Shown in pieces: positions 1 to 64,000 of a stretch of DNA of 64,000 bases; the first letter of the stretch is position 1, and every line of letters begins with the position of its first letter. This DNA comes from Azospirillum cavernae (lineage in GTDB: Bacteria; Pseudomonadota; Alphaproteobacteria; Azospirillales; Azospirillaceae), in the NCBI RefSeq assembly GCF_003590795.1, contig NZ_QYUL01000005.1:485001-549000 (forward strand). Direction: 5' to 3'. The notes beneath the pieces were generated by a model. It ran no database searches. It was not told where the DNA came from and worked only from the letters and a program-made list of their open reading frames with translations. Made by a program: the position numbers and the translations under genes.

Positions 1-77
1 AGATCGCCGGTGCCGCCAAACACCGTGTAGTCGAAGGCGGGCAACGGCGGCGCGGCGACAATGCGGGGATGCGACAT
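1..77 (-). CDS. zwf: Glucose-6-phosphate dehydrogenase, N-terminal fragment (runs off the window)
   Basis: Only the first 25 codons are inside the window; the gene continues to the left of base 1. The translation begins MSHPRIVAAPPLPAFDYTVF and then reads GGTGDL, the dinucleotide-binding glycine motif (GxTGDL) that opens glucose-6-phosphate dehydrogenases. The enzyme oxidises glucose-6-phosphate to 6-phosphogluconolactone with NAD(P)+ and feeds the Entner-Doudoroff and pentose phosphate routes. The start lies 8 bases after the stop of the sugar kinase, with an AGAAG-type ribosome site overlapping the kinase end, so zwf is probably the last visible member of the sugar operon. An edd gene about 9 kb away fits an Entner-Doudoroff organism. 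The call rests on one motif plus context. Confidence 0.75.
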   Translation of the reverse strand, partial: MSHPRIVAAPPLPAFDYTVFGGTGD

Positions 78-85
78 CGGTCTTC

Positions 86-1087
86 TCAGCTTTCGGTGTT
101 TTCGGTTGCGGCGGGTTGGGCGGCCAGCAGGCTCAGCACGGCGTCGCGGGTCGGCATGGCCGGAATGGCCCCACGCTGGGTGGTGGCCAACGCCCCCGCC
201 CCATTGGCGAAGCGGCAGAGATCGGCCAACGGCGCGTCCGGCCTAGTCAGCAAGCCCGACAGGAACCCGGCGACGAAGGCGTCCCCCGCCCCGGTGGTGT
301 CCACCGGGCGCACGGAAAAGCCTGAAACGCGCACATGATCGGTTCTGGTCAAGCAGGTGCAGCCTTTCGCCCCGTGCGTCACCACCAACGCCTGTGCGGC
401 ATCGTGCCACAGCGTCCGCCCAGCAACAACGGCGTCGGTGGATCCGGTCAGAAATTCAAGCTCTTCGTCGCTCAGTTTGATGACAGTCGCGCGCGCGATT
501 CCCTCGCGGATCGCGGCGCGGGCGGCGTCGGCGCTGGGCCACAGGTCAAGCCGCAGGTTGGCGTCGAACGACACCATGCGGCCTTGCGCCCGCGCGGCGT
601 CCACCGCCGCCCAGGTCGCCGCGCGCGGCCCGTCGCCAATCAGCGCCAGAGAGCCGAAATGCAGCAAATCCGCCGCGCCGATGGCGGCCAGATCGAGATC
701 CGCCGGAACCAGATTGCCCCACGGCTCGCCGTAAAACAGAAACTCGCGGTCGCCATCCTCGGCCAGGGAGACGAAGGCCAGCGGCGTGCGGTTCGCCGGA
801 TCCTGGCGGACCAGCGCGGCGTCAACCCCGGCGTCGATCAGCGATTGAATGAGGAAGCGGCCAAAACCGTCCGCGCCGACCTTGGCGATCATGGCGCTGG
901 GAACCCCCAGCCGCGCCAGACCAACGGCCACATTGGCCGGAGCGCCGCCCGGCGCCTTCTGGAAGGCCGGGGCCGTGGCCAGATCGGTGCCGGTCACGGT
1001 GGGCACGAAATCGATCAACACCTCGCCCATGCAGATCGCGCGGATCTGGCGAGCCGTCACCGTCTCCGGCAGCGTGGCGATGGACAT
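86..1087 (-). CDS. PfkB-family sugar kinase (fructokinase-like)
   Basis: A 333-residue ribokinase/PfkB-fold cytoplasmic kinase that phosphorylates a sugar with ATP. The N-terminal half has the glycine-rich substrate segment APGGAPANVAVGLARLG. Near residue 265 is the family C-terminal signature DTTGAGDAFVAGF, containing the anion hole and catalytic Asp. Length is normal for fructokinases. It is last but one in a minus-strand operon running from the ROK regulator through the ABC importer to zwf. This resembles the rhizobial frcBCAK layout, where the kinase handles imported fructose. The substrate is inferred: a related hexose or pentose kinase is possible. A hairpin with a T-run separates it from the binding-protein gene, so its expression is probably lower than that of the binding protein. 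Confidence 0.85.
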   Translation of the reverse strand: MSIATLPETVTARQIRAICMGEVLIDFVPTVTGTDLATAPAFQKAPGGAPANVAVGLARLGVPSAMIAKVGADGFGRFLIQSLIDAGVDAALVRQDPANRTPLAFVSLAEDGDREFLFYGEPWGNLVPADLDLAAIGAADLLHFGSLALIGDGPRAATWAAVDAARAQGRMVSFDANLRLDLWPSADAARAAIREGIARATVIKLSDEELEFLTGSTDAVVAGRTLWHDAAQALVVTHGAKGCTCLTRTDHVRVSGFSVRPVDTTGAGDAFVAGFLSGLLTRPDAPLADLCRFANGAGALATTQRGAIPAMPTRDAVLSLLAAQPAATENTES

Positions 1088-1120
1088 GGCGATGCGGTCC
1101 TTGCAAAGAGGGTGTCGGAG

Positions 1121-1163
1121 AAAAAATTGCCTCCGCTCCGCCGTTGCCGACGGCGCGGAGGCA
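1121..1163 (-). terminator. Intra-operon terminator/attenuator between binding protein and kinase
   Basis: On the minus strand a perfect 9-bp outer stem (1155-1163 with 1128-1136), extended by an inner CGCCGT/ACGGCG pairing, is followed at once by TTTTTT (1121-1126). This is a canonical intrinsic terminator. It lies just after the binding-protein stop and before the kinase, which suggests partial termination that makes binding protein in excess over kinase and Zwf. Confidence 0.8.
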
Positions 1164-1205
1164 GTTCAGGAGAGAGAACGAACAGACGGCGCTACGCAGA
1201 CAAAC

Positions 1206-2141
1206 TTACTTCGACGTCCAGCCCTTGTACTGGCCGACGTTGTCGCGGGTGATGAGATCGGACGGGATCAGGGTGACGGGCTGGGCCGGGGCCTTGCCCT
1301 GCATCAACTGATAGCCGACATCGACGGCCTTCTGAGCCATGGCGAAGGGATCCTGAGCCGAGGAGGCCTCGACCAGATTGCCCGGCTGCTTCAACGCCCC
1401 TTCGATGTCGGGCGCGCCGTCCACCGAGGTGATGATGATGCCCGTCCGCTTGAGCTGCTTGGCGGCGAGGTCGGCGCCGATGGCCTGCGGGTCGTTGATG
1501 GTGAACACGGCGTCGACCTTGTCGAAGGCGGTCAGGTAGCCGATCATGACCTCAAGACCGCCTTCGCGCGACCCCTTGGCGTTCTGGTTGTCCGACAGGA
1601 TCTTGATCCCGGCGCTCTTGCCCAGAACCGCCTTGCAGCCGTTGACGCGGTCAACCACCGCCGACACCGGCGGGCCGTTCATGATGATGACGTTGCCCTT
1701 GCCGCCCAGCTTGTCGGAAATGTACTTGCACGCCTTCTCGCCCGCTTCCACGTTGTTGGTGGTGACGGTGGCGGCGGCGCCCTTGGCGGCCACGTCCACG
1801 GCCACGGCGATGATGCCGGCGGCCTTCAGGCGGGCCATCGCCGGGGCGATCGCCTCGGGATCGGCGGCGTTGACCAGAACCATGTCGACGCCCGAGGCGA
1901 TGAAATTGTCGATCTGGGTCGATTGCTTGTTCAGGTCGTAATCGGCGGACACCGCCGTGACCTTCACGTTCGCGCCGCCCAATTCCTTGGCCTTGGCCTC
2001 GGCGCCCTTGACGATCTGCACGAAGAACGGGTTGCCGAGGTTGCCGACGGTGACGCCGATGGACTTCAGATCCTTGGCCATGGTCGGGGCGGCGGTGGCG
2101 AGCAGGGCGGCGGTGGCCAGCAGCAGGGATTTCTTCAACAC
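1206..2141 (-). CDS. Sugar ABC transporter periplasmic binding protein (RbsB/FrcB type)
   Basis: A 311-residue periplasmic-binding-protein-like protein. It has a cleavable signal peptide: MLKKSLLLATAALLATAAPT is followed by MAKDL, with the cleavage site around residue 22. The mature part starts with a type-I sugar-binding lobe (IGVTVGNLGNPFFVQIVKGA), continues with DNFIASGVDMVLVNAAD, and has the hinge/ligand segment TSVDGAPDIEGALKQPG near residue 240. It delivers a monosaccharide to the permease and ATPase encoded just upstream on the same strand. Operon order (ATPase, permease, binding protein, kinase) and the ROK regulator match Frc/Rbs-type importers. Fructose, ribose or a related sugar is likely, but the ligand cannot be read from the sequence. 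Confidence 0.88.
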   Translation of the reverse strand: MLKKSLLLATAALLATAAPTMAKDLKSIGVTVGNLGNPFFVQIVKGAEAKAKELGGANVKVTAVSADYDLNKQSTQIDNFIASGVDMVLVNAADPEAIAPAMARLKAAGIIAVAVDVAAKGAAATVTTNNVEAGEKACKYISDKLGGKGNVIIMNGPPVSAVVDRVNGCKAVLGKSAGIKILSDNQNAKGSREGGLEVMIGYLTAFDKVDAVFTINDPQAIGADLAAKQLKRTGIIITSVDGAPDIEGALKQPGNLVEASSAQDPFAMAQKAVDVGYQLMQGKAPAQPVTLIPSDLITRDNVGQYKGWTSK

Positions 2142-2282
2142 GAGAGATTCCTCCAGTTATTGAGCGCTTGGACGCGCGTTTTGACAGTGGTGTGCGGAAG
2201 CGTTCGGGCGTCTGACCCACCCCGCAGACCGGACGCCTTAGGCGGTCATGCGGGTGTTCGGTGACGGGGGAGCGCCGTTCTT

Positions 2283-3317
2283 TTAAGTCCGGGCGCTGCC
2301 CTTGTTGCGGTAGCGGTCCAGCGCCACGGCGCCGACGATGACCAGCCCCTTGATGATGAGCTGCCAGATTTCGGTGACGTTCATCAGGATCAGGCCGTTC
2401 GACAGGACCGCGATGATGAGCGCGCCGATCAGCGTGCCGAAGATGGTGCCGATGCCGCCGACGAAGCTGGTGCCGCCCAGGATGACCGCCGCGATGGCGT
2501 CCAACTCATAGCCGGTGCCAAGCTGGGCGCCGTTGGCCGAATAGGTGCGGGCCGCCGACATCACCCCGCCCAGCGCCGCCAGGACGCCCGAGGCGCAATA
2601 GGCGAACATCAGCACCGCCCAGACCTTGATGCCCGACAGACGGGCCGCGTCCGGATTGCCGCCGACGCCGTAGATGCGCACGCCCAGAACCGTCCGGCGC
2701 AGGATGAACCAGCTCAGCGCGATCACCGCCAAGGCGATCACCACCAACCAGGGAACCCCGAACAGATACTCGTTGCCGATCCAGGCGAAGGGCAGGTCGG
2801 CGTTGAACACCGTGGTGTCGCCGCCCAGCAACCGGGCCAGACCGCGCACCGCCGTCATCGCCCCCAGCGTGACGATGAAGGGCGGCAGTCGGAAGAAGGC
2901 GATCAGGCTGCCGTTCAGCGCGCCCAGAATCAGGCCGCTCAGCAGGGCCAGCGGGATCGCCGCCCAAGCGAGGCCCGTGGTGGACAAGGCCACCGCCGTG
3001 ACCGCCGACACCGCCAAAACCGCGCCCACCGCCAGATCAATGCCGCCGGTCAGGATGACGAAGGTCATGCCCGCGCCCAGCACGATGTTGATGGAGGCCT
3101 GTTGCGCCACAATGGCGATGTTGCGGGCGGTCAGAAACTTTCCGGTCGCCAGATCAAAGGCGACGCAGATCAAAATCAGGACCGGCAGCATGCCGACCAC
3201 TTGCACGATGGCGCGGATTTTCTGGCGCCGGGCGGCGGCGGCGGCCTGGGCCGCGTCGTCGTTGGCGGCGTCCGCCGTCTTCAATTCGGTAGTTTTGATG
3301 GCCGACTTGGCGATCAT
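2283..3317 (-). CDS. Sugar ABC transporter permease (RbsC/FrcC type)
   Basis: A 344-residue inner-membrane permease of the BPD_transp_2 (ribose/xylose/galactoside) family. After a hydrophilic N-terminal tail of about 45 residues it carries eight to ten hydrophobic segments. It has the family hallmarks GMTFVILTGGIDLAVGAVL near residue 110 and AIAAVILGGTSFVGGIGTI near residue 290, the latter being the loop that contacts the ATPase. The ATG at 3317 was chosen because a GGAGGG ribosome site sits just upstream and the longer frame adds low-complexity residues absent from relatives. It forms the channel for the importer whose ATPase ends 126 bases upstream and whose binding protein begins 141 bases downstream. 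Confidence 0.88.
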   Translation of the reverse strand: MIAKSAIKTTELKTADAANDDAAQAAAAARRQKIRAIVQVVGMLPVLILICVAFDLATGKFLTARNIAIVAQQASINIVLGAGMTFVILTGGIDLAVGAVLAVSAVTAVALSTTGLAWAAIPLALLSGLILGALNGSLIAFFRLPPFIVTLGAMTAVRGLARLLGGDTTVFNADLPFAWIGNEYLFGVPWLVVIALAVIALSWFILRRTVLGVRIYGVGGNPDAARLSGIKVWAVLMFAYCASGVLAALGGVMSAARTYSANGAQLGTGYELDAIAAVILGGTSFVGGIGTIFGTLIGALIIAVLSNGLILMNVTEIWQLIIKGLVIVGAVALDRYRNKGSART

Positions 3318-3443
3318 GGTGGTGCCCTCCTTCCAGCGCCGGCTTGTTGATGACCGCCGGCCTTCCGTCAGCCCTGTGGGCTGCGGTGTTCGTCGCAATG
3401 CGATGGTGTCTCGACGCCCGCCGGGCTTTCCCGGCGGCGTGGG

Positions 3444-4997
3444 TCAGAGCGTGACGCCGGTGGCCAGCGCCATGAGGTTTTCCTGGTTGATGGCCGTGCC
3501 GCTGTCGCCGCCGACCTCGCCCATGATGTGGCCCTCGCGCATCACCAGGATGCGGTCGCAGATGCCGATCAGTTCGGGCAATTCGCTGGAGATCACCAGA
3601 ACGCCGACGCCGTTGCGGGCGAGCTGATCGATGGTCCGGTAAATCTCGGCCTTGGCCCCGATGTCGATGCCGCGCGTCGGCTCGTCCAGGATCAACACGC
3701 GGGGGCCGACCTCCAGCCAACGCGACAGCAGCACCTTTTGCTGGTTGCCGCCCGACAGCGAGCCGACGTTGGTCGTCGGGCGGTCCACCCGGATGCCCAG
3801 CCCCTTGATGGCGTCCAGGGCGCGCTGCTTGCCCCGGCTGCGGTCGAGAACGCCCGCGCCACGGGCGTCGCCGCCACACACGTAGAAATTGATGTTGTCC
3901 TGCACCGACATGTCGAGGAACAGGCCCTGCGCCTTGCGATCCTCGGTGAGATAGGCGAGACCGGCGGCGAGGGCGCCCGCCGGGGTGGGCCGCGTCAAGG
4001 CCACCCCGTCGATGCGCACCGCGCCGCCGATCAACGGGTCGGCGCCGTAAATCAGACGCGCCAACTCCGTGCGACCGGAGCCGACCAGACCGGCCAATCC
4101 CAAAACCTCGCCCGACCGCAGCGTCAGGCTGGCGGGATGGACGCGGCGGCCGCCGTCGGTCACACCCTCGACCTCCAGCACCGGACGGCCCGGCGCCCGG
4201 CTGGTCTGGTGGTCATGCTTGTAAAAACCGGCCAGATCGCGGCCAACCATCATGCGGACCAGCCGTTCGGCGCTGATCTCGTGCTTTTCCAGCGTGCCGA
4301 CGTAAGACCCGTCGCGCAGCACCGCCACCCGGTCGGACAGGGCGTAAATCTCGTCCATCCGATGGCTGATGTAGATGATCGCCAGCCCTTCGCCGCGCAA
4401 TTGGCGCATCAGGGCGAACAGACGGTCGGTTTCCCGCGCCGACAGGGTCGTCGTCGGCTCGTCCATCACCAGAAGCTTGGATTTGGTGTGCAGGGCGCGG
4501 GCGATCTCCACCATCTGCCGTTCGGCGATGGAGAGGTCGCGCACCAGCGTCGACGGGCCGAAGGTGGCCCCCAGCCGCTGCAAGACGCCCCGGCAATCCT
4601 CGCGCATTCCGGCCCGGTCGATCACCCCATGGCGGGAGCGTTCGCGGCCAAAGAAGATGTTTTCCGCCACCGTCAGGTTGGGCAGCAGCGACAGCTCTTG
4701 ATAGATGATGGCGATGCCGTGGTCGCGGGCGACCTGCGGATCCGTGACCCGCACCGGCACGCCGTCAATCAGGATTTCACCGCCAGGATCGGCCTGATAG
4801 GCCCCCGACAGCACCTTCATCAGGGTGCTTTTCCCCGCCCCATTCTCCCCCATCAGCGCCAGGATTTCACCCGACCGCGCGTCAAGACGGACGTCGCGCA
4901 GCGCCTTGGCGCCGGGAAACGTCTTGGAGATTCCGCGCATTTCGAGGATCGGCGGGCGCACGTCCATCGTTGGCGCGCGCAAGGCGGTCGCACCCAT
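3444..4997 (-). CDS. Sugar ABC transporter ATPase with two nucleotide-binding domains (RbsA/FrcA type)
   Basis: A 517-residue duplicated ATPase powering the importer. Domain 1 (about residues 15-255) has an intact Walker A (GENGAGKST), a signature [15 protein letters not shown] and Walker B LLVMDEPT. Domain 2 (about 275-510) has a degenerate Walker A ([13 protein letters not shown]), a canonical signature [15 protein letters not shown] and Walker B LILDEPT. This asymmetry is normal for RbsA/MglA/XylG proteins. The ATG at 4997 follows a GGGAGAGA ribosome site and gives the usual family length; the open frame extends about 450 bases further upstream into the ROK gene but that part is not coding. 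The gene starts 44 bases after the ROK stop, so the regulator and transporter are probably co-transcribed. Confidence 0.9.
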
Positions 4998-5041
4998 GAT
5001 TCTCTCCCGATGACTGTCGTGGTGACGGGTTCGACGCCGGT

Positions 5042-6298
5042 CTATTGGTTGACCAGAATCTCCCGGCTTGGGCTGTAGTTGAGATGAAGGGGCAGGATCG
5101 CCGCCCCCAACGCCGCCGCTTGCCGCCCGACCTGGCCGAGCCGCAGCGGCGGGGGTCGTCGGGCTTCCGGCACGGCGTCGTCCAGGCATTTGTTCAAACG
5201 CGCTTCCAGATCGCGCCGGACCTCCATCGGAAGATCGGCGTCGATGACGATGGCCTCGACGTCCAGCAGGCAGGCCGCCGACAGCAGAGGCATCACCAGA
5301 GCGTCGGCGGCGTCGTCCAGCCATTCCCCGACCAGAGCCGGGTGCAGCGGAATGGCGCGCTCCAGCTCGCTGCGCATCGTGATGTCCACGCCGTTGCCGC
5401 GCAGATGGCGGATCAGCGAGTTGATGGAGGCGCGGGTCAGCAGAATGTCGCAACTGTGCGTCGGGCGCGGCGCGGTGGACAGGCGCGACGGACCGACCGG
5501 CATCAAGCCGATGTCGCCCGCGTTGCCGGTCACGCCGCGATAGTAATCGCCGTTCATCACCAGACCGCCGCCAATGGCCGAGCCGATGAAGAGATAGACG
5601 AAGGTCTGAAGCTCCCGACCGCAGCCACGAAACATTTCGGCGACGGCGGCGGCGGTGCCGTCATTCTCGCGGAACACCGGCAGGCCGGTCGCCTCGCCCA
5701 ATTGGGCGGCGATGTCCACGTCGTTCCACACCTTGTAATCCTCGACCCGGATGTCGAGTTCACGCCGCCAGCTTCCCATGTTGTACGGGGTGGCGACGCC
5801 GATTCCGGCCATCCGCCCCTGCCCGTCCATCGGCAGCGCGGCGCGCATCGCCTTGATGTCGTTCAGCGCCAGCGCCAGCGATTCTTCGGGCATCGGGAAA
5901 TCGCGCTCGTGATGGCGGCGCTCCACGACATGGCCGCGAAAATCGACCAGCAGCGTGTCCACCGACCGGCGTCCGACCTTCACCCCGATGGAGTAGGCCC
6001 CCTCCGGGTTCAGCGACAGCAGGGTGGCGGGCTGCCCACGGGCGCCGGACCGTTTGCCTTCGCTGCGGATCAAGCCCCGCTCTTCCAATTCCTTGACGAT
6101 CACGCCGGCGGTGTTGCTGGTCAGGTTGACCGACCGGGAGAGATCGGCCTTCGACGCCTGCCCCAGACGGCGCAAAGCGTTGAGGATCACACGCTCGTTG
6201 AACAGGCGCAGATTGACGGAGTTGCTGCCCTGGCCGTTGCCGGTCCCAGTGCTGAGCACGCTTCCCGCCGCGCTGTTCGTGTAAGAGACGTAGGACAC
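5042..6298 (-). CDS. ROK-family transcriptional regulator
   Basis: A 418-residue repressor. Residues about 30-95 form a MarR-like winged helix ([20 protein letters not shown], then [16 protein letters not shown]). The rest is the ROK sugar-kinase-like domain, with [11 protein letters not shown], the substrate/phosphate segment [19 protein letters not shown] and the glycine-rich loop [14 protein letters not shown]. The usual ROK zinc cysteine cluster is reduced: only THSCDILL remains of the CxCGxxGC motif, suggesting a regulator rather than a kinase. The start is a GTG at 6298 preceded by GGGAGGG with 7-base spacing. It sits at the head of the importer operon and is divergent from fucU, the position expected for a local sugar-responsive regulator (compare FrcR of rhizobia). 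Confidence 0.85.
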
Positions 6299-6419
6299 CC
6301 CGGCACCCTCCCTGATCGTTCATCCGTGATGCGGCCACTGTAGCGGACCTTGCGGCCCCTGTGACCGGGTGAACGTCTTGACGACAATCTCCCACACGAA
6401 CCATCGCCGGTCAATAAGT

Positions 6420-6434
6420 AATTCACGGTGATTT
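6420..6434. promoter_or_regulatory. Candidate ROK operator between the regulator and fucU
   Basis: AATTCACGGTGATTT is an imperfect 15-bp palindrome (12 of 14 flanking positions symmetric) inside an AT-rich patch (about 6411-6445) of the 261-bp divergent intergenic region. Its position fits autoregulation and control of both divergent transcripts. No binding data; the assignment to the ROK protein is inference. Confidence 0.4.
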
Positions 6435-6559
6435 AATTTTCTGGAACTGAGCGGAGGCGCGCGCTAACGTCGCACTCATTGCTGAACACCCCGGTCAATC
6501 GACTCAAAGGTTGCTGACGCAGGGGGTGGCGAACAACTTGTGCCTAGGGAGATGACACC

Positions 6560-6991
6560 ATGTTGAAAGGGATCAACCCCTTGCTTGGCCCGGATCTGCT
6601 GAAAATTCTGCGCGCCATGGGCCATGGCGACGAAATCGCCGTGGTGGACGCCAATTACCCGGCGGACACCGACGCCAAGCGGTTGGTGCGGCTGGAGGGA
6701 ATCGACGCCCCGGCCATCGTGGACGCCATCCTGTCCGTCATGCCGCTGGATGATTTCGTCGAGCACAGCGCCTTCCGCCCCGGCATCAAGGACCAGCCGG
6801 ACCGGGTTGAGCCGGTGATGACCGAACTGGCCGCCATGGTCGCCCGGCACGAGCCGTCCGTCGCGCTGATTCCCTTGCAGGGCGACGCCTTTTACGCCCG
6901 CGTCAAAACGGCCTACGCCCTGGTCGCCTCGGGCGAGCGTCGGCTTTACGGCAACATCGTGCTGCGCAAGGGGGTGGTTCGCCCGGATTGA
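6560..6991 (+). CDS. fucU: L-fucose mutarotase-like protein (RbsD/FucU family)
   Basis: A 143-residue cytoplasmic sugar mutarotase that interconverts alpha and beta anomers. It aligns from end to end with FucU: it opens MLKGINPLLGPDLLKILRAM, has the catalytic-histidine segment MGHGDEIAVVDANYP, and ends with YALVASGERRLYGNIVLRKG, the Tyr/Asn-containing sugar-binding tail of the family. An AGGGAGA ribosome site precedes the ATG. It is divergent from the ROK/ABC/kinase operon and shares its control region. It probably accelerates anomer supply for the kinase or for a pyranose-specific enzyme. FucU proteins act on fucose, ribose, galactose and others, so the name does not fix the sugar. Confidence 0.88.
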   Translation: MLKGINPLLGPDLLKILRAMGHGDEIAVVDANYPADTDAKRLVRLEGIDAPAIVDAILSVMPLDDFVEHSAFRPGIKDQPDRVEPVMTELAAMVARHEPSVALIPLQGDAFYARVKTAYALVASGERRLYGNIVLRKGVVRPD

Positions 6992-7034
6992 GGCGCGCCC
7001 AACGTCGCCAACCGCCCATCACGCGAGGGAAATC

Positions 7035-7064
7035 AGGCGCAGAAGTTTTTTGCGCCTATTTCTT
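7035..7064 (+). terminator. Probable terminator of fucU
   Basis: AGGCGCA (7035-7041) pairs with TGCGCCT (7051-7057) around an AT-rich loop, followed by a short T-rich tract. It lies 44 bases after the fucU stop. The stem is short, so efficiency is uncertain. Confidence 0.5.
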
Positions 7065-7158
7065 GCGGACCTCGATTTCATTGGTAGCATATCGCCATCA
7101 TCATTCAATTTGATGATCGGCCGTCCCACGCAGCCGCAATGTCTGGAACAGGGGATCC

Positions 7159-9201
7159 ATGATGGTGGTTGACGGCGGACGCGACGCGTTTCTCGATTCG
7201 AAAACCTACCAGGACGAACAGGACTCCATCCGACGGCATCGCGTCGAGTCCGACGCGGGGGCTGAAACGGAACGCCCCCTGGTCGGGTTGGCCCTGTCGG
7301 GCGGCGGCATCCGCTCCGCCTCCTTCTGTCTCGGGGTCATCAAGGCGTTGCAGCGCAACGGGCGGATTGGCGCGTTTGATTATCTCTCCACCGTGTCGGG
7401 CGGCGGCTACGCCGGGTCGGCGCTGACCTGGCTCATCAATCTGGGCAAGCTGGACCAGTTCGATGATTACCTCGCCCGTCTGCGCTCCCACGGCCACTAC
7501 CTCGACCCCGGGCGGCGTCTGACCGCCACGGCGATGACGGCGGTGGTTCTGCGCACCGTGCTCGTCAATCTGCTGGTCTATGGCGGCCTCATCACCGTCG
7601 GGCTGTATGTCCTGGAACAGCTTGCCAATTGTCTGCCCGGCGGCGTCGGGTTGACCGGCGCGCTGTGGGGGGCGGTCGCCATAGCCGTTTTCTTCGCGCT
7701 CGCCGCCCTGATCTACGCCTTGGCCACCGGCGTCACCGCCGACGTCGTCGCCAAACGCCGCTACCTCTGGCGGCTGAGTTGGCAGCGCTGGGGCGGGTTG
7801 GCGCTGGGCGGCGCGGTCGGCTTGATCGTCATCGGCCTGCTGCCCTATTTGCGCGCCGCCGTGGACGTCCTGCTGGCCGACTACATCCGTCAGGATTTCG
7901 CCGGGGCCGGGTTGGGCGGCGTTTCGGTCGCCGTCAGTTGGCTGGTGTCGGTCGCCGCCAAACTCAGCGGTTCGACGAAAAGCGACACCCGCCCCTCGAC
8001 CAACACGCCGACGTCGCCCCTGGTCGGCGCGCTGGCCCCCGTCGCCGCCGCGCTGGCCGTGGTCGGGGTTCTGCTCGTCGCCTATGATTTCTCGTTCAAG
8101 CTGCCGCTGTGGGGGGCCTTGCTGCTGCTCGCCGTCGCGCTGCTGACCGGCTGGGTCGCCGATCTCAACATGATGTCGCTGCACCGCATGTACCGCGACC
8201 GGCTGATGGAAGCCTTCCTGCCCAACGCCGACGCCGTCGCGACCCAGGAATGGACCGCCGCGACCGAGGCGAACGGCGCGCCGTTGACCGGCTTTGACCA
8301 ACGCCCCTTCCACCTGCTCAACACCAACGTCATCCTGATCGACTCACCCAACACGCAGGTGCGCGGGCGCGGCGGCGACAATTACGTGCTGACGCCGATC
8401 CATTCCGGTTCGTCCTCCACCGGCTGGTTTCCCACCAGCGACATCATGGGCCGGGGCAGCCGCGACGGGCTGACGCTGGCCACCGCCGTGGCGATTTCCG
8501 GGGCGGCGGTCAACGCCCATGTCGGGCCGGGGGCGCAGCCCAGCATCCTGCGCAACGGCGCGGTGTCGTTCCTGCTGTCGCTGTTCGGCCTGCAACTGGG
8601 TTACTGGGTCAGCAACCCGGAAAAGCCCATGTCGAACGGCAATTATCTGGTTCCCGGCTTCCGGTCGCTGACCGGCGGCGGCTTCCACCGTTCGGCCTGG
8701 TTTCACATGCTGAGCGACGGCGGGCATTTCGACAACACCGGCCTGTATGAGTTGATTCGCCGACGGGTCCGCACCATCGTCGCCGTCGATGGCGCCGCCG
8801 ACCCAACCTACCGATTCGCCGATTTGACGGCCCTGATCGAAAAGGCGCGGGCGGATTTCGCCACCGACATCAGCTTTCCGGGCGGGCCGGGCGGCAATCT
8901 GGCCGATCTGCGGCCTGAACGGCCATCGGTCAATTTCCCCGGCGTGAGCGTCGCGGAACGCGGCTGGATCGAGGGGCTGATCGCCTATCCCGACGGGTCC
9001 AAAGGGCGGCTTGTCTACATCAAGCTGACCATGGTGGACGCCCTGCCCGCCGATGTTTACGGCTACGCGGCGGGGAACCCGCCCTTCCCGAACCAAAGCA
9101 CCGCCGACCAGTTCTTTGACGAGTTCCAGTTGGAAAGCTACGTCACGCTGGGCGACGCGATCGCCCAAACCATCAACTGGCCGGATTTCCCCACGTCTTG
9201 A
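7159..9201 (+). CDS. Membrane-embedded patatin-like phospholipase/acylhydrolase
   Basis: A 680-residue protein with a split patatin lipase fold. Residues about 42-90 hold the oxyanion-hole motif LSGGGIRSASF and the nucleophile elbow LSTVSGGGYAG. Serine 80 is the likely nucleophile, and the first glycine of GxSxG is replaced by Thr. A long insertion of about 230 residues (roughly 110-345) carries five hydrophobic stretches long enough to span the membrane. The second catalytic block lies near residue 525, where LSDGGHFDNTGLYELI supplies the DGG aspartate. The reaction is probably hydrolysis of a membrane lipid ester; the substrate is unknown. It is monocistronic, between fucU and edd, with AGGGG before the ATG and a strong terminator after the stop. 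Soluble patatins lack the membrane insertion. Confidence 0.8.
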   Translation: MMVVDGGRDAFLDSKTYQDEQDSIRRHRVESDAGAETERPLVGLALSGGGIRSASFCLGVIKALQRNGRIGAFDYLSTVSGGGYAGSALTWLINLGKLDQFDDYLARLRSHGHYLDPGRRLTATAMTAVVLRTVLVNLLVYGGLITVGLYVLEQLANCLPGGVGLTGALWGAVAIAVFFALAALIYALATGVTADVVAKRRYLWRLSWQRWGGLALGGAVGLIVIGLLPYLRAAVDVLLADYIRQDFAGAGLGGVSVAVSWLVSVAAKLSGSTKSDTRPSTNTPTSPLVGALAPVAAALAVVGVLLVAYDFSFKLPLWGALLLLAVALLTGWVADLNMMSLHRMYRDRLMEAFLPNADAVATQEWTAATEANGAPLTGFDQRPFHLLNTNVILIDSPNTQVRGRGGDNYVLTPIHSGSSSTGWFPTSDIMGRGSRDGLTLATAVAISGAAVNAHVGPGAQPSILRNGAVSFLLSLFGLQLGYWVSNPEKPMSNGNYLVPGFRSLTGGGFHRSAWFHMLSDGGHFDNTGLYELIRRRVRTIVAVDGAADPTYRFADLTALIEKARADFATDISFPGGPGGNLADLRPERPSVNFPGVSVAERGWIEGLIAYPDGSKGRLVYIKLTMVDALPADVYGYAAGNPPFPNQSTADQFFDEFQLESYVTLGDAIAQTINWPDFPTS

Positions 9202-9223
9202 ACCAAAGACCGTGAGCCAACGA

Positions 9224-9259
9224 AAAAGGGCGGCTCCAACCGGAACCGCCCTTTTGCCT
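9224..9259. terminator. Bidirectional terminator between the patatin gene and edd
   Basis: AAAAGGGCGG (9224-9233) pairs perfectly with CCGCCCTTTT (9246-9255) and additional GC pairs close the loop. A-rich and T-rich flanks on either side let it work for the plus-strand lipase gene and the minus-strand edd gene, which converge here. Confidence 0.88.
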
Positions 9260-9261
9260 TT

Positions 9262-11112
9262 TCAACGGCCCAGCAAGCCGAACACCGACGCCCCGGACTC
9301 CGCGCCGCTCACCGCGTTGCGGAACAGGCCGAACAGCTCGCGGCCACAGCCATGCCCGGCGTCCTCGCTGGCGGGCGGCGGCGCGCCCCGGCTGTCCCAC
9401 TCCGCCGCGTCGACCAGCGCGTCGAGCGTCCCGGCCTCGGCGTCCAAGCGCAGAACATCGCCGTCGCGCACCCGGCCCAGCGGGCCGCCGCCCTTGACTT
9501 CCGGCGTCACATGGATGGCCGCCGGAACCTTGCCCGACGCGCCCGACATGCGCCCGTCCGTCACCAACGCGACCTTGAACCCCTTGTCCTGAAGCACGCC
9601 CAAGGGCGGGGTCAGCTTGTGGAGTTCCGGCATCCCGTTGGCCCCCGGCCCCTGATAACGGACCACCACGATCACGTCGCGGTCCAACTCCCCGGCGCGG
9701 AAGGCCGCCTGCACGCCCTCCTGGCTGTCGAAGACTCGGGCCGGAGCCTCGACCACGCGGTGTTCGGCCTTGACCGCCGACACCTTGATGACGCCGCGCC
9801 CAAGATTGCCGGTCAGCACCCGCAAACCGCCCTCCGCCGCAAAGGGGGCGGCGACGGTGGCGACCACGCTCGGGTCGCCGCTCTGCTCGGTGGGCTGGGC
9901 GCGCCAGGACAGCGCGCCGCCGTCGCTCACCTCCGGCATGGCGCGATAGGCCTCCAGGCCGCCATCGCCCCACACCGTCGCCACGTCGGCGTGCAGCAGC
10001 CCGGCGTCGAGCAGTTGCCCGATGACAAAGGGCATGCCGCCCGCCGCGTGGAAGCGGTTCACGTCCGCCGAGCCGTTCGGATAGACCCGCGCCAGCAGTG
10101 GGACCGCCGCCGACAGGTCGGAGAAATCCTCCCAATTCAACTGAATCCCCGCCGCCGCCGCGATGGCGGGGATGTGCAGGGTGTGGTTGGTCGAGCCGCC
10201 GGTGGCCAGCAGACCGACGATGCCGTTGACCATCGCGCGCTCGTCAACGATCCGCCCAATCGGCGCGCCGCCGCCGGGCTGGGTCATCGCCACGATCCGG
10301 CGAGCGGCCTCCTCGGTCAACGCCTCGCGCAGCGGGGTGTTGGGGTTGACGAAGCTGGCGCCGGGCAGATGCAGGCCCATGATCTCCATCAGCATCTGGT
10401 TGGTGTTGGCGGTGCCGTAAAAGGTGCAGGTGCCGGGCGCGTGATAGGATTGCGATTCCGCTTCCAACAGCTCCTCGCGCCCGACCTTGCCCTGGGCGTA
10501 GAGCTGGCGAGCCTTGGCCTTGTCGGCGTTGGACAGGCCGGACGGCATCGGCCCGGCGGGCACGAAGATCGTCGGCAGATGGCCGAAGGACAGCGCGCCG
10601 ATCATCAGGCCGGGCACGATCTTGTCGCAAATCCCCAAACACAGCGCGCCGTCGAAAGTGGCGTGCGACAGGGCGACGCCGGTGGCCAGCGCGATCACGT
10701 CGCGGCTGAACAGCGACAGCTCCATCCCCTCATAGCCCTGCGTCACACCGTCGCACATGGCCGGAACGCCGCCCGCCACCTGAGCGACGCCGCCCGCTTG
10801 GCGCACCACCTCCTTGATGACCGCCGGATAGCGTTCATAGGGTTGGTGGGCGGACAGCATGTCGTTGAAGGCGGTGACGATGCCGATGGACGGCTTGACG
10901 CCGCCGCGCAGCCCCTCCTTGTCGGTGGCCGAGCAGGCGGCGAAGGCGTGGGCCAGATTGGCGCAGCCCAGCTTTTCGCGGCGCGGCGTGGCGCTCGCCG
11001 CCTCCAGACGGGCCAGATAGGCGCTGCGGCTGTCGCGGCTGCGCGCGGCGATCCGGTCGGTGACGCGGGCGACGATGGAATTCAGGGTGGCGGAATTCAG
11101 GGGCTTGCTCAT
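9262..11112 (-). CDS. edd: 6-phosphogluconate dehydratase
   Basis: A 616-residue enzyme of the IlvD/Edd family. It dehydrates 6-phosphogluconate to 2-keto-3-deoxy-6-phosphogluconate, the committed Entner-Doudoroff step, using a [4Fe-4S] cluster. Family segments are in order: [40 protein letters not shown], the cluster cysteine blocks [11 protein letters not shown] and [16 protein letters not shown], then [18 protein letters not shown] and the C-terminal [20 protein letters not shown]. The length is typical. The eda gene that usually follows is not adjacent. The gene is divergent from an RpiR-family regulator, the usual arrangement for HexR-like control by phosphorylated sugar acids. Fe-S dependence links it to the SUF operon 6 kb away only in a general sense. 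Confidence 0.95.
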
Positions 11113-11324
11113 GCTGACGACTCAACCGCTGGAGGCGCCGCTGGAGGGGCGCGATGGTTCACAGGGCCAACCATACGCCCAGTCCACGCCTCTGTTAAGA
11201 AAAAAAATTTCATGAACTGGCGTGTTTTGCCGGATTTTCCGATGAGTCCTCGCCTTTGATGAAAATCATCGCCATACTGCTGGTCCATCCACCCATAGCC
11301 CGCTCGCCTCGCACCGTCGGCCCC

Positions 11325-12224
11325 ATGCCCCACCCGATCAACATTCTGGAAGACATCCGCCGTCTGCGGCCCACGCTGAAACGCTCCGAGGCGCAGGTGG
11401 CCGATCTGGTGCTGGACAACCCGCGCGCGGTGCTGGAGTTGAACGTCACCTCGCTGGCCCACCGCGCCGAGGTCAGCGAGGCGACCGTCGTCCGCTTTTG
11501 CCGCAGCGTCGGCTGCGGCGGCTTCCCCGATTTCAAGCTGCGGCTGGCCGAATGCCAGGCGCGCGGCGGCACCCCTTATGTCAGCCAGGACGTGGCGCCG
11601 GACGACAGCGTCAGCGCGCTGGCGCGAAAAATTTTTTCATCGAGCGCCGCCGCCCTGACCGCCGCCGCCAACGCGCTGGACGACGCGGCGCTGGGCGACG
11701 CCATCGCCCGGCTGGCCGACGCCCCGCGCATCCTGTGCGTCGGGATCGGCGCGTCGGGGGCGCTGGCGCAGGACGCCGCCCACAAGCTGTTGCGCTTTGG
11801 CGCGAACGCCCAACCCTGCTCCGATCCGGTGCTGGCCCGCATGCTGCTGCTGAATCTGGGAACGGACGGCCTGCTGCTGGCCCTGTCCAACAGCGGGCGC
11901 AGCGGCGCCGTCAATGATCTGGCCGCCGCCGCCCGCGCGCAGGGCCTCGCTGTGGTCGCCATCACCGCGCCCGACTCGCCGTTGTCCCGATTGGCGACGG
12001 TCACAATCGCCAGCCTGCCGGTGGAAGACACCGAAATGTACACGCCGATGGCCTCCCGGCTGGTGCATCTGACCCTGATCGACGTGCTGTCCACCGGGGT
12101 GGCCCTGCGGTTGGGCGACCCGGCCCGCCAGCATCTGGCCAAGGTCAAGGCCACCATCAACGCCAGCCGCAGCCCGCTGAGCGGCGCATGGCCCGACCGC
12201 CCAGCCGATTCACGCTCCGATTGA
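11325..12224 (+). CDS. RpiR-family transcriptional regulator with SIS domain (HexR-like)
   Basis: A 299-residue regulator. Residues 1-75 form the RpiR helix-turn-helix (LKRSEAQVADLVLDNP, then HRAEVSEATVVRFCRSVGCG). Residues about 120-260 form an SIS sugar-phosphate isomerase-like sensor (ILCVGIGASGALAQDAAHKL, LLLALSNSGRSGAVNDLAAA). Proteins of this kind bind sugar phosphates; HexR binds KDPG and represses zwf and edd. Its position divergent from edd supports the same role. The ATG at 11325 (MPHPIN) was preferred over an in-frame alternative 69 bases upstream because it matches the family N-terminus. The intergenic region has an A/T-rich tract (11196-11214) that could hold the operator, but no clear HexR consensus is visible. 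Confidence 0.82.
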   Translation: MPHPINILEDIRRLRPTLKRSEAQVADLVLDNPRAVLELNVTSLAHRAEVSEATVVRFCRSVGCGGFPDFKLRLAECQARGGTPYVSQDVAPDDSVSALARKIFSSSAAALTAAANALDDAALGDAIARLADAPRILCVGIGASGALAQDAAHKLLRFGANAQPCSDPVLARMLLLNLGTDGLLLALSNSGRSGAVNDLAAAARAQGLAVVAITAPDSPLSRLATVTIASLPVEDTEMYTPMASRLVHLTLIDVLSTGVALRLGDPARQHLAKVKATINASRSPLSGAWPDRPADSRSD

Positions 12225-12305
12225 CGCATGCGTCGCACTGGACGCGCCTGCCGGTCCGTGCGACAAATCCGCTGACACAACAGTCCGCACACCGCAGCGG
12301 TTGCC

Positions 12306-12959
12306 ATGACCCGGATTTTGATCGCCGACGACCACCCGATGGTGCGTGACGCCCTGCGCAACGCCGTCCTCTATTCCTGCCAAGCCAGCAGCGTGCTGGA
12401 GGCGGACAGCCTGGACGCGGTGATCGCCGCGTTGCAGGGCGGCGGCGAGGATTTCGACCTTGTGCTGTTGGACGTCAATATGCCGGGCATGAACGGCTTG
12501 AACGGGCTGCGCATTCTGCGCCAGCGCTTCCCCGCCACCCCCGTCGTCATGGTGTCGGCGCATGAGGAACGGCGGATGGTGCGCGAGGCCATCGACAGCG
12601 GCGCGGCGGGCTTCATCCCCAAATCCACCCCGCGCGACGCCATCGCCGCCGCCCTGCGCCATGTGCTGAACGGCGAAATCTACCTGCCGCCGCAAAGCGA
12701 GGAGGGGCTGGCCGAGGAGGTCGCCGAAGACGCCGAAACCGCCGACATCGCCCGGCGCATCGCCACCCTGACAGCGCAACAATTGCGGGTCTTGGAATTG
12801 CTGGGCACCGGCAAGCTGAACAAGGAAATCGCCTTCGACCTCAGCATCACCGAAACCACGGTGAAGGCGCATGTCTCGGCGATCCTGCAAAAGCTGAAGG
12901 TCTACAGCCGCACCCAAGCGGTGGTCATCGCCAACCGCGTGCTGGCCGAGAAACGCTAA
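12306..12959 (+). CDS. NarL/FixJ-family response regulator (orphan)
   Basis: A 217-residue two-component response regulator. The receiver domain (1-120) has the acidic pair IADDHPM, the phospho-acceptor aspartate in LVLLDVNMPGMNGL, a conserved Ser/Thr region VVMVSAHE and the lysine in GFIPKSTP. A LuxR-type helix-turn-helix (about 150-215) contains LTAQQLRVLELLGTGKLNKE and TTVKAHVSAILQKL. No histidine kinase lies nearby, so its signal is unknown. It sits 81 bases after the RpiR gene on the same strand and its stop overlaps the stop of the convergent EamA gene by 3 bases. Confidence 0.9.
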   Translation: MTRILIADDHPMVRDALRNAVLYSCQASSVLEADSLDAVIAALQGGGEDFDLVLLDVNMPGMNGLNGLRILRQRFPATPVVMVSAHEERRMVREAIDSGAAGFIPKSTPRDAIAAALRHVLNGEIYLPPQSEEGLAEEVAEDAETADIARRIATLTAQQLRVLELLGTGKLNKEIAFDLSITETTVKAHVSAILQKLKVYSRTQAVVIANRVLAEKR

Positions 12960-13840
12960 GCAAAGCGTTTGGCTCCAGCGACGCACAGCACGACCACCCC
13001 CGTCGCGGCGACCATCGTCCAGGCGACGGGTTCGCCCAGCAGAAACCCGGCCAGCGCCAGCCCAAAAAAGGGTTGCAGCAATTGCAACTGGCCGACCCCG
13101 GCGATGCCGCCCAGCGCCAGCCCGCGATACCAGAAGACAAAACCAATCAGCATGCTGAAGACGGAGACATAGGCCAACCCGGCCCAAGCCGCGCCGTCCA
13201 CCCCGCTCCACACGTCGGGCAAGGTCGCCAGCGCGAGCGCCGCCATGACCGGAAACGCCAGCACCAGCGCCCAGGAAATGACCTGCCAGCCGCCCAGCCG
13301 CCGCGACAGGGTCGCGCCTTCGGCGTAGCCAAGCCCGCACAGCACAATCGCCAAAACCATCAACAGATCGCCCTCCAACGACCCGCCGCCCGCTTGAAGC
13401 AGGGCGAATCCGGCGACGCAGAGGCTTCCCAACCCTGAAAACAACCAAAACACCGGCTTTGGCCGCTCGCCTCCGCGCAAAACGGCAAAAATGGCGGTGG
13501 ACAGCGGCAACAGCCCGATGAAAACCACCGAATGGGCCGACGTCACGCGTTGAAGCGCCAGCGCGGTCAGCAGCGGGAAACCGACGACGACGCCAAGCGC
13601 CACCACCGCCAGCGACGCCAGATCGCCGCGCCCCGGACGGCTTTGCCGCAGCGCCCGCAGCAGGGCGGCCCCCAACAGAGCGGCGATCACCGCCCGCGCC
13701 GAGGTCAGGAACAACGGCTCGAAACCGCCGACCGCAAGCCGGGTGGCAGGCAGCGATCCGCTGAAAATGACCACCCCGCACAAGCCGCTCCACCACCCAT
13801 CCGTCCGCGCCCGCATCCCATCATCCTTGGTTGGATTCAT
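12956..13840 (-). CDS. EamA-family (DMT) transporter
   Basis: A 294-residue inner-membrane protein with about ten hydrophobic helices arranged as two EamA repeats. Repeat 1 includes SGSLPATRLAVGGFEPLFLT and the loop TSAHSVVFIGLLPLSTAIFA. Repeat 2 includes SVFSMLIGFVFWYRGLALGG and LQPFFGLALAGFLLGEPVAW, the classic drug/metabolite exporter pattern. The substrate cannot be read from the sequence. It is divergent from a MocR-type regulator with a dyad in the shared promoter region, so that regulator probably controls it; MocR-transporter pairs often deal with amino acids, amines or vitamin B6 compounds. It overlaps the end of the response regulator gene tail-to-tail. A later in-frame ATG at 13816 is possible. 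Confidence 0.87.
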   Translation of the reverse strand: MNPTKDDGMRARTDGWWSGLCGVVIFSGSLPATRLAVGGFEPLFLTSARAVIAALLGAALLRALRQSRPGRGDLASLAVVALGVVVGFPLLTALALQRVTSAHSVVFIGLLPLSTAIFAVLRGGERPKPVFWLFSGLGSLCVAGFALLQAGGGSLEGDLLMVLAIVLCGLGYAEGATLSRRLGGWQVISWALVLAFPVMAALALATLPDVWSGVDGAAWAGLAYVSVFSMLIGFVFWYRGLALGGIAGVGQLQLLQPFFGLALAGFLLGEPVAWTMVAATGVVVLCVAGAKRFA

Positions 13841-13891
13841 CCGATGCGGGGAACGCTAGCGCGAACGGCGCTGGCGCAGACAGAGACAGTC

Positions 13892-13917
13892 CCATACAAT
13901 TTCACAAAACTGTACGG
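13892..13917. promoter_or_regulatory. Dyad operator candidate between the EamA and MocR-type genes
   Basis: CCATACAATTTC (13892-13903) and AAAACTGTACGG (13906-13917) are imperfect inverted copies (9 of 12 positions match) of a TAC-containing half-site. They lie 19 bases upstream of the MocR-type start and 52 bases from the EamA start. Position and symmetry suit binding by the adjacent GntR/MocR protein; this is inference. Confidence 0.45.
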
Positions 13918-13935
13918 TCTACTGAATCAATACGG

Positions 13936-15420
13936 ATGGCGGAGAGCCAAGCGATGGAACAGCGGGCAAAAACACGCACGGGCGAGGTGATGGACGCGAT
14001 CCGCCGGAAAATCGCCGGTCGCGCGCTGTCCCCAGGCGAAAAGCTGCCCTCGATCCGCCGCTTCGCCGACATCATGGGGGTGTCGCCCTCGACCGTGGTG
14101 GAGGCCTATGACCGGCTGGCGGCGGACGGGGTGATCCGCGCCCGCCCCGGCTCCGGCTTTTACGTGTCGGGCGGCGCGCCGCCGCTCGCGGTGGCGGCGG
14201 TCGAACCCCGGCTGGATCGGGCGATTGATCCCTTTTGGGTGTCCCGGCAATCGCTCGACGCTGGGGCCGGAATGCTCAAGCCCGGCTGCGGCTGGCTGCC
14301 CGCCGATTGGATGCCGCAAGCGGCGATCCGGCGCGCGCTGCGCCACCTCGCCCGCGCCGATGATTCTGTGTTGGCGGATTACGGCGGCGCGCGCGGCTCC
14401 TTCGCCCTGCGTCGGCTGCTGGCCCGCCAATTCGCTGACGAAGGGCTGGCGGTCGGCCCCGATCAGATCCTGCTGACCTTGTCGGGAACCCAGGCCATCG
14501 ACCTGATTTGCCGCTTCCTGCTGCGCCCCGGCGACACGGCGCTCGTCGATGATCCGGGCTATTTCAACTTTCAGGCCCTGTTGCGCGCCCATCAGGTCCG
14601 CATCGTCGGCGTGCCCTACACGCCGACCGGGCCGGATCCCGCGCTGTTCGCGCAGGCGCTGGAACAGCACCGCCCCCGCCTCTACATCACCAACTCCGCG
14701 CTGCACAACCCAACCGGGGCGACCCTGTCGCCGCAGACCGCCCACACGCTGCTCAACGCCGCTGCGGCCCATGACCTCGTCGTCGTCGAGGACGACATCT
14801 TCGCGGGATTCGAGCCGACCCCGTCACCGCGATTGGCCGCCTTGGACGGTTTGACGCGGGTCATTCGGATCGGCAGCTTTTCCAAAACCCTGTCGGCGTC
14901 GATCCGCTGCGGCTACATCGCCGCAAGGCCGGATTGGCTGGAGGCTCTGGTCGATCTGCAAGTCGCCACGAATTTCGGCGGCCCAAGCCCGGTCGCCACC
15001 GAAATCATCGTCGCGGCCTTGAGCGACGGCAGTTACCGCAAGCATCTGGACGGCCTGCACCGCCGATTGGCGCGGGCGCGGCGCGAAGCTGCGGGCAAGC
15101 TGGACATGCTTGGCGTGCGCCCCTGGCTGACGCCGCGCGGCGGCCCGCATCTGTGGTGCCGATTGCCCGATGGCCGCGACGCGGCGGCGGTGGCGCGGGC
15201 GGCGCTGCGCGACTCGCTCATCCTAGCGCCCGGCAACGTCTTCAGCGTCTCCCAATCGGCGGACGGCTTCATGCGCTTCAACGTCGCGCAAATGGAGAAC
15301 CCACGCGTTTACGAGGCGCTGGGCCGCATCCTGGCCGCTCCGCCCGTCGCCGAGGGCGCAGGCGAGGACGCGGGCGATCACGCCAGCAGATTGACCGCGC
15401 CCGCTCCCGCGTCGGCTTGA
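13936..15420 (+). CDS. MocR/PdxR-type transcriptional regulator (GntR helix-turn-helix fused to aminotransferase domain)
   Basis: A 494-residue fusion regulator. Residues about 15-80 are a GntR winged helix (GEKLPSIRRFADIMGVSPST, then VVEAYDRLAADGVIRARPGS). Residues about 120-480 are a class I aminotransferase fold with LTLSGTQAIDLICRFLLRPG, NPTGATLSPQ and the PLP-lysine region IGSFSKTLSASIRCGYI. Such proteins sense PLP or amino compounds and regulate neighbouring genes. It is divergent from an EamA transporter, the likely target. The ATG at 13936 is chosen; another at 13954 is equally plausible. The last 43 bases overlap the convergent gene for the coiled-coil protein. Confidence 0.88.
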   Translation: MAESQAMEQRAKTRTGEVMDAIRRKIAGRALSPGEKLPSIRRFADIMGVSPSTVVEAYDRLAADGVIRARPGSGFYVSGGAPPLAVAAVEPRLDRAIDPFWVSRQSLDAGAGMLKPGCGWLPADWMPQAAIRRALRHLARADDSVLADYGGARGSFALRRLLARQFADEGLAVGPDQILLTLSGTQAIDLICRFLLRPGDTALVDDPGYFNFQALLRAHQVRIVGVPYTPTGPDPALFAQALEQHRPRLYITNSALHNPTGATLSPQTAHTLLNAAAAHDLVVVEDDIFAGFEPTPSPRLAALDGLTRVIRIGSFSKTLSASIRCGYIAARPDWLEALVDLQVATNFGGPSPVATEIIVAALSDGSYRKHLDGLHRRLARARREAAGKLDMLGVRPWLTPRGGPHLWCRLPDGRDAAAVARAALRDSLILAPGNVFSVSQSADGFMRFNVAQMENPRVYEALGRILAAPPVAEGAGEDAGDHASRLTAPAPASA

Positions 15421-16601
15421 GGGGCCGCCTGCGCGGCGACGGCGCTGGACAACGCGTCGCTGACGCCGCCGGTGGCGGCGGCCTCTTGACCGTTCGCCTT
15501 GTCGGCGCCGCCCAGCAGGGATGCGATGGTGATGTTGGAACCGAAGGCCGCTTGGCGCAAATTGTTGACCTCCTTTTGCGCCGCGTCGATCATTCTCTCA
15601 TCGACCTTGAACTCTTCCCGCTTTTCCTTCCGACGCTTCTCGGATTCCTCCTGCTCGTTGGCGATTTTGGCGTCGCTCAACGCGCGCTTGGCGACCCTCA
15701 GCACCTTTTCGACCCGCTGCCCGAACGCGTCGGCCTCCTTGTAGCGGGACATCTTCAGGTCATTGTCGGTCATCAGGCTCTGCATCGCCGCGTGCGCGCT
15801 GTCCCGCCGATTGCTGGGGATCAAGCCGTCGCCGTCGCGCAAGCCGGACAACGCGCCGTCAACCAAGCGCGCCAGATCCGGCGGCAGGTCATCATCCTTC
15901 CCGTCCGACGAACCCGACGAGTCGGTTTTCCCCTCGCCCGCCCCGCTCAACGCCGCCGCGTCGGCGGGCGCATCGGTCGGCGGCGCGTCCAGGCTCGGGG
16001 CCGCCAACAGGGCAACCTCCGGCGCGGCCATCGCCTCTTGCGCCGGGGCCGCTTCGTCGCCAGCGCCCGCCGTCGCCGTCACTTGCAGCGAGAAGGACAG
16101 TGCCGTGTGCTGAACGGTCAGCGTGGTGACGGTGGTGGTGCGGGTAATCTCCGTCGTCCCGATGGCGCCCGCGCCGCCGGGCAGCCCCATTTCCGCCGCC
16201 GCCGCGACGCCGCCGGCATACTCCTTCGCCGCCCGTCCGGCCTCGCGCGCCAGCAAGGCCGCCTCGCGCGCCAATTGCGCCAGCTTGGTGGCGTCACCCT
16301 GGGCGAACCGCATCATCCGCTTCAGGTCTTCGATCTTGCGCTCGACCTGTTCCAACTTCTGTTCGGCGGAAGCCTTGGGGCTGCCGATCCGCCGCGCCTC
16401 CTCCAGCGCCGCCTGGGCGGTGGCGTGGTCGCTCTGCTGCTTGGCCGACAGTTTGTAGGGTTGCGCCGCCTTCGACGCCTTTTCAGCCAATTGGCCCAGC
16501 GCGTCCTTGGCCCCAAGCTCTTTTTCCCAGGGCTTTTTGGCCTGCTGCATGCGGAACATGCCGCTTTGCGCATCCGACAGAACGCTGAAAACACCGCTCA
16601 T
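15378..16601 (-). CDS. Alanine-rich coiled-coil protein of unknown function
   Basis: A 407-residue hydrophilic protein that I do not recognise. Visible parts: an N-terminal region MSGVFSVLSDAQSGMFRMQQ; a heptad-rich coil about 60-125 (EQKLEQVERKIEDLKRMMRF, then AQLAREAALLAREAGRAAKE); a Thr-rich segment around 150 (TEITRTTTVTTLTVQHTALS); an acidic, Ala/Pro-rich linker with low complexity at about 185-245; and a second charged coil near 320-355 (SEKRRKEKREEFKVDERMID). It has no signal peptide and no transmembrane segment. The layout recalls scaffolding or secreted flagellar-type proteins, but nothing specific supports that. It is monocistronic, transcribed away from the SUF operon, and its 3' end overlaps the MocR-type gene by 43 bases. 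Confidence 0.7.
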   Translation of the reverse strand: MSGVFSVLSDAQSGMFRMQQAKKPWEKELGAKDALGQLAEKASKAAQPYKLSAKQQSDHATAQAALEEARRIGSPKASAEQKLEQVERKIEDLKRMMRFAQGDATKLAQLAREAALLAREAGRAAKEYAGGVAAAAEMGLPGGAGAIGTTEITRTTTVTTLTVQHTALSFSLQVTATAGAGDEAAPAQEAMAAPEVALLAAPSLDAPPTDAPADAAALSGAGEGKTDSSGSSDGKDDDLPPDLARLVDGALSGLRDGDGLIPSNRRDSAHAAMQSLMTDNDLKMSRYKEADAFGQRVEKVLRVAKRALSDAKIANEQEESEKRRKEKREEFKVDERMIDAAQKEVNNLRQAAFGSNITIASLLGGADKANGQEAAATGGVSDALSSAVAAQAAPQADAGAGAVNLLA

Positions 16602-16916
16602 GCCCGCCGCCCTCCGGTTGGATCAACACCAAACCTAAACGGGAAAGTTTAAAAGAATCTCAAAGTCTCTGCACGTCTGCGTGCAAAACAGCGGCGCACC
16701 GTCCGCAGGCTGCGGCGGATCGTCGCGCCCGACCATCGCCGGGGCTGCTCGGTTGCATGGCAGCGTTGTATAACCAAGCGGAGCAGAGGGGGATTCCCGC
16801 CCGCAGTTTTTCTTGACAAGCCCCCCTGGAAACCGCCTAATCAGGACCAATTTAGTCCTGTATTCCGAAGCCCGCACGCCGCGTGCGGGCGGATCGGCAA
16901 CCGGGGTTCCGCGTCC
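16602..16916. other. 315-bp divergent intergenic region upstream of the SUF operon
   Basis: The left half (16602-16680) is AT-rich and probably carries the promoter of the coiled-coil protein gene. The middle (16680-16800) shows no gene or strong structure. The right part holds a promoter-operator for the Rrf2 gene (16813-16860), annotated separately. In the leader, a small hairpin pairs CCCGCAC (16871-16877) with GTGCGGG (16883-16889). Confidence 0.6.
16813..16860 (+). promoter_or_regulatory. SUF operon promoter with Rrf2-type operator
   Basis: A TTGACA -35 hexamer (16813-16818) is followed after about 18 bases by a weak -10 (around 16837-16843). Immediately overlapping the expected start is a perfect inverted repeat, CAGGAC (16842-16847) and GTCCTG (16855-16860), with 7 bases between. 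This geometry suits repression by the Rrf2 protein encoded 57 bases downstream, with release when its Fe-S cluster is lost. Confidence 0.65.
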
Positions 16917-17393
16917 ATGATCCGGCTGAGCAAGCTGACCGATTACGCCATCGTCGTGTTGAGCGAGATGGCGCGCCATGTCGGCGCGGTCCACACCGTC
17001 ACCCTGTTGGCGGAACGCACCGGCGTGCCCGCCCCCACGGTGGCCAAGCTGATGAAGGCGCTGACCCCCGCCGGGCTGACCACGTCGCAACGGGGCGCCG
17101 CCGGTGGTTATGCGCTGAGCCGCCCCGCGAACGCAATCTCGATCGCCGAGATCATCACCGCGCTCGACGGCCCCATCGCGCTGACCGCCTGTGTGGACGG
17201 CGCCGACAGCCAATGCGGCGTTGAACGGCTCTGCCCGATGCGCGGCGGTTGGGAAAAGGTCAACAACGCCATCCGTGGCGCGCTGGAACAGGTGACGCTG
17301 GCCGACATGATGACGCCGGTTCTGTTTCCGCTTCCCGCCACCCCGTCCGTTGCGGCCCCCGCCCCGCAACCGGCGCTCCAACCGATTTCTTGA
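16917..17393 (+). CDS. Rrf2-family Fe-S sensing regulator of the SUF operon
   Basis: A 158-residue regulator of the IscR/SUF-regulator type. The N-terminal winged helix starts [20 protein letters not shown] and continues with [18 protein letters not shown] and the wing [11 protein letters not shown]. Three cysteines at residues 92, 99 and 105 (C-x6-C-x5-C) match the Fe-S ligand pattern of IscR-like proteins. The last 25 residues are a Pro/Ala-rich tail. It is the first gene of the suf operon, with sufB starting 17 bases later, and has a perfect inverted repeat over its own promoter, so it most likely represses the operon according to cluster status. Confidence 0.92.
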
Positions 17394-17410
17394 GAAGGAC
17401 GAGGCACGCC

Positions 17411-18895
<1,485 letters not shown>

Positions 18896-18976
18896 ACGGG
18901 GGCGTCCCCCAAAAAGGCCAAAGCGGTCGCATCTGGGCAAGCGTGGCGACGGCGTGAGAAAAGGACAGAGCGCATC

Positions 18977-19729
18977 ATGATCGAAATCAAGAATCTGCAC
19001 GCCAAGGTCGATGGCAAGGACATCCTGAAGGGCGTCGATCTGACGATCCGCCCCGGCGAGGTTCACGCCATCATGGGGCCAAACGGCGCCGGCAAAAGCA
19101 CCCTGTCCTATGTGCTGGCCGGGCGCGAGGGGTATGAGGTGACGGACGGCTCCGTGACCTATTACGGCAAGGATCTGCTGGCGCTGGAGCCGGAAGAGCG
19201 CGCCGCCGAGGGCGTGTTCCTGGCCTTCCAATACCCGGTTGAAATCCCCGGCGTCGCCAACACGACCTTTCTCAAGACGGCGATCAACGCCATGCGCAAG
19301 CATCGCGGCGAGAAGGAACTCGACGCCATGCAGTTCCTGAAGATCCTGCGCGAGAAGACCAAGGCGCTCGGCATGTCGGACGACATGCTGAAGCGCGCGG
19401 TCAATGTCGGCTTTTCCGGCGGCGAGAAGAAGCGGAACGAGACGCTGCAAATGGCCATCCTCGAACCGAAATTCGCCATTCTCGACGAGACCGACAGCGG
19501 CCTGGACATCGACGCCCTGAAGATCGTGGCGGAGGGCGTCAACGCCCTGCGCTCGCCGGAGCGTTCGATGCTGGTCATCACCCATTACCAGCGCCTGCTC
19601 GACTACATCGTTCCCGATTTCGTCCATGTGCTGGCGGCGGGGCGGATCGTGAAGTCCGGCGGCAAGGAACTGGCGTTGGAGCTGGAAAAGAACGGCTACC
19701 GCGATTTCGGCGTGGACGAGGCGGCGTGA
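18977..19729 (+). CDS. sufC: Fe-S assembly ATPase SufC
   Basis: A 250-residue ABC-type ATPase that is soluble and drives conformational change of SufBC2D. Motifs: Walker [18 protein letters not shown]-loop LAFQYPVEIPGV, signature NVGFSGGEKKRNETLQMAIL (the SufC-specific form), Walker B FAILDETDSGLDIDALKIV and H-loop MLVITHYQRLLDYI. Note DETDSGLD in place of DEPTSGLD, which is characteristic of SufC. Its stop overlaps the sufD start (TGATG), indicating translational coupling. Confidence 0.96.
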   Translation: MIEIKNLHAKVDGKDILKGVDLTIRPGEVHAIMGPNGAGKSTLSYVLAGREGYEVTDGSVTYYGKDLLALEPEERAAEGVFLAFQYPVEIPGVANTTFLKTAINAMRKHRGEKELDAMQFLKILREKTKALGMSDDMLKRAVNVGFSGGEKKRNETLQMAILEPKFAILDETDSGLDIDALKIVAEGVNALRSPERSMLVITHYQRLLDYIVPDFVHVLAAGRIVKSGGKELALELEKNGYRDFGVDEAA

Positions 19730-21060
19730 TGACGACGACCGGCTACTCAACGCGCGGGGCCGATCCGACGACCGCCCCCGCCTTCCTCGCCCCGCTCGAC
19801 GGACAGTCCACCGCTGTTTTGCCTGTGGTGGCGGAGCTGCGCGCCCAGGGCCGCGCCCGCTTCGCGGCGGTCGGCCTGCCGACCATCAAGAACGAGGCGT
19901 GGCGTTACACCAACCTGCGCGATCTGGCCAAGCTGGCGGTGACGACGGCGAGCGGCGACGCCCCGATTGACCGCCTGCCAACCGTGCGCGCCGACGGGCA
20001 AAACGGCCCGCGTCTGGTCTTCGTCGATGGCCGTTTCCGCGCCGACCTCTCGACGGCCGACGGGCTGCCCGACGGCGTGCTGCTGACCGACTTCGCCAGC
20101 GCCTGCCAAAACCACAGCGGCCTGATCGCCGAACATTTGGGACGGCTGGCCAGCGCCGAGGATCGTCCGCTGGTCGCCCTGAACAGCGCCGACCTGACGG
20201 ACGGCGTCGTGCTGCGCGTCGCCACCGGCGTGAGCGTGGACGCGCCCATCGAGTTGGTCTTCGTCTCGGTCGGGCGCGACGGCGCGACCACCGCCAGCCA
20301 CCCGCGCGCGCTGATCGTGCTGGAGGCCGGGGCGCGCGCCGTTCTGGTCGAGCATCACGTCAGCCAGGGCGACAACGCGACGCTGAGCAACCACGTCGCC
20401 GAAATCACCGTGGGCGAGGGCGCGACGCTCCACCACTGCAAAGCCCAGCGGGAAAACGCCGCCAGCTTCCACCTGTCCCACATCGCGGCCAGCGTCGCGG
20501 CGGGCGGTTGCTACGACAATTTCATCCTGACCATCGGCGCGCGCCTGTCGCGCAACGAGGTGGTCAGCGCCTTGAACGGCGGCGACGCCCGGACCCATGT
20601 CAGCGGCGGCTATATGGTGCGCGGCAACCAGCACGCCGACATCTCGACCATCATCGACCACGCCCAGCCCAACGGCACGAGCCGCGAGGTCTACAAGGGC
20701 GTGATCGACGACAGCGCGCGCGCCGCCTTCCAGGGCAAGATCATCGTCCGCCCCCACGCCCAGAAGACCGACGGCCACCAGTTGAACCGCGCGCTGCTGC
20801 TGTCCGACAGCGCCGAGATCGACGCCAAGCCGGAGTTGGAGATCCACGCCGACGACGTCAAATGCAGCCATGGCTGCACGGCGGGCGAGCTGGACGACGC
20901 GGCGCTGTTTTATCTGCGCGCGCGCGGCATCGACAAGGAGACGGCGCGCGGTCTGCTGATCGGCGCCTTCCTGTCCGATGTTCTGGACGAAATCGCCGAA
21001 GCCCCCATCCGCGAAGCCTTCCAGGGCTTCGTCGCCGGTTGGTTGGAGGAACAACGCTGA
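19729..21060 (+). CDS. sufD: Fe-S cluster assembly protein SufD
   Basis: A 443-residue SufD, the SufB paralogue in the scaffold complex. N-terminal signature: GLPTIKNEAWRYTNLRDLAK. Core and C-terminal signatures: HVSGGYMVRGNQHADISTII, YKGVIDDSARAAFQGKIIVR, and KCSHGCTAGELDDAALFYLR followed by RGIDKETARGLLIGAF. The ATG at 19729 overlaps the sufC stop; the in-frame GTG at 19726 is less likely. The end overlaps the sufS start by one base (TGATG). Confidence 0.95.
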   Translation: MTTTGYSTRGADPTTAPAFLAPLDGQSTAVLPVVAELRAQGRARFAAVGLPTIKNEAWRYTNLRDLAKLAVTTASGDAPIDRLPTVRADGQNGPRLVFVDGRFRADLSTADGLPDGVLLTDFASACQNHSGLIAEHLGRLASAEDRPLVALNSADLTDGVVLRVATGVSVDAPIELVFVSVGRDGATTASHPRALIVLEAGARAVLVEHHVSQGDNATLSNHVAEITVGEGATLHHCKAQRENAASFHLSHIAASVAAGGCYDNFILTIGARLSRNEVVSALNGGDARTHVSGGYMVRGNQHADISTIIDHAQPNGTSREVYKGVIDDSARAAFQGKIIVRPHAQKTDGHQLNRALLLSDSAEIDAKPELEIHADDVKCSHGCTAGELDDAALFYLRARGIDKETARGLLIGAFLSDVLDEIAEAPIREAFQGFVAGWLEEQR

Positions 21061-22328
21061 TGCCCGACGCCGACGCCATCCTGTCCCCAGCTTTCGACGT
21101 TCTGCGCGTCCGCGAGGATTTCCCGATCCTCGCCCGCAGCGTCCACGCCAGGAAGGGAAAGCCCGGAAAGCCGCTGGTCTATCTCGACAGCGGCGCCTCG
21201 GCCCAGAAACCGCGCCAGGTCATCCAGGCGATGACCCGCTTTCTGGAAGAGGATTATTCCAACATCCATCGCGGCGTGCATTTCCTGTCGCAGACCGCCA
21301 CCGACCAGTTCGAGGCGGTGCGGGCCAAGGTGGCGCGCTTCATCAACGCCCCCAGCGAGCGCTGCGTCGTCTTCACCCGCAGTTCGACCGAGGCGATCAA
21401 CCTTGTGGCGGCCAGCTATGGACGGACCTTCCTGAACGAAGGCGACGAGGTGATCCTGTCGATCATGGAGCATCACGCCAACATCGTTCCGTGGCAGTTG
21501 CTCCAGGCCGAAAAGAAGATCGTCATCAAGGTGGTACCCTGCGACGACGACGGGGTTCTCGACCTCGACGCCTACAAGGATCTGCTGTCCGACCGCACGA
21601 AGCTGGTGGCGATCACCCATTGCTCCAACGTGCTGGGCACCGTCACCCCCGCCAAGACCATCGCGGCGCTGGCCCACGAACGCGGCGTGCCGGTGCTGTT
21701 CGACGGCAGCCAGGCCGTGGTTCACGGCCCGGTGGACGTGCAGGAGATCGACGCCGATTTCTACGTCTTCACCGCCCACAAGCTCTACGCCCCCACCGGG
21801 CTTGGCGTGCTCTACGGCAAATACGACATTCTGAAGCGGATGCCGCCCTACCAGGGCGGCGGCGACATGATCGAATCCGTCAGCTTCGCAGGCACGACCT
21901 TCAAGGCCCCGCCCGCCCGCTTCGAGGCGGGAACCCCGCCGATCACGGAAGTGATCGGGCTGGGCGCCGCCATCGACTACATCGAATCGCTGGGCCGCGA
22001 CGCCATCGCCGCGCACGAACACGACCTGTTGCAATACGCCACCCAGCAGCTTTCCCAGGTCGCCGGTTTGCGCATCATCGGCACCGCGCCGGGCAAGGGG
22101 CCGATCATCTCCTTCGCGCTGGACGGCGTGCACCCGCACGACGTCGGCACCATCGTCGATCAGTATGGCGTGGCGGTGCGGGTTGGCCGCCATTGCGCCG
22201 AGCCGCTGGCCGAACGGTTCGAGGTGGGGCCGACCGTCCGCGCCTCCTTCGGTTTGTACAACACCCGGTCGGAGGCCGACGCGCTCGTCGAATCCCTTCT
22301 CGCGGTCAAGGAGTTCTTCGGAGCATGA
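21060..22328 (+). CDS. sufS: Cysteine desulfurase SufS
   Basis: A 422-residue group-II cysteine desulfurase. It removes sulfur from L-cysteine with PLP and passes it as persulfide to SufU. Seen: YLDSGASAQKPRQVI near residue 42, RGVHFLSQTATDQFEAVR, the PLP-lysine segment FTAHKLYAPTGLGVLYGK, and the active-site cysteine loop VRVGRHCAEPL near residue 375, which is short, as in SufS-type enzymes. It is translationally coupled with sufD in front and sufU behind (the sufU ATG overlaps its TGA). Confidence 0.96.
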   Translation: MPDADAILSPAFDVLRVREDFPILARSVHARKGKPGKPLVYLDSGASAQKPRQVIQAMTRFLEEDYSNIHRGVHFLSQTATDQFEAVRAKVARFINAPSERCVVFTRSSTEAINLVAASYGRTFLNEGDEVILSIMEHHANIVPWQLLQAEKKIVIKVVPCDDDGVLDLDAYKDLLSDRTKLVAITHCSNVLGTVTPAKTIAALAHERGVPVLFDGSQAVVHGPVDVQEIDADFYVFTAHKLYAPTGLGVLYGKYDILKRMPPYQGGGDMIESVSFAGTTFKAPPARFEAGTPPITEVIGLGAAIDYIESLGRDAIAAHEHDLLQYATQQLSQVAGLRIIGTAPGKGPIISFALDGVHPHDVGTIVDQYGVAVRVGRHCAEPLAERFEVGPTVRASFGLYNTRSEADALVESLLAVKEFFGA

Positions 22329-22798
22329 TGGACGATCTGCGCGAGCTGTATCAGGAAGTGATCCTGGATCACGGCAAACACCCCCGCAACTTCCGCCATC
22401 CCGACGAGTCCAACCGTCAGGCCAAGGGCGAAAACCCGATGTGCGGCGACCGTTTCATGGTCTATCTGACCGTGAAGGACGGGGTGGTCGAGGATGTGGC
22501 CTTTCAGGGGCGCGGCTGCGCCATCTCCACCGCCAGCGCGTCGATGATGACGGAGCTGGTGCGCGGCAAGACGGCGGAGGAGGCCGAAACCCTGTTCCAG
22601 ACCTTCCACGATTTGTGCACCAAGGACGACGAAGACCACGCCGACCATGGGCCGGTGGACGACGAGACCATGGAAAAGCTGATGGTCATGTCCGGCGTCC
22701 GGCAATTCCCGGTGCGGGTGAAATGCGCCACGCTTGCGTGGCACGCCATGAACGCGGCCCTGCATGGTCAGGATGCCGCCTCCAGCGACAGCTTTTGA
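22325..22798 (+). CDS. sufU: SufU-type sulfur acceptor / Fe-S scaffold
   Basis: A 157-residue IscU-fold protein. Three cysteines and one aspartate of the metal/sulfur site are present: NPMCGDRFMVYL, FQGRGCAISTASASMM and FPVRVKCATLAWHAM. Between the second and third cysteines it has about 20 residues more than IscU (DLCTKDDEDHADHGPVDDET region), the diagnostic SufU insertion. SufU binds zinc and accepts persulfide from SufS. No sufE is seen in the operon, so SufU probably takes that role. It starts at the ATG overlapping the sufS stop; a second ATG follows directly. Confidence 0.93.
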   Translation: MMDDLRELYQEVILDHGKHPRNFRHPDESNRQAKGENPMCGDRFMVYLTVKDGVVEDVAFQGRGCAISTASASMMTELVRGKTAEEAETLFQTFHDLCTKDDEDHADHGPVDDETMEKLMVMSGVRQFPVRVKCATLAWHAMNAALHGQDAASSDSF

Positions 22799-22818
22799 CG
22801 AGAGAAGGGGTGACTGAC

Positions 22819-23199
22819 ATGCCCGAAGACGCCCTGCCCCGCCAGATCGAAACCTCCGGCGAGGCCCCGCTCGACACCCGTGGCGACGACCCGCGCGAAG
22901 CCCTGATGGACAGCGTCGTGGCGGCGATCAAGACCTGCTACGACCCGGAAATCCCGGTGGACATCTGGGAACTCGGCCTGATCTACCGCGTGGACATGGA
23001 TGGGGACCGCAATGTCGAGATTGACATGACCCTCACCAGCCCCATGTGTCCGGTGGCGGGCGAATTGCCCGAGCAGGTCCGCCAGACGGTCAAAAGCGTC
23101 GAGGACGTGAACGAGGTCAAAATCGAACTGGTCTGGGAACCGCCCTGGCACCAGGGGATGATGTCCGAAGTCGCCCGCCTGCAATTGGATATGTTCTGA
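22819..23199 (+). CDS. sufT: SUF-associated MIP18/DUF59 protein SufT
   Basis: A 126-residue Fe-S maturation factor of the MIP18 family. Signature segments: CYDPEIPVDIWELGLIYRVD, then MTLTSPMCPVAGELPEQVRQ, with the conserved cysteine, and the tail VWEPPWHQGMMSEVARLQLD. SufT proteins help assemble or deliver clusters, particularly under high Fe-S demand. An AGAAGGGG ribosome site lies 8 bases before the ATG at 22819; a GTG 9 bases earlier is an alternative. It follows sufU by 20 bases. Confidence 0.93.
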   Translation: MPEDALPRQIETSGEAPLDTRGDDPREALMDSVVAAIKTCYDPEIPVDIWELGLIYRVDMDGDRNVEIDMTLTSPMCPVAGELPEQVRQTVKSVEDVNEVKIELVWEPPWHQGMMSEVARLQLDMF

Positions 23200-23224
23200 G
23201 CGTTTTTTGAGGGAGACCACCGCC

Positions 23225-23569
23225 ATGGCCCGTCCGCTTCCCAAGGCGATCACCATCACCGACAGCGCCGCCGAGCGCGTGAAGGCGCTGATGTCCAAGG
23301 CGACCGGGGACGTCGTCGGCCTGCGCATCGGCGTGAAGGCGCGCGGCTGCTCCGGCCTCAGCTACGACGTGCAATACGCCAAGGAAAAGATGAAGTTCGA
23401 CGAGGTGGTGGAGGACAAGGGCGTCACCGTCATGATCGACCCCGCCGCCGTCATGTTCCTGATCGGCAGCGAGATGGATTACGTGGACGACAAGTTCCAG
23501 ACAGGCTTCGTCTTCAAGAACCCCAACGAAAAAGGCCGCTGCGGCTGCGGGGAAAGCTTCCACGTTTGA
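23225..23569 (+). CDS. sufA: HesB/IscA-family Fe-S carrier (SufA-like)
   Basis: A 114-residue A-type Fe-S carrier protein. It has the three invariant cysteines: KARGCSGLSYDV around residue 41 and the C-terminal GRCGCGESFHV. It receives clusters from the SufBCD scaffold and hands them to apo-enzymes. Strong GAGGGAG ribosome site before the ATG. It is the last gene of the operon; a 10-bp stem overlaps its stop codon. SufA and IscA cannot be told apart by sequence alone, and the name rests on the operon. Confidence 0.92.
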   Translation: MARPLPKAITITDSAAERVKALMSKATGDVVGLRIGVKARGCSGLSYDVQYAKEKMKFDEVVEDKGVTVMIDPAAVMFLIGSEMDYVDDKFQTGFVFKNPNEKGRCGCGESFHV

Positions 23570-23604
23570 AATCACGGGGCGGAAATATGGCGTGCCGTGA
23601 TTTC
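23568..23604 (+). terminator. Stem-loop at the end of the SUF operon
   Basis: GAAATCACGG (23568-23577) pairs perfectly with CCGTGATTTC (23595-23604) around a 17-base loop, overlapping the stop of the last gene. There is no U-tract, so it may act as an RNA-stabilising 3' end or a weak terminator. Confidence 0.55.
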
Positions 23605-23927
23605 CGCCCATCCCTACACATCAGCGTTTCAATCCAACAAAAAAACTGCGCGACATCGTTCCACCAACACAGCATCAATTCAATACGTTCAATCGAACAT
23701 TGATTATTGTGATATCATAAGTTACTAAAGGTTGCAGAAAAATACTCCGTCGCCCATAGAAAATAAAATCACACCCGAGCAGGCCGAGCGACGATCTGCG
23801 TGAACCCGTGTTCAGCGAAACGGGGAAAAATTATCCCAATGCTCCCTCTCCCTTGCGAATTCGCAATGACAACCATTGCGCTGGCGGCAAAGCATTGGCG
23901 AAAGCCACCCAGCACCTGAGTCCAGAG
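23605..23927. other. AT-rich intergenic region upstream of the NifX-like gene
   Basis: No gene is visible. From about 23630 to 23775 the sequence is much richer in A+T than anything around it and has several TTCAAT/ATTGA words (for example around 23675-23712). A cluster of TTGCG half-sites follows at 23853-23880. The composition change marks the border between the SUF operon and the next two genes and could reflect a transferred segment or simply a strong promoter. Confidence 0.6.
23853..23880. promoter_or_regulatory. Palindrome cluster, candidate operator of the NifX-like/SLAC1 pair
   Basis: TTGCGAATTCGCAA (23853-23866) is a perfect 14-bp palindrome. Its right half is reused in a second perfect dyad, CGCAATG (23862-23868) and CATTGCG (23874-23880). 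Three TTGCG-type half-sites in 28 bases, ending 47 bases before the start codon, look like a repressor or activator site. No regulator gene is adjacent. Confidence 0.5.
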
Positions 23928-24278
23928 ATGAGATTCGCCGTCGCGAGCCAAAATTACCGCACCGTAACCCCGCATGCTGGCAGGACCCGCCGCTTCCTGC
24001 TGTTCGACGCCGTCTCCGGCAGCCAGCCGGTGGAATGCGGTCGGCTCGATCATCCACCGGAGATGACGCTCCACGCCTTCACCGGCGGTCCCCACCCGCT
24101 GGATATGATCGACGTCGTCATCGCCGGCAGTGCCGGGACGGGAGTCGTCGCGCGCCTGCGTGAGCGCGGCGTAATAGCCTTGTCCACAACCGAAACCGAT
24201 CCCAGCATAGCGGTGTCGGCCTTGCTCGACGGCACGCTTCCCCCCGGCGGCGGTCATGACGGTTGCGCCTGCGGATGA
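23928..24278 (+). CDS. Stand-alone NifX/NafY-type (dinitrogenase Fe-Mo cofactor biosynthesis domain) protein
   Basis: A 116-residue protein consisting of a single domain of the NifX/NifB-C-terminal/NafY type. The N-terminus MRFAVASQNYRTVTPHAGRT has the usual opening strand and the HAG motif. It continues RRFLLFDAV and ends in the conserved block DVVIAGSAGTGVVARLRERG followed by ALSTTETDPSIAVSALLDGT. The tail GGGHDGCACG contains His and Cys residues. Family members bind metalloclusters or their precursors, but many non-nitrogen-fixers carry such stand-alone versions of unknown role. There is no nif gene nearby. The start at 23928 is set by homology; the ribosome site is weak. It lies 26 bases before an SLAC1 channel gene, and the two are probably one transcript. 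Confidence 0.78.
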   Translation: MRFAVASQNYRTVTPHAGRTRRFLLFDAVSGSQPVECGRLDHPPEMTLHAFTGGPHPLDMIDVVIAGSAGTGVVARLRERGVIALSTTETDPSIAVSALLDGTLPPGGGHDGCACG

Positions 24279-24304
24279 CGCATCCCCCAGCACAGGAGTC
24301 CACC

Positions 24305-25306
24305 ATGAGCGACACTGGCATGACGGCCGCAGCGTCCCACACCGCAGCCCCGCCGACCGCCCGTCTGCGCGACTTCCCGGTTTCCTTCTTCTCCACCGTA
24401 ATGGGGCTGAGCGGCCTCACCCTCGCCGCCCAACGGCTGGAAGCCATGCGGACGCTGCCGTCCGGCACGGGCGCCCTGCTGTTCGCGGCAACCATCGGCG
24501 TCTTCGCGATCCTGGCCACAGCCTATCTCGCCAAGGCCATCCGGCACCCGGACGCGGTTCTGGCGGAATGGCGCCATCCCATCCGCATCTGCTTCTTCCC
24601 CACCATCACCATCAGCGCCATCCTGCTGGGAACGGCCGCGCTGCCGGTGGATGCCGAACTGTCCTTCCTGCTGTGGGCGGCGGGCGCGGCGGGGCATCTC
24701 GTGCTGACGGTCATGGTCATCACCGCCTGGATCGAGCATTCCCGTTTCGAGGTGGTCCACATGAACCCGGCCTGGTTCATTCCGGTGGTCGGCAACATCC
24801 TGGCGCCGTTGGCCGGACTGCGCCACGCGCCGGCAGAACTGTCCTGGTTCTATTTCTCCATCGGGATGGTCTTCTGGTTGCCGCTGTTGACGATCATTCT
24901 CTACCGGCTGTTCTTCCACAGCCCGCTGCCTGGACGGCTGGCGCCGACGCTGTTCATCCTGCTGGCGCCGCCGTCGGTCGGCTTCGTCTCCTATGTCGGC
25001 CTCAGCGGCGGGATCGACACCTTCGCCCGGATGCTCTACTTCTCGGCGGCCTTCTTCTTCCTGCTGATGCTGCCGCAGATTCGCAACTTCGCACGATTGA
25101 GCTTCACCCTGTCGTGGTGGGCCTATTCCTTCCCGCTTGCCGCCTTCACTGTCGCCACACTGGTGATGGGCGAGCGGTCGGGCATCCGCCTCTACGGCTG
25201 GGCCGGCATGCTTCTGTTCGGTCTGACGGCGCTCCTGGTCGGGGGTCTCGCTTTGCGAACACTGCAAGGCGTGCTGCGTCGCGAGTTGTGCCGACCCGAG
25301 CACTGA
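24305..25306 (+). CDS. SLAC1/TehA-family anion channel or exporter
   Basis: A 333-residue integral membrane protein with about ten hydrophobic helices. The opening motif FPVSFFSTVMGLSGLTLAAQ is the hallmark of the TehA/SLAC1 (PF03595) family. HMNPAWFIPVVGNILAPLAG near residue 165 and the phenylalanine-containing helix YFSAAFFFLLMLPQIRNFAR near 265 also match. Homologues are channels for small anions and include the tellurite-resistance protein TehA; the ion here is unknown. An ACAGGAG ribosome site precedes the ATG at 24305. It probably shares a transcript with the NifX-like gene and converges with the aminotransferase gene. Confidence 0.87.
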   Translation: MSDTGMTAAASHTAAPPTARLRDFPVSFFSTVMGLSGLTLAAQRLEAMRTLPSGTGALLFAATIGVFAILATAYLAKAIRHPDAVLAEWRHPIRICFFPTITISAILLGTAALPVDAELSFLLWAAGAAGHLVLTVMVITAWIEHSRFEVVHMNPAWFIPVVGNILAPLAGLRHAPAELSWFYFSIGMVFWLPLLTIILYRLFFHSPLPGRLAPTLFILLAPPSVGFVSYVGLSGGIDTFARMLYFSAAFFFLLMLPQIRNFARLSFTLSWWAYSFPLAAFTVATLVMGERSGIRLYGWAGMLLFGLTALLVGGLALRTLQGVLRRELCRPEH

Positions 25307-25360
25307 ATTCGCCCCCAAACGCCGCGCCTTCGATGACACGTCGCTTGGGAACGCTCTGAT

Positions 25361-26524
25361 TCAAACCGCGCCGAAGCGCCGCGACAGCCGTTCAATCGCC
25401 GCGTCCAGCACCTCGTTTTTCTTTGAGAAGCAGAAACGCACGCAGCTTTTCGGCGCGTCTTCGACAAAGAAGGCGCTCACCGGAATCGCCGTCACCCCCG
25501 CTTCCGCCGTCAACCAACGGCAAAAGGCTTGATCGTCGCCGTCAAAGCCGAAGCGGCCGATGTCGGCCACCACGAAATAGGTCCCCGCCGACGGTTGCAC
25601 CTCGAAACCCACAGCCGACAGCCCCGTTGCAAGCCGGTCCCGCTTGGCCTGAAGCCCGCCCGCCAATTCGGCGAAATAGCCGTCGTCCTTGTTCAGCCCG
25701 AAGGCCACCGCCGTTTGCAGGTTGGGCGGGGTGGTGAAGGTCAGGAATTGGTGCGCCTTGGCCACCGGCTGCAACAGATGCGGGGCCGCCGTGACGTAGC
25801 CGACCTTCCAGCCGGTCAAGGAAAAGGTCTTGCCCGCCGAACCGATCTTCAGGCAACGGTCGCGCATCCCCGGCAGCGTCATCAGCGGGATGTGGCGGCG
25901 GCCATCGAACACCAAATGCTCGTAAACCTCGTCGCACACCGCCAGCGTGTCGAAACGCTGGACGAATTCGGCGATCAGTTCCAACTCGGGCCGGGAAAAC
26001 ACCTTGGCCGCCGGATTCAGCGGATCGTTGATGAGGACGAGCTTGGTGCGCGGCGAAAAGGCCGCTTCCAGATCGGCCCGGGTGAAGCTCCAATCCGGGG
26101 CCTTCAGCGAGACGAAACGCGGCACGCCGCCCGCCAGCCGGACGATGGGCAAATAGCTGTCATACATCGGCTGGAACAGCACGACCTCGTCGCCCGGATT
26201 GATGAGGCCGAGCAGGCAGGCGGTCAACGCCTCCGTCGCGCCGGACGTCACCATCGTCTCCGTCTTCCAATCGACGTCCAGATCGTAAAAGCGCTTGGCG
26301 TGGCTGGCCAGCGCCTGCCGCAGATCGGGGGTTCCCATCATCGACGGGTATTGGTTCCACCCCGTCAACAGGGCCGTCGCCGCCGCGTCCAGCACGTCGG
26401 CCGGGCCGCGTTCATCGGGGAATCCCTGGCCGAGATTGATCGCGCCATGCTCCTCCGACAAGCGGGACATGACCTCGAAAATCGTGGTGCCATAGCTCGA
26501 CAGGATTGCGTTGCCCGACTTCAC
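25361..26524 (-). CDS. PLP-dependent class I/II aminotransferase
   Basis: A 387-residue fold-type I aminotransferase. Motifs: INLGQGFPDERGPADVLDAA, NQYPSMMGTPDLRQALA, VTSGATEALTACLLGLINPG, LINDPLNPAAKVF (the usual NPHNPTG is altered to DPLNPAA), VCDEVYEHLVFDG and the PLP lysine in IGSAGKTFSLTGWKVGYV. It resembles the methionine/kynurenine aminotransferase (YbdL/KAT) group; the substrate is not certain. The GTG at 26524 has GGAGG 5 bases in front and is preferred to a TTG 12 bases upstream. The altered NPxNP motif keeps the PLP-binding Asn. It is monocistronic and convergent with the SLAC1 gene. Confidence 0.87.
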   Translation of the reverse strand: MKSGNAILSSYGTTIFEVMSRLSEEHGAINLGQGFPDERGPADVLDAAATALLTGWNQYPSMMGTPDLRQALASHAKRFYDLDVDWKTETMVTSGATEALTACLLGLINPGDEVVLFQPMYDSYLPIVRLAGGVPRFVSLKAPDWSFTRADLEAAFSPRTKLVLINDPLNPAAKVFSRPELELIAEFVQRFDTLAVCDEVYEHLVFDGRRHIPLMTLPGMRDRCLKIGSAGKTFSLTGWKVGYVTAAPHLLQPVAKAHQFLTFTTPPNLQTAVAFGLNKDDGYFAELAGGLQAKRDRLATGLSAVGFEVQPSAGTYFVVADIGRFGFDGDDQAFCRWLTAEAGVTAIPVSAFFVEDAPKSCVRFCFSKKNEVLDAAIERLSRRFGAV

Positions 26525-26603
26525 CGATGCCTCCAAACCTCAAACGGGCGGTCAGGATGGCGGCAGCGGCGGGGGAATGTCCAGACTCCTGTCCGCCGAT
26601 CTC

Positions 26604-26954
26604 TTATGCCGCGCTGTCGTCTTGTCGCGTGCGGCGCAGATGCCGCCGCGTCCGCAGCTTCACCCGCAGCCGTTCAATCGGACCAAGCACGCGCGGGTAG
26701 CGGCGTTTCATCCGCACGAAAAATTTCCGGGCGTCCGCCGAATTGCGCAGAACCAGGACGCCGCCCACAAGCATCACCGGCAGGCCGCCCGGCCCCGGCA
26801 ACGGCGCGATGACCAATCCGACCAAAATGATCGTGCAACCCAGGCCGATCATCACCCCTTGCCGCAGCCGCGCCATGGGCGGGGCCGAAGCGGCGGGCGG
26901 CGTGTCGCGCGTCACAATCTTGATGCCTCTTTCCAGAAAACCAGCCCCCGGCAT
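26604..26954 (-). CDS. Small PGPGW-type transmembrane protein
   Basis: A 116-residue membrane protein. Two adjacent hydrophobic segments, GVMIGLGCTIILVGLVIAPL and GGLPVMLVGGVLVLRNSADA, are joined by the turn PGPGG, which is the core of the PGPGW family of putative transmembrane proteins. A basic C-terminus (RMKRRYPRVLGPIERLRVKL) should be cytoplasmic. The function is not known for the family. The start is uncertain: ATG at 26954 is given, but one at 27008 has an AAGG motif upstream. It is divergent from the three-gene unknown operon starting at 27134 and may share its promoter region. Confidence 0.6.
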   Translation of the reverse strand: MPGAGFLERGIKIVTRDTPPAASAPPMARLRQGVMIGLGCTIILVGLVIAPLPGPGGLPVMLVGGVLVLRNSADARKFFVRMKRRYPRVLGPIERLRVKLRTRRHLRRTRQDDSAA

Positions 26955-27133
26955 ATGGGGAGGGTTGAGCGATGGAAAAGGGACAATTTGGTGACGGTCG
27001 CCCGACATCGTGACCTTGGGGACCAACCCAAGGAGCCGATTTCGGTTGGCATGTATATTGGATTTAACGCAAAATTCAGGTTAGCGGCGGCGTAATCGCT
27101 CCACACTCTCTCGCAGGCACGGTCGGAACTCTT

Positions 27134-28237
27134 ATGCGTTCTCTCACCAATTTCGCGCCGTCCACCTTCGAGGATCGCGGCGCCGCCGTGGCCTTCACCA
27201 CGCCCGTCCTGGCCCAGACGCGCGTCCGCAAGGACAGCCGGGATCAGTTGGAAGTGTTGATCCCCAACCTGTCGGAAGGGCGCGGCATTTACGTGGTGCC
27301 GTGGAAGTCGCTGCCGCTGGCCTTTCCGATGACGGTCCACGACCGGATGCTGCACGACCTGATCGCCAAAAGCGAAGGCTGCTCCCCCGACGACATCCGC
27401 AAGGCCGTTCTGGAAGCCGCCCGCTGCGGATTGGCCGGTCCCCACGCGGTTGAGGCCGCCGAGGCCGCGCTGGGCGATGACGAGGAGCAACGCCTCCTCA
27501 TCAATTATCAATTGATCGTCGAAGCCCTGAAATCCGCCGGTCTGGAATCCACCGACATCCTGCGCGCGGGCCTCGCCTCGGCGCAGGGGCAGAAGCTGAC
27601 GCGCGATCTGATGTCGAAGGCCGCCCACAAGCTGGGCATGGAGCCGACTGAACTTTTCAGCCGCATCGCCGAATTGGCTGGGTATCTGGAATCCATCGGC
27701 CTGTCCAGCTCGCCCAAACCCGCCCGCCTGCGCCGTCTGATGCGCGATCTCAACGGCTTTCGCGACAGCATGACCGAGTGGGCCACCGGCAACGTGTCCG
27801 AAGCCGCGCCCATCGGCGGCTTTTGCGCCGAGGTCGCCGAGCACACCGTCAACCACGCCCGCAACGTGATGACCCAGCTCGACCAGTCGGTCGCCTCGTT
27901 TGAAACGCTGTTGCGGCAATGGGACACCAAACGGCTGCTGGTGCGCAAGGCGGCCACCCGGCTGTCCTGGCTGCTCGACGGCTGGGAGTTTCTGATCGTT
28001 CTCTGGTCCGACGCCGTCACCCGCAGCCGCCACGAACAGGACATGGCGGTGCACGACATCTTCCGCGTCATCCCCCTGCTGCCCAAGGACGAGGCGCGCG
28101 CGGATCAAGTTCTGGCGGCGGAAAAGCTGTTGCAAAGCAACCGCCGTTCGGTGCGCGCCTATGTGGATTGGCGCAGCGGTCAGCTCGACGTCGATCTGGT
28201 GATGCGGATTGAAACGATCAAGGGAAGGGCGGCCTAG
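27134..28237 (+). CDS. Protein of unknown function, first gene of a three-gene operon
   Basis: A 367-residue soluble, mostly helical protein that I cannot assign. The N-terminal 70 residues contain beta-like segments (VLIPNLSEGRGIYVVPWKSL). The rest is helix-rich, with DDIRKAVLEAARCGLAGPHA and repeated Leu/Ala heptads. No signal peptide or membrane segment is evident; LSWLLDGWEFLIVLWSDA near residue 280 is amphipathic. The gene ends with TAG 4 bases before the next start, so both are one transcription unit. Codon use matches the neighbours, suggesting it is native. Homology searching would be needed to tell whether it is a helical scaffold, an effector or an enzyme. Confidence 0.7.
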   Translation: MRSLTNFAPSTFEDRGAAVAFTTPVLAQTRVRKDSRDQLEVLIPNLSEGRGIYVVPWKSLPLAFPMTVHDRMLHDLIAKSEGCSPDDIRKAVLEAARCGLAGPHAVEAAEAALGDDEEQRLLINYQLIVEALKSAGLESTDILRAGLASAQGQKLTRDLMSKAAHKLGMEPTELFSRIAELAGYLESIGLSSSPKPARLRRLMRDLNGFRDSMTEWATGNVSEAAPIGGFCAEVAEHTVNHARNVMTQLDQSVASFETLLRQWDTKRLLVRKAATRLSWLLDGWEFLIVLWSDAVTRSRHEQDMAVHDIFRVIPLLPKDEARADQVLAAEKLLQSNRRSVRAYVDWRSGQLDVDLVMRIETIKGRAA

Positions 28238-28241
28238 CATC

Positions 28242-29555
28242 ATGGACATCAAGGACCTGATCGCGCTGGGCGACAAGCTGCTCTACATCGACGAACCAAA
28301 GTTCCGGCAGATCGTCGAGTTGCTGGAACAGATGGGCGACCACCCCGACATCCAGCAGACCATCGCGGTCATCCGCCCCCGTATGGTGGAATTGCGCGTC
28401 CACCGTCGCCCCACCATGAAGCGCCTGTTCTGCGACCCCTTCGAGGATCTGTTCGAGACCTTCGGCAAGAATGATCCCCTGCCGCTCAGCGTGATCGAGC
28501 GAGCGCTGATGAACAGCCTGTGGCCCGTGGTGGAAGCCCAGATCGGACGCCCGAAGCTGAAGGCCTATCACGGGGCGTTGCAGGACGGCCCGCAACGCGA
28601 CAATCTGGCCGAAGCCTTTTGGGTGGAGGCGGCCAGCGTGGTCGCCGCTCTTGCCAGCAACACAGAAGCCGGGCGTTTCGACGACGCCCTGGATCTGCGC
28701 CTAAACCCGGATCGCGTGCGGGCGATCGCCGACATCGCCATGATTATGTCCATCGCGGCGGAAATCCGTGACCTGAAAGCGGTGCTGTCGCCCAAGCCGG
28801 TTTCCAAGCTGCACAAAGATCATCTGGACGGGATCCGCGACCTGGGCCGTCGGGTCGCCCGCGCCCGCCCCGACGCGCTGAAGATCTTCATTCTGTTGGC
28901 CGCGTCCCGTTTGAGCAACCCGTCGGCGCTGTTGGGTGGCCTGCACGACATGGATTTCGGCCAGAAACCCACCGAACGGGCCAAACTGTTCATGGAACTG
29001 ACCGACACCGTGGTTGGCCAGATCGAGGACCGCTCCCGCTCCTTGAAGGCGACGCCGGACGCGCAGGCGGACCGGCTGGCCGTCGCCGATCTGGCGGTGG
29101 ATCTGATCGCCAGCCTGGACGCCACCCGCAACGCCATGGAGTTGAGCCGGAACAAGGCGTTCGACCAGCGCCTGAAAGAGGTGCGCGGTTCCATTCACGA
29201 GATGGTCCGAAGCCAGATTCTCGACAACGCAGACGGCGGCATCGTCGGCGCGCTGACCGCCATGAACGGCGGCGTCAACGACCGGGCGCAGATCCTCCAG
29301 GCGGAAAATCAGGCGCGCGCGCTCCGCAAATGTGCGAGCATCGCCGACTCGCTTGGATTGCGCGGCGAATTGAAGACCGTGACGCAAAAGGCCACAACCT
29401 CCCTCACCGAACAGGCCCGAAAATCGCTGGGCGGCGGGGCGACGGCGGGCGGATCGCGGACGGGATACACCGCAATCCGCATGATCGAACTGCTGTCCGG
29501 CCCCGCCGAGGCGAACAAGCTGATGGACGACATCCTCAACGGCGGACGACGCTGA
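28242..29555 (+). CDS. Helical protein of unknown function, second gene of the operon
   Basis: A 437-residue soluble alpha-helical protein that I do not recognise. It starts MDIKDLIALGDKLLYIDEPK and has segments such as RRPTMKRLFCDPFEDLFETF, GIRDLGRRVARARPDALKIF and a C-terminal Ser/Gly-rich stretch (SLGGGATAGGSRTGYTA). The ATG at 28242 lies 4 bases after the stop of the previous gene. It has no membrane helix and no catalytic motif that I can name. The similar helical character of the two genes and their tight spacing suggest that the products act together. Confidence 0.7.
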   Translation: MDIKDLIALGDKLLYIDEPKFRQIVELLEQMGDHPDIQQTIAVIRPRMVELRVHRRPTMKRLFCDPFEDLFETFGKNDPLPLSVIERALMNSLWPVVEAQIGRPKLKAYHGALQDGPQRDNLAEAFWVEAASVVAALASNTEAGRFDDALDLRLNPDRVRAIADIAMIMSIAAEIRDLKAVLSPKPVSKLHKDHLDGIRDLGRRVARARPDALKIFILLAASRLSNPSALLGGLHDMDFGQKPTERAKLFMELTDTVVGQIEDRSRSLKATPDAQADRLAVADLAVDLIASLDATRNAMELSRNKAFDQRLKEVRGSIHEMVRSQILDNADGGIVGALTAMNGGVNDRAQILQAENQARALRKCASIADSLGLRGELKTVTQKATTSLTEQARKSLGGGATAGGSRTGYTAIRMIELLSGPAEANKLMDDILNGGRR

Positions 29556-29568
29556 CGGAGACCAGGGT

Positions 29569-29940
29569 ATGAGCACGGGGTACACGGGTTGGGAATTGCC
29601 CGACGATGAACGCGCCCGCCTTCTGGCGCAATTTCCCCAACAGTATGAGATTCTGATCGCCCATCATGTGACGCTGGACGTTGGCGTGCCGTTCGGCCAT
29701 CCGCTGCCCTACCCGGTGGCCGCCGAGGTGATCGCCACCGTCGATGACGAATCCGGTCTGCAGGCCCTGATCGTCGCGCTCAACGGCTCGACGGACCGGC
29801 CCGACGGATCGACCTTCCACATCACCTGGTCGCTGGCGCCGGGGCGTCATCCGGTCGAATCCAACACCGTCATCCGTGAATTCGGCTGGCGTCCGGTGGA
29901 GCCGATGGCGATCCATCTGATTCCACGCTTCTTCACCTGA
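29569..29940 (+). CDS. Possible 2H phosphoesterase-like protein, third gene of the operon
   Basis: A 123-residue protein. Two HxT motifs are visible: AHHVTLDVG (His33, Thr35) and FHITWSLA (His84, Thr86), each on a predicted beta strand and 51 residues apart. This is the signature of the 2H phosphoesterase superfamily (LigT, AKAP7, tRNA-ligase CPDase domains), which handle 2',3'-cyclic or linear RNA phosphoesters. The protein is shorter than typical LigT (about 180) and could be a minimal version. It starts 13 bases after the previous gene (GGAGACCAGGG upstream) and ends 31 bases before the convergent LysR gene. The fold assignment is my inference from the motif pair and needs a profile search. 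Confidence 0.6.
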   Translation: MSTGYTGWELPDDERARLLAQFPQQYEILIAHHVTLDVGVPFGHPLPYPVAAEVIATVDDESGLQALIVALNGSTDRPDGSTFHITWSLAPGRHPVESNTVIREFGWRPVEPMAIHLIPRFFT

Positions 29941-29971
29941 ACAACCACGCGGCGCCACACAAGCGCGCGCA

Positions 29972-30850
29972 TCAGGTCGAGGGGGTCTTTTCCAGCGACC
30001 GGATGATGTGCTCCGCCAGCAACTCGACCGCCTTGGGCATGCTGTCGGACAAGCGGTGCAGCGCCACCTCCAAATCGTCGAGGTCCGGCAATCGGTGATC
30101 GGCGCCGACGATGTGAAAACCCGCCTCCAGCATGTCTTTGGGCAGAATCGTCACGCCCAGCCCGGCGCTGACGGCGGCCTTGATGCCGGTCAGGCTGTGG
30201 CTGGTGTAGACGATCCGCCAAGCCCGCCCGCAAGCGTCGAGCGCCTCGATCGCCCGCTTGCGGTAAATGTCCGGCGCAGGGGCCAACACCAGCGGCACCG
30301 GCGCGCCGGGACCAAGCAACAGGCGGTCGGACGCCACCCAGACCAGCGGCTCGCGCCACACCTTCGTGCCGCCGGTCGGGCCTTGCGGTTCCCGCTTGCA
30401 CAAAACCAGATCGAACTCGCCCCGCGAAAAGCCGCCCAGCAGGTTGAGCGTGAAATCGCATTGAACCTCAAGCGCCACCTGGGGATGCGCTCGGGAGAAG
30501 CGCCACAGCACGTCGGGCAGATGCGCGGTGGCGAAATCCTCCGGCGTTCCCAAACGCACCACCCCGCCAACCTCCGGCTCCATCAGCATGGCGCAGGCCT
30601 CGTTGGCCATGCCCAGCAGACGGCGCGCGTAGGTCAGAAGGATTTCGCCGTCGGGCGTCAGCTCCAGGCTCCGCCCGTCGCGCTGGAACAGGCGCTTGCC
30701 CAACCCGTCCTCCAACCGCTTGATCTGCAAGCTGATGGTCGATTGCGTGCGTCCCAGCCGTTCGGCGGCGCGGGTGAAGCCGCCGCCCTCGACGATGGTG
30801 ACAAAGCTCCGCAGCAGGTCGAGATCAAAGGGTGGCAAGGGTGTCGGCAT
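29972..30850 (-). CDS. LysR-family transcriptional regulator
   Basis: A 292-residue LysR regulator. The N-terminal winged helix reads LDLLRSFVTIVEGGGFTRAA, then RLGRTQSTISLQIKRLEDGL. The C-terminal substrate-binding domain (about 95-290) follows. The gene lies 22 bases after the stop of an SbtA-type permease on the same strand, so the two form an operon. This is unlike the divergent layout usual for LysR genes. It probably controls the permease gene in response to the transported ion or a metabolite. A T-N11-A motif sits upstream of the permease (31992-32004). Confidence 0.9.
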   Translation of the reverse strand: MPTPLPPFDLDLLRSFVTIVEGGGFTRAAERLGRTQSTISLQIKRLEDGLGKRLFQRDGRSLELTPDGEILLTYARRLLGMANEACAMLMEPEVGGVVRLGTPEDFATAHLPDVLWRFSRAHPQVALEVQCDFTLNLLGGFSRGEFDLVLCKREPQGPTGGTKVWREPLVWVASDRLLLGPGAPVPLVLAPAPDIYRKRAIEALDACGRAWRIVYTSHSLTGIKAAVSAGLGVTILPKDMLEAGFHIVGADHRLPDLDDLEVALHRLSDSMPKAVELLAEHIIRSLEKTPST

Positions 30851-30872
30851 CGCGTGTTTTCTGCCCGCTCCG

Positions 30873-31886
30873 TTAAGTGAACATCGCCCGCGTCACCGCG
30901 ATGTAAAGTGGGATGCCGACAAGGATGTTGAAGGGGAAGGTGATTCCCAGCGACAGCGGCAGCGACAGGCCCGGATTGGCGGTGGGCAGGGCGTGGCTCA
31001 GCGCCGCCGGAACGGCGATGTAGGACGCGCTGGCGCACAAGGTGACGAACAGCGCGGCGTCGCCAAAGCCAAGACCAAGCGCGCTGGCCACCGCAAGGCC
31101 GACGCCCGCGCCGAGCAGCGGCATGCCGACGCCAAAGGCGATCAGCCCCAGCTTCAGCGTCATCGCCTCGCGCAGCCGGGTGGCGGCCAAGCAGCCCATT
31201 TCCAGCAGGAACAGGCTGAGCGCCCCGTCCCACGGCGCGACGAACAGACCGTTCAGCGCGGCGAAACCCGTCTTCCCAATCACCAGACCAATCAGCAGCG
31301 AGCCTATCAGCAGCAGAACCGAGCTGTTGAAGGCCGCCTCCCGGATCGCCGCCTTGATGGACACCTCCTTGCCGTCCTGGCCGAGCGACAGGGACAGGGT
31401 TCCGCCAGCGCCGCCCGCCGCGACGCCGACGGTCGCCGCCGCTCCGGTCGCCCCGGCCAGCAGCAGGCCCGTGACGATGGCCGGTCCCTCCATGATCGCC
31501 AGCGCGGCGACCATATGGCCGCCAAACAGAATGCCCTGGCTTTCCAGCAGCTTGGTCATAGTGATGAAGGTCACGAGGCTGACGGAGCCGTAATGCGCGG
31601 CGATGGCCGCCGCGTTCACCGCATCCAGGCCCACCGTCATCCGCAAGGCCGCGAAGGCCAGAACCGGCATGGTCAGGCTGACCAGCCCGGCGGTCAGCAG
31701 CAGCGGCAACACCGTCGCCGCGTCGACGCCCGTCAAGGCGACGCCCCCCTTCAGCCCGATGGCGACCAGAAGATACGCGGCCAAACCCTTGGCGAAACCA
31801 TCGGGGAAGGGCGTGCGGGCGCCAGCCATCGCGATGAGCGCGCCAAGGGCAAAAAACAAAATGGGCGCGGACAGCAAGACGTCCAT
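30873..31886 (-). CDS. Sodium-dependent bicarbonate transporter family permease (SbtA-like)
   Basis: A 337-residue inner-membrane permease with about ten hydrophobic segments. It matches the SbtA family: residues 1-30 hold ILFFALGALIAMAGARTPFP, followed by AAYLLVAIGLKGGVALTGVD, AAHYGSVSLVTFITMTKLLE (the GSVS ion-binding loop) and the second-half counterpart LCASASYIAVPAALSHALPT. A hydrophilic cytoplasmic segment separates the two halves, as in SbtA. Bicarbonate uptake coupled to Na+ is known for cyanobacterial SbtA; many proteobacterial relatives have no demonstrated substrate. There is no PII-like SbtB gene next to it. It is followed by the LysR gene. Confidence 0.85.
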   Translation of the reverse strand: MDVLLSAPILFFALGALIAMAGARTPFPDGFAKGLAAYLLVAIGLKGGVALTGVDAATVLPLLLTAGLVSLTMPVLAFAALRMTVGLDAVNAAAIAAHYGSVSLVTFITMTKLLESQGILFGGHMVAALAIMEGPAIVTGLLLAGATGAAATVGVAAGGAGGTLSLSLGQDGKEVSIKAAIREAAFNSSVLLLIGSLLIGLVIGKTGFAALNGLFVAPWDGALSLFLLEMGCLAATRLREAMTLKLGLIAFGVGMPLLGAGVGLAVASALGLGFGDAALFVTLCASASYIAVPAALSHALPTANPGLSLPLSLGITFPFNILVGIPLYIAVTRAMFT

Positions 31887-31991
31887 ATCGATCCTCCTTC
31901 GCCATGATCGGTGGGCGGGCGGACTGCCCAACGGGGGCGACGATAACGGCGCCGCATCATGAGGAGAAATTGATATGTTTGAAGCTGCCCA

Positions 31992-32004
31992 TTGAGAAAT
32001 TCAA
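31992..32004. promoter_or_regulatory. LysR-type T-N11-A motif upstream of the SbtA-like permease
   Basis: TTGAGAAATTCAA has the T-N11-A geometry of LysR sites and is the centre of a longer dyad CCATTGA (31989-31995) / TCAATGG (32001-32007). It lies about 110 bases upstream of the permease start on its strand. The LysR protein encoded at the end of this operon is the natural candidate. Confidence 0.45.
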
Positions 32005-32023
32005 TGGAGCGAAACGCTGCGCC

Positions 32024-32929
32024 TCAGATGTGGTCCGACGACGCCCCAGCCGCCGCGCCCTGCTTCAACCGTTGTTCGCGGTGGAAGATGAAAAGGCCGC
32101 TGCCGATGATGAGCGTGCCGCCCACCGCCATGCGCAGGCTTGGTTGCGTTCCCCAGACCGCCAAATCCAGCAAAACCGCCCACAGGATCGACACATACTG
32201 AAACGGCACCACCACCGCCGCCGGGCTGAGTTGCAGGGAACGGTTGATGAGGGAGTGACCACCCAACGCCGTCACGCCCAACAACCCCAGCAACAGAAAA
32301 TCCGCCCATCCCGGCGTGGACCAGGAAAAGGGCAAGGCGACGCCACCCATCACCAAGCCACCCAAGGTCTGGTAGCTGACCAGCGACAGGTTGCCCGCCT
32401 CGCGCAGCAGGCGGGTGAAAATCAGGCCGGAGGAAAAGATCGTCGCCCCCAGCAGGGCCACCATCGACGGCAACAAATCGAACTGTCCGGTTGGGTTCAG
32501 CACGATCACCACGCCGACGAAGCCGACCAGCACCGCCGCCCAGCGCCGCCAGCCCACCGATTCCTTGAGGAACACGACCGACAGGGCGGTGACGATCAGC
32601 GGGGCCGACATGTAGATCGTCATCACGTCGGCCAGCGGCAGATAGCCGACCGCCCAATAGAAGCAAGCGATGTCCACGGTGACAAGGAAGACCCGAACCA
32701 GATGCACCGGCAGCCGTTTCACCGCGAAAACCGCGCCAAACCCCTCCCGCGCGATCAGCGGCAGCAGGATCGCCATGCCGAACAGGCTGCGCACCGCCAG
32801 CAGCATCGCCACCGGATATTCGGCGACCAGCCATTTGCCAAGGGCGTCGTTCAGCGTGAACAGGGTCATGCCGCCCAGCATCATCAGGATGCCAAAGCGG
32901 CTGTCGGCGGCGGGGGTCACGGCGGTCAT
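32024..32929 (-). CDS. EamA-family (DMT) transporter
   Basis: A 301-residue membrane protein with two EamA repeats and about ten hydrophobic helices. Repeat 1 includes LMMLGGMTLFTLNDALGKWL and the loop PLADVMTIYMSAPLIVTALS. Repeat 2 includes LVSYQTLGGLVMGGVALPFS and VVVPFQYVSILWAVLLDLAV. It exports or imports a small metabolite that cannot be named. The C-terminus is hydrophilic (HREQRLKQGAAAGASSDHI). It lies downstream of a strong hairpin (32960-32987) and the CoA-transferase relic; the Lrp gene sits above these on the same strand. Lrp regulators next to amino-acid exporters are common. Confidence 0.87.
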   Translation of the reverse strand: MTAVTPAADSRFGILMMLGGMTLFTLNDALGKWLVAEYPVAMLLAVRSLFGMAILLPLIAREGFGAVFAVKRLPVHLVRVFLVTVDIACFYWAVGYLPLADVMTIYMSAPLIVTALSVVFLKESVGWRRWAAVLVGFVGVVIVLNPTGQFDLLPSMVALLGATIFSSGLIFTRLLREAGNLSLVSYQTLGGLVMGGVALPFSWSTPGWADFLLLGLLGVTALGGHSLINRSLQLSPAAVVVPFQYVSILWAVLLDLAVWGTQPSLRMAVGGTLIIGSGLFIFHREQRLKQGAAAGASSDHI

Positions 32930-32959
32930 GGCTCTCGATCAATCGGTCGGGGAGGGAAG

Positions 32960-32987
32960 CCTCCCGCCCAAAGTTTGGGCAGGGAGG
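32960..32987. terminator. Strong stem-loop between the relic and the EamA gene
   Basis: CCTCCC-GCCCAAA (32960-32972) pairs with TTTGGGC-A-GGGAGG (32974-32987), a 13-bp stem with one bulge and almost no loop. It lies 22 bases past the stop of the CoA-transferase relic, a position consistent with the terminator of the gene that once ended here. There is no T-run. Confidence 0.5.
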
Positions 32988-33009
32988 AGCCGGAACGCAC
33001 CTTAGCGGT

Positions 33010-33090
33010 TCAGACCACGCCCTTGTCCCGCAAAGCGGCGATGTCTGCCGCGCTCAAGCCCAACGCCTCGGTCAACAGGGCGTCAGAGCG
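33010..33090 (-). pseudogene. C-terminal relic of a CaiB/BaiF-type CoA-transferase
   Basis: In the frame ending with TGA at 33010-33012, the 26 codons read RSDALLTEALGLSAADIAAL then RDKGVV. The intact CoA-transferase 1.8 kb away ends HTDAVLTEALGLSEADIAAL then REKGVI: 20 of 26 residues are identical, including the stop position. Nothing of the remaining ~370 residues is visible, and the 3' end of the Lrp gene overlaps the first codons. This is a decayed tail of a paralogous gene left by deletion or replacement. Confidence 0.82.
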
Positions 33091-33571
33091 ATGCGTGGTA
33101 GGGGTCCGCCAGAACGGGCAAGCGGTTCGTCGCCTTCATCTCCCGCAGGGACAGATTGGAACGGATGCTGGCGACGCCCGGCAGCTTTCTCAACACCGTG
33201 TCGACGAAGCGGCTGTAATCATCCAGATCCCGGGCGACGACGATCAACAGGAAATCCGCCTCCCCGGTCGTGTTGTGGCAGCTCAACACGGAAGGGCAGG
33301 CCTGGATGATTCTCTCGAACGCCGCCGTCACATCCTCGCCATGCTGCGTGCAGACGATCTGCACGAACGCCATCACGCCGAAACCCAGAATTCTGCGGTC
33401 GAGAACCGCCTGATACCCTTTGATCGCCCCGCAGTCTTCCAGACGTTTCTGACGCCGCCAGCACGTCGCCTCGCTGAGCGAGAGTTGTTCGGCAAGCTTG
33501 GCGTTGGACAGTCGGCCATCCTGTTGAAGCCGGTCCAGAATCGCGGCGTCCATTTTATCAAGCGCGTCCAT
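33083..33571 (-). CDS. Lrp/AsnC-family transcriptional regulator
   Basis: A 162-residue regulator. Helix-turn-helix at 1-60: MDAAILDRLQQDGRLSNAKL, then LSLSEATCWRRQKRLEDCGA. The RAM ligand-binding domain (about 70-150) includes CPSVLSCHNTTGEADFLLIV. The C-terminal ADPYHASL extends slightly past the usual family end and overlaps the CoA-transferase relic, suggesting that the gene's end was formed by recombination there. It is divergent from a zinc alcohol dehydrogenase, which it probably regulates, with a palindrome in the gap. The effector is probably an amino acid. Confidence 0.9.
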   Translation of the reverse strand: MDALDKMDAAILDRLQQDGRLSNAKLAEQLSLSEATCWRRQKRLEDCGAIKGYQAVLDRRILGFGVMAFVQIVCTQHGEDVTAAFERIIQACPSVLSCHNTTGEADFLLIVVARDLDDYSRFVDTVLRKLPGVASIRSNLSLREMKATNRLPVLADPYHASL

Positions 33572-33679
33572 GCCGATGGATTCCTTCAGGGAGACATCAA
33601 AATAAGGAAGAACCCTTCATATCCGTGGAATAGCCGATCTTCAAATGAAAGCCAATTTCAGGGCGCTCCCGGTACAATG

Positions 33680-33693
33680 TTGGAACATTCCAA
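33680..33693. promoter_or_regulatory. Palindromic operator candidate before the alcohol dehydrogenase
   Basis: TTGGAACATTCCAA has perfect 6-bp arms around a 2-base centre and ends directly before the ribosome site of the dehydrogenase gene. It sits in the 134-bp gap shared with the divergent Lrp gene, so the Lrp-type protein is the likeliest binder. Confidence 0.5.
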
Positions 33694-33705
33694 AAGGAGA
33701 ACCCC

Positions 33706-34746
33706 ATGAAAGCGGTGGTCTACGAAGCCTTTTCCACGCCGCCCCGGATCATGACCGTGCCCGACCCAACGCCGGAAGCGCACGGCGTCGTCGTCAAGGT
33801 GATGGCGACGGGGGTTTGCCGAAGCGATTGGCATGGTTGGGTTGGGCATGACGCCGACATCCAGCTTCCCCATGTTCCCGGTCATGAATTGGCCGGGATC
33901 GTCGAGGCGGTCGGCAAGAACGTGACGAAATGGAAAATCGGGGATCGGGTGACGGTCCCCTTCGTCGGCGGCTGCGGCGCCTGTCCCGAATGCCATTCCG
34001 GCAATCATCAGGTGTGCGACCGGCAATTCCAGCCCGGCTTCACCCATTGGGGATCCTTCGCCCAATATGTCGCCCTGCATCAGGCGGACATCAATCTGGT
34101 GCGGCTGCCGGACACGTTGGATTTCGCCACCGCCGCCAGTCTGGGATGCCGTTTCGTGACGTCCTTCCGCGCCGTCGTCGATCAGGGCAAGACATCCGCC
34201 GGTCAGTGGGTCGCCGTTCACGGCTGCGGCGGCGTCGGTCTGTCCGCTGTCATGATCGCCAACGCGGTCGGCGCCAACGTCGTCGCCATCGACATTTCGG
34301 ACGAGAAGCTCGCCTTGGCCCGCGCGTTGGGCGCGGTCGCCACCGTGAACGCAGCCCAGACGCCGCAGGTCGCCGAGGCCGTCATCGAGATCACGCGGGG
34401 CGGCGCCCATGTCTCCCTCGACGCGCTGGGCCACCCCGCCACCTGCTTCAACTCAATCAGCAATCTGCGCAAGCGGGGCAAGCATGTGCAGGTCGGTTTG
34501 ATGCTGGGCGACAACAGCACGCCCGCCATCCCGATGAGCCGCGTCATCGCGCAGGAGTTGGAAATCCTCGGCAGTCACGGAATGCAGGCCCATCGCTACG
34601 ACGCGATGATGGAGATGATGCGGTCGGGAAAGCTGGCGCCCGAAAAGCTGATCGGCAAGACGATCACCCTGGAACAGTCGATCGACGCCTTGATGACCAT
34701 GGACAAGTTTGAGGTCGCGGGCGTGACCGTGGTCACGGAGTTCTGA
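33706..34746 (+). CDS. Zinc-dependent alcohol dehydrogenase (MDR family)
   Basis: A 346-residue medium-chain dehydrogenase. Catalytic zinc ligands: [12 protein letters not shown] (Cys37) and the PGHELAGIV block (His59). The structural zinc loop [17 protein letters not shown] contains the four expected cysteines. The Rossmann segment is [20 protein letters not shown] with a downstream acidic residue (AIDISDE), suggesting NAD+. It oxidises an alcohol or a polyol; the substrate is unknown. AAAAGGAGA precedes the ATG. It is followed by an intrinsic terminator, so it is monocistronic, and is probably controlled by the divergent Lrp protein. Confidence 0.92.
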
Positions 34747-34751
34747 AACGG

Positions 34752-34798
34752 CGCTGGAGAGGTCCGCCTCGTGGCTGCGCCTCTCCAGCGGATTTTTG
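34752..34798 (+). terminator. Intrinsic terminator of the alcohol dehydrogenase gene
   Basis: CGCTGGAGAGG (34752-34762) pairs perfectly with CCTCTCCAGCG (34780-34790), followed by GATTTTTG. A strong 11-bp stem with a T-run, six bases after the stop. Confidence 0.88.
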
Positions 34799-34837
34799 CC
34801 CGCGCGCCAACAAACACAGAAACCGCCAAACGGGCGG

Positions 34838-36040
34838 TCAGATCACGCCCTTCTCCCGCAACGCCGCGATGTCGGCCTCGCTGAGGCCCAACGCCTCGGT
34901 CAACACCGCGTCGGTGTGCTGGCCCAGGGTCGGCGGGGCGGCGTCATGGACCAGCGGGGTTTCCGAATAGCGGATCGGGCTGGCCACCGTCGGCACCGTC
35001 CCCAGCACCGGATGCGGCAAATCCTGGCGGATGTTGCGCGCCTGGACATGCGGATCGGCGAACACCGCCTCCAGATCGTTGATCGGGCCGCAAGGCACGC
35101 CAACCGCCTCCAGCGCGCTCAGCCAATCCTGGCTGTCGCGGGTCCGCAGCAGCTCTTCCAACTGCGGCACGAGTTCCTTGCGGTTGGCGACGCGGGCCGG
35201 GTTGGTGGCGTAACGCGAGTCCGCCGACAGATCCGGGCGACCGGCGACCTGACAGAATTTGGCGAACTGGCCGTCGTTGCCAACCGCCAGAATGATGAAG
35301 CCGTCGCGGGTGGCGAAGGCCTGATAGGGAACGATGTTGGGGTGGGCGTTGCCCAACCGCTGCGGCGCCGTGCCGCCGACCAGACAATTCATCGCCTGAT
35401 TGGCCAGCACCGCGACCTGAACGTCGAGCAGGGCCAGATCGACCCATTGCCCCTGTCCGGTGCGGTCCCGGTGCGCCAAGCCGCCCATCACGCCGATGGT
35501 GGCGTACAGGCCGGTGAAGATGTCCGTCACCGCGACGCCGACCTTGACCGGCCCGGCCCCCGGCTCGCCATCGGGCAGGCCGGTGACGCTCATCAAACCG
35601 CCCATGCCCTGGATCATGAAATCATAACCGGCGCGGTTGCGGTACGGCCCGGTCTGGCCAAAGCCGGTGATCGAGCAATAGACGAGGCGCGGGTTGATCG
35701 CCTTCAGGCTGTCGTAATCCAGCCCGTATTTGACCAGCCCGCCAACCTTGAAGTTTTCAATGACGACGTCGGCCTGCGCCGCCAGCTTGCGGACCAGTTC
35801 CTGACCTTCCGGGCGCTCGAAATCAATGGTGATCGAGCGTTTGCCCCGGTTGGTGGAGAGAAAATAGGCGGATTGATCGCCCGCCCAGGGCGGCCCCCAG
35901 GCGCGGGTGTCGTCGCCAGCCCCGGGCCGTTCGACCTTGATCACGTCGGCGCCGAGATCCGCCAGCGTCTGCGCCGCCCAAGGGCCAGCCAGCACGCGCG
36001 ACAGCTCCAGCACCCGGATGTGTGACAAAGGTCCGGCCAA
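34838..36040 (-). CDS. CaiB/BaiF-family CoA-transferase
   Basis: A 400-residue class III CoA-transferase. Motifs in order: IRVLELSRVLAGPWAAQTLA, DLGADVIKVERPGAGDDTRA (the catalytic Asp lies further on), STNRGKRSITIDFERPEGQE, VVIENFKVGGL, CSITGFGQTGPYRNRAGYDF (the Asp is in this block), GGLMSVTG and the C-terminal LGQHTDAVLTEALGLSEADI. It moves CoA between carboxylic acids; the acids cannot be read. It is third after gabD and gabT on the same strand, separated from gabT by 69 bases and a perfect hairpin, so it may be only partly co-expressed with them. A relic of a paralogue lies at 33010-33090. Confidence 0.92.
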   Translation of the reverse strand: MAGPLSHIRVLELSRVLAGPWAAQTLADLGADVIKVERPGAGDDTRAWGPPWAGDQSAYFLSTNRGKRSITIDFERPEGQELVRKLAAQADVVIENFKVGGLVKYGLDYDSLKAINPRLVYCSITGFGQTGPYRNRAGYDFMIQGMGGLMSVTGLPDGEPGAGPVKVGVAVTDIFTGLYATIGVMGGLAHRDRTGQGQWVDLALLDVQVAVLANQAMNCLVGGTAPQRLGNAHPNIVPYQAFATRDGFIILAVGNDGQFAKFCQVAGRPDLSADSRYATNPARVANRKELVPQLEELLRTRDSQDWLSALEAVGVPCGPINDLEAVFADPHVQARNIRQDLPHPVLGTVPTVASPIRYSETPLVHDAAPPTLGQHTDAVLTEALGLSEADIAALREKGVI

Positions 36041-36066
36041 TTTTCTCTCCTCCCGTTTCTTTCTTG

Positions 36067-36093
36067 CCCCCTTTCCCGTTTTGGGAAAGGGGG
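36067..36093. terminator. Perfect stem-loop between gabT and the CoA-transferase gene
   Basis: CCCCCTTTCCC (36067-36077) and GGGAAAGGGGG (36083-36093) form an 11-bp perfect stem with a 5-base loop, 16 bases after the gabT stop on the minus strand. It lacks a T-run on that strand, so it is likely an RNA-stabilising or partial terminator. Confidence 0.6.
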
Positions 36094-36109
36094 GATTGGC
36101 GACCGCCTG

Positions 36110-37396
36110 TTACGCGGCCACCAGTTCTTCCAGAGAACGCTCGATGATGTCCAGACCTTCGTCGAGCACGGCGTCCGACACGGTCAGCGGCACCAGCACG
36201 CGGATGACGTTGCCATAGGTGCCGCAGGACAGCAGGATCAGGCCCTTTTCCGCCGCCTTGGCGACCAGCGCCTTGGTCAGGTCGGCGGCGGGTTCCTTGG
36301 TCTCGCGGTTCGTCACCAGCTCCATGGCGACCATGGCGCCCAGGTTGCGGACGTCGCCGACGACCGGCAGCGTGTTGCGCTGGCCCATGGCGCGGAAGCG
36401 GTCGGCGATGCGCTCGCCGATCACTTGAGCGCGCTCGCACAGCTTCTCTTCGTCGATCACGTCGATGACCGCCAGCGCGGCGGTGGTCGCCATCGGACTG
36501 CCCGCGTAGGTGCCGCCGAGACCGCCCGGAATCGGCGCGTCCATCATCGCCGCCTTGCCGGTCAGCGCCGACAACGGGAAGCCGCCCGCCAGGCTCTTGG
36601 CCATGGTGATGAGGTCGGGTTCGATCCCGGCATGTTCGACCGCGAACATCTTGCCGGTGCGGGCGAAGCCGGTCTGGATCTCGTCCACGATCATGACGAT
36701 GCCGTGCTTGTCGCACAGCGCGCGGATGGCCTGGAGGAATTCCGGCGAGGCGATGTTGAAGCCGCCCTCGCCCTGCACCGGCTCGACGATGATGGCGGCG
36801 ACGCGGGCCGGATCAACGTCGGACTTGAACAGGGTGTCCAGCGCCTTCAGGCTTTCGGCGACCGAGATGTCGCGGTAGGCGTTGGGGAACGGCACATGGT
36901 AGATGTCCGCCGGGAACGGGCCGAAGCCGACCTTGTAGGGCACGACCTTGCCGGTCAGCGCCATGCCGAGCAGCGTGCGGCCATGGAAACCGCCGGAAAA
37001 GGCGATGACCGCCGGGCGGCCGGTGAAGGCGCGCGCCACCTTGACGGCGTTTTCCACCGCTTCGGCGCCGGTGGTGAAAAAGGCGGTCTTCTTCGGCGTG
37101 TCGCCGGGAACCAGCGCGTTCAGCTTTTCCGCCAGCTCGACGAAGCTGTCATAGGGCGTGACCATCATGCAGGTGTGGGTGAAACGGTCGAGCTGAGCCT
37201 TGACCGCCTCCATCACCTTCGGGTGGCGGTGGCCCGTGTTCAACACGGCGATGCCCGCGCCAAAATCAATGTAGCGCTTGCCCTCAACGTCCCACATTTC
37301 CGAATTTTCGGCGCGGTCGATGTAGACCGGCAGGCCAGCGGAAATACCACGGGAGACGGCGGCGTCGCGCCGCTTAACCAACGACTGATTGCTCAT
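36110..37396 (-). CDS. gabT: 4-aminobutyrate aminotransferase
   Basis: A 428-residue class III aminotransferase. It moves the amino group of GABA (or a related omega-amine) to 2-oxoglutarate to give succinate semialdehyde. Family blocks: FIDFGAGIAVLNTGHRHPKV-type opening (seen as YIDFGAGIAVLNTGHRHPKV), FFTTGAEAVENAVKVARAFT, AFSGGFHGRTLLGMALTGKV, VEPVQGEGGFNIASPEFLQA, IVDEIQTGFARTGKMFAVEH and the PLP lysine in ITMAKSLAGGFPLSALTGKA. Its end is 69 bases before the CoA-transferase and it follows gabD by 26 bases, so gabD-gabT is one operon. The adjacent polyamine-type importer and XRE-cupin regulator suggest a putrescine/GABA degradation role. Confidence 0.95.
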   Translation of the reverse strand: MSNQSLVKRRDAAVSRGISAGLPVYIDRAENSEMWDVEGKRYIDFGAGIAVLNTGHRHPKVMEAVKAQLDRFTHTCMMVTPYDSFVELAEKLNALVPGDTPKKTAFFTTGAEAVENAVKVARAFTGRPAVIAFSGGFHGRTLLGMALTGKVVPYKVGFGPFPADIYHVPFPNAYRDISVAESLKALDTLFKSDVDPARVAAIIVEPVQGEGGFNIASPEFLQAIRALCDKHGIVMIVDEIQTGFARTGKMFAVEHAGIEPDLITMAKSLAGGFPLSALTGKAAMMDAPIPGGLGGTYAGSPMATTAALAVIDVIDEEKLCERAQVIGERIADRFRAMGQRNTLPVVGDVRNLGAMVAMELVTNRETKEPAADLTKALVAKAAEKGLILLSCGTYGNVIRVLVPLTVSDAVLDEGLDIIERSLEELVAA

Positions 37397-37422
37397 GAGT
37401 CTGTTCCTTGATCCTGAAAGCG

Positions 37423-38883
37423 TCAGGCGCCGAGGCCGACGCAGAGATATTTGGTTTCCATGAAGTCATCGAGGCCGTACTTGGAGCCTTCGCGGCCAAT
37501 GCCGGACTCCTTGACGCCGCCGAACGGGGCGAGTTCGGTCGAAATGATGCCTTCGTTGATGCCGACCATGCCGTATTCCAGCTTTTCGGCGACGCGCCAG
37601 ACGCGCCCGATGTCGCGGCTGTAGAAATAGGCGGCAAGGCCGAATTCGGTGTCGTTGGCCATCTGAATGGCCTCCTCTTCCGTCTCGAAGCGGAAGAGCG
37701 GGGCGACCGGGCCGAAGATCTCCTCACGCGCCACGCGCATGGCGCTGGTGACGCCGGTGAGGATGGTCGGCTCGAAGAAGGTGCCGCCCAGTTCGTGGCG
37801 CTTGCCGCCCAGCGCGATCTTGGCGCCCTTCTCCAGCGCGTCGCCCATCAGCTCTTCCACCTTGGCGATGGCGTCGGCGTTGATGAGCGGCCCCTGGCTG
37901 ACGCCGGGTTCCGCGCCGTCGCCGACTTTGAGCTGCTTGACCGCCTCGGCCAGCTTGGCGGTGAATGCCTCATAGACGCCCGACTGGACCAACAGACGGT
38001 TGGCGCAGACGCAGGTCTGACCGGCGTTGCGGTATTTCGACGCCATCGCGCCCTTCACCGCCTCGTCCAGATCGGCGTCGTCGAAGACGATGAAGGGGGC
38101 GTTGCCGCCCAGCTCCAGCGACACCTTCTTGACCGTGCTGGCGGCCTGCCGCATCAGCAGCTTGCCGATTTCGGTCGAGCCGGTGAAGCTGACCTTGCGG
38201 ACGATGGAGCTGCTGGTCAGCTCGCCGCCAATCGCCGCCGGGTTCGACCCCATGACGATGTTGAAGACGCCAGCGGGAATGCCCGCGCGCGTGGCCAGTT
38301 CAGCCAGCGCCAGCGCCGACAAGGGCGTGTCTTCGGCGGGCTTGACCACCACGGTGCAACCCGCCGCCAAAGCGGGGGCGCATTTGCGGGTGATCATGGC
38401 GTTGGGGAAGTTCCACGGCGTGATCGCCGCGACGACGCCAATCGGCTCCTTCAGAACCAGGATGCGCTTGTTGCCCGCGAAGGTCGGGATGACGTCGCCA
38501 TAGGCGCGCTTGCCCTCTTCGGCGAACCATTCGATGAAGGACGCGCCGTAGAGCACCTCGCCGCGCGATTCCGTCAGCGGCTTGCCCTGTTCGGCGGTCA
38601 TCAGTTGGGCCAGATCCTCTTGGTTGGCGAGGATCAAATCGTGCCAGCGGCGCAGGATGGCCGCGCGCTCCTTGGCGGTCTTGGCGCGCCAGCCCGGCAG
38701 GGCGGCGTTGGCGGCGTCAATGGCCTCGCGCGTTTCCGCAGCGCCCATGTCGGCGACGTTGGCTATCACCGCGCCGGTGGCCGGGTTGGTCACGGCGAAG
38801 CTTTTGCCGGAGTCGGCGGCGCGCCACGCGCCGTTCACATAGCCCTTGGTCTGAAGAAGGCTCTGGTCGTTCAGCGACAGCAT
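37423..38883 (-). CDS. gabD: Succinate-semialdehyde dehydrogenase
   Basis: A 486-residue NAD(P)+-dependent aldehyde dehydrogenase that converts succinate semialdehyde to succinate. Seen: AITPWNFPNAMITRKCAPAL, VSFTGSTEIGKLLMRQAAST, the catalytic glutamate region VSLELGGNAPFIVFDDADLD, the nucleophile cysteine in YRNAGQTCVCANRLLVQ and PFGGVKESGIGREGSKYGLD at the C-terminus, the latter typical of GabD. Length is normal. It heads the gabDT pair and is divergent from an XRE-cupin regulator gene; an 18-bp palindrome lies in the 191-bp gap. Confidence 0.95.
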   Translation of the reverse strand: MLSLNDQSLLQTKGYVNGAWRAADSGKSFAVTNPATGAVIANVADMGAAETREAIDAANAALPGWRAKTAKERAAILRRWHDLILANQEDLAQLMTAEQGKPLTESRGEVLYGASFIEWFAEEGKRAYGDVIPTFAGNKRILVLKEPIGVVAAITPWNFPNAMITRKCAPALAAGCTVVVKPAEDTPLSALALAELATRAGIPAGVFNIVMGSNPAAIGGELTSSSIVRKVSFTGSTEIGKLLMRQAASTVKKVSLELGGNAPFIVFDDADLDEAVKGAMASKYRNAGQTCVCANRLLVQSGVYEAFTAKLAEAVKQLKVGDGAEPGVSQGPLINADAIAKVEELMGDALEKGAKIALGGKRHELGGTFFEPTILTGVTSAMRVAREEIFGPVAPLFRFETEEEAIQMANDTEFGLAAYFYSRDIGRVWRVAEKLEYGMVGINEGIISTELAPFGGVKESGIGREGSKYGLDDFMETKYLCVGLGA

Positions 38884-38973
38884 GTTCGATCCGCCCTGGA
38901 TTGGAAGTTTGGCGACGGTCCGGCGCGCCCCCGATGGACGCTTACCGTTGGGACCACGAAGGAAAGCCTAGCA

Positions 38974-38991
38974 TGTTTAATAAATTAAACA
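38974..38991. promoter_or_regulatory. Palindromic operator between gabD and the XRE-cupin regulator
   Basis: TGTTTAATAAATTAAACA has perfect 8-bp arms (TGTTTAAT / ATTAAACA) around AA. A third half-site TGTTTAG follows at 38997-39003. It sits 91 bases from gabD and 84 bases from the regulator start, ideal for controlling both. The XRE-cupin protein is the presumed binder. Confidence 0.65.
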
Positions 38992-39074
38992 ACCCCTGTT
39001 TAGCTGTTCATATTTTGATGACGGGGTTGCGGGAATCGGGTATTGCGTAAGGTTGAGGAACCAGGAGTCGGGTG

Positions 39075-39641
39075 ATGGATTTCGATGTCGGCACACGGTT
39101 GAAGCAGATTCGCGAGCAACACGGCCTGTCGCAACGGGCGCTGGCGCAGAAGGCCGGCGTGACCAACGGCACCATCTCGCTGATCGAACAGAACCGCAGC
39201 AGCCCGTCCGTGTCGTCCCTGCGCAAGGTGTTGCAGGGCATCCCTATGTCCCTGGCCGAATTCTTCTCCTCCGACGATTTGCCGCCGCCCGAACAGATCT
39301 TCTTCAAGAACACCGAACTGGTCGAACTGGCCGAAGAGCTGAAGGGCACTGTCGGTCAGGTCTCGTTCCGGCAGGTTGGCGATCTGCGGGGCCGCAACCT
39401 CCAGATCCTGCACGAGCGCTACGCGCCGGGCGCCGACACCGGCCGAACCATGCTCCAGCACGAATCGGAGGAGGGCGGCATCGTCGTGAAGGGCAAGATC
39501 GAACTGACGGTCGGCGACCGCAAACAGATCCTGGCCCCCGGCGACGCCTACCTCTTCGACAGCCGCATCCCCCACCGCTTCCGCAACGTCGGCGACGAGG
39601 ATTGCGAACTCATCAGCGCCTGCACCCCACCCTATTTGTAA
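39075..39641 (+). CDS. XRE-cupin transcriptional regulator (PuuR-like)
   Basis: A 188-residue regulator with an XRE helix-turn-helix (residues 5-60: LKQIREQHGLSQRALAQKAG, then TISLIEQNRSSPSVSSLRKV) and a C-terminal cupin (about 110-185: LQHESEEGGIVVKGKIELTV and the metal/ligand strand YLFDSRIPHRFRNVG). The same architecture occurs in PuuR, which represses putrescine degradation and is released by putrescine. It lies between the gabDT operon and a PotABCD-type importer, making it the likely regulator of both, with an operator at 38974-38991. The ATG at 39075 is used; the in-frame GTG just before it is less likely. Confidence 0.88.
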   Translation: MDFDVGTRLKQIREQHGLSQRALAQKAGVTNGTISLIEQNRSSPSVSSLRKVLQGIPMSLAEFFSSDDLPPPEQIFFKNTELVELAEELKGTVGQVSFRQVGDLRGRNLQILHERYAPGADTGRTMLQHESEEGGIVVKGKIELTVGDRKQILAPGDAYLFDSRIPHRFRNVGDEDCELISACTPPYL

Positions 39642-39661
39642 GCGCCTTGCCCCCTCCCTAA

Positions 39662-39688
39662 CCCTCCCCCGCTAAAGGCGGGAGAGGG
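39662..39688. terminator. Convergent stem-loop after the XRE-cupin gene
   Basis: CCCTCCCCCGC (39662-39672) and GCGGGAGAGGG (39678-39688) form an 11-bp stem with one mismatch. The wording CCCTCCCTAACCCTCCCCCGC resembles extragenic palindromes scattered in alphaproteobacterial genomes. It separates the regulator from the convergent permease gene. Confidence 0.55.
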
Positions 39689-39706
39689 AATAAGAAGTCC
39701 GACCGC

Positions 39707-40537
39707 TTACGGGGCGTTGCCCTTCAGCCGTTCGTTCCGGCGGCGCAGCAGTTCAATCATCGTCAGCAGACCAATCGAGATCACCGTCAGCACCACCGCC
39801 ACGGCGGTGATGGTCGGGCTGATGTTCTCGCGGATGCCGCTGAACATTTCGCGCGGCAGGGTGCGCTGCTCCGGCCCGGCGAGGAACAGAACCGTCACCA
39901 CCTCGTCAAAGCTGGTGGCGAAGGCGAACAGCGCGCCCGACGCCAAGCCCGGCAGGATCAAGGGCAGGATCACCCGGCGGAAGGTCATGATCGGCGGCGC
40001 GCCCAGCGAGGCGGCGGCGCGCGCCAGCGTCATGTCGAAGCCCTGCAAGGTCGCCGACACGGTGATGACGACGAAGGGCGTCGCCAGCGCCGTGTGCGCC
40101 AAAATCAGCCCCAGATAATTGCCGGTCAGCCCCAGCGGCGCGAAGAAGAAATAGACGCCGACCGCCGTGATGACGACCGGAACCACCATCGGCGACAGCA
40201 CCAGGGCCAGCACCAGCGGCTTCCATTTGCTCTTCCACTGCGCCAACCCCAGAGAGGCCAGCGTCCCCAGCACCATCGACAGGATGGCCGAGGCGACGCC
40301 GATGATGGCGCTGTTCTTCAAGGACAGCATCCAGCGCGGCGAGTTGAGGAAATCCTCGTACCAGCGCAACGAGAAGCCGGGCAGCGGGTAGGTCAGATAC
40401 GCGCCGGAACTGAAGGACAGCGGCACGATGGCCAGGATCGGCGCCATCAGGAAGACGAAGATCACCGACGACAGGACCACCGTCGCCAACCAAGCGTAGC
40501 GCTGGCTGGCGGTTTGCGTGGAATGATTCGCGCTCAA
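39707..40537 (-). CDS. Polyamine-type ABC transporter permease (PotC-like)
   Basis: A 276-residue inner-membrane permease with six hydrophobic segments. It carries the EAA loop ARAAASLGAPPIMTFRRVIL that docks to the ATPase, and the family start region VFLMAPILAIVPLSFSSGAY. It is translated from a TTG at 40537 that overlaps the stop of the preceding permease (TTGA) and has GGAGG 9 bases upstream, so the two are coupled. It is last in the minus-strand operon ATPase, binding protein, permease B, permease C. The substrate is likely putrescine, spermidine or GABA given the neighbouring gab genes. Confidence 0.88.
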   Translation of the reverse strand: MSANHSTQTASQRYAWLATVVLSSVIFVFLMAPILAIVPLSFSSGAYLTYPLPGFSLRWYEDFLNSPRWMLSLKNSAIIGVASAILSMVLGTLASLGLAQWKSKWKPLVLALVLSPMVVPVVITAVGVYFFFAPLGLTGNYLGLILAHTALATPFVVITVSATLQGFDMTLARAAASLGAPPIMTFRRVILPLILPGLASGALFAFATSFDEVVTVLFLAGPEQRTLPREMFSGIRENISPTITAVAVVLTVISIGLLTMIELLRRRNERLKGNAP

Positions 40538-41784
40538 TTCTTGAGACCTCCCGTCGTCTGGCGCCCCAGCGCCAACTTGCCATAGACCAGCGCCAGCACC
40601 AGCGTGGACAGCAGCAACACCGCCCCCAACGCCGAGGCCAAGCCCCAATTGACGGTTTCCGTGGTGTAAAAGGCGATGAAGGCCGAAATCATCTGGTCGC
40701 CCGCTCCGCCGACCAGCGCCGGAGTGATGTAATAGCCGATGGCCAGAATGAAGACCAACAGACAGCCCGCGCCAATGCCGGGAATGGTCTGCGGCAGGTA
40801 AATCCGCAGAAAGGCCGTGGCCGGAGGCGCGCCGAGCGAGGCCGCCGCCCGCATGTAGGCCGGGGAAATCGACCGCATGACGCTGTACAGCGGCAGGATC
40901 ATGAAGGGCAGCAGCACATGGGTCATCGCCATGTAGACGCCGAAGCGGTTGTAGATCAGGCGCAGCGGCTCGTCGATCACGCCCAACCATTGCAGGGAGC
41001 CGTTGACGATGCCCTCGCCCTGCAAGATCACGATCCAGGCGCAGGTGCGCACCAGAAGCGAGGTCCAGAAGGGCAGCAGCACGAAAATCATCAGCATGTT
41101 CGACTGCGCCGTCGGCAGATTCGCCAGCAGATAGGCGACCGGAAAGCCCAGCAGCAAACACAGCGCGGTGACGCCGAAACCGATGGTGAAGGTGCGCGCG
41201 AAGACGTCGCGGTAGATCGCTTGATCTTCGGGCGTGGCGACGATGGCGCCGTTGACGTCGCGCGTCAGATCGACCGCGCCCAGCAGGTAATAGGCGGTCA
41301 CGGGACCGCTGGCGCTTTTGATCGCCGCCCAGGTGGCCCGCTCGCCCCAGGCCGGGTTCAGCCCGATCAGGGTCGCCTTGGCCGTGCCGGGTTCCGGCGC
41401 GGTCTTCAGGTTGCGCGCGGTCGAGGTCAAAACGGTGCGGGATCCGTTGACGACGTAGTTCAACCGCTTGGCCGCCACGGCGACCGTCCCGGCGGCGCGC
41501 GCCGCCTGAAGATCGCCCGCCAGCGCCGCGAAGGCGGTTTCGCTCGGCAAATCCTGGCCGTTCCAGTCGGACAGGGCGGCGACGGTGTGGGGCAGCACCT
41601 GCGGCACCTCCCAATCATCGACCGACCGCCAGATCATCCCGGCGATGGGAATGACGAAGGTGAACAGCAGAAACAGAAAAAGCGGAAGCACCAGACCCAG
41701 CGCGCGAAGCTGCCGGGCGCGTTCGGCCCGCCTCAATCGACGCTTCAACGGCATCTCGGCGCCAACAACGATTGCGGCTGTCAT
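40534..41784 (-). CDS. Polyamine-type ABC transporter permease with periplasmic insertion (PotB-like)
   Basis: A 416-residue permease. The first helix (ALGLVLPLFLFLLFTFVIPI) is followed by a periplasmic stretch of about 140 residues (roughly 60-200) that ordinary PotB proteins of about 290 residues lack. Five helices follow, with the EAA loop MRAAASLGAPPATAFLRIYL. A similar insertion is known in a sub-branch of putrescine/opine-type permeases. It starts at the ATG at 41784 (MTAAIVVG) and its stop overlaps the next permease start. The 243-bp gap to the binding-protein gene holds hairpins and a palindromic repeat, which probably lower permease expression relative to the binding protein. Confidence 0.88.
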   Translation of the reverse strand: MTAAIVVGAEMPLKRRLRRAERARQLRALGLVLPLFLFLLFTFVIPIAGMIWRSVDDWEVPQVLPHTVAALSDWNGQDLPSETAFAALAGDLQAARAAGTVAVAAKRLNYVVNGSRTVLTSTARNLKTAPEPGTAKATLIGLNPAWGERATWAAIKSASGPVTAYYLLGAVDLTRDVNGAIVATPEDQAIYRDVFARTFTIGFGVTALCLLLGFPVAYLLANLPTAQSNMLMIFVLLPFWTSLLVRTCAWIVILQGEGIVNGSLQWLGVIDEPLRLIYNRFGVYMAMTHVLLPFMILPLYSVMRSISPAYMRAAASLGAPPATAFLRIYLPQTIPGIGAGCLLVFILAIGYYITPALVGGAGDQMISAFIAFYTTETVNWGLASALGAVLLLSTLVLALVYGKLALGRQTTGGLKN

Positions 41785-41809
41785 CGGTGATGTCCTGTCG
41801 GATGGTCCC

Positions 41810-41900
41810 GTCACGCCCGCGAAAACGGGGATCCCACGCGACGCTCCACCAGGGAGGCCGCGCGACGATGGATCATGATCCCCGCTTTCGTGGGCGTGAC
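41810..41900. repeat. Extragenic inverted-repeat element (REP/MITE-like)
   Basis: Left arm 41810-41833 begins GTCACGCCCGCGAAAACGGG; right arm 41877-41900 begins GATCCCCGCTTTCGTGGGCG. The arms are 24 bases each and reverse-complementary except at 2 positions, around a 43-base centre. Its CACGCCCGCGAAA...GGGGATC wording is like a repeat family common in alphaproteobacterial intergenic regions. It sits inside an operon, in the gap between the binding-protein and permease genes. Confidence 0.75.
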
Positions 41901-41953
41901 GATGGTCTTGGAAACGCGGGCGTCGTCACCGACGGATCACCCTTTTGTGGGTT

Positions 41954-42016
41954 GGCGTCGGCGGGGCGCAACCACGCAACCCCCGCCGACGCCGAAACCC
42001 GACCGCCGAAGCGGTC
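41954..42016 (-). other. Two stem-loops after the binding-protein gene (mRNA 3'-end stabiliser)
   Basis: Reading with the transcript, the first stem is GACCGC-TTCG-GCGGTC (42016-42001), with a UUCG tetraloop, 11 bases after the stop. The second is a perfect 13-bp stem (41981-41993 with 41954-41966). No T-run follows. Such tandem hairpins downstream of a periplasmic-binding-protein gene typically protect its mRNA and lower expression of downstream permeases. Confidence 0.7.
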
Positions 42017-42027
42017 GTCTCAGGACC

Positions 42028-43074
42028 TTACTTGGCCGCCCACTTGTTGAAGCGCTCGGTCAGACGGTCGATGTTCTCCAGCCAGAAGTTGACGTCGATT
42101 TCGGCGGCGTTCTTCAGGTTGGCCGGGGCCGTCGGCAGATCGGCCAGCAGGGCCGGGGCCAGCTTGGCCGGGGCGCCCTTGTTCGACGTGCCGTAGGCGA
42201 TGCCTTCGGACAGCTTGGCCTGGTTCTCGGCCTTGCCGACGAAGTTCAGGAACTTGTGCGCGACCTCGACGTTCGGGCTGCCCTTCAGGATGACCCAGCT
42301 GTCGATGGTGAACAGCGCGCCGTTCCACACCATGCCGAAGTTCTTCTTTTCCTTCTTGTTGGCGGCGTCGATGCGGCCGTTGTAGACCGACGTCATCACC
42401 ACTTCGCCCGACGCGAGGAGCTGCGGCGGCTGCGCGCCCGCCTTCCACCAGACCAGATCGCCCTTGATGGTGTCGAGCTTCTTGAAGGCGCGGTCGATGC
42501 CCGCCTCGGTCGCCAGCACCTTGTAAACATCCGCCGGGGCGACGCCGTCGGCGATCAGGGCGATTTCCAAGGTGGTCTTGGCGCCCTGGCGCAGCGCGCG
42601 CTTGCCCGGATATTTCTTGGTGTCGAAGAAGTCGGCCCAGCCCTTCGGCGCGTCCTTCAGCTTGTCCTTGTCGTAGCCAAGCACGAAGTCATAGACGATG
42701 GCGCCGACGCCGCAGGCGTTGACGGTGGCGGGCAGATAGGCTTCCTCGCCGCCGATTTTGGAATAGTTGATCTTCTCGAACAGGCCCTCGTCGCAGCCCA
42801 GCGCCAGCTCGTCGCTTTCGACCTGGACCACGTCCCAGGTGGACGCGCCGCCCTGGACCTTGGCGCGCAGAACGCCGACGCCGCCATCCCACGATTCATC
42901 GTTCATCGCCGCGCCGGACGCCTTGAACGGCTCGAAATAGACCTTCTTCTGAACGTCCTGATACGCTCCGCCCCACGACACGACGGTCAGGTCACGGGCG
43001 CTGGCGACCGACGCCAGAGCGGTGACGGCGGTAAAAGTCGCGGCGAAACCAAGAGCCAGCTTAAACTTCGACAT
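42028..43074 (-). CDS. Polyamine/GABA-type ABC transporter periplasmic binding protein (PotD-like)
   Basis: A 348-residue periplasmic binding protein (SBP_bac type). Signal peptide MSKFKLALGFAATFTAVTAL followed by the ASVASA cleavage region. The mature part opens with LTVVSWGGAYQDVQKKVYFE, the signature of the putrescine/spermidine-binding group. Later segments YDFVLGYDKDKLKDAPKGWA and DFFDTKKYPGKRALRQGAKT are typical of the same group. It captures the substrate for the two permeases downstream. The preceding ATPase gene is 64 bases upstream. Hairpins after the stop favour high expression of this protein. Confidence 0.9.
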   Translation of the reverse strand: MSKFKLALGFAATFTAVTALASVASARDLTVVSWGGAYQDVQKKVYFEPFKASGAAMNDESWDGGVGVLRAKVQGGASTWDVVQVESDELALGCDEGLFEKINYSKIGGEEAYLPATVNACGVGAIVYDFVLGYDKDKLKDAPKGWADFFDTKKYPGKRALRQGAKTTLEIALIADGVAPADVYKVLATEAGIDRAFKKLDTIKGDLVWWKAGAQPPQLLASGEVVMTSVYNGRIDAANKKEKKNFGMVWNGALFTIDSWVILKGSPNVEVAHKFLNFVGKAENQAKLSEGIAYGTSNKGAPAKLAPALLADLPTAPANLKNAAEIDVNFWLENIDRLTERFNKWAAK

Positions 43075-43138
43075 GATCCCCGTCCTATGTCTTGTGGTTG
43101 TTGTTCGTCGATTGAGACCGACCGGAAAGCTCCCGCTT

Positions 43139-44251
43139 TCAGACCGGATCCAGCGCCCGACAATCTTCGGGGCGGAAGGCGATGGTCACGGCTTGTCCCT
43201 CCGACAGCCCGGAATAGGCGCCGGCGGGCAGCTTGACCATGAATTCATTGTTGCCGGGGGCAGCCAGCACCGCCAGCGTGTGGTCCCCCACATAAATCAA
43301 ATCTTTCAACGTGGCTGGCAGCCGGTTGAACCCAACGTCGCCGTCGTCGCTGGTCAGCAACGACACCCGTTCCGGGCGCACCGACAAGGAGGTGCGCGCG
43401 CCGACGCCGCCGACATTCACCGCCGTCGCCACCACCGATCCACCGGCGGCCAACGCCACCCGGCAGAAACCCTGTTCGATATTTTCGACGGTTCCGGCCA
43501 ACACGTTGCTTTCGCCGATGAAGTTGGCGACGAAGCTGTTGACGGGCCGCTCATAAAGCGCGTCCGGGCTGTCGATCTGTTGCACGATGCCGTCGTTGAA
43601 CACGGCGATGCGGTCCGACATGGTCAGCGCTTCGCCCTGGTCATGCGTGACGTAAACGACGGTGATGCCCATCGTTTCGTGCAGACGCTTGATTTCCAAC
43701 TGCATGTGTTCGCGCAGACGCTTGTCGAGCGCGCCCAGCGGTTCGTCCATCAGCACCAGCGCCGGTTTGAACACCAGGGCGCGGGCCAACGCGACGCGCT
43801 GCTGCTGGCCGCCCGACAATTGGCCGGGATGGCGCGAGGCGACATTCTCCAGCTTGATCATCTGCAAGGCCGCTGTGACCCGCTCCTTCACCTCGGCCTT
43901 GGACACGCCGCGCACCGTCAAGGGAAACGCGACGTTTTCCTCGATGGTCAGGTGGGGGAACAGCGCGTAATTCTGGAACACCATGCCGATGTCGCGCTTG
44001 TGCGGCGGCGTGTTCTTGATCGACCGATCACCGAGGAAAATCTCGCCATGGGTCGGAACCTCGAACCCGGCCAGCATCATCAGGGTGGTCGTTTTCCCCG
44101 AACCGGACGGCCCAAGCAGCGTCAGGAACTCGCCCTTGCGGATGTCGAGATCCAGGCTTTTTACGACCAAATGTTCGCCGTCGTAGGTTTTTTGCACCCC
44201 GACGAACCGCACCAACGCCTGCGTCGTCGCCATCATCCCGCCGTCCATCAT
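43139..44251 (-). CDS. Polyamine-type ABC transporter ATPase (PotA-like)
   Basis: A 370-residue ATPase. Walker [22 protein letters not shown]-loop [20 protein letters not shown], signature [20 protein letters not shown], Walker [22 protein letters not shown]-loop [20 protein letters not shown]. The C-terminal TOBE domain (about 280-365: [22 protein letters not shown]) is present as in PotA. It heads the minus-strand operon with binding protein and two permeases. The start is ambiguous (several ATG codons directly after GAGAGG); ATG at 44251 is given but 44236 is possible. It is the first gene of the operon, so the promoter lies in 44252-44543. Confidence 0.92.
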
Positions 44252-44543
44252 CCTCTCCCGTCAGAGGTGACAAAAACCCGTCGGGCTAGCCCCGGTTCCT
44301 GTCCGTCTTTGTGGTCCCGACGGTAGCTGCGTTTAAGAAAATAGACAAGAGGAATGCTTATGTCGTGATCATTTCAACAGTGTGCCGTATTATTGTGCAG
44401 TTGCGAAGGCGTTGCCCACACTCCGAACAGCAGTTTGCGCCATCCGCAGGCGATTGAGAAGGCGAATGATGGGGGGCACGGATGACACACCGCCGCACTC
44501 CCCCACGACTCGCGCAGGCGACTCAGGGCTTAGCGGCCCACAG
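44252..44543. other. Intergenic region between the PotA-like and DctP genes
   Basis: It must carry the promoter of the polyamine-type operon on the minus strand. The AT-rich portion 44330-44400 is the likely place, with a TTGAAA word (44378-44373 on the minus strand), but no convincing -10 or operator can be picked. I see no gene in it. Confidence 0.4.
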
Positions 44544-45635
44544 TCATCGACGTTGGGCCGACTGGCTGTAGACGAAGCTGTCAAAGCCGTTCTCGGCGAC
44601 GCGGAACCACAGCCGTTCTTCCTCCAGGAAGGGCTTCCACGCCTCATACACTTTCTTGAAGCGCGGGTTGGTGGTGGCGATCTGGTCGTACAGATCGTAG
44701 GCCGCCTTTTCGCAGGCCTGCATCATCTCGCGCGGGAACATGCGCAACACGGCGCCGCCGCCGACCAGCCGCTTCAGGGCCGAAGCGTTGAGCGTGTCGT
44801 ATTTGGCCAGCATCCAGGTGTTGGCCTCCCAACAGGCCATTTCCAGGACCGTACGGTAGGAGGCCGGAAGCTGGTCCCACGCCTGCATGTTGAACAGCAG
44901 CGGAATCTGCGCCGAGCCTTCCCACCAGCCGGGGTAATAATAGTTCTTCGCGACCTTGTGGAAGCCAAGCTTCTCGTCGTCATAGGGGCCGACGAACTCG
45001 GCGGCGTCGATGGTGCCGCGTTCCAGCGCCGGATAGATGTCGCCGCCGCCAAGCTGCTGCGGCACCAGCCCCAACGGGGTCAGCACCTGACCGGCCAGCC
45101 CGCCGATGCGCATCTTCAGGCCTTTGAGATCGTCCGTCGATTTGATTTCCTTGCGGAACCAGCCGCCCATCTGCGCGCCGGTGTTGCCCGCCGGGATGTT
45201 CAGGATGTTGTACTCCTTGAACTGCTCCCGCATCAGCTCCAGCCCGCCGCCGTGCATCATCCACGCCATGTGCTGGCGGGTGTTCAGGCCGAACGGCATC
45301 GCCGTGTCAAAGGCGAAGGTCGGATCCTTGCCGACGTAGAAATAGGCGGCGGACTGGCCGCATTCGACAGTGCCGTTCTGCACCGCGTCCAACACCTGAA
45401 GCGCCGGGACGATTTCGCCCGCCGCGAAGGTGCGGATCTGGAATTTGTTGTCCGTGGCGGCGGCCACCCGCTTGGCGATGAACTCAACCGCGCCATAGAT
45501 GGTGTCCAGGCTTTTGGGATAGCTGGAGGCGAGGCGCCATTTGATCTCGGGCTGGCTCTGCGCGATGGCGGGAGCGGCAACCGTGCCAGCGGCAAGGCCG
45601 ACGCCAGCGGTGGTGAGGAACGCGCGCCGTTTCAT
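44544..45635 (-). CDS. TRAP transporter solute-binding protein DctP (orphan)
   Basis: A 363-residue DctP-family periplasmic protein. It begins with a twin-arginine-like signal (MKRRAFLTTAGVGLAAGTVA, cleavage after APAIAQ). The mature part has IKWRLASSYPKSLDTIYGAV, FVGKDPTFAF-like segments (YFYVGKDPTFAFDTAMPFGL), DLKGLKMRIGGLAGQVLTPL with the conserved ligand-salt-bridge arginine, and DAAEFVGPYDDEKLGFHKVA. Relatives bind mannitol, alpha-keto acids or similar carboxylates. The membrane subunits DctQ and DctM are not next to it, so it must use partners elsewhere or act alone. It sits downstream of a strong terminator-like hairpin (45745-45771), which suggests its own promoter. Confidence 0.9.
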   Translation of the reverse strand: MKRRAFLTTAGVGLAAGTVAAPAIAQSQPEIKWRLASSYPKSLDTIYGAVEFIAKRVAAATDNKFQIRTFAAGEIVPALQVLDAVQNGTVECGQSAAYFYVGKDPTFAFDTAMPFGLNTRQHMAWMMHGGGLELMREQFKEYNILNIPAGNTGAQMGGWFRKEIKSTDDLKGLKMRIGGLAGQVLTPLGLVPQQLGGGDIYPALERGTIDAAEFVGPYDDEKLGFHKVAKNYYYPGWWEGSAQIPLLFNMQAWDQLPASYRTVLEMACWEANTWMLAKYDTLNASALKRLVGGGAVLRMFPREMMQACEKAAYDLYDQIATTNPRFKKVYEAWKPFLEEERLWFRVAENGFDSFVYSQSAQRR

Positions 45636-46019
45636 GATGGTGTGTCTTCCCGGTGCAGTCTGGTTGATCCCGCATCATAACGCGGACCATCGCCAGCGCG
45701 ACCACCACACACATCCGTTTTCGGAATGTCAGCCCCTCAAACGAAAAATCCAGCCGCTTGGGCTGGATTTTCTGCGACGCAGCATTATCTTTGTTTTTAG
45801 CGCCTTGTATCAGGCGTTTCCTCCCCAAACTCGGGCCGCAGGCGTATAGCTAGCGGCCTTTTGCTTTTTGCGCAATACGCTGAACGTCAGTGCGGCGAAC
45901 TTTTTTCATGGGCGCGAGCGAACCGCTGGCGTCGCCGGTGCGCAAGCGTCGAAATCTTCAACCTTCCATTGTTGCGCGCGCCTTGACGCGTGTGGGATTC
46001 CAGCGTCGGAAAAGATCGC
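45636..46019. other. 384-bp intergenic region between oxyR and the DctP gene
   Basis: No protein gene is supported in it. It contains a perfect terminator-type hairpin (45745-45771) and a second small hairpin CGCCT/AGGCG (45802-45817) followed by TTTCC. From the oxyR stop (46020) to the hairpin there are about 250 untranslated bases on the minus strand, longer than a normal 3' UTR. The part from 45636 to 45744 should hold the DctP promoter. Confidence 0.55.
45745..45771. terminator. Bidirectional terminator-type hairpin upstream of the DctP gene
   Basis: AAAATCCAGCC (45745-45755) pairs perfectly with GGCTGGATTTT (45761-45771) around a 5-base loop. A-rich and T-rich sides allow action in both directions; on the minus strand it would end the oxyR transcript before the DctP gene. 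Confidence 0.8.
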
Positions 46020-46955
46020 TTAAGCGGCCTGCCCCGCCCCAACCGGCGAACAGCCAGCGGAGGCGGGGAGCGCCGCGCGAAACAGCCCGGCCAGATCGCG
46101 CAAGCCCCGTCCACGCGGGTCGCTGGCCCGCCACGCCAAGCCAACCACCCGTCCGGGCCGGTCGGCGGCGAAGGCGCGATAGCCGACCAGCCCGCCGACC
46201 GTGGCCGCGTCGCCCGTCGCCAACAGCGGCATCAGCGTGCAGCCGTTCCCCACCGCCACCATATGGCGCAGCGTCTCCAACCCGGTGGCGTGCCGTCCAG
46301 CCCGCGCGGTGACGCCGCAGACCGCCAGCGCCTGATCGCGCAAACAATGCCCCTCCTCCAACAACAGCAACTCGCCGGGATCGACGTCGGACAGAGTCAG
46401 AACCGACGTTTGTCCCAGCCGATGGCCGACCGGATGGGCCAGCACGAACGGCTCGAAGAACAGCGGCTCGGCGGCGATTCCCTCCACCTCGACCGGCAGG
46501 GCCAGCAGAACGGCGTCGATCCGCCCATCCCGCAACTCCTCCAACAGGCCGTCGGTGCGCCCTTCCGACAGGACCAGCGTCAGATCGGGGTGATGCGCCC
46601 GCAGGATCGGCAGCAGATGGGGGAACAGATACGGCCCCAGGGTTTGAATGGCGGCCAGACGGAAGCTTCCCGCCAAGCCGCCATCCTGCCCCTCGGCCAG
46701 CGCCAGCAGGCGTTGCGCCTCGGCCAACACGACGCGGGCCTGCCGAATGATCGGTTCCCCCGCCGGGGTGGTCAGCACGCGGCGGCTGGTCCGCTCGAAC
46801 AGGGCGAGGCCGAGGCCGTCCTCCAGCTTGCGGATTTGCGCGCTCAAGGATGGCTGGCTGACGCCGCAGCGCTCCGCCGCCTTGCCGAAATGGCGCAGGT
46901 CGGCGACCGCCACCACATATTCCAGATCACGCAGGGACAGACCGGCCATATTCAT
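46020..46955 (-). CDS. oxyR: Hydrogen-peroxide-inducible LysR regulator OxyR
   Basis: A 311-residue LysR protein that matches OxyR over its full length. The N-terminus is [20 protein letters not shown] after a short leader, with [23 protein letters not shown]. The redox-active cysteine segment [15 protein letters not shown] contains both OxyR cysteines (spacing of nine, as in C199 and C208). It senses H2O2 by disulfide formation and activates antioxidant genes. It is divergent from katA with an ATAG-N7-CTAT box in between. The start is among ATG 46949, ATG 46955 or GTG 46964; 46955 is chosen because AGG lies 8 bases upstream. The OxyR box overlaps its start region, consistent with autorepression. 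Confidence 0.93.
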
Positions 46956-46968
46956 AGCCAACACCTAT
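46954..46968. promoter_or_regulatory. OxyR-binding half element between oxyR and katA
   Basis: ATAGCCAACACCTAT fits the OxyR pattern ATAG-N7-CTAT exactly. A second, weaker element could follow 7 bases later toward katA (46976-46990). The site overlaps the oxyR start and lies 91 bases before the katA ATG. Confidence 0.75.
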
Positions 46969-47058
46969 CAGATCATTATGAATGATGTCTTGGATATATC
47001 AACGCTGGGGGCGGATAACCAGAGCCACGCACAGGCCACCCACCGCGAGGAAGCAATT

Positions 47059-48501
47059 ATGAGCGTCTTGACCACCAGCTTCGGCCAGCCCGTCGCCGAC
47101 AACCAGAATTCCTTGAGCGCCGGGCCGCGCGGGCCGCTGCTGTTGCAGGATTTCCACCTGATTGAAAAGCTGGCCCATTTCAACCGTGAACGCATCCCCG
47201 AACGGGTGGTCCACGCCAAGGGGGCGGGCGCCTACGGCGTCTTCCGCGTCACCCGCGACGTGACCGGCTGGACCAAGGCCGCCTTCCTGGCGGCGGTCGG
47301 CAAGGAAACGCCGGTGTTCCTGCGCTTTTCCACCGTCGGCGGCGAAAAGGGATCGGCGGACGCCGACCGCGACCCGCGCGGCTTCGCGGTGAAGCTCTAC
47401 ACCGAAGAGGGCAATTACGATCTGGTCGGCAACAACACCCCGGTGTTCTTCCTGCGCGATCCCCTGAAGTTCCCCGACTTCATCCACACGCAAAAGCGCA
47501 ACCCGGCGACCAATCTGAAGGATCCGACGGCGATGTGGGATTTCTTCTCGCTGTCGCCGGAGACCATGCACCAGTTGACCATCCTGTTCAGCGACCGGGG
47601 CACGCCGCGCGGCTACCGCCACATGGATGGCTTTTCCAGCCACACCTTTTCCTGGATCAACGCGGCGGGCGAACGCTTCTGGGTCAAGTATCACTTCAAG
47701 ACCCGCCAGGGGATCCAGAACCTCACCGCCGATCAAGCCACCGCGATGGCGGGCGTCGATCCCGACCACGCCACCCGCGATCTCTACGCCGCCATCCAAG
47801 ACGGCGATTTCCCCGCCTGGACCGTCTCCATCCAGATCATGCCGGAGGCTGAGGCCGACGCCTACGCCATCAACCCGTTCGATCTGACCAAGGTGTGGCC
47901 GCACGCGGATTACCCGCTGGTCGAATTCGGCGAATTGATCCTGAACCGCAACCCGGAGAATTTCTTCGCGGAGACCGAACAATCGGCCTTCAGCCCGGCC
48001 AGCGTGGTTCCCGGCATCTCCTTCAGCCCCGACAAGATGCTGCAAGGCCGCCTGTTCGCCTACGCCGACGCCCACCGCTACCGGCTGGGCGGCAATTACG
48101 CCCATCTGCCGGTCAACCGCCCGCAGGGCTGCCCGGTTCACAACCACCAGCGCGACGGGGCGATGCGCTTTGACGGCAACGGCGGCGGCGCGCCGAATTA
48201 TGAACCGAACAGCTTCGGCGGCCCGACGCAAAGCGCCGCCGCGTCCGAACCGCCCTTGCGGATCAGCGGCGACGCCGACCGCTACAACCATCGGGACGGC
48301 AACGACGATTACGCCCAGGCGGGCGCCCTGTTCCGCCTGATCGGGGAGGAGGCGCAAGCGCGGTTGATGGACAACATCGCCGGATCGCTGAGCAAGGCCC
48401 CCCGTTTCATCCAGGAACGCCAGTTGGCGCATTTCCACGCCGCCGACCCGCGTTACGGGGCCGGGATCGCCGCCCGGTTGGGAATGACCCTGGCCGCGTG
48501 A
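47059..48501 (+). CDS. katA: Monofunctional haem catalase (small-subunit, clade 3)
   Basis: A 480-residue catalase that converts H2O2 to water and oxygen. Active-site features: [20 protein letters not shown] with the distal histidine, the [20 protein letters not shown] block with the haem-contacting residues, [20 protein letters not shown] and the proximal tyrosine signature [22 protein letters not shown]-terminal tail of about 100 residues ([20 protein letters not shown]) is normal for clade 3. It is divergent from oxyR with an OxyR box in the gap, and is followed by a 17-bp terminator. The initiating ATG lies 94 bases after the chosen oxyR start region. Confidence 0.97.
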
Positions 48502-48541
48502 CGAAAAGGGGCGGGCCGTTCATCCGGCCCGCCCCTTTTCG
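48502..48541. terminator. Bidirectional terminator between katA and pirin
   Basis: A perfect 17-bp stem: CGAAAAGGGGCGGGCCG (48502-48518) with CGGCCCGCCCCTTTTCG (48525-48541), loop of 6. A-rich and T-rich ends let it serve both katA and the convergent pirin gene. It begins right at the katA stop. Confidence 0.92.
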
Positions 48542-48553
48542 TCTCCTCAACCG

Positions 48554-49252
48554 TCACGCCAGATCAAAGACCAGCACCTCGGCGACGTCGGCCTTGTCGA
48601 GCGTGACGGCGGCCTCGTCGCTCAACGCCGCGCCGTCGCCTTCCTTCAGCAGCGCGCCGTTGACGTGAACCTGACCGCGCGCCACCTGCACCCAGGCGTG
48701 ACGCCCCGGACGCAACGGCAGGCTGGCGCTTTCTTCGCCGTCCAGCAGGGTGGCGTACAGATCCACATCCTGGTGAATGGTGACGCTGCCCTCCCGCCCG
48801 TCGCGGGAGCCGACCAGCCGCAGTTGTCCGCGCTTTTCCGCGTCGGAATAGGCCGACTGCTCGTAGCTGGGGGCCAGACCATGGATTTCCGGCAAAATCC
48901 AGATTTGCAGGAAATGCACCGGATCGGCCTGCGAGGCGTTGTATTCGCTGTGGCGGATGCCGCGCCCGGCGCTCATGCGCTGGACCTCGCCGGGCCGGAT
49001 GATCGAGCCGGTTCCGATGGAATCCTTGTGCTCCAACGCGCCCTTCAGCACGTACGAGACAATCTCCATGTTGGCGTGGCCGTGGGTGGGGAAACCGGCG
49101 CCGGGGATCACCCGATCCTCGTTGATGACCCGCAGGGCGCGAAAGCCCATCTGGTCCGGGTCGTGGTAATGGCCAAAGGAAAAGCTGTGCTGGCTGTTCA
49201 GCCAACCCATGTTCGCCGCGCCGCGTTCATCCCGATGACGGATCGTAAGCAT
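48554..49252 (-). CDS. Pirin-family bicupin protein
   Basis: A 232-residue bicupin of the YhaK/pirin type. The N-terminal cupin has the metal-binding segment GFPTHGHANMEIVSYVLKGA (H-x-H and E) and a second histidine in SAGRGIRHSEYNAS. The C-terminal cupin is shorter and lacks clear ligands. Pirins oxidise flavonoids such as quercetin or act as redox-sensing cofactors; the role here is unknown. It starts at the ATG at 49252 (MLTIRHRDERGAANMG), with an AGGAGGG-like site upstream. It shares a terminator with katA but is convergent to it, and a possible link to oxidative stress is only by neighbourhood. Confidence 0.9.
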   Translation of the reverse strand: MLTIRHRDERGAANMGWLNSQHSFSFGHYHDPDQMGFRALRVINEDRVIPGAGFPTHGHANMEIVSYVLKGALEHKDSIGTGSIIRPGEVQRMSAGRGIRHSEYNASQADPVHFLQIWILPEIHGLAPSYEQSAYSDAEKRGQLRLVGSRDGREGSVTIHQDVDLYATLLDGEESASLPLRPGRHAWVQVARGQVHVNGALLKEGDGAALSDEAAVTLDKADVAEVLVFDLA

Positions 49253-49373
49253 GACCGAAACCCTCCTGTGCCGCTTGGGCTTGCCTCGTTGATCCAATCA
49301 TGCGGCCAAAAGGGGTTCGGGAACAATCCAACGCGTCAGAACATGATTGTCGCTATTTAGGGAACAACCTTCC

Positions 49374-50144
49374 TCACCGCGCCTCGACCATGCCGACGAA
49401 CTGGGCCAATTCGGCGGTTTTGGGATGGTCGAACAATTCGGCGGGCGGCCCCTGTTCAATGATGCGTCCCCCATGCATGAAGACCAGGGAATCGCAGACT
49501 TCGCGGGCGAAACGCATCTCGTGCGTCACCAGCAGCAGCGTCATTCCCTCTTCCGCCAGCTTCCGGACGACGGACAGCACCTCGCTGACCAGTTCGGGGT
49601 CGAGCGCCGAGGTGATCTCGTCGCACAGCAGCACCTTCGGGGCCATCGCCAGCGAGCGGGCGATGGCGACGCGCTGTTGCTGGCCGCCCGACAAATGCGA
49701 CGGGTAGGCGTCGAACTTGTGGCCCAGCCCGACCTTGGCCAACGCCTGTTCCGCCGCCGCGCGGCAGGACGCCTTGTCCTGCTTCTTCACCACCTTCAGG
49801 GCCAGCATGACGTTTTCGCCAGCGCTCAAATGGGGGAACAGGTTGAATTGCTGGAACACCATGCCGACCTTCAGGCGCAGCGCCCGCAAGTCGATCTGGC
49901 TGGGATCGACGCATTCGCCGTCCACCTCGATGACGCCGTCGTCGATGCGCTCCAACCCGTTGATGCTGCGCAACAACGTGCTTTTGCCTGAGCCGCTGCG
50001 CCCGATCATGGCGACGACCTGGCCCTCCTGCACCGCCATGTCCACCCCCTTCAGCACCTCCACCGGGCCGAAGGATTTGCGGATGTTGGTCAGCTTGACC
50101 AGGGGACGGGGGGACGGCGGAACGGATCCATCAGCGAGCGACAT
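49374..50144 (-). CDS. Polar amino acid ABC transporter ATPase (GlnQ type)
   Basis: A 256-residue ATPase of the polar amino acid uptake family. Walker A GRSGSGKSTLLRSINGLERI, Q-loop MVFQQFNLFPHLSAGENVML, signature [20 protein letters not shown], Walker B LLCDEITSALDPELVSEVLS (DEITSALD is typical for GlnQ) and H-loop LLLVTHEMRFAREVCDSLVF. The ATG at 50144 overlaps the end of the upstream permease by 14 bases, showing translational coupling. It is the last gene of a four-gene operon (binding protein, permease, permease, ATPase) transcribed leftward. Confidence 0.93.
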   Translation of the reverse strand: MSLADGSVPPSPRPLVKLTNIRKSFGPVEVLKGVDMAVQEGQVVAMIGRSGSGKSTLLRSINGLERIDDGVIEVDGECVDPSQIDLRALRLKVGMVFQQFNLFPHLSAGENVMLALKVVKKQDKASCRAAAEQALAKVGLGHKFDAYPSHLSGGQQQRVAIARSLAMAPKVLLCDEITSALDPELVSEVLSVVRKLAEEGMTLLLVTHEMRFAREVCDSLVFMHGGRIIEQGPPAELFDHPKTAELAQFVGMVEAR

Positions 50145-50781
50145 TGAGCTTCCTTTCCAGCGCCTTGGCCGAGAGCGACAAAGGGTAGCAGAGTGCGAAA
50201 TACAGCAACCCGACGAGGCCATAGACCAGGAAGGGTTGAAAGGTGGCGTTGGTTATCATCGTTCCAGCCTTGGTGATCTCGACAAAACCGATGATCGAGG
50301 TCACGGCGGTTCCCTTCACCACCTGAACCGAGAAGCCGACGGTGGGCGGGACGGCGATGCGCAGCGCCTGCGGCAGCACGACGTAACGCATCTGTTCGCC
50401 ATAGCTCAGCGCCAGACTGGCCGAGGCCTCCCACTGGCCTTTCGGCACGGCGTCGACGCAACCGCGCCAGATTTCCGCGAGATAGGCGCTGGTGAACAAG
50501 GTCAGCGACACCGCCGCCGCCGTCCAGGGCGAGGTTTCGACGCCGACCAGCGGCAGAACGAAAAAGACGATGAAGAGCTGCATCAGCAGGGGCGTGCCCT
50601 GGAACAGCTCGATGTAGATTTTCATGGCGCCTTGCAGCGGGCGCAGCGGGGCGACGCGCGCCAGCAGCACCAGAAGCCCGGCGACGCCGCCGCAGACGAA
50701 GGCGATCGCCGACAGCAGCACGGTCCAGCGCGCCGCCAGCAGCAGGTTGGACAGAATGTCCCAGAAGGTGAAGTTAAGCAC
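50131..50781 (-). CDS. Polar amino acid ABC transporter permease, second subunit
   Basis: A 216-residue HisMQ/GlnP-type permease with about five hydrophobic segments. It carries IELFQGTPLLMQLFIVFFVL, the family motif AYLAEIWRGCVDAVPKGQWE and the EAA loop ASLALSYGEQMRYVVLPQAL. Its start overlaps the previous permease by 8 bases and its stop overlaps the ATPase start. It forms a heterodimeric channel with the other permease. Confidence 0.92.
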   Translation of the reverse strand: MLNFTFWDILSNLLLAARWTVLLSAIAFVCGGVAGLLVLLARVAPLRPLQGAMKIYIELFQGTPLLMQLFIVFFVLPLVGVETSPWTAAAVSLTLFTSAYLAEIWRGCVDAVPKGQWEASASLALSYGEQMRYVVLPQALRIAVPPTVGFSVQVVKGTAVTSIIGFVEITKAGTMITNATFQPFLVYGLVGLLYFALCYPLSLSAKALERKLNVAR

Positions 50782-51445
50782 GGGCGGCCCTCGCGAACAG
50801 CCGGTCCCCCAGCCGGGCCAAGAGCCACCGCAGCCCGACCGCCAGCGCCAGATACAGCGCGGTCGCCACGAAATAGACCTCGAACGGGCGGAAGTTGCGG
50901 GATTGGATAAAGTTGGCGGCGAAGCTCAGCTCCTCCACCGCGATCTGCGAACAGACCGACGATCCCAGCATGACGATGATGATCTGGCTGGTCAGAGCGG
51001 GCCAAATCTTGCCCATCGCCGGGCCAAGGATGATGTAGCGGAAAATCTGCGGCCCGCTCATCCCCAGGCTGGCCCCCGCCTCGACCTGGCCCTTGGGCGT
51101 CGCGTCGATGCCCGCCCGGATGATCTCGGTGGCGTAGGCGCCAAGGTTGATGACCATCGCCAACAGCGCCGCCTGCCATTCCGGCAGACGGACGCCCAAG
51201 GACGGCAAACCGAAGAAGATGAAGAAAAGCTGGACGAGGAAGGGCGTGTTGCGGATCAGTTCGACATAGGCCCCAACCGCGACGCGCAGCGGCGCGTTGG
51301 CCGAGGACCGCGCCGCCGCCCCGCCAATACCAATCCCCACCCCCAGCACGGCGCCGACCAGGGTCAAACCGACCGTGGTCGCCACGCCGTGAACCAGCAC
51401 GGGCGCATAGTCCAACAAGGACGCAAAATCAAACCGATAGGCCAT
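50774..51445 (-). CDS. Polar amino acid ABC transporter permease, first subunit
   Basis: A 223-residue HisMQ/GlnP-type permease. Seen: VELIRNTPFLVQLFFIFFGL, GAYATEIIRAGIDATPKGQV and the EAA loop GASLGMSGPQIFRYIILGPA. About five hydrophobic helices. It starts 33 bases after the binding-protein stop and ends inside the next permease gene. Together they form the membrane part of the importer. Confidence 0.92.
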   Translation of the reverse strand: MAYRFDFASLLDYAPVLVHGVATTVGLTLVGAVLGVGIGIGGAAARSSANAPLRVAVGAYVELIRNTPFLVQLFFIFFGLPSLGVRLPEWQAALLAMVINLGAYATEIIRAGIDATPKGQVEAGASLGMSGPQIFRYIILGPAMGKIWPALTSQIIIVMLGSSVCSQIAVEELSFAANFIQSRNFRPFEVYFVATALYLALAVGLRWLLARLGDRLFARAARA

Positions 51446-51478
51446 GGGATCGCCCGCGCTGGAAGTGGAGAGAGCCGG

Positions 51479-52270
51479 TTACAGATCCTTGGGCAGGGGC
51501 GTCCCCAGCCACTTCTTGGCGATGGCGCTCAGCGAGCCGTCGGCCTTCGCCTTGGTCAGGATAGCGTTGACCTTCTCCAGAAGCGGGCCTTCATCCTTGT
51601 TCAGACCGACGAAGCAGGGCGAATTCTTGATGAGGAATTTCAGGATCGGCAGGCGCGGCGGGTTGCGCTCGAAAATAGCGGCGGCGACGACGTTGCCGGT
51701 GGCGACCAACTCCACTTGACCGGAGAGGAAGGCGGAAATCGTGCCGTTGTTGTCTTCGTAGCGGCGCACCGTGACCTTGTCGGTGACGATCTTCGACAGT
51801 TCGATGTCCTCGACCGAACCACGGGTGACGCCGACCGTCTTGCCGTTCAGATCCTCGACCTTCTCCACCGCGCTGGCCTCAGGCCCGAACACGCCGTTGT
51901 AGAAGGGGGCGTAGGCGACCGAGAAATCGATGACCTTTTCGCGCTCGGCGTTCTTGCCAAGGCTGGAGATCACCAGATCGACCTTGCCGGTGGTCAGATA
52001 GGGGATGCGGTTGGAACTGCTGACGGGAACCAACTCGACCTTGGCGCCCAATTCCTTGGCGATCAGACCGGCGGCGTCGATGTCATAACCGATCGGCTTC
52101 AGATCGGTGCCGACCGACCCGAAGGGCGGGAAATCCTGCGGCACGGCGACGCGCAAAACCTTTTCCTTGGTGATCCGCTCCAGCGCGTCGGCCTGCGCCG
52201 CGCCGGTCATGCCACCCACGAGAACAGCCGTGGCAAAGCCGACAGCACCGAGTATCGTTGCAAACCGCAT
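51479..52270 (-). CDS. Polar amino acid ABC transporter periplasmic binding protein
   Basis: A 263-residue SBP_bac_3 protein. The signal peptide MRFATILGAVGFATAVLVGG ends near AAQA. The mature protein opens with EKVLRVAVPQDFPPFGSVGT, then YDIDAAGLIAKELGAKVELV, VDLVISSLGKNAEREKVIDF and GKTVGVTRGSVEDIELSKIV, all typical for amino-acid-binding proteins (His/Gln/Glu types). The exact amino acid is unknown. It heads the four-gene operon and is divergent from an RpiR-type regulator. Confidence 0.92.
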   Translation of the reverse strand: MRFATILGAVGFATAVLVGGMTGAAQADALERITKEKVLRVAVPQDFPPFGSVGTDLKPIGYDIDAAGLIAKELGAKVELVPVSSSNRIPYLTTGKVDLVISSLGKNAEREKVIDFSVAYAPFYNGVFGPEASAVEKVEDLNGKTVGVTRGSVEDIELSKIVTDKVTVRRYEDNNGTISAFLSGQVELVATGNVVAAAIFERNPPRLPILKFLIKNSPCFVGLNKDEGPLLEKVNAILTKAKADGSLSAIAKKWLGTPLPKDL

Positions 52271-52397
52271 GGTGTTTGATCTCCAACCAAAAGGACGTTC
52301 CCATGCATTTCAAACGCCGTGCCAGCCGGACGACGGCCGCGCGCACCGATCCCAAAGGGCTGAAAATGATACAATTATCCCATTTGTACTGAAATTC

Positions 52398-52411
52398 GTT
52401 ACGCTCGTAAC
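52398..52411. promoter_or_regulatory. Palindromic operator candidate between the amino-acid importer and RpiR gene
   Basis: GTTACGCTCGTAAC has perfect 6-bp arms around CT. Upstream in the same gap, TACAA (52370-52374) and TTGTA (52384-52388) form another dyad with a 9-base spacer. Both lie in the 178-bp divergent region, so the RpiR protein is the likely binder. Confidence 0.45.
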
Positions 52412-52448
52412 TCACATCCCCGACGATGATTGCTTAAGAAACGCGCAG

Positions 52449-53321
52449 ATGACCGACCAAAAAACCGGCACATTGCCCGAACAGGCGCTGACCACCCGAA
52501 TCCACGACCGCTACACCGCCTTGAGCCGCAGCGAACGGCAATTGGCCGACGTGATTCTGGCCTGCCCTGGCGAGTTGTCCGGCTATTCGGCGACTGAACT
52601 GGCGCGCAGCGCCGGCGTGTCGAAAATGACGGTGTCCCGTCTGGTCCGCCGCCTGGGCTTCGCCAATTTTGAAGAGGCGCGCCTTGCCTCCCGGCGCGGC
52701 ACCGAATGGGGATCGCCGCTCTATCTGCTCGATCAACCGACCACGCCCAGCGCCGACGCCCCCCCGTCGGTGGACGCCCATTTTCAGCGCAGCGTCGAGG
52801 CCATCGCCGCCACCGCGCGCCAGATCGACCCGGACGCCCTAAGACAAGCCGCCGCCCTGCTGCACACGGCCCGGCGCGTCTGGGTGTGCGGCGCCCGCAA
52901 CAGCGCCTTTCTCGCCGGATACGCCCGTTGGCAATTCATCCAGGTCCGGCCCGAGGTTCACCACATGGTCGCCGCCGGGGAAACGCTGGCCGAGACCTTC
53001 GCCGATCTTGACCAGCAAGACGTCCTGCTGCTGGTCGGCATCCGCCGCCGCACCCCGGCGATCATCGAATTGTTGCGGGCGGCGCAGGCGCGCGGCGTTC
53101 CCACCATTCTGCTCGCCGACAGCCATTCTCCTCTGGAAGGACCACCCCCGCCCCTGACCTTCCGTTGTGAAACCCGCAGTTTGGCCCCGCTCGACAACCA
53201 TGTCGCGGTGATGGCGGTGATACACGCCCTGGCGGCTGAACTGATTCGGCTTTCCGGCAACGCCGGGCGCGACCGCATCAAGAGCATTGAAAAACTTCAC
53301 GAAACTTTGGGAGAATTTTAG
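52449..53321 (+). CDS. RpiR-family transcriptional regulator with SIS domain
   Basis: A 290-residue RpiR regulator. The N-terminal HTH (15-85) contains LSRSERQLADVILACPGELS and ELARSAGVSKMTVSRLVRRL. The C-terminal SIS domain (about 130-265) has RRVWVCGARNSAFLAGYARW and DVLLLVGIRRRTPAIIELLR. It is divergent from the amino-acid ABC operon, which it probably controls. In similar layouts, RpiR-type proteins regulate uptake of amino acids or amino sugars. The ligand is unknown. The ATG at 52449 matches the family start; an extended frame to the left has no homology. Confidence 0.88.
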   Translation: MTDQKTGTLPEQALTTRIHDRYTALSRSERQLADVILACPGELSGYSATELARSAGVSKMTVSRLVRRLGFANFEEARLASRRGTEWGSPLYLLDQPTTPSADAPPSVDAHFQRSVEAIAATARQIDPDALRQAAALLHTARRVWVCGARNSAFLAGYARWQFIQVRPEVHHMVAAGETLAETFADLDQQDVLLLVGIRRRTPAIIELLRAAQARGVPTILLADSHSPLEGPPPPLTFRCETRSLAPLDNHVAVMAVIHALAAELIRLSGNAGRDRIKSIEKLHETLGEF

Positions 53322-53536
53322 GAACAATTTTTACGCGATATTTTAAAGTTACTCTTTCTCGCAATTTTGTTCGATTTTGGGAATTATAACCATTGCTGGC
53401 GCAATGTCGGATCTGGCTCACTTTATGAAAAAGAACCGATGATTTTCTAATGAATATCTATGCGTGCAAACATTTGTTTGCGCATGGGTGTTTAAACCTA
53501 TTGCGCTGATTCGTCTTGCCTTGCGCCAACACGCCA
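53322..53536. other. AT-rich gap between the RpiR and glycosyltransferase genes
   Basis: A 215-bp convergent gap, markedly AT-rich, with no gene. A hairpin around 53459-53487 (GCAAAC/GTTTGC plus ATGC/GCAT) could serve as a weak terminator for the glycosyltransferase operon coming from the right or the RpiR gene from the left. Confidence 0.45.
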
Positions 53537-55744
53537 TCACCCAGCCGCGCCCGACATCCGTCGCCACAGCGCGTGATAGGCCCCTTCGACATCCTTGGTG
53601 AATTGCACCGGATCCGACAGGGGCGACGCCCGCATCCGGGCGCGCAGGCCGCCCCGCAGCGCGCGCAGCCGCTCCACATCCCCAGCCAACGCCACCGCCG
53701 TCTCGACATAGTCCGCGAGCGAGCGCGTCACCAAATCCTCCAAAGACACCGCGCGCAGCAGCGACGCGCCATAGCGGTCCAGCACCCGGTCCCCCGCCAG
53801 GGTGACAACCGGCACCCCCATCCACAGGGCTTGCGCCGTCGTGGTGACGCCGCCATAGGGGAAGCTGTCGAGATGGATGTCGATGCCGTTGAACGCGGCC
53901 ATATGCTCGTCCACGCTGGCGGTCGGCCCGCGAACCTCAAGCTGCGGCCCCAGCGCCCGGCTCAACGCCCGTTGGTCGCTGACAGTGACGTCCAGCGCCT
54001 TGACGATCAGGCGAGCCGTGGGAAGGCGGCGCAAAATCAACGCCCATGCCTCCAGGGTGGCCGCCGACAGCTTGCTCAGCGCGTTGAAACTGCCGAAGGT
54101 GACGCGCCCCGTTTTGGCGACGGGCGGCTCCAGCGCCGGGGCGGGCGTCGGAGCGAGAGGCGAGTAATGGTAGCCGATGGGCAACCGCATGACCTGTTCG
54201 GAAAAATCCGCGTCCCGCCCGACCGGAACCGTGGTTCCGTCCACCAGCACCGCATCCATCGCCGACAAGCCGGTGGTCGTCATCACCGGAAAATGGATCT
54301 GAAGCGGGGCCGGGCGCCGCGCCACGGTCAACAGCCGCGCGCTGTGTGAGGAAAAACCAGCGCCATCCACCAGAATGTCGATGGCGTCGGCGCGAATCAC
54401 ATCGGCCAACGCCGCGTTGTCCAACCCCGGCGCCCGGCGGAACAGCCCCGCCGCCGCCGCGTAACGCGCCAACAGCTCGTTGTCGTCATCGCGGCCCAGG
54501 GAATAGACCACAATGGTGAAATCGGCGCTGTGATGCTCGACCAGCGGCAAACAGGTGAAGTCGTGCGTCAGGAAATTTTCGCACAGATAGCCAACACGCA
54601 GCGGACGCCCCGCCGAAGACCGGGCGACGGGCGGCGGCGCCGCGCGCGTCAACGGCTCGGCATGGCGGTCCGCCCAACGCCGCGCCGCCGCCGTGATGAC
54701 AACCGCCGGAGCGTTGGTCAGGTTGAGGGACAGAATCGCCGAGGCCTCATGCCCCGGATCGCCGCTCAACCCTGCGGCGCGGGCGTACCATTCCGCCGCC
54801 TCCCCCGGCTCCCGCGCCCGCTCCAACGCGCGCGCCGCGCCCAGACACAGATCCACATTCGTCGGGTCGAGCGTCCAGCGCCACATCAGCGCGCGCATCC
54901 CCCGTTCGCGCTCCCGACAATCCAGCCAGGCCCGCGCCGCGCTGTCGAGCGCCGCCGGATGCGCCGGATCCAGCATGACCGCGTTGGCGAACGCCCGCGC
55001 CGCCTTCTCATAGGCGCTCACCGCGTGCCACGACACGCCAATGAACAAACACAGGTCGCGCGCCCGGTCTGCCCCAGCGGCCAGGGCCTGTCCCGCGATC
55101 AACCGCCACGCCTCGCCAAACAGCGCCAACGCCTCCGCATGGCCGCCGCCACATTGCCAGGACCGCCCACGGGCAAACAGGATGTCCGCCAAATTGTCGC
55201 GCAGATCCGGCGTGTCGAACCCACAGCCGAGCGCGGCGCGGTAACACCCCTCCGCCGCATCGTTTTGGCCAAGCCGTTGGAACGCGACCCCCAATTGAGC
55301 CTGAACGACGCCGGAACCCGGCATCGCCGCCGCCGCAAGCGACAGCAGCCGACAGGCGGCGCGCGGGTCGCCGCCCTCAAGGCGCTGTTGCCCGGCCTGC
55401 CCAAGAATCTCCGGCATCCAAGGTTCCAGCCGATCCGCCGCGATCAGGGCGACGGCCTGACAGAGCCACACGACCTCGCCACGTCGGCCAAGCGCCATCA
55501 ACAGCTTGGCGAGGTTTCCCACGCAATCGGGCCGGTCGGGGGCCAGCGCCACGGCCCGGCGCAACAGCGGTTCCGCCGCCTCCAGCCGCCCGGACTGCGC
55601 CAGCAGAAGCCCCAGCAGGTGCCACGCGTCCACCGTCGCCGGAGCGGCGTCGAGAATGCGGCGATGCAGCGTCTCCGCCTCGACGACGCGCCCCTGTTCC
55701 TGGTGATCCAACGCCGCCAACAGCGCGTCGCTTACGCTCGCCAT
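53537..55744 (-). CDS. TPR-glycosyltransferase 41 (OGT/SPINDLY-like), second of two tandem copies
   Basis: A 735-residue cytoplasmic protein. The N-terminal half (about 5-340) consists of tetratricopeptide repeats (DAWHLLGLLLAQSGRLEAAE; LGVAFQRLGQNDAAEGCYRA). The C-terminal half is a GT41 domain: N-lobe RPLRVGYLCENFLTHDFTCL and ADAIDILVDGAGFSSHSARL, central APLQIHFPVMTTTGLSAMDA, C-lobe GRVTFGSFNALSKLSAATLE, and nucleotide-sugar region IDIHLDSFPYGGVTTTAQAL then MGVPVVTLAGDRVLDRYGAS. It adds GlcNAc, fucose or another sugar to proteins. Flagellin or another surface protein is the usual bacterial target, but no substrate gene is adjacent. Its ATG overlaps the stop of the preceding homologue (TGATG), so both are one unit. 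Confidence 0.9.
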   Translation of the reverse strand: MASVSDALLAALDHQEQGRVVEAETLHRRILDAAPATVDAWHLLGLLLAQSGRLEAAEPLLRRAVALAPDRPDCVGNLAKLLMALGRRGEVVWLCQAVALIAADRLEPWMPEILGQAGQQRLEGGDPRAACRLLSLAAAAMPGSGVVQAQLGVAFQRLGQNDAAEGCYRAALGCGFDTPDLRDNLADILFARGRSWQCGGGHAEALALFGEAWRLIAGQALAAGADRARDLCLFIGVSWHAVSAYEKAARAFANAVMLDPAHPAALDSAARAWLDCRERERGMRALMWRWTLDPTNVDLCLGAARALERAREPGEAAEWYARAAGLSGDPGHEASAILSLNLTNAPAVVITAAARRWADRHAEPLTRAAPPPVARSSAGRPLRVGYLCENFLTHDFTCLPLVEHHSADFTIVVYSLGRDDDNELLARYAAAAGLFRRAPGLDNAALADVIRADAIDILVDGAGFSSHSARLLTVARRPAPLQIHFPVMTTTGLSAMDAVLVDGTTVPVGRDADFSEQVMRLPIGYHYSPLAPTPAPALEPPVAKTGRVTFGSFNALSKLSAATLEAWALILRRLPTARLIVKALDVTVSDQRALSRALGPQLEVRGPTASVDEHMAAFNGIDIHLDSFPYGGVTTTAQALWMGVPVVTLAGDRVLDRYGASLLRAVSLEDLVTRSLADYVETAVALAGDVERLRALRGGLRARMRASPLSDPVQFTKDVEGAYHALWRRMSGAAG

Positions 55745-58143
55745 CACGCCCCCGCTTGCGCCCGTTCATGACAGAAGCGCCGCCAAACCGTCCGATACAA
55801 GCGCTCGACCTGACGGGCGCGGCGGCGACCGTCGCACAGGGGGGACGCGGTCAGCCGGTCCCGCAGCGTCGCCCGCAGGTCCGAAAGACGGGCCGGATCG
55901 CTCGCCAGCGCCTCGGCGATCGTCACATACTCGTCCTCGCAGGACGCAACCAGACCGTCCAAGCGCAAGGCGCGCAGCATCGACGCCGACCAGCGGCTGA
56001 CCATGGTGTCGCCCGGCAGGGTGATGACCGGAACGCCCATGACCAACGCCTCGAAGGTCGTCGTCGAACCGCAGAAGGGAAACGGATCCAGCGCGATGTC
56101 GATGCCGCTGTATCGGGCGAGGTGGGTGGCGGGCCGCTCCGCCTCCGCCGGGTCGGCCCACAACCGGGATGGATCGACCCCGCCCGCACTCAACGCCGCG
56201 CGGATGCGGCCGACGCAAAGGTCGGAGCGGTAGGAATCCAGATATTTCAGCACCAGCCGCGCTTGCGGGATCCGCGCCATCAGCCTGGCCCACAGCCGCA
56301 ACGTCTCGTCCGAAATTTTGGCCGGGTTGTTGAAGCAGCCAAAGCGGATCACCCCATCGGCCAGCATCGGCAACGGGCCGGGCGGCGGCGCGGCGGCTGG
56401 AATCGCCGCCACGTAAAAGCTGGGCAGGCGCAAGGGCCGTTCGGTGAAACGCTCCGCCCCATGGCGTGGCGTCATCGTCCGGTCGGTGATGAGATAATCG
56501 ATGGCCGACAGGCCGCTGGTCGCCGCGTCGTGAAGGCTGATCTGCACCGGAGCCGGCCGCAGGTGGCAGATGTGGGGGCGGTTGTTGTCGAAGCGGATCC
56601 CCAACGGAACCAGAATGTCCACGCCGTCCGCCCGCATCCGCGCGGCGACCGTCGAATCGTCCTGCCCGGTGATGTCGCGCCAGCCATCGGACAGGACGCG
56701 AAACCGCTCCGTCGTCGCGTCGGGTTCCAGAACATGGGCGTAGACGATGACCTCGAACCCGTCCCGGTCGCGATTCTCAAACAACGGCAGCAGGTTGCGC
56801 CCGATGGGCTGGAACGCCCGCAGGTCGGAGGTCAGATAGCCGATCCGCAAGCGGCGATCTGGGTCCAGGCGGTTGGCGAAGGGAAGCGGCGGCACGGCCA
56901 GCGGTGGAAAGGCGGCCTCCAGACGGCGGTGCAGCGCAAAGCGGCGTTCCGCGTCGACCCCGGGCACATAGAGGATCGACAGCATGGCCGCGCGGTGCCA
57001 ATTGGCCCGATCCGCGCCAAACCGCAAGGCGCGCTCCAGCCACGCCGAACCAAGGCGGGCGAAGCCAAGCCCGGTCACCAGCGCGCCCAGACTGTGCAGG
57101 GGATCGCCCAGATCCGGGGCCAGCGCCACCACCCGCCGCAGCAGCGCCAAGGCGCCGTCGCGATCCGACTGTTCGATGAGCGCTTGGGCAAGATTGTAGA
57201 GGATGACCGGGTCATCCGGCGCCCGCCGCGCCAGCGCCGTCAAGCGCTGTTCCGCCGCCGCCACCTCTTTGCGGGCAAGCAGCAGGACGGCCAGGGTCAA
57301 GCCGCTGTCGCGGTCGCCCGGTTCCAGGGCTTCCGCCCACAGCAAGGCGCGCTCCGCCACGCCGCTTTGCCCTTGGCGCCGGGCGATGTCCCCCAACCGG
57401 CGGTAGGGCGACGGGTCATCCGGGCGCAGCGCCGCTTGACGTTGGAACAGCGCGGCGGCCTCGGCCAGACACCCTGAATCGACGCGAATTTGCCCCAAGG
57501 CGCCCCACACCAGGGCGAATTGCGGATCCCGGTCCAGCGCTTGGCGAAAATGGTCCGCCGCCTGCGCCGCGCGGCCCTGCCGTTGCCGGACCAACGCCAG
57601 ATTGGCCTGCACAAGCGCCGAGGTCGGATCGCGCTCCGCCGCCCGCTCCAGCAGCGCCACCGCTTGGTCCTCCAAGCCATCAACACGGCTGAGCGCCAGC
57701 GCCAGCCCAGTCAACGCCTCCAGACTGACCGCCGCTGAATTGGACAGGACCAGACAGGCCAATTCCCGCGCCTCGGCCGCCGCCCCTTGCGCGGCGCGCA
57801 GCGCGCCAAGTCGGGACGCGGCCTCAACATTGCCGGGTTGCAGGGTCAGACTGTGGGCGTCATGCCGCCCGGCGCCGTCCTTGTCCGCGTCGGCCCGCAG
57901 AATGTTCGCCATATTTCCGTGAAAATCTGGCCGCGCCGGGGCCAGCGCCACCGCCCGCGCGATCCGCCGCCGCGCCCCGGCGACATCCCCGGTCATGCCG
58001 CACAGCACGCCCAGCAGATGGTGCGCGTCGGCCTGCTCAGGATCCGCGTCAAGAATGCGCTGGTACAGGAGTCTCGCTTCGCCAACCCGCCCCGCCTGAT
58101 GCAGATCCAGGGCCATCACAAGCGCTTCGCCGATGCTCGCCAT
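55744..58143 (-). CDS. TPR-glycosyltransferase 41 (OGT/SPINDLY-like), first of two tandem copies
   Basis: A 799-residue homologue of the following gene. TPR repeats cover about 5-430 (EARLLYQRILDADPEQADAH; QADAHHLLGVLCGMTGDVAG) and are more numerous than in its neighbour. The GT41 part has RRLRIGYLTSDLRAFQPIGR, VDILVPLGIRFDNNRPHICH, PVQISLHDAATSGLSAIDYL, IRFGCFNNPAKISDETLRLW and IDIALDPFPFCGSTTTFEAL then MGVPVITLPGDTMVSRWSAS. Compared with the other copy the IDILV segment has PLGIRF where OGTs usually have DLxGHT, a sign of altered acceptor or donor preference. The ATG at 58143 (MASIGEALVM) is supported by matching the N-terminus of the second copy (MASVSDALLA). The operon is separated by 112 bases from the GGDEF/EAL gene. 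Confidence 0.9.
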   Translation of the reverse strand: MASIGEALVMALDLHQAGRVGEARLLYQRILDADPEQADAHHLLGVLCGMTGDVAGARRRIARAVALAPARPDFHGNMANILRADADKDGAGRHDAHSLTLQPGNVEAASRLGALRAAQGAAAEARELACLVLSNSAAVSLEALTGLALALSRVDGLEDQAVALLERAAERDPTSALVQANLALVRQRQGRAAQAADHFRQALDRDPQFALVWGALGQIRVDSGCLAEAAALFQRQAALRPDDPSPYRRLGDIARRQGQSGVAERALLWAEALEPGDRDSGLTLAVLLLARKEVAAAEQRLTALARRAPDDPVILYNLAQALIEQSDRDGALALLRRVVALAPDLGDPLHSLGALVTGLGFARLGSAWLERALRFGADRANWHRAAMLSILYVPGVDAERRFALHRRLEAAFPPLAVPPLPFANRLDPDRRLRIGYLTSDLRAFQPIGRNLLPLFENRDRDGFEVIVYAHVLEPDATTERFRVLSDGWRDITGQDDSTVAARMRADGVDILVPLGIRFDNNRPHICHLRPAPVQISLHDAATSGLSAIDYLITDRTMTPRHGAERFTERPLRLPSFYVAAIPAAAPPPGPLPMLADGVIRFGCFNNPAKISDETLRLWARLMARIPQARLVLKYLDSYRSDLCVGRIRAALSAGGVDPSRLWADPAEAERPATHLARYSGIDIALDPFPFCGSTTTFEALVMGVPVITLPGDTMVSRWSASMLRALRLDGLVASCEDEYVTIAEALASDPARLSDLRATLRDRLTASPLCDGRRRARQVERLYRTVWRRFCHERAQAGA

Positions 58144-58255
58144 CAAACAATCCGTGAGTGGCCCCGGCGACGCGCAAGGGAACGACACCCGGCATATCAA
58201 TGGAAACAGCGAAGCCCGTCAACGCCCAGACACGCCAACGCCCGGCCCGGCGCCG

Positions 58256-60313
58256 TTACGCGGCCACCGTCCGGTTGCTCATGAAGGCCGCGAACATCTC
58301 CGCCGGCAAGGGGCGGCTGATGAGATAACCCTGAATGCAGGTGCAGCGCTGTTCCCGCAAGATCGCCGCCTGTTCCCAGGTCTCCACCCCTTCGGCGATG
58401 GTGTCGAAGCCCAGGCTTTCGGCAAGATTCACAATGGTTCCGACAATCGCCGGATCGGTGGACGACTTGACGATGTCGCGGACGAAGCTGCGGTCAATCT
58501 TCAGCGTGTCGATGGGGAAGCGCTTGAGATAGGCGAGCGACGAATAGCCGGTGCCGAAATCATCAATGGACAAGCGGACGCCGATGTCCTTCAGGCCATT
58601 CAGGATCGTCACCGCCTTTTCGATGTCGCCAATCATCGCCCCTTCGGTCAGCTCCAACTCCAGCCGGTCCGGCTGAATGCCCGACGCCTCGACGACGCTG
58701 CGGACGAAGCCGACCAGCCGCGCGTCCTGGAACTGGCGCGGCGACAGGTTGACCGACACCGAGGGAATCGGAATGCCCTGCTTGGTCCACAGCGCCAGTT
58801 GGCGACAGGCTTCCATGAAGGTCCAGGCGCCGATCTCCCAGATCAGGCCGGTGTCCTCGGCCAGCGGAATGAACTCCGCCGGGCTGACCATGCCGCGCAC
58901 CGGGTGGAGCCAGCGGATCAGCGCCTCCGCCCCGATCACCCGGTCGGTCGCCAGATCGATCTTGGGTTGGTAATGCAGCTCGAACTCTTCGCCGCCGCTG
59001 GCCCGGCGCAGATCACTTTCCAGCCCCAGCGAGAAGCCCGACCGTTCGCGCATCCCGCCATCGTAGAACACGAACTTGTGCTCCGGGTTGCGCTTGGCGT
59101 GATACATGGCCAGATCGGCGTTGCGCAGAAGCTGGTCCGCCGTTTCACCGTCGTCGGGGTAGAAGGCCAGCCCGATGGACGCGCCGCAGAAAAGCTCTTG
59201 ATTGTGGACGCCGAACGGCTCGTCCATCGAGTAAAGGACCTTCTCGACCAGCCGGGCGCCGGCCGAACGGTCGGCGGCGTCGGGGGCGACGATCAGGAAC
59301 TCGTCGCCGCCCAGGCGGCCAACCGTGTCGGTCATCCGCGTGCAGTTGCGCAGCCGCCGCGCCACCAGCTTCAACAAATCATCCCCGGCGTGATGGCCGA
59401 GCGTGTCGTTGACCTGTTTGAAGCGGTTGAGGTCGAGGAAGGCGACCGCCACCTTGCTGTGGTTGCGCTGGGCGCGCGCAATCGCCTCTTCCAGCCGTTC
59501 GCAGACCAGCCAGCGGTTGGGCAGGTCGGTCAGCCGGTCGAAGCTGGCCTGATAGCGGATCTGGTGCTCTTGGGACTTGCGCTGGCTGATGTCGGCGATG
59601 GTGAGCACGTAATGCTCCAGCACGCCGCTGGGCGCGCGCACCGACGTCACCGACAGGGCGGCGGCGAAGGCGTCGCCGGAATGGCGGAAGCTGGTCACTT
59701 CGCCCTGCCAGCGCCCGGCCTGCCGCGCGGTGGTCCAGATGGAATCGATGAAGGTCCGCTCGTGCGAGCCGGGGGCGAACAGGACCAGCGGGCGGCGCAG
59801 CAACTCCTCGCGCTGAAAGCCGGTGGTGATCTCATAGGCCGGGTTGATGGCCTGGACCGTCAATTCCGGATCAACAATCAGGATGCCGTCGGCGACGCTG
59901 TCGAACACGGTGGCGAGCAGCCGGATTTTCTCCTCATGCTGCTTGCGCTCGGTGATGTCCTGAACGGTGCCTTCGTAAAAGCGGATGCGCCCGGCGGCGT
60001 CGCGCACGCAGCGCGCGCTTTCGGCGATCCAGATGATCGTGCCGTCGCGGCGGAAAACCCGGGCCTCAAAGGAATGGACCGTGTCCTTGCGGGCCATCAG
60101 ATCGGCGAAGGCTTCGCGCTTGCCGGGGTCCACATAAAGCTGACCGGCGATGTCGGTCAGGTTGGCGATCAAATCATCGGGGGAGCTGTAACCGTAAATC
60201 TCAGCCAGGGCCGAGTTGACGCGCAAATAGCGACCGTCCGTCGTCGTTTGATAAATGCCCTCCACGGCATTTTCGAAGATGCTGCGGTACTGCTCTTCCG
60301 TCTCATGACTCAT
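58256..60313 (-). CDS. PAS-PAS-GGDEF-EAL cyclic-di-GMP enzyme
   Basis: A 685-residue cytoplasmic signalling protein. Two PAS domains (about 1-125 and 126-250, each followed by a PAC-like EGTVQDITERK or VLTIADISQRK) precede a GGDEF domain (about 255-420). This has an intact active site RLGGDEFLIV and, 5 residues before it, an RxxD inhibitory site (RMTD). The EAL domain (about 430-680) has GAEALIRWLHP, ELTEGAMIG, SIDDFGTGYSSLAYL and TLKIDRSFV, so catalytic residues for phosphodiesterase are also present. It can therefore make or degrade c-di-GMP under control of the PAS input. No membrane segment is seen. ATG 60313 follows GGAAGAGG. Its neighbourhood with glycosyltransferases hints at motility or surface control. 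Confidence 0.95.
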   Translation of the reverse strand: MSHETEEQYRSIFENAVEGIYQTTTDGRYLRVNSALAEIYGYSSPDDLIANLTDIAGQLYVDPGKREAFADLMARKDTVHSFEARVFRRDGTIIWIAESARCVRDAAGRIRFYEGTVQDITERKQHEEKIRLLATVFDSVADGILIVDPELTVQAINPAYEITTGFQREELLRRPLVLFAPGSHERTFIDSIWTTARQAGRWQGEVTSFRHSGDAFAAALSVTSVRAPSGVLEHYVLTIADISQRKSQEHQIRYQASFDRLTDLPNRWLVCERLEEAIARAQRNHSKVAVAFLDLNRFKQVNDTLGHHAGDDLLKLVARRLRNCTRMTDTVGRLGGDEFLIVAPDAADRSAGARLVEKVLYSMDEPFGVHNQELFCGASIGLAFYPDDGETADQLLRNADLAMYHAKRNPEHKFVFYDGGMRERSGFSLGLESDLRRASGGEEFELHYQPKIDLATDRVIGAEALIRWLHPVRGMVSPAEFIPLAEDTGLIWEIGAWTFMEACRQLALWTKQGIPIPSVSVNLSPRQFQDARLVGFVRSVVEASGIQPDRLELELTEGAMIGDIEKAVTILNGLKDIGVRLSIDDFGTGYSSLAYLKRFPIDTLKIDRSFVRDIVKSSTDPAIVGTIVNLAESLGFDTIAEGVETWEQAAILREQRCTCIQGYLISRPLPAEMFAAFMSNRTVAA

Positions 60314-60500
60314 TGTGCGCGCCTCTTCCGACGCCAAGCCTGAACCGCCTGGAAACAACATCTCGCCACTCAAACATACGATTGTGAACAGTCCAACTTT
60401 TACCGCACCGCAGAAAAGTAGATGCCGACCCGCCGAAACCCGTCAAGCCCGATCTCAGGGACTGTCGCACACCACGCGTCAAAATATAACAGGAATGTAA

Positions 60501-60524
60501 CCTAATGGGCATAGTCCCATTAGG
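60501..60524. repeat. Perfect inverted repeat CCTAATGGG / CCCATTAGG
   Basis: CCTAATGGG (60501-60509) and CCCATTAGG (60516-60524), 9 bp each, with a 6-base centre CATAGT. In an AT-rich context with no gene directly attached, about 190 bases upstream of the GGDEF-EAL start, it could be an operator or a cruciform/terminator element. Confidence 0.6.
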
Positions 60525-60569
60525 GAATTGATTTTATTGGAATTAAAAATCGATCCCCAAAAAAGCGCC

Positions 60570-60623
60570 GGAAGGGACAGGATGGGCAAAACCGTTCAGC
60601 CGGTCATTTTCATCCTGTCTTCC
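60570..60623. other. Long imperfect stem-loop, possible structured RNA
   Basis: GACAGGATG (60576-60584) pairs with CATCCTGTC (60611-60619), extended by GGAA (60570-60573) with TTCC (60620-60623) across a GG bulge; the loop (60585-60610) contains a further ACCG/CGGT pairing. A 13-bp stem of this form without a T-run could be a small RNA, a leader element or a protein site. It is not attached to an obvious terminator position: the convergent small gene ends at 60717. Confidence 0.4.
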
Positions 60624-60716
60624 GATGCCCGCGCGACATGTTCCTGCACAAGGCCGTCACAGGCCCTGACCGCAGCCAGACTTTAGCCTTGGCTCCTTGG
60701 GCCGAGTCGCGTTCAA

Positions 60717-60896
60717 TCAGTGGCCGTGGCTCAGCTTGACGCCGTCCTTCAGAACATAAGCGCGCGAGCAATAGGGGCACTCGACGCGGCCTTCATGGTC
60801 CAGGGTCAGATACACCAGCGGATGGCCAAGCGCCCCTCCCCCGCCGTCGCACCCAACGGTCGCGGTTTCCACGGTAATCGTCTCGGTCGGCTGCAT
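60717..60896 (-). CDS. Small zinc-finger (zf-CHCC) protein
   Basis: A 59-residue protein with the zf-CHCC pattern. It reads MQPTETITVETATVGCDGGG, then GALGHPLVYLTLDHEGRVE, then CPYCSRAYVLKDGVKLSHGH. The Cys-His-Cys-Cys ligands and the LGHPxVYL core match the bacterial homologues of mitochondrial NDUFS6 (complex I zinc subunit). In alphaproteobacteria it is a small, widely conserved protein. The ATG at 60896 has AGAGG 9 bases upstream; longer in-frame starts (ATG 60905) are too close to that site. It is divergent from the ABC ATPase gene. Confidence 0.87.
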   Translation of the reverse strand: MQPTETITVETATVGCDGGGGALGHPLVYLTLDHEGRVECPYCSRAYVLKDGVKLSHGH

Positions 60897-61072
60897 GGCG
60901 ATCATCCTCTGTTTTGACAGGCGCGCGCGATCACGCCATCGTGGGAGCGCCCGTTGCGACGAGCCTCGAACACGGAACTGCCCGCGCGGGCCGGATGATA
61001 CCCATCGCGCGGCGCGGATCAACGGGATTGACTCGGTTTCCTGCAACTCCACCAGAATGGTCTTGAAGACAC

Positions 61073-62080
61073 ATGGTCGCGCACCCCTCCCTATCGGGCG
61101 TCCCCGCCCCGGTCGATCTTCCGGCGAACGCGGTTGAACTTCGCGGTCTGACCAAGATTTACCAGCCGACCGGCAAAGCTGGCCCCAAGCACGCGCTGAA
61201 GGGGATCGACCTCGCCATTCCGCGCGGCTCTCTGTTCGGATTGCTGGGTCCCAACGGGGCCGGAAAATCCACCATGATCAACATTCTGGCCGGGTTGGTG
61301 AACAAGACCGGCGGAACCGCCCGGATTTGGGGGCATGAGGTGGAGGACGACCCACGCCGCGCCCGCGCGTCCATCGGCGTGGTTCCCCAAGAGCTGAACA
61401 TGGATCCCTTCTTCACCCCGCGCGAAATGCTGGAGCTGCAAGCCGGGCTGTATGGCGTGCCCACGCGTGAGCGGCGGACGGACGAGCTGCTCGACGCCGT
61501 CGGGCTGGCCGACAAGGCCGACGCCCACGCCCGTTCGCTGTCGGGCGGCATGAAACGCCGCCTGATGGTCGCCAAGGCGATGGTCCACACCCCGCCAGTT
61601 CTGATTCTGGACGAGCCGACCGCCGGGGTGGACGTGGAGCTGCGCCGCCAGCTTTGGGACTATGTCCGCACGCTGAACCGGGCCGGAACCACGGTTCTGC
61701 TGACCACGCATTATCTTCAGGAGGCCGAAGAGCTGTGCGACACCATCGCCATCATCAACCATGGCGAGATGGTGGCCTGCGAACCAACCTCCACCCTGCT
61801 GCGCCGGATCGACAACAAGGCGCTGTGTCTGACGCTGGACCGCGATCTGACCGCCGCCCCGGCGGCCCTGAGCGGCTTCACCGTGGAGCTGCCGACGCCC
61901 CGGCGTCTGGTCATCCGTTATCAGCCCAGTCGGCAACGGGCCGACGCCATTCTCAACGCCCTCGTCGCCTCGGGGCTGGGCATCGTGGACGTCTCAACCG
62001 AGGAATCCAATCTGGAGGACATCTTCCTGCAATTGACGGGTGGCGCGCATGGCGGCCATGGAACGACCCACGCCGCGTAA
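61073..62080 (+). CDS. ABC-2-type transporter ATPase without adjacent permease
   Basis: A 335-residue ATPase of the DrrA/YadG (ABC-2) group. Motifs: Walker A LLGPNGAGKSTMINILAGLV, Q-loop VVPQELNMDPFFTPREMLEL, signature SLSGGMKRRLMVAKAMVHTP, Walker B LILDEPTAGVDVELRRQLWD, H-loop VLLTTHYLQEAEELCDTIAI. A C-terminal DUF4162-type domain (about 245-325) ends with EESNLEDIFLQLTGG, then a His-rich tail GGAHGGHGTTHAA. No ABC-2 permease is seen within the window. The next gene, a lipoprotein hydrolase, overlaps its end. It probably works with a permease encoded elsewhere or exports a lipid or polysaccharide. Confidence 0.9.
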   Translation: MVAHPSLSGVPAPVDLPANAVELRGLTKIYQPTGKAGPKHALKGIDLAIPRGSLFGLLGPNGAGKSTMINILAGLVNKTGGTARIWGHEVEDDPRRARASIGVVPQELNMDPFFTPREMLELQAGLYGVPTRERRTDELLDAVGLADKADAHARSLSGGMKRRLMVAKAMVHTPPVLILDEPTAGVDVELRRQLWDYVRTLNRAGTTVLLTTHYLQEAEELCDTIAIINHGEMVACEPTSTLLRRIDNKALCLTLDRDLTAAPAALSGFTVELPTPRRLVIRYQPSRQRADAILNALVASGLGIVDVSTEESNLEDIFLQLTGGAHGGHGTTHAA

Positions 62081-63095
62081 CCGGCTGGCGGCGCTGGCCC
62101 AAGCGTCGACTGTTGGAGCCGCTCTGCTGCTGGGCGGCGGCCTGCTCAGCGGCTGCGCGGGCCGTCAGCAACCGATGGGGCCGGCGGTGGTCGCCCCCAG
62201 CCTGGACGAGCACGCTCTGACCGCCGCCGATGGCTACGCGCTGCCGATCCGCTCGTGGTTGCCGGAGATCGTCCCGCCGCGCGCGGTGATCCTGGCGCTT
62301 CACGGCTTCAACGACTATTCCAACGCCTTTGACGGCGCCGGGCGGCGTTGGGCGGCGCAGGGAATCGCCACCTACGCCTATGACCAACGCGGCTTCGGGG
62401 CCAGCGCCGACACCGGCGTTTGGCCGGGAACCTCGACTCTGGTCGCCGATCTGAAAACAGCGGTGGCGCAACTCCTCCGCCGTCACCCGGATCGCCCGCT
62501 GTTCCTGCTGGGGGAGAGCATGGGCGGGGCGGTGGCCTTGACGGCGCTGACCGACGAGACCACCCCTCTGGCGGTCGATGGCGCCATCCTGGTCGCCCCC
62601 GCCGTCTGGGGCCGGGACAGCATGGGGTTCGTTCCCCGCGCGGCGCTGTGGCTTAGCAACGCGGTGGTTCCCGGCATGGTGGTTCACCCGCCCCGCGATC
62701 TGGGCATTGAGCCGTCGGACAATCTGCCGATGCTGCGCGCGTTGGGACGCGACCCGCTGGTCATCAAGGGCGCGCGAATCGATGCGCTGGCCGGGTTGAC
62801 CGATCTGATGGATAAGGCGCTGGCCGCCTGCCGACGTCTGGACGCGCCCGCGCTGGTTCTCTATGGCGCGCATGAGCAGGTGTTGCCGCCCCGCCCGGTG
62901 GAGCGCGCGTTGGCCGCCTTCGAGGCCAGCGGACGGCACGTCGTGGCCGTTTATCCCGACGGCTACCACATGCTTTTGCGGGATCGTCAGGGCAACGTGG
63001 TGATCGACGACGTCGCCGGTTGGATCGGCGATCCCAAGAAATCGCTGCTGAGCGGGGCGGAGCGCCACCCGCGCAAACTGTTGGCGGCACAGTGA
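62049..63095 (+). CDS. Lipoprotein alpha/beta hydrolase (lysophospholipase-like)
   Basis: A 348-residue predicted lipoprotein. A signal with basic start and hydrophobic core ends in the lipobox LLSG-Cys36 (ALLLGGGLLSGC). The hydrolase_4 fold follows: AVILALHGFNDYSNAFDGAG, AYDQRGFGASADTGVWPGTS, the nucleophile elbow LLGESMGGAVALTALTDET and the histidine near the end in PDGYHMLLRD. Where the catalytic Asp is expected, the sequence is GAHEQVLPP, with Glu in place of Asp, which may be a replaced catalytic acid. Substrate probably a monoacylglycerol or lysolipid at the membrane. It overlaps the ATPase gene by 32 bases (ATG 62049; GTG 62040 and ATG 62058 are alternatives) and is translated with it. 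Confidence 0.85.
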   Translation: MAAMERPTPRNRLAALAQASTVGAALLLGGGLLSGCAGRQQPMGPAVVAPSLDEHALTAADGYALPIRSWLPEIVPPRAVILALHGFNDYSNAFDGAGRRWAAQGIATYAYDQRGFGASADTGVWPGTSTLVADLKTAVAQLLRRHPDRPLFLLGESMGGAVALTALTDETTPLAVDGAILVAPAVWGRDSMGFVPRAALWLSNAVVPGMVVHPPRDLGIEPSDNLPMLRALGRDPLVIKGARIDALAGLTDLMDKALAACRRLDAPALVLYGAHEQVLPPRPVERALAAFEASGRHVVAVYPDGYHMLLRDRQGNVVIDDVAGWIGDPKKSLLSGAERHPRKLLAAQ

Positions 63096-63108
63096 GTCGC
63101 CAACAGTT

Positions 63109-63600
63109 TTAAGCCCCCTCCGGCTCCTCGCCAGGTTCAAAGCCGCCGGACTCGTCGAAATAGTCGCCCGCCACGTCTGGCCCCCATTCCTGAACCAGCG
63201 CGACCTTTTTCTGCTTCAGGACCTCAACGCGCTTTTCCGCCCGGGACACCTCCATGCCAGCCACAACCGGGGGAATGCCGTAATACAGCCCCCAGCCAAC
63301 CGCCGCCGCGCCATACATGGTCAACCACGACAACGGATCGCCCAACAGTTTTGCGACCGCGCCAATGCTGTGCTGGTGCTTCCACAGATCGATGGCGAAG
63401 GGCATGCAGCCACAAAAATTCACCCCGCCCACCGTGATCGGCGCCGATTTTTCCGGGTCGCGGTCAACGATGTAGGCGACGATGGTCGGGATCATCCCCA
63501 CCCCGAACAGGATGGAGGTCGGCAGCACGATCAACCCCGCCGGAATGACCAGCAGGAGCAACGTCAGCATCCCGCCTTTTTTCTTCCGCTTCCGCGCCAT
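63109..63600 (-). CDS. Small membrane protein of unknown function
   Basis: A 163-residue protein. It starts MARKRKKKGGMLTLLLLVIP, a basic tail leading into one hydrophobic segment, then PTSILFGVGMIPTIVAYIVD as a second. After a loop with GGVNFCGCMPFAIDLWKHQH comes a third segment (LTMYGAAAVGWGLYYGIPPV). The C-terminus is acidic (DYFDESGGFEPGEEPEGA). A Cys-x-Cys (CGC) pair lies in the loop. I do not know its family. The ATG at 63600 is 13 bases after the stop of the next protein on the same strand, so the two are one operon. Confidence 0.75.
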   Translation of the reverse strand: MARKRKKKGGMLTLLLLVIPAGLIVLPTSILFGVGMIPTIVAYIVDRDPEKSAPITVGGVNFCGCMPFAIDLWKHQHSIGAVAKLLGDPLSWLTMYGAAAVGWGLYYGIPPVVAGMEVSRAEKRVEVLKQKKVALVQEWGPDVAGDYFDESGGFEPGEEPEGA

Positions 63601-63613
63601 AGCGTCGCCCCCG

Positions 63614-64000
63614 TCAGAATGCGAAAAGCAGGATGATGCCGGCAACCAGAACCGTCGACAGCAAGCTGGACACAATCGCGGCCACTTGCCGCCCGGATGT
63701 TTCAACGATGCTGTTGCGGTCGCCGATGGTGTGACGGACCTTCTCCATTTCCGCGTCGGCCTCGCGATACTCGATCTGCGCCGCCTCGAACTCCAAACGA
63801 TCACGGCGCAGCGATTCAGGATCGTCCACCACCTTCAACAGCTCCGTCAACCGCCCGTTGTGGGCGGCGGCGTCCGCCTGCTTGCGCACCAGCTCTTGCG
63901 TTTTCCGATTGTGAAAGCGTCGGAACACCGGGTCCAGCAACGCCTGAACCCAGGTCGCCAGATGAGTCAGCCCATCGACGCCGGTGCGCGCCTGCACGTC
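63614..64000 (-). CDS. C-terminal-anchored coiled-coil protein, partial (runs off the window)
   Basis: The frame is open to the right edge of the window; the codon at 64000-63998 is GAC and a GTG at 63997 could be an internal start, so the true N-terminus is unknown. The visible 128 residues have a charged, helical stretch (RKTQELVRKQADAAAHNGRL; LRRDRLEFEAAQIEYREADA) with heptad character, then a single C-terminal hydrophobic segment AAIVSSLLSTVLVAGIILLF followed by AF and the stop. This is a tail-anchored layout. No known domain is recognised. It is upstream of the three-segment membrane protein and probably acts with it. Confidence 0.65.
   Translation of the reverse strand, partial: DVQARTGVDGLTHLATWVQALLDPVFRRFHNRKTQELVRKQADAAAHNGRLTELLKVVDDPESLRRDRLEFEAAQIEYREADAEMEKVRHTIGDRNSIVETSGRQVAAIVSSLLSTVLVAGIILLFAF

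Follow-up and report, generated by a model that had tools for sequence, protein, structure and literature searches.

Two adjoining SPINDLY-like GT41 glycosyltransferases of different subfamilies in Azospirillum cavernae, and their putative joint action on one protein

The window, that is, the whole stretch of DNA analysed, is 64,000 nucleotides from Azospirillum cavernae (contig NZ_QYUL01000005.1, positions 485,001 to 549,000). Within it, as seen with open-reading-frame analysis, two minus-strand genes fill positions 53537-58143, each encoding a TPR-GT41 glycosyltransferase. The upstream gene, i.e., the one transcribed first and here termed copy 1 (P0001; 55744..58143, minus strand), encodes a protein of 799 aa. 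The downstream gene, copy 2 (53537..55744, minus strand), has its ATG at 55744 and its end at 53537, and encodes 735 aa. The copy 1 stop codon shares the motif TGATG (55742..55746, minus strand) with the copy 2 start codon, and the two proteins probably are co-translated. That two GT41 genes are so joined was already claimed in the initial annotation, and this is borne out, with coordinates exact and with PF13844 (GT41) scores of 132.2 bits for copy 1 and 114.5 bits for copy 2, far above chance given a cut-off of 25. Beyond the pair, 112 bp upstream of copy 1 and outside of the system as here understood, Pfam identifies a PAS-PAS-GGDEF-EAL protein (58256..60373, minus strand). A search of the window against Rfam returned no match. 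At the pair, promoter-like sites (1 versus 0.5 expected) and terminator-like sites (4 versus 4.5 expected) included none of use, its flanks hold no inverted repeats of at least 12, and no gene for an acceptor adjoins it.

Both proteins, as based on models and structural matches, possess the TPR superhelix joined to a GT-B fold that is looked for in GT41 enzymes. The copy 1 superhelix spans residues 4-411 in 12 helix pairs (56911..58134, minus strand; DSSP of the model and Pfam TPR families), and is followed by a catalytic domain at about residues 418-795 (55759..56892, minus strand). In copy 2 the model places the superhelix at residues 4-341, with 10 helix pairs and with residues 179-217 poorly predicted (54722..55735, minus strand), and the catalytic domain lies at about residues 380-731 (53552..54607, minus strand), both catalytic domains being delimited by Pfam, alignments and model. 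Earlier estimates of TPR length, about 430 and about 340 residues, thus were close. The AlphaFold2 models are confident (mean pLDDT of 93.6 for copy 1 and 88.6 for copy 2), and the best solved match of each is SPINDLY 7y4i, at Z 49.9 over 783 residues with an rmsd of 9.8 for copy 1 and Z 47.8 over 679 residues with an rmsd of 11.5 for copy 2, followed for both by TtOGT, XcOGT and animal OGT. I take the high full-length rmsd values as probably reflecting flexible superhelices.

The TPR parts deserve some caution as indicators of specificity. The copy 2 counterpart in A. doebereinerae is 689 aa long, and its alignment with copy 2 of the window has 47 gap columns within the TPR part. Judged by this alignment, TPR length is no stable trait, and the number of repeats is insufficient by itself to encode a stable specificity. 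Similarly, the first 84 residues of the two copies are 52% identical, versus 40% for their catalytic parts, but this greater closeness was rejected as a sign of pairing, as the copy 1 module is equally near (55-60% identical) to modules of other proteins, including those of the flagellin locus around C5:131168-133435. Indeed, an N-terminal TPR module of approximately 84 residues (57892-58143 and 55493-55744 in the pair) is common to many proteins of the genome, and is seen also in loci L044, L124, L125, L127 and L129; some of its bearers carry GT4, GT7 or GT9 domains, and it perhaps is a shuffled docking module. Asn at position 6 of the first TPR helix, which we take to be the site that carries an Asn ladder, occurs, upon reading by eye, in 3 of 12 repeats of copy 1 and 2 of 10 of copy 2, which is too weak a signal.

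SPINDLY (AtSPY), a nucleocytoplasmic protein O-fucosyltransferase of GT41 that resembles both copies in layout at about 24-29% identity in structural alignments, served as the ruler for the active sites. Its essential K665 (OGT K842), mutants of which are reported as dead (PMC9715652), has as counterparts Lys609 of copy 1 (56317..56319, minus strand) and Lys558 of copy 2 (54071..54073, minus strand), i.e., the conserved catalytic Lys of GT41 is present in both. K689 and H728, which contact the base, likewise have their counterparts in both. Copy 2 also keeps H495, as His394 (54563..54565, minus strand). Copy 1, unlike SPINDLY, does not: alignments place there its AFQP (residues 443-446; 56806..56817, minus strand), with one inserted residue and with Gln445 at the H495 place. 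Gln together with the insertion is found solely in copy 1 and its A. doebereinerae orthologue (2 of 23 rows of alignment A1), with Gln at this place seen also in locus L111 and in the genome's own paralogue at C1:616808, for a total of 4 of 22 rows of the copy 1 clade. The H495A and H495F forms of SPINDLY are reported as dead, an effect which its authors describe as structural, with the donor phosphate acting as base (PMC9715652).

With regard to donors, the SPINDLY triad K689/A731/Y744 is reported to separate GDP-fucose from UDP-GlcNAc enzymes (PMC10027727). Copy 2 has the same K/A/Y triad (K582/A617/Y630), which marks SPY-like enzymes according to that source, whereas the copy 1 triad is mixed (K633/R677/F690), as also are the donor-selecting residues of an intermediate prokaryotic TPR-GT group described there; Phe at the Y744 place is reported as well for ApHMW1C, a glucose enzyme (PMC9715652). 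The OGT triad L866/R904/C917 is matched at one of three places by copy 1 (K/R/F) and at none of three by copy 2 (K/A/Y). At the places of E752, V497 and I592, copy 1 has E698 (kept), I447 and H538, while copy 2, which departs from SPINDLY here, has Q638, F396 and P486, along with D for S496; neither copy possesses all three residues of E752 plus the V497/I592 methyl pocket. K689A, E752A and Y744A are reported as dead in planta (PMC10027727), and other changes at the E752, S496, V497 and I592 places as lowering or abolishing activity. Copy 2 is predicted, that is, to have a SPY-type (GDP-fucose-type) triad among changed neighbours and copy 1 a mixed triad, the donors of both being predictions from these residues. 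A profile search finds gmd in the genome (596 bits), the product of which presumably supplies the precursor for GDP-fucose and related donors.

A further difference is the loop equivalent to DLxGHT, which aligns with SPINDLY 570-572 (GHT) and reads PLGIRF in copy 1 (residues 513-518; 56590..56607, minus strand) and GAGFSS in copy 2 (residues 461-466; 54347..54364, minus strand). G570D and T572M are known spy mutants, lying near the sugar (PMC9715652, PMC10027727). PLGIRF had been singled out in the initial annotation as peculiar to one copy, and the motif indeed is present, but the peculiarity mostly is not: among the 22 rows of the copy 1 clade, Arg replaces His in 17 and Phe replaces Thr in 19, with Arg or Phe at the respective place in 0 of 57 rows outside of that clade, making the loop a clade signature. 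As an oddity of one copy it thus was rejected except for Gly-to-Ile, seen in 2 of the 22 rows, i.e., copy 1 and its orthologue, the other oddity being the change of H495 to Gln. Compared with SPINDLY and OGT, as had been suggested earlier, the predicted donor pockets of the two copies differ.

The pair had initially been described as a duplicated one, and it is this description that fails. A tree was built from 66 catalytic domains, drawn from 79 aligned rows (77 from the window and the loci, plus SPINDLY and TtOGT); the 13 rows left out were near-duplicates, incomplete or very divergent, including C1:340936, C1:2347524 and C6:69632 of this genome, and proteins of less than 480 aa along with the multi-domain proteins of loci L051 and L066 were kept out of the alignment. 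Copy 1 falls into a clade of 22 rows (support 100/98), mostly of Rhodospirillales proteins. Copy 2 falls into a separate clade of five rows (100/100), consisting otherwise of copy 2 of A. doebereinerae, the first domain of a fused protein of the congener G033, and one gene each from the congeners G030 and G032. A constrained tree that unites both copies with the two orthologues from A. doebereinerae is 264 log units worse and is rejected (p-AU 3.85e-6), which excludes recent local tandem duplication, and the outcome envisaged earlier as damaging, a recent duplication with the same pocket, did not occur. With the copies in separate clades, the phylogeny indicates two old paralogues, of a family of 21 genes, which have come to lie side by side. 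Of 82 genomes of the order, 5 have a member of the copy 2 clade, and these 5 belong to the genus; scores next drop from 414 to 271 bits. Relative to A. doebereinerae, dN is 0.177 (copy 1) and 0.227 (copy 2) in the catalytic parts and 0.316 and 0.356 in the TPR parts, with dS of 0.73-0.96, giving dN/dS of about 0.24-0.26 and 0.33-0.39, respectively. These low ratios in both genes imply that both are maintained, i.e., under purifying selection.

Among named organisms, A. doebereinerae GSF71 has the closest relative of copy 1 (L049; 67% over the full length). The pair recurs there behind the same EAL gene, and further on come an ABC transporter and a hydrolase. The two genes there are separated by 6 bp, and the TGATG overlap thus is not conserved. 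The neighbouring genes are found also on replicons of plasmid size in A. oryzae, A. lipoferum and A. ramasamyi. In the three records examined, one per species (strain 4B for A. lipoferum), the EAL gene is present but the pair is absent, and its place is occupied by either another GGDEF/EAL gene or a response regulator. The pair therefore is lineage-specific beside a conserved gene. That a c-di-GMP enzyme adjoins the pair, as was pointed out earlier, is correct, but the association looks incidental, and a functional link to it is unsupported. Against a plasmid collection, at E 1e-80, copy 1 gave one partial match, in A. thermophilum (50%), and copy 2 gave no match.

In the congener G033, homologues of copy 2 and of the copy 1 clade reside in one open frame of 1308 aa (at 88 to 91 kb of contig 1), in the order TPR block, copy-2-type GT41, shorter TPR-like middle block, and copy-1-clade GT41. 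The two domains are 55.6% identical to copy 2 and 53.4% to copy 1, both are above the Pfam cut-off, and there are no internal stops. A fused homologue of two neighbouring genes is a usual sign of joint function, and here it points towards joint action on one acceptor rather than towards the divided specificity proposed at the outset. In the best tree, the copy-1-type domain of this protein falls into a different subclade (98/89), but placement inside the clade of copy 1 itself is not rejected (p-AU 0.34), and a claim that the pairing arose twice was dropped, as the data do not allow it. A cytidylate kinase-like gene (PF13189; L110:6688-7377) lies 44 bp upstream of the fused gene. In G030 and G032, the copy-2-type gene instead is alone, with no second GT41 in the surrounding 16-17 kb. 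Copy-2-type genes thus number five in 45 genomes of the genus, three of which adjoin, or are fused with, a copy-1-clade domain, and all five genomes are among the 8 of 45 that have a copy 1 relative at 1e-100, a count that ignores kinship.

Profile searching of the A. cavernae genome identifies 21 GT41 genes (42 matching pieces, 41 above cut-off), all 21 of which are recovered again using copy 1 as query; by coordinates, the window pair is the only abutting, co-directional one. GT41 matches occur in 36 of 36 congeners, at from at least 10 to at least 27 pieces each with the best 19 candidates scored, so a large GT41 set is a genus trait and the pair is one item within it. The neighbours of four of the 21 genes were assessed by profile. 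Some gene lists came from a GC-bias caller that makes errors (it missed some GT41 genes, C5:436865-438814 for one), and claims as to neighbours were made via Pfam or by eye. Two of the four are in flagellar loci on the replicon that carries the pair. One, at C5:131168-133435 and a basal member of the copy 1 clade, is 6.8 kb from a flagellin gene (PF00669, 50.5 bits). For the other, at C5:436865-438814, a gene with a weak flagellin score that is below cut-off (20.3 bits) lies 1.5 kb away, and hook-like genes were recognised by eye. In a third locus (L043:80-10507; G000:C4) a DUF5650/FG-GAP repeat protein and a ShlB/POTRA partner are followed, 1.2 kb on, by a SPINDLY-like GT41, which is the gene order of an HMW1-type locus but with another GT41 subfamily. 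In the fourth (L048:659-18742; G000:C2) a GT41 gene stands 0.5 kb before that of a 4944-aa protein with 38 Big_13 (Ig-repeat) stretches and an RTX repeat, a candidate giant adhesin. Such an arrangement suits a family in which members each would be assigned to an exported protein that is modified first in the cytoplasm, as is reported for FlmG and flagellins (PMC7591256), with HMW1C-like enzymes described as encoded beside their adhesins (PMC3983070).

A number of other arrangements were encountered along the way. The first of the above flagellar loci (L044; G000:C5:122477-139851), with flagellin followed by TPR proteins of 1990, 755 (GT41), 1168, 415 and 520 aa, likely is a flagellin glycosylation island. 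Another gene of the genome (L041:7871-11668; G000:C3:141870-145667) encodes TPRs, GT41 and a C-terminal, heptosyltransferase-type GT9 in one chain. Copy-1-clade GT41 genes follow a Porin_4 gene at a distance of 72 bp in Paramagnetospirillum marisnigri (L054:6549-10541) and of 51 bp in a Rhodospirillaceae MAG (L058:6303-9905). Expansion within single proteins also occurs: in the MAG Proteobacteria bacterium SKS4.bin33 an ORF of 3873 aa (L051:138-11759, plus strand) has five GT41 domains of the copy 1 clade type, which are 46-52% identical to copy 1 and 55-63% among themselves, and the next ORF (L051:10880-16924, plus strand) has two more, Pfam supporting several domains per frame. A Geobacteraceae MAG likewise has a 1992-aa ORF with two GT41 domains (L066:5591-11569, plus strand).

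Known bacterial systems offer partial likenesses. TtOGT (5djs) and XcOGT (2jlb) share fold and layout with both copies, at 30-34% and about 26% identity, respectively, in structural alignments, and among solved structures it is TtOGT that copy 2 matches best in sequence. TtOGT, however, is reported as giving no in vitro transfer to peptides (PMC4683255), so that no activity can be extrapolated from it to the window copies. FlmG of Caulobacter also combines TPRs with GT-B, and its presumed representative here (L085, 596 aa; named by length) can be aligned to both copies over the GT41 part, but that protein belongs to a separate clade of six rows (100/100), and no flagellin gene lies beside the window pair. 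HMW1C/NGT shares the GT41 GT-B domain, though with an AAD domain instead of TPRs (PMC3983070). The ngt-agt genes of Actinobacillus pleuropneumoniae offer a precedent, with two co-located and co-transcribed cytoplasmic glycosyltransferases reported to act on one protein, though agt is described there as an alpha-6-glucosyltransferase and not as a second GT41 (PMC5303269). A literature search on tandem, fused or expanded bacterial GT41, by titles and the starts of abstracts and mostly in journals other than subscription ones, found no such pair.

Our preferred interpretation, to which we assign somewhat less than an even chance, is that two SPINDLY-type TPR glycosyltransferases, from different GT41 subfamilies and made together, team on one protein acceptor. 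Both would be cytoplasmic, gripping the acceptor with the TPR superhelix and using the GT-B domain to hand over a sugar taken from a nucleotide donor. They might add different sugars, or use different sites, or one might extend the sugar of the other, with the shared acceptor most likely being a protein that is modified before export; that is, the shared acceptor, the order of action and the export are what we infer. Counted for joint action are the adjoining or fusion of three of the five copy-2-type genes with a copy-1-clade domain, the status of the pair as the sole abutting one in the genome, and the ngt-agt precedent, with the exported neighbours of other GT41 genes counted for the export reading. 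Counted against are the solitary copy-2-type genes, the lack of an adjoining acceptor gene and the unconserved overlap, along with the missing active-site His, the change of which to Ala or Phe kills SPINDLY, such that copy 1 may be inactive. These signs of joint action, read from gene arrangement, are sound but circumstantial.

The missing His can be pressed further, into the suggestion that copy 1 is a pseudoenzyme, with little or no catalysis of its own, that brings the acceptor to copy 2 or activates it. Gln plus insertion, shared with the orthologue and with Gln recurring in the clade, would fit with this, as would the dead H495 mutants, although those reported are Ala and Phe rather than Gln (PMC9715652). 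As Lys609 and most nucleotide-site residues are kept, as the catalytic part of copy 1 evolves more slowly than its TPR part, and as the H495 effect was put down to structure, we consider such a role for copy 1 to be unlikely. That both enzymes are active and act independently on acceptors of their own, with adjacency serving co-expression alone, we see as rather unlikely. In its favour are the unequal lengths of the TPR parts and their faster divergence relative to the catalytic parts, the differing catalytic pockets, and the copy-2-type gene standing alone in G030 and G032; against it are the fusion into one polypeptide in G033 and the tight adjacency kept in two species.

The acceptor itself might instead be flagellin or another flagellar protein encoded elsewhere, much as with FlmG. 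Azospirillum brasilense flagellin is reported as glycosylated (PMC12826043), a basal copy-1-clade member resides near flagellin, and modules at that locus resemble the N-terminus of copy 1. That module nevertheless is common to many proteins, the Caulobacter protein of FlmG length is in a different clade, two flagellar loci already have their own GT41, and the nearest flagellin-family match (C5:433318) is about 105 kb off, upholding the earlier remark that the pair is away from any flagellin gene. Altogether a flagellar acceptor seems improbable. That the acceptor is a polysaccharide or lipid we regard as highly improbable, for while no protein acceptor was found, the characterised GT41 enzymes compared here act on proteins, and long TPR domains suit protein acceptors.

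To return to the preferred reading, joint action on one protein, the strongest finding is that two subfamilies are paired and also fused, with one member lacking a His that is required in SPINDLY. A bolder proposal, one which we consider rather doubtful, is that a GRF-type GT41 without the active-site His and a SPINDLY-type GT41 form one unit, as overlapping genes or as a double-headed enzyme, placing two different sugars on one acceptor. If true, then together with the five-domain protein of L051 this would imply a new architecture for protein glycosylation in the cytoplasm, that of multi-GT41 assembly lines. Very few bacterial SPINDLY-like enzymes are reported as characterised (PMC10027727). 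The copy 1 clade would provide a direct test of the need for the active-site His in GT41 catalysis, and a genome of 21 GT41 genes, several of them beside those of exported proteins, would supply natural pairs and fusions with which to separate donor choice from acceptor choice.
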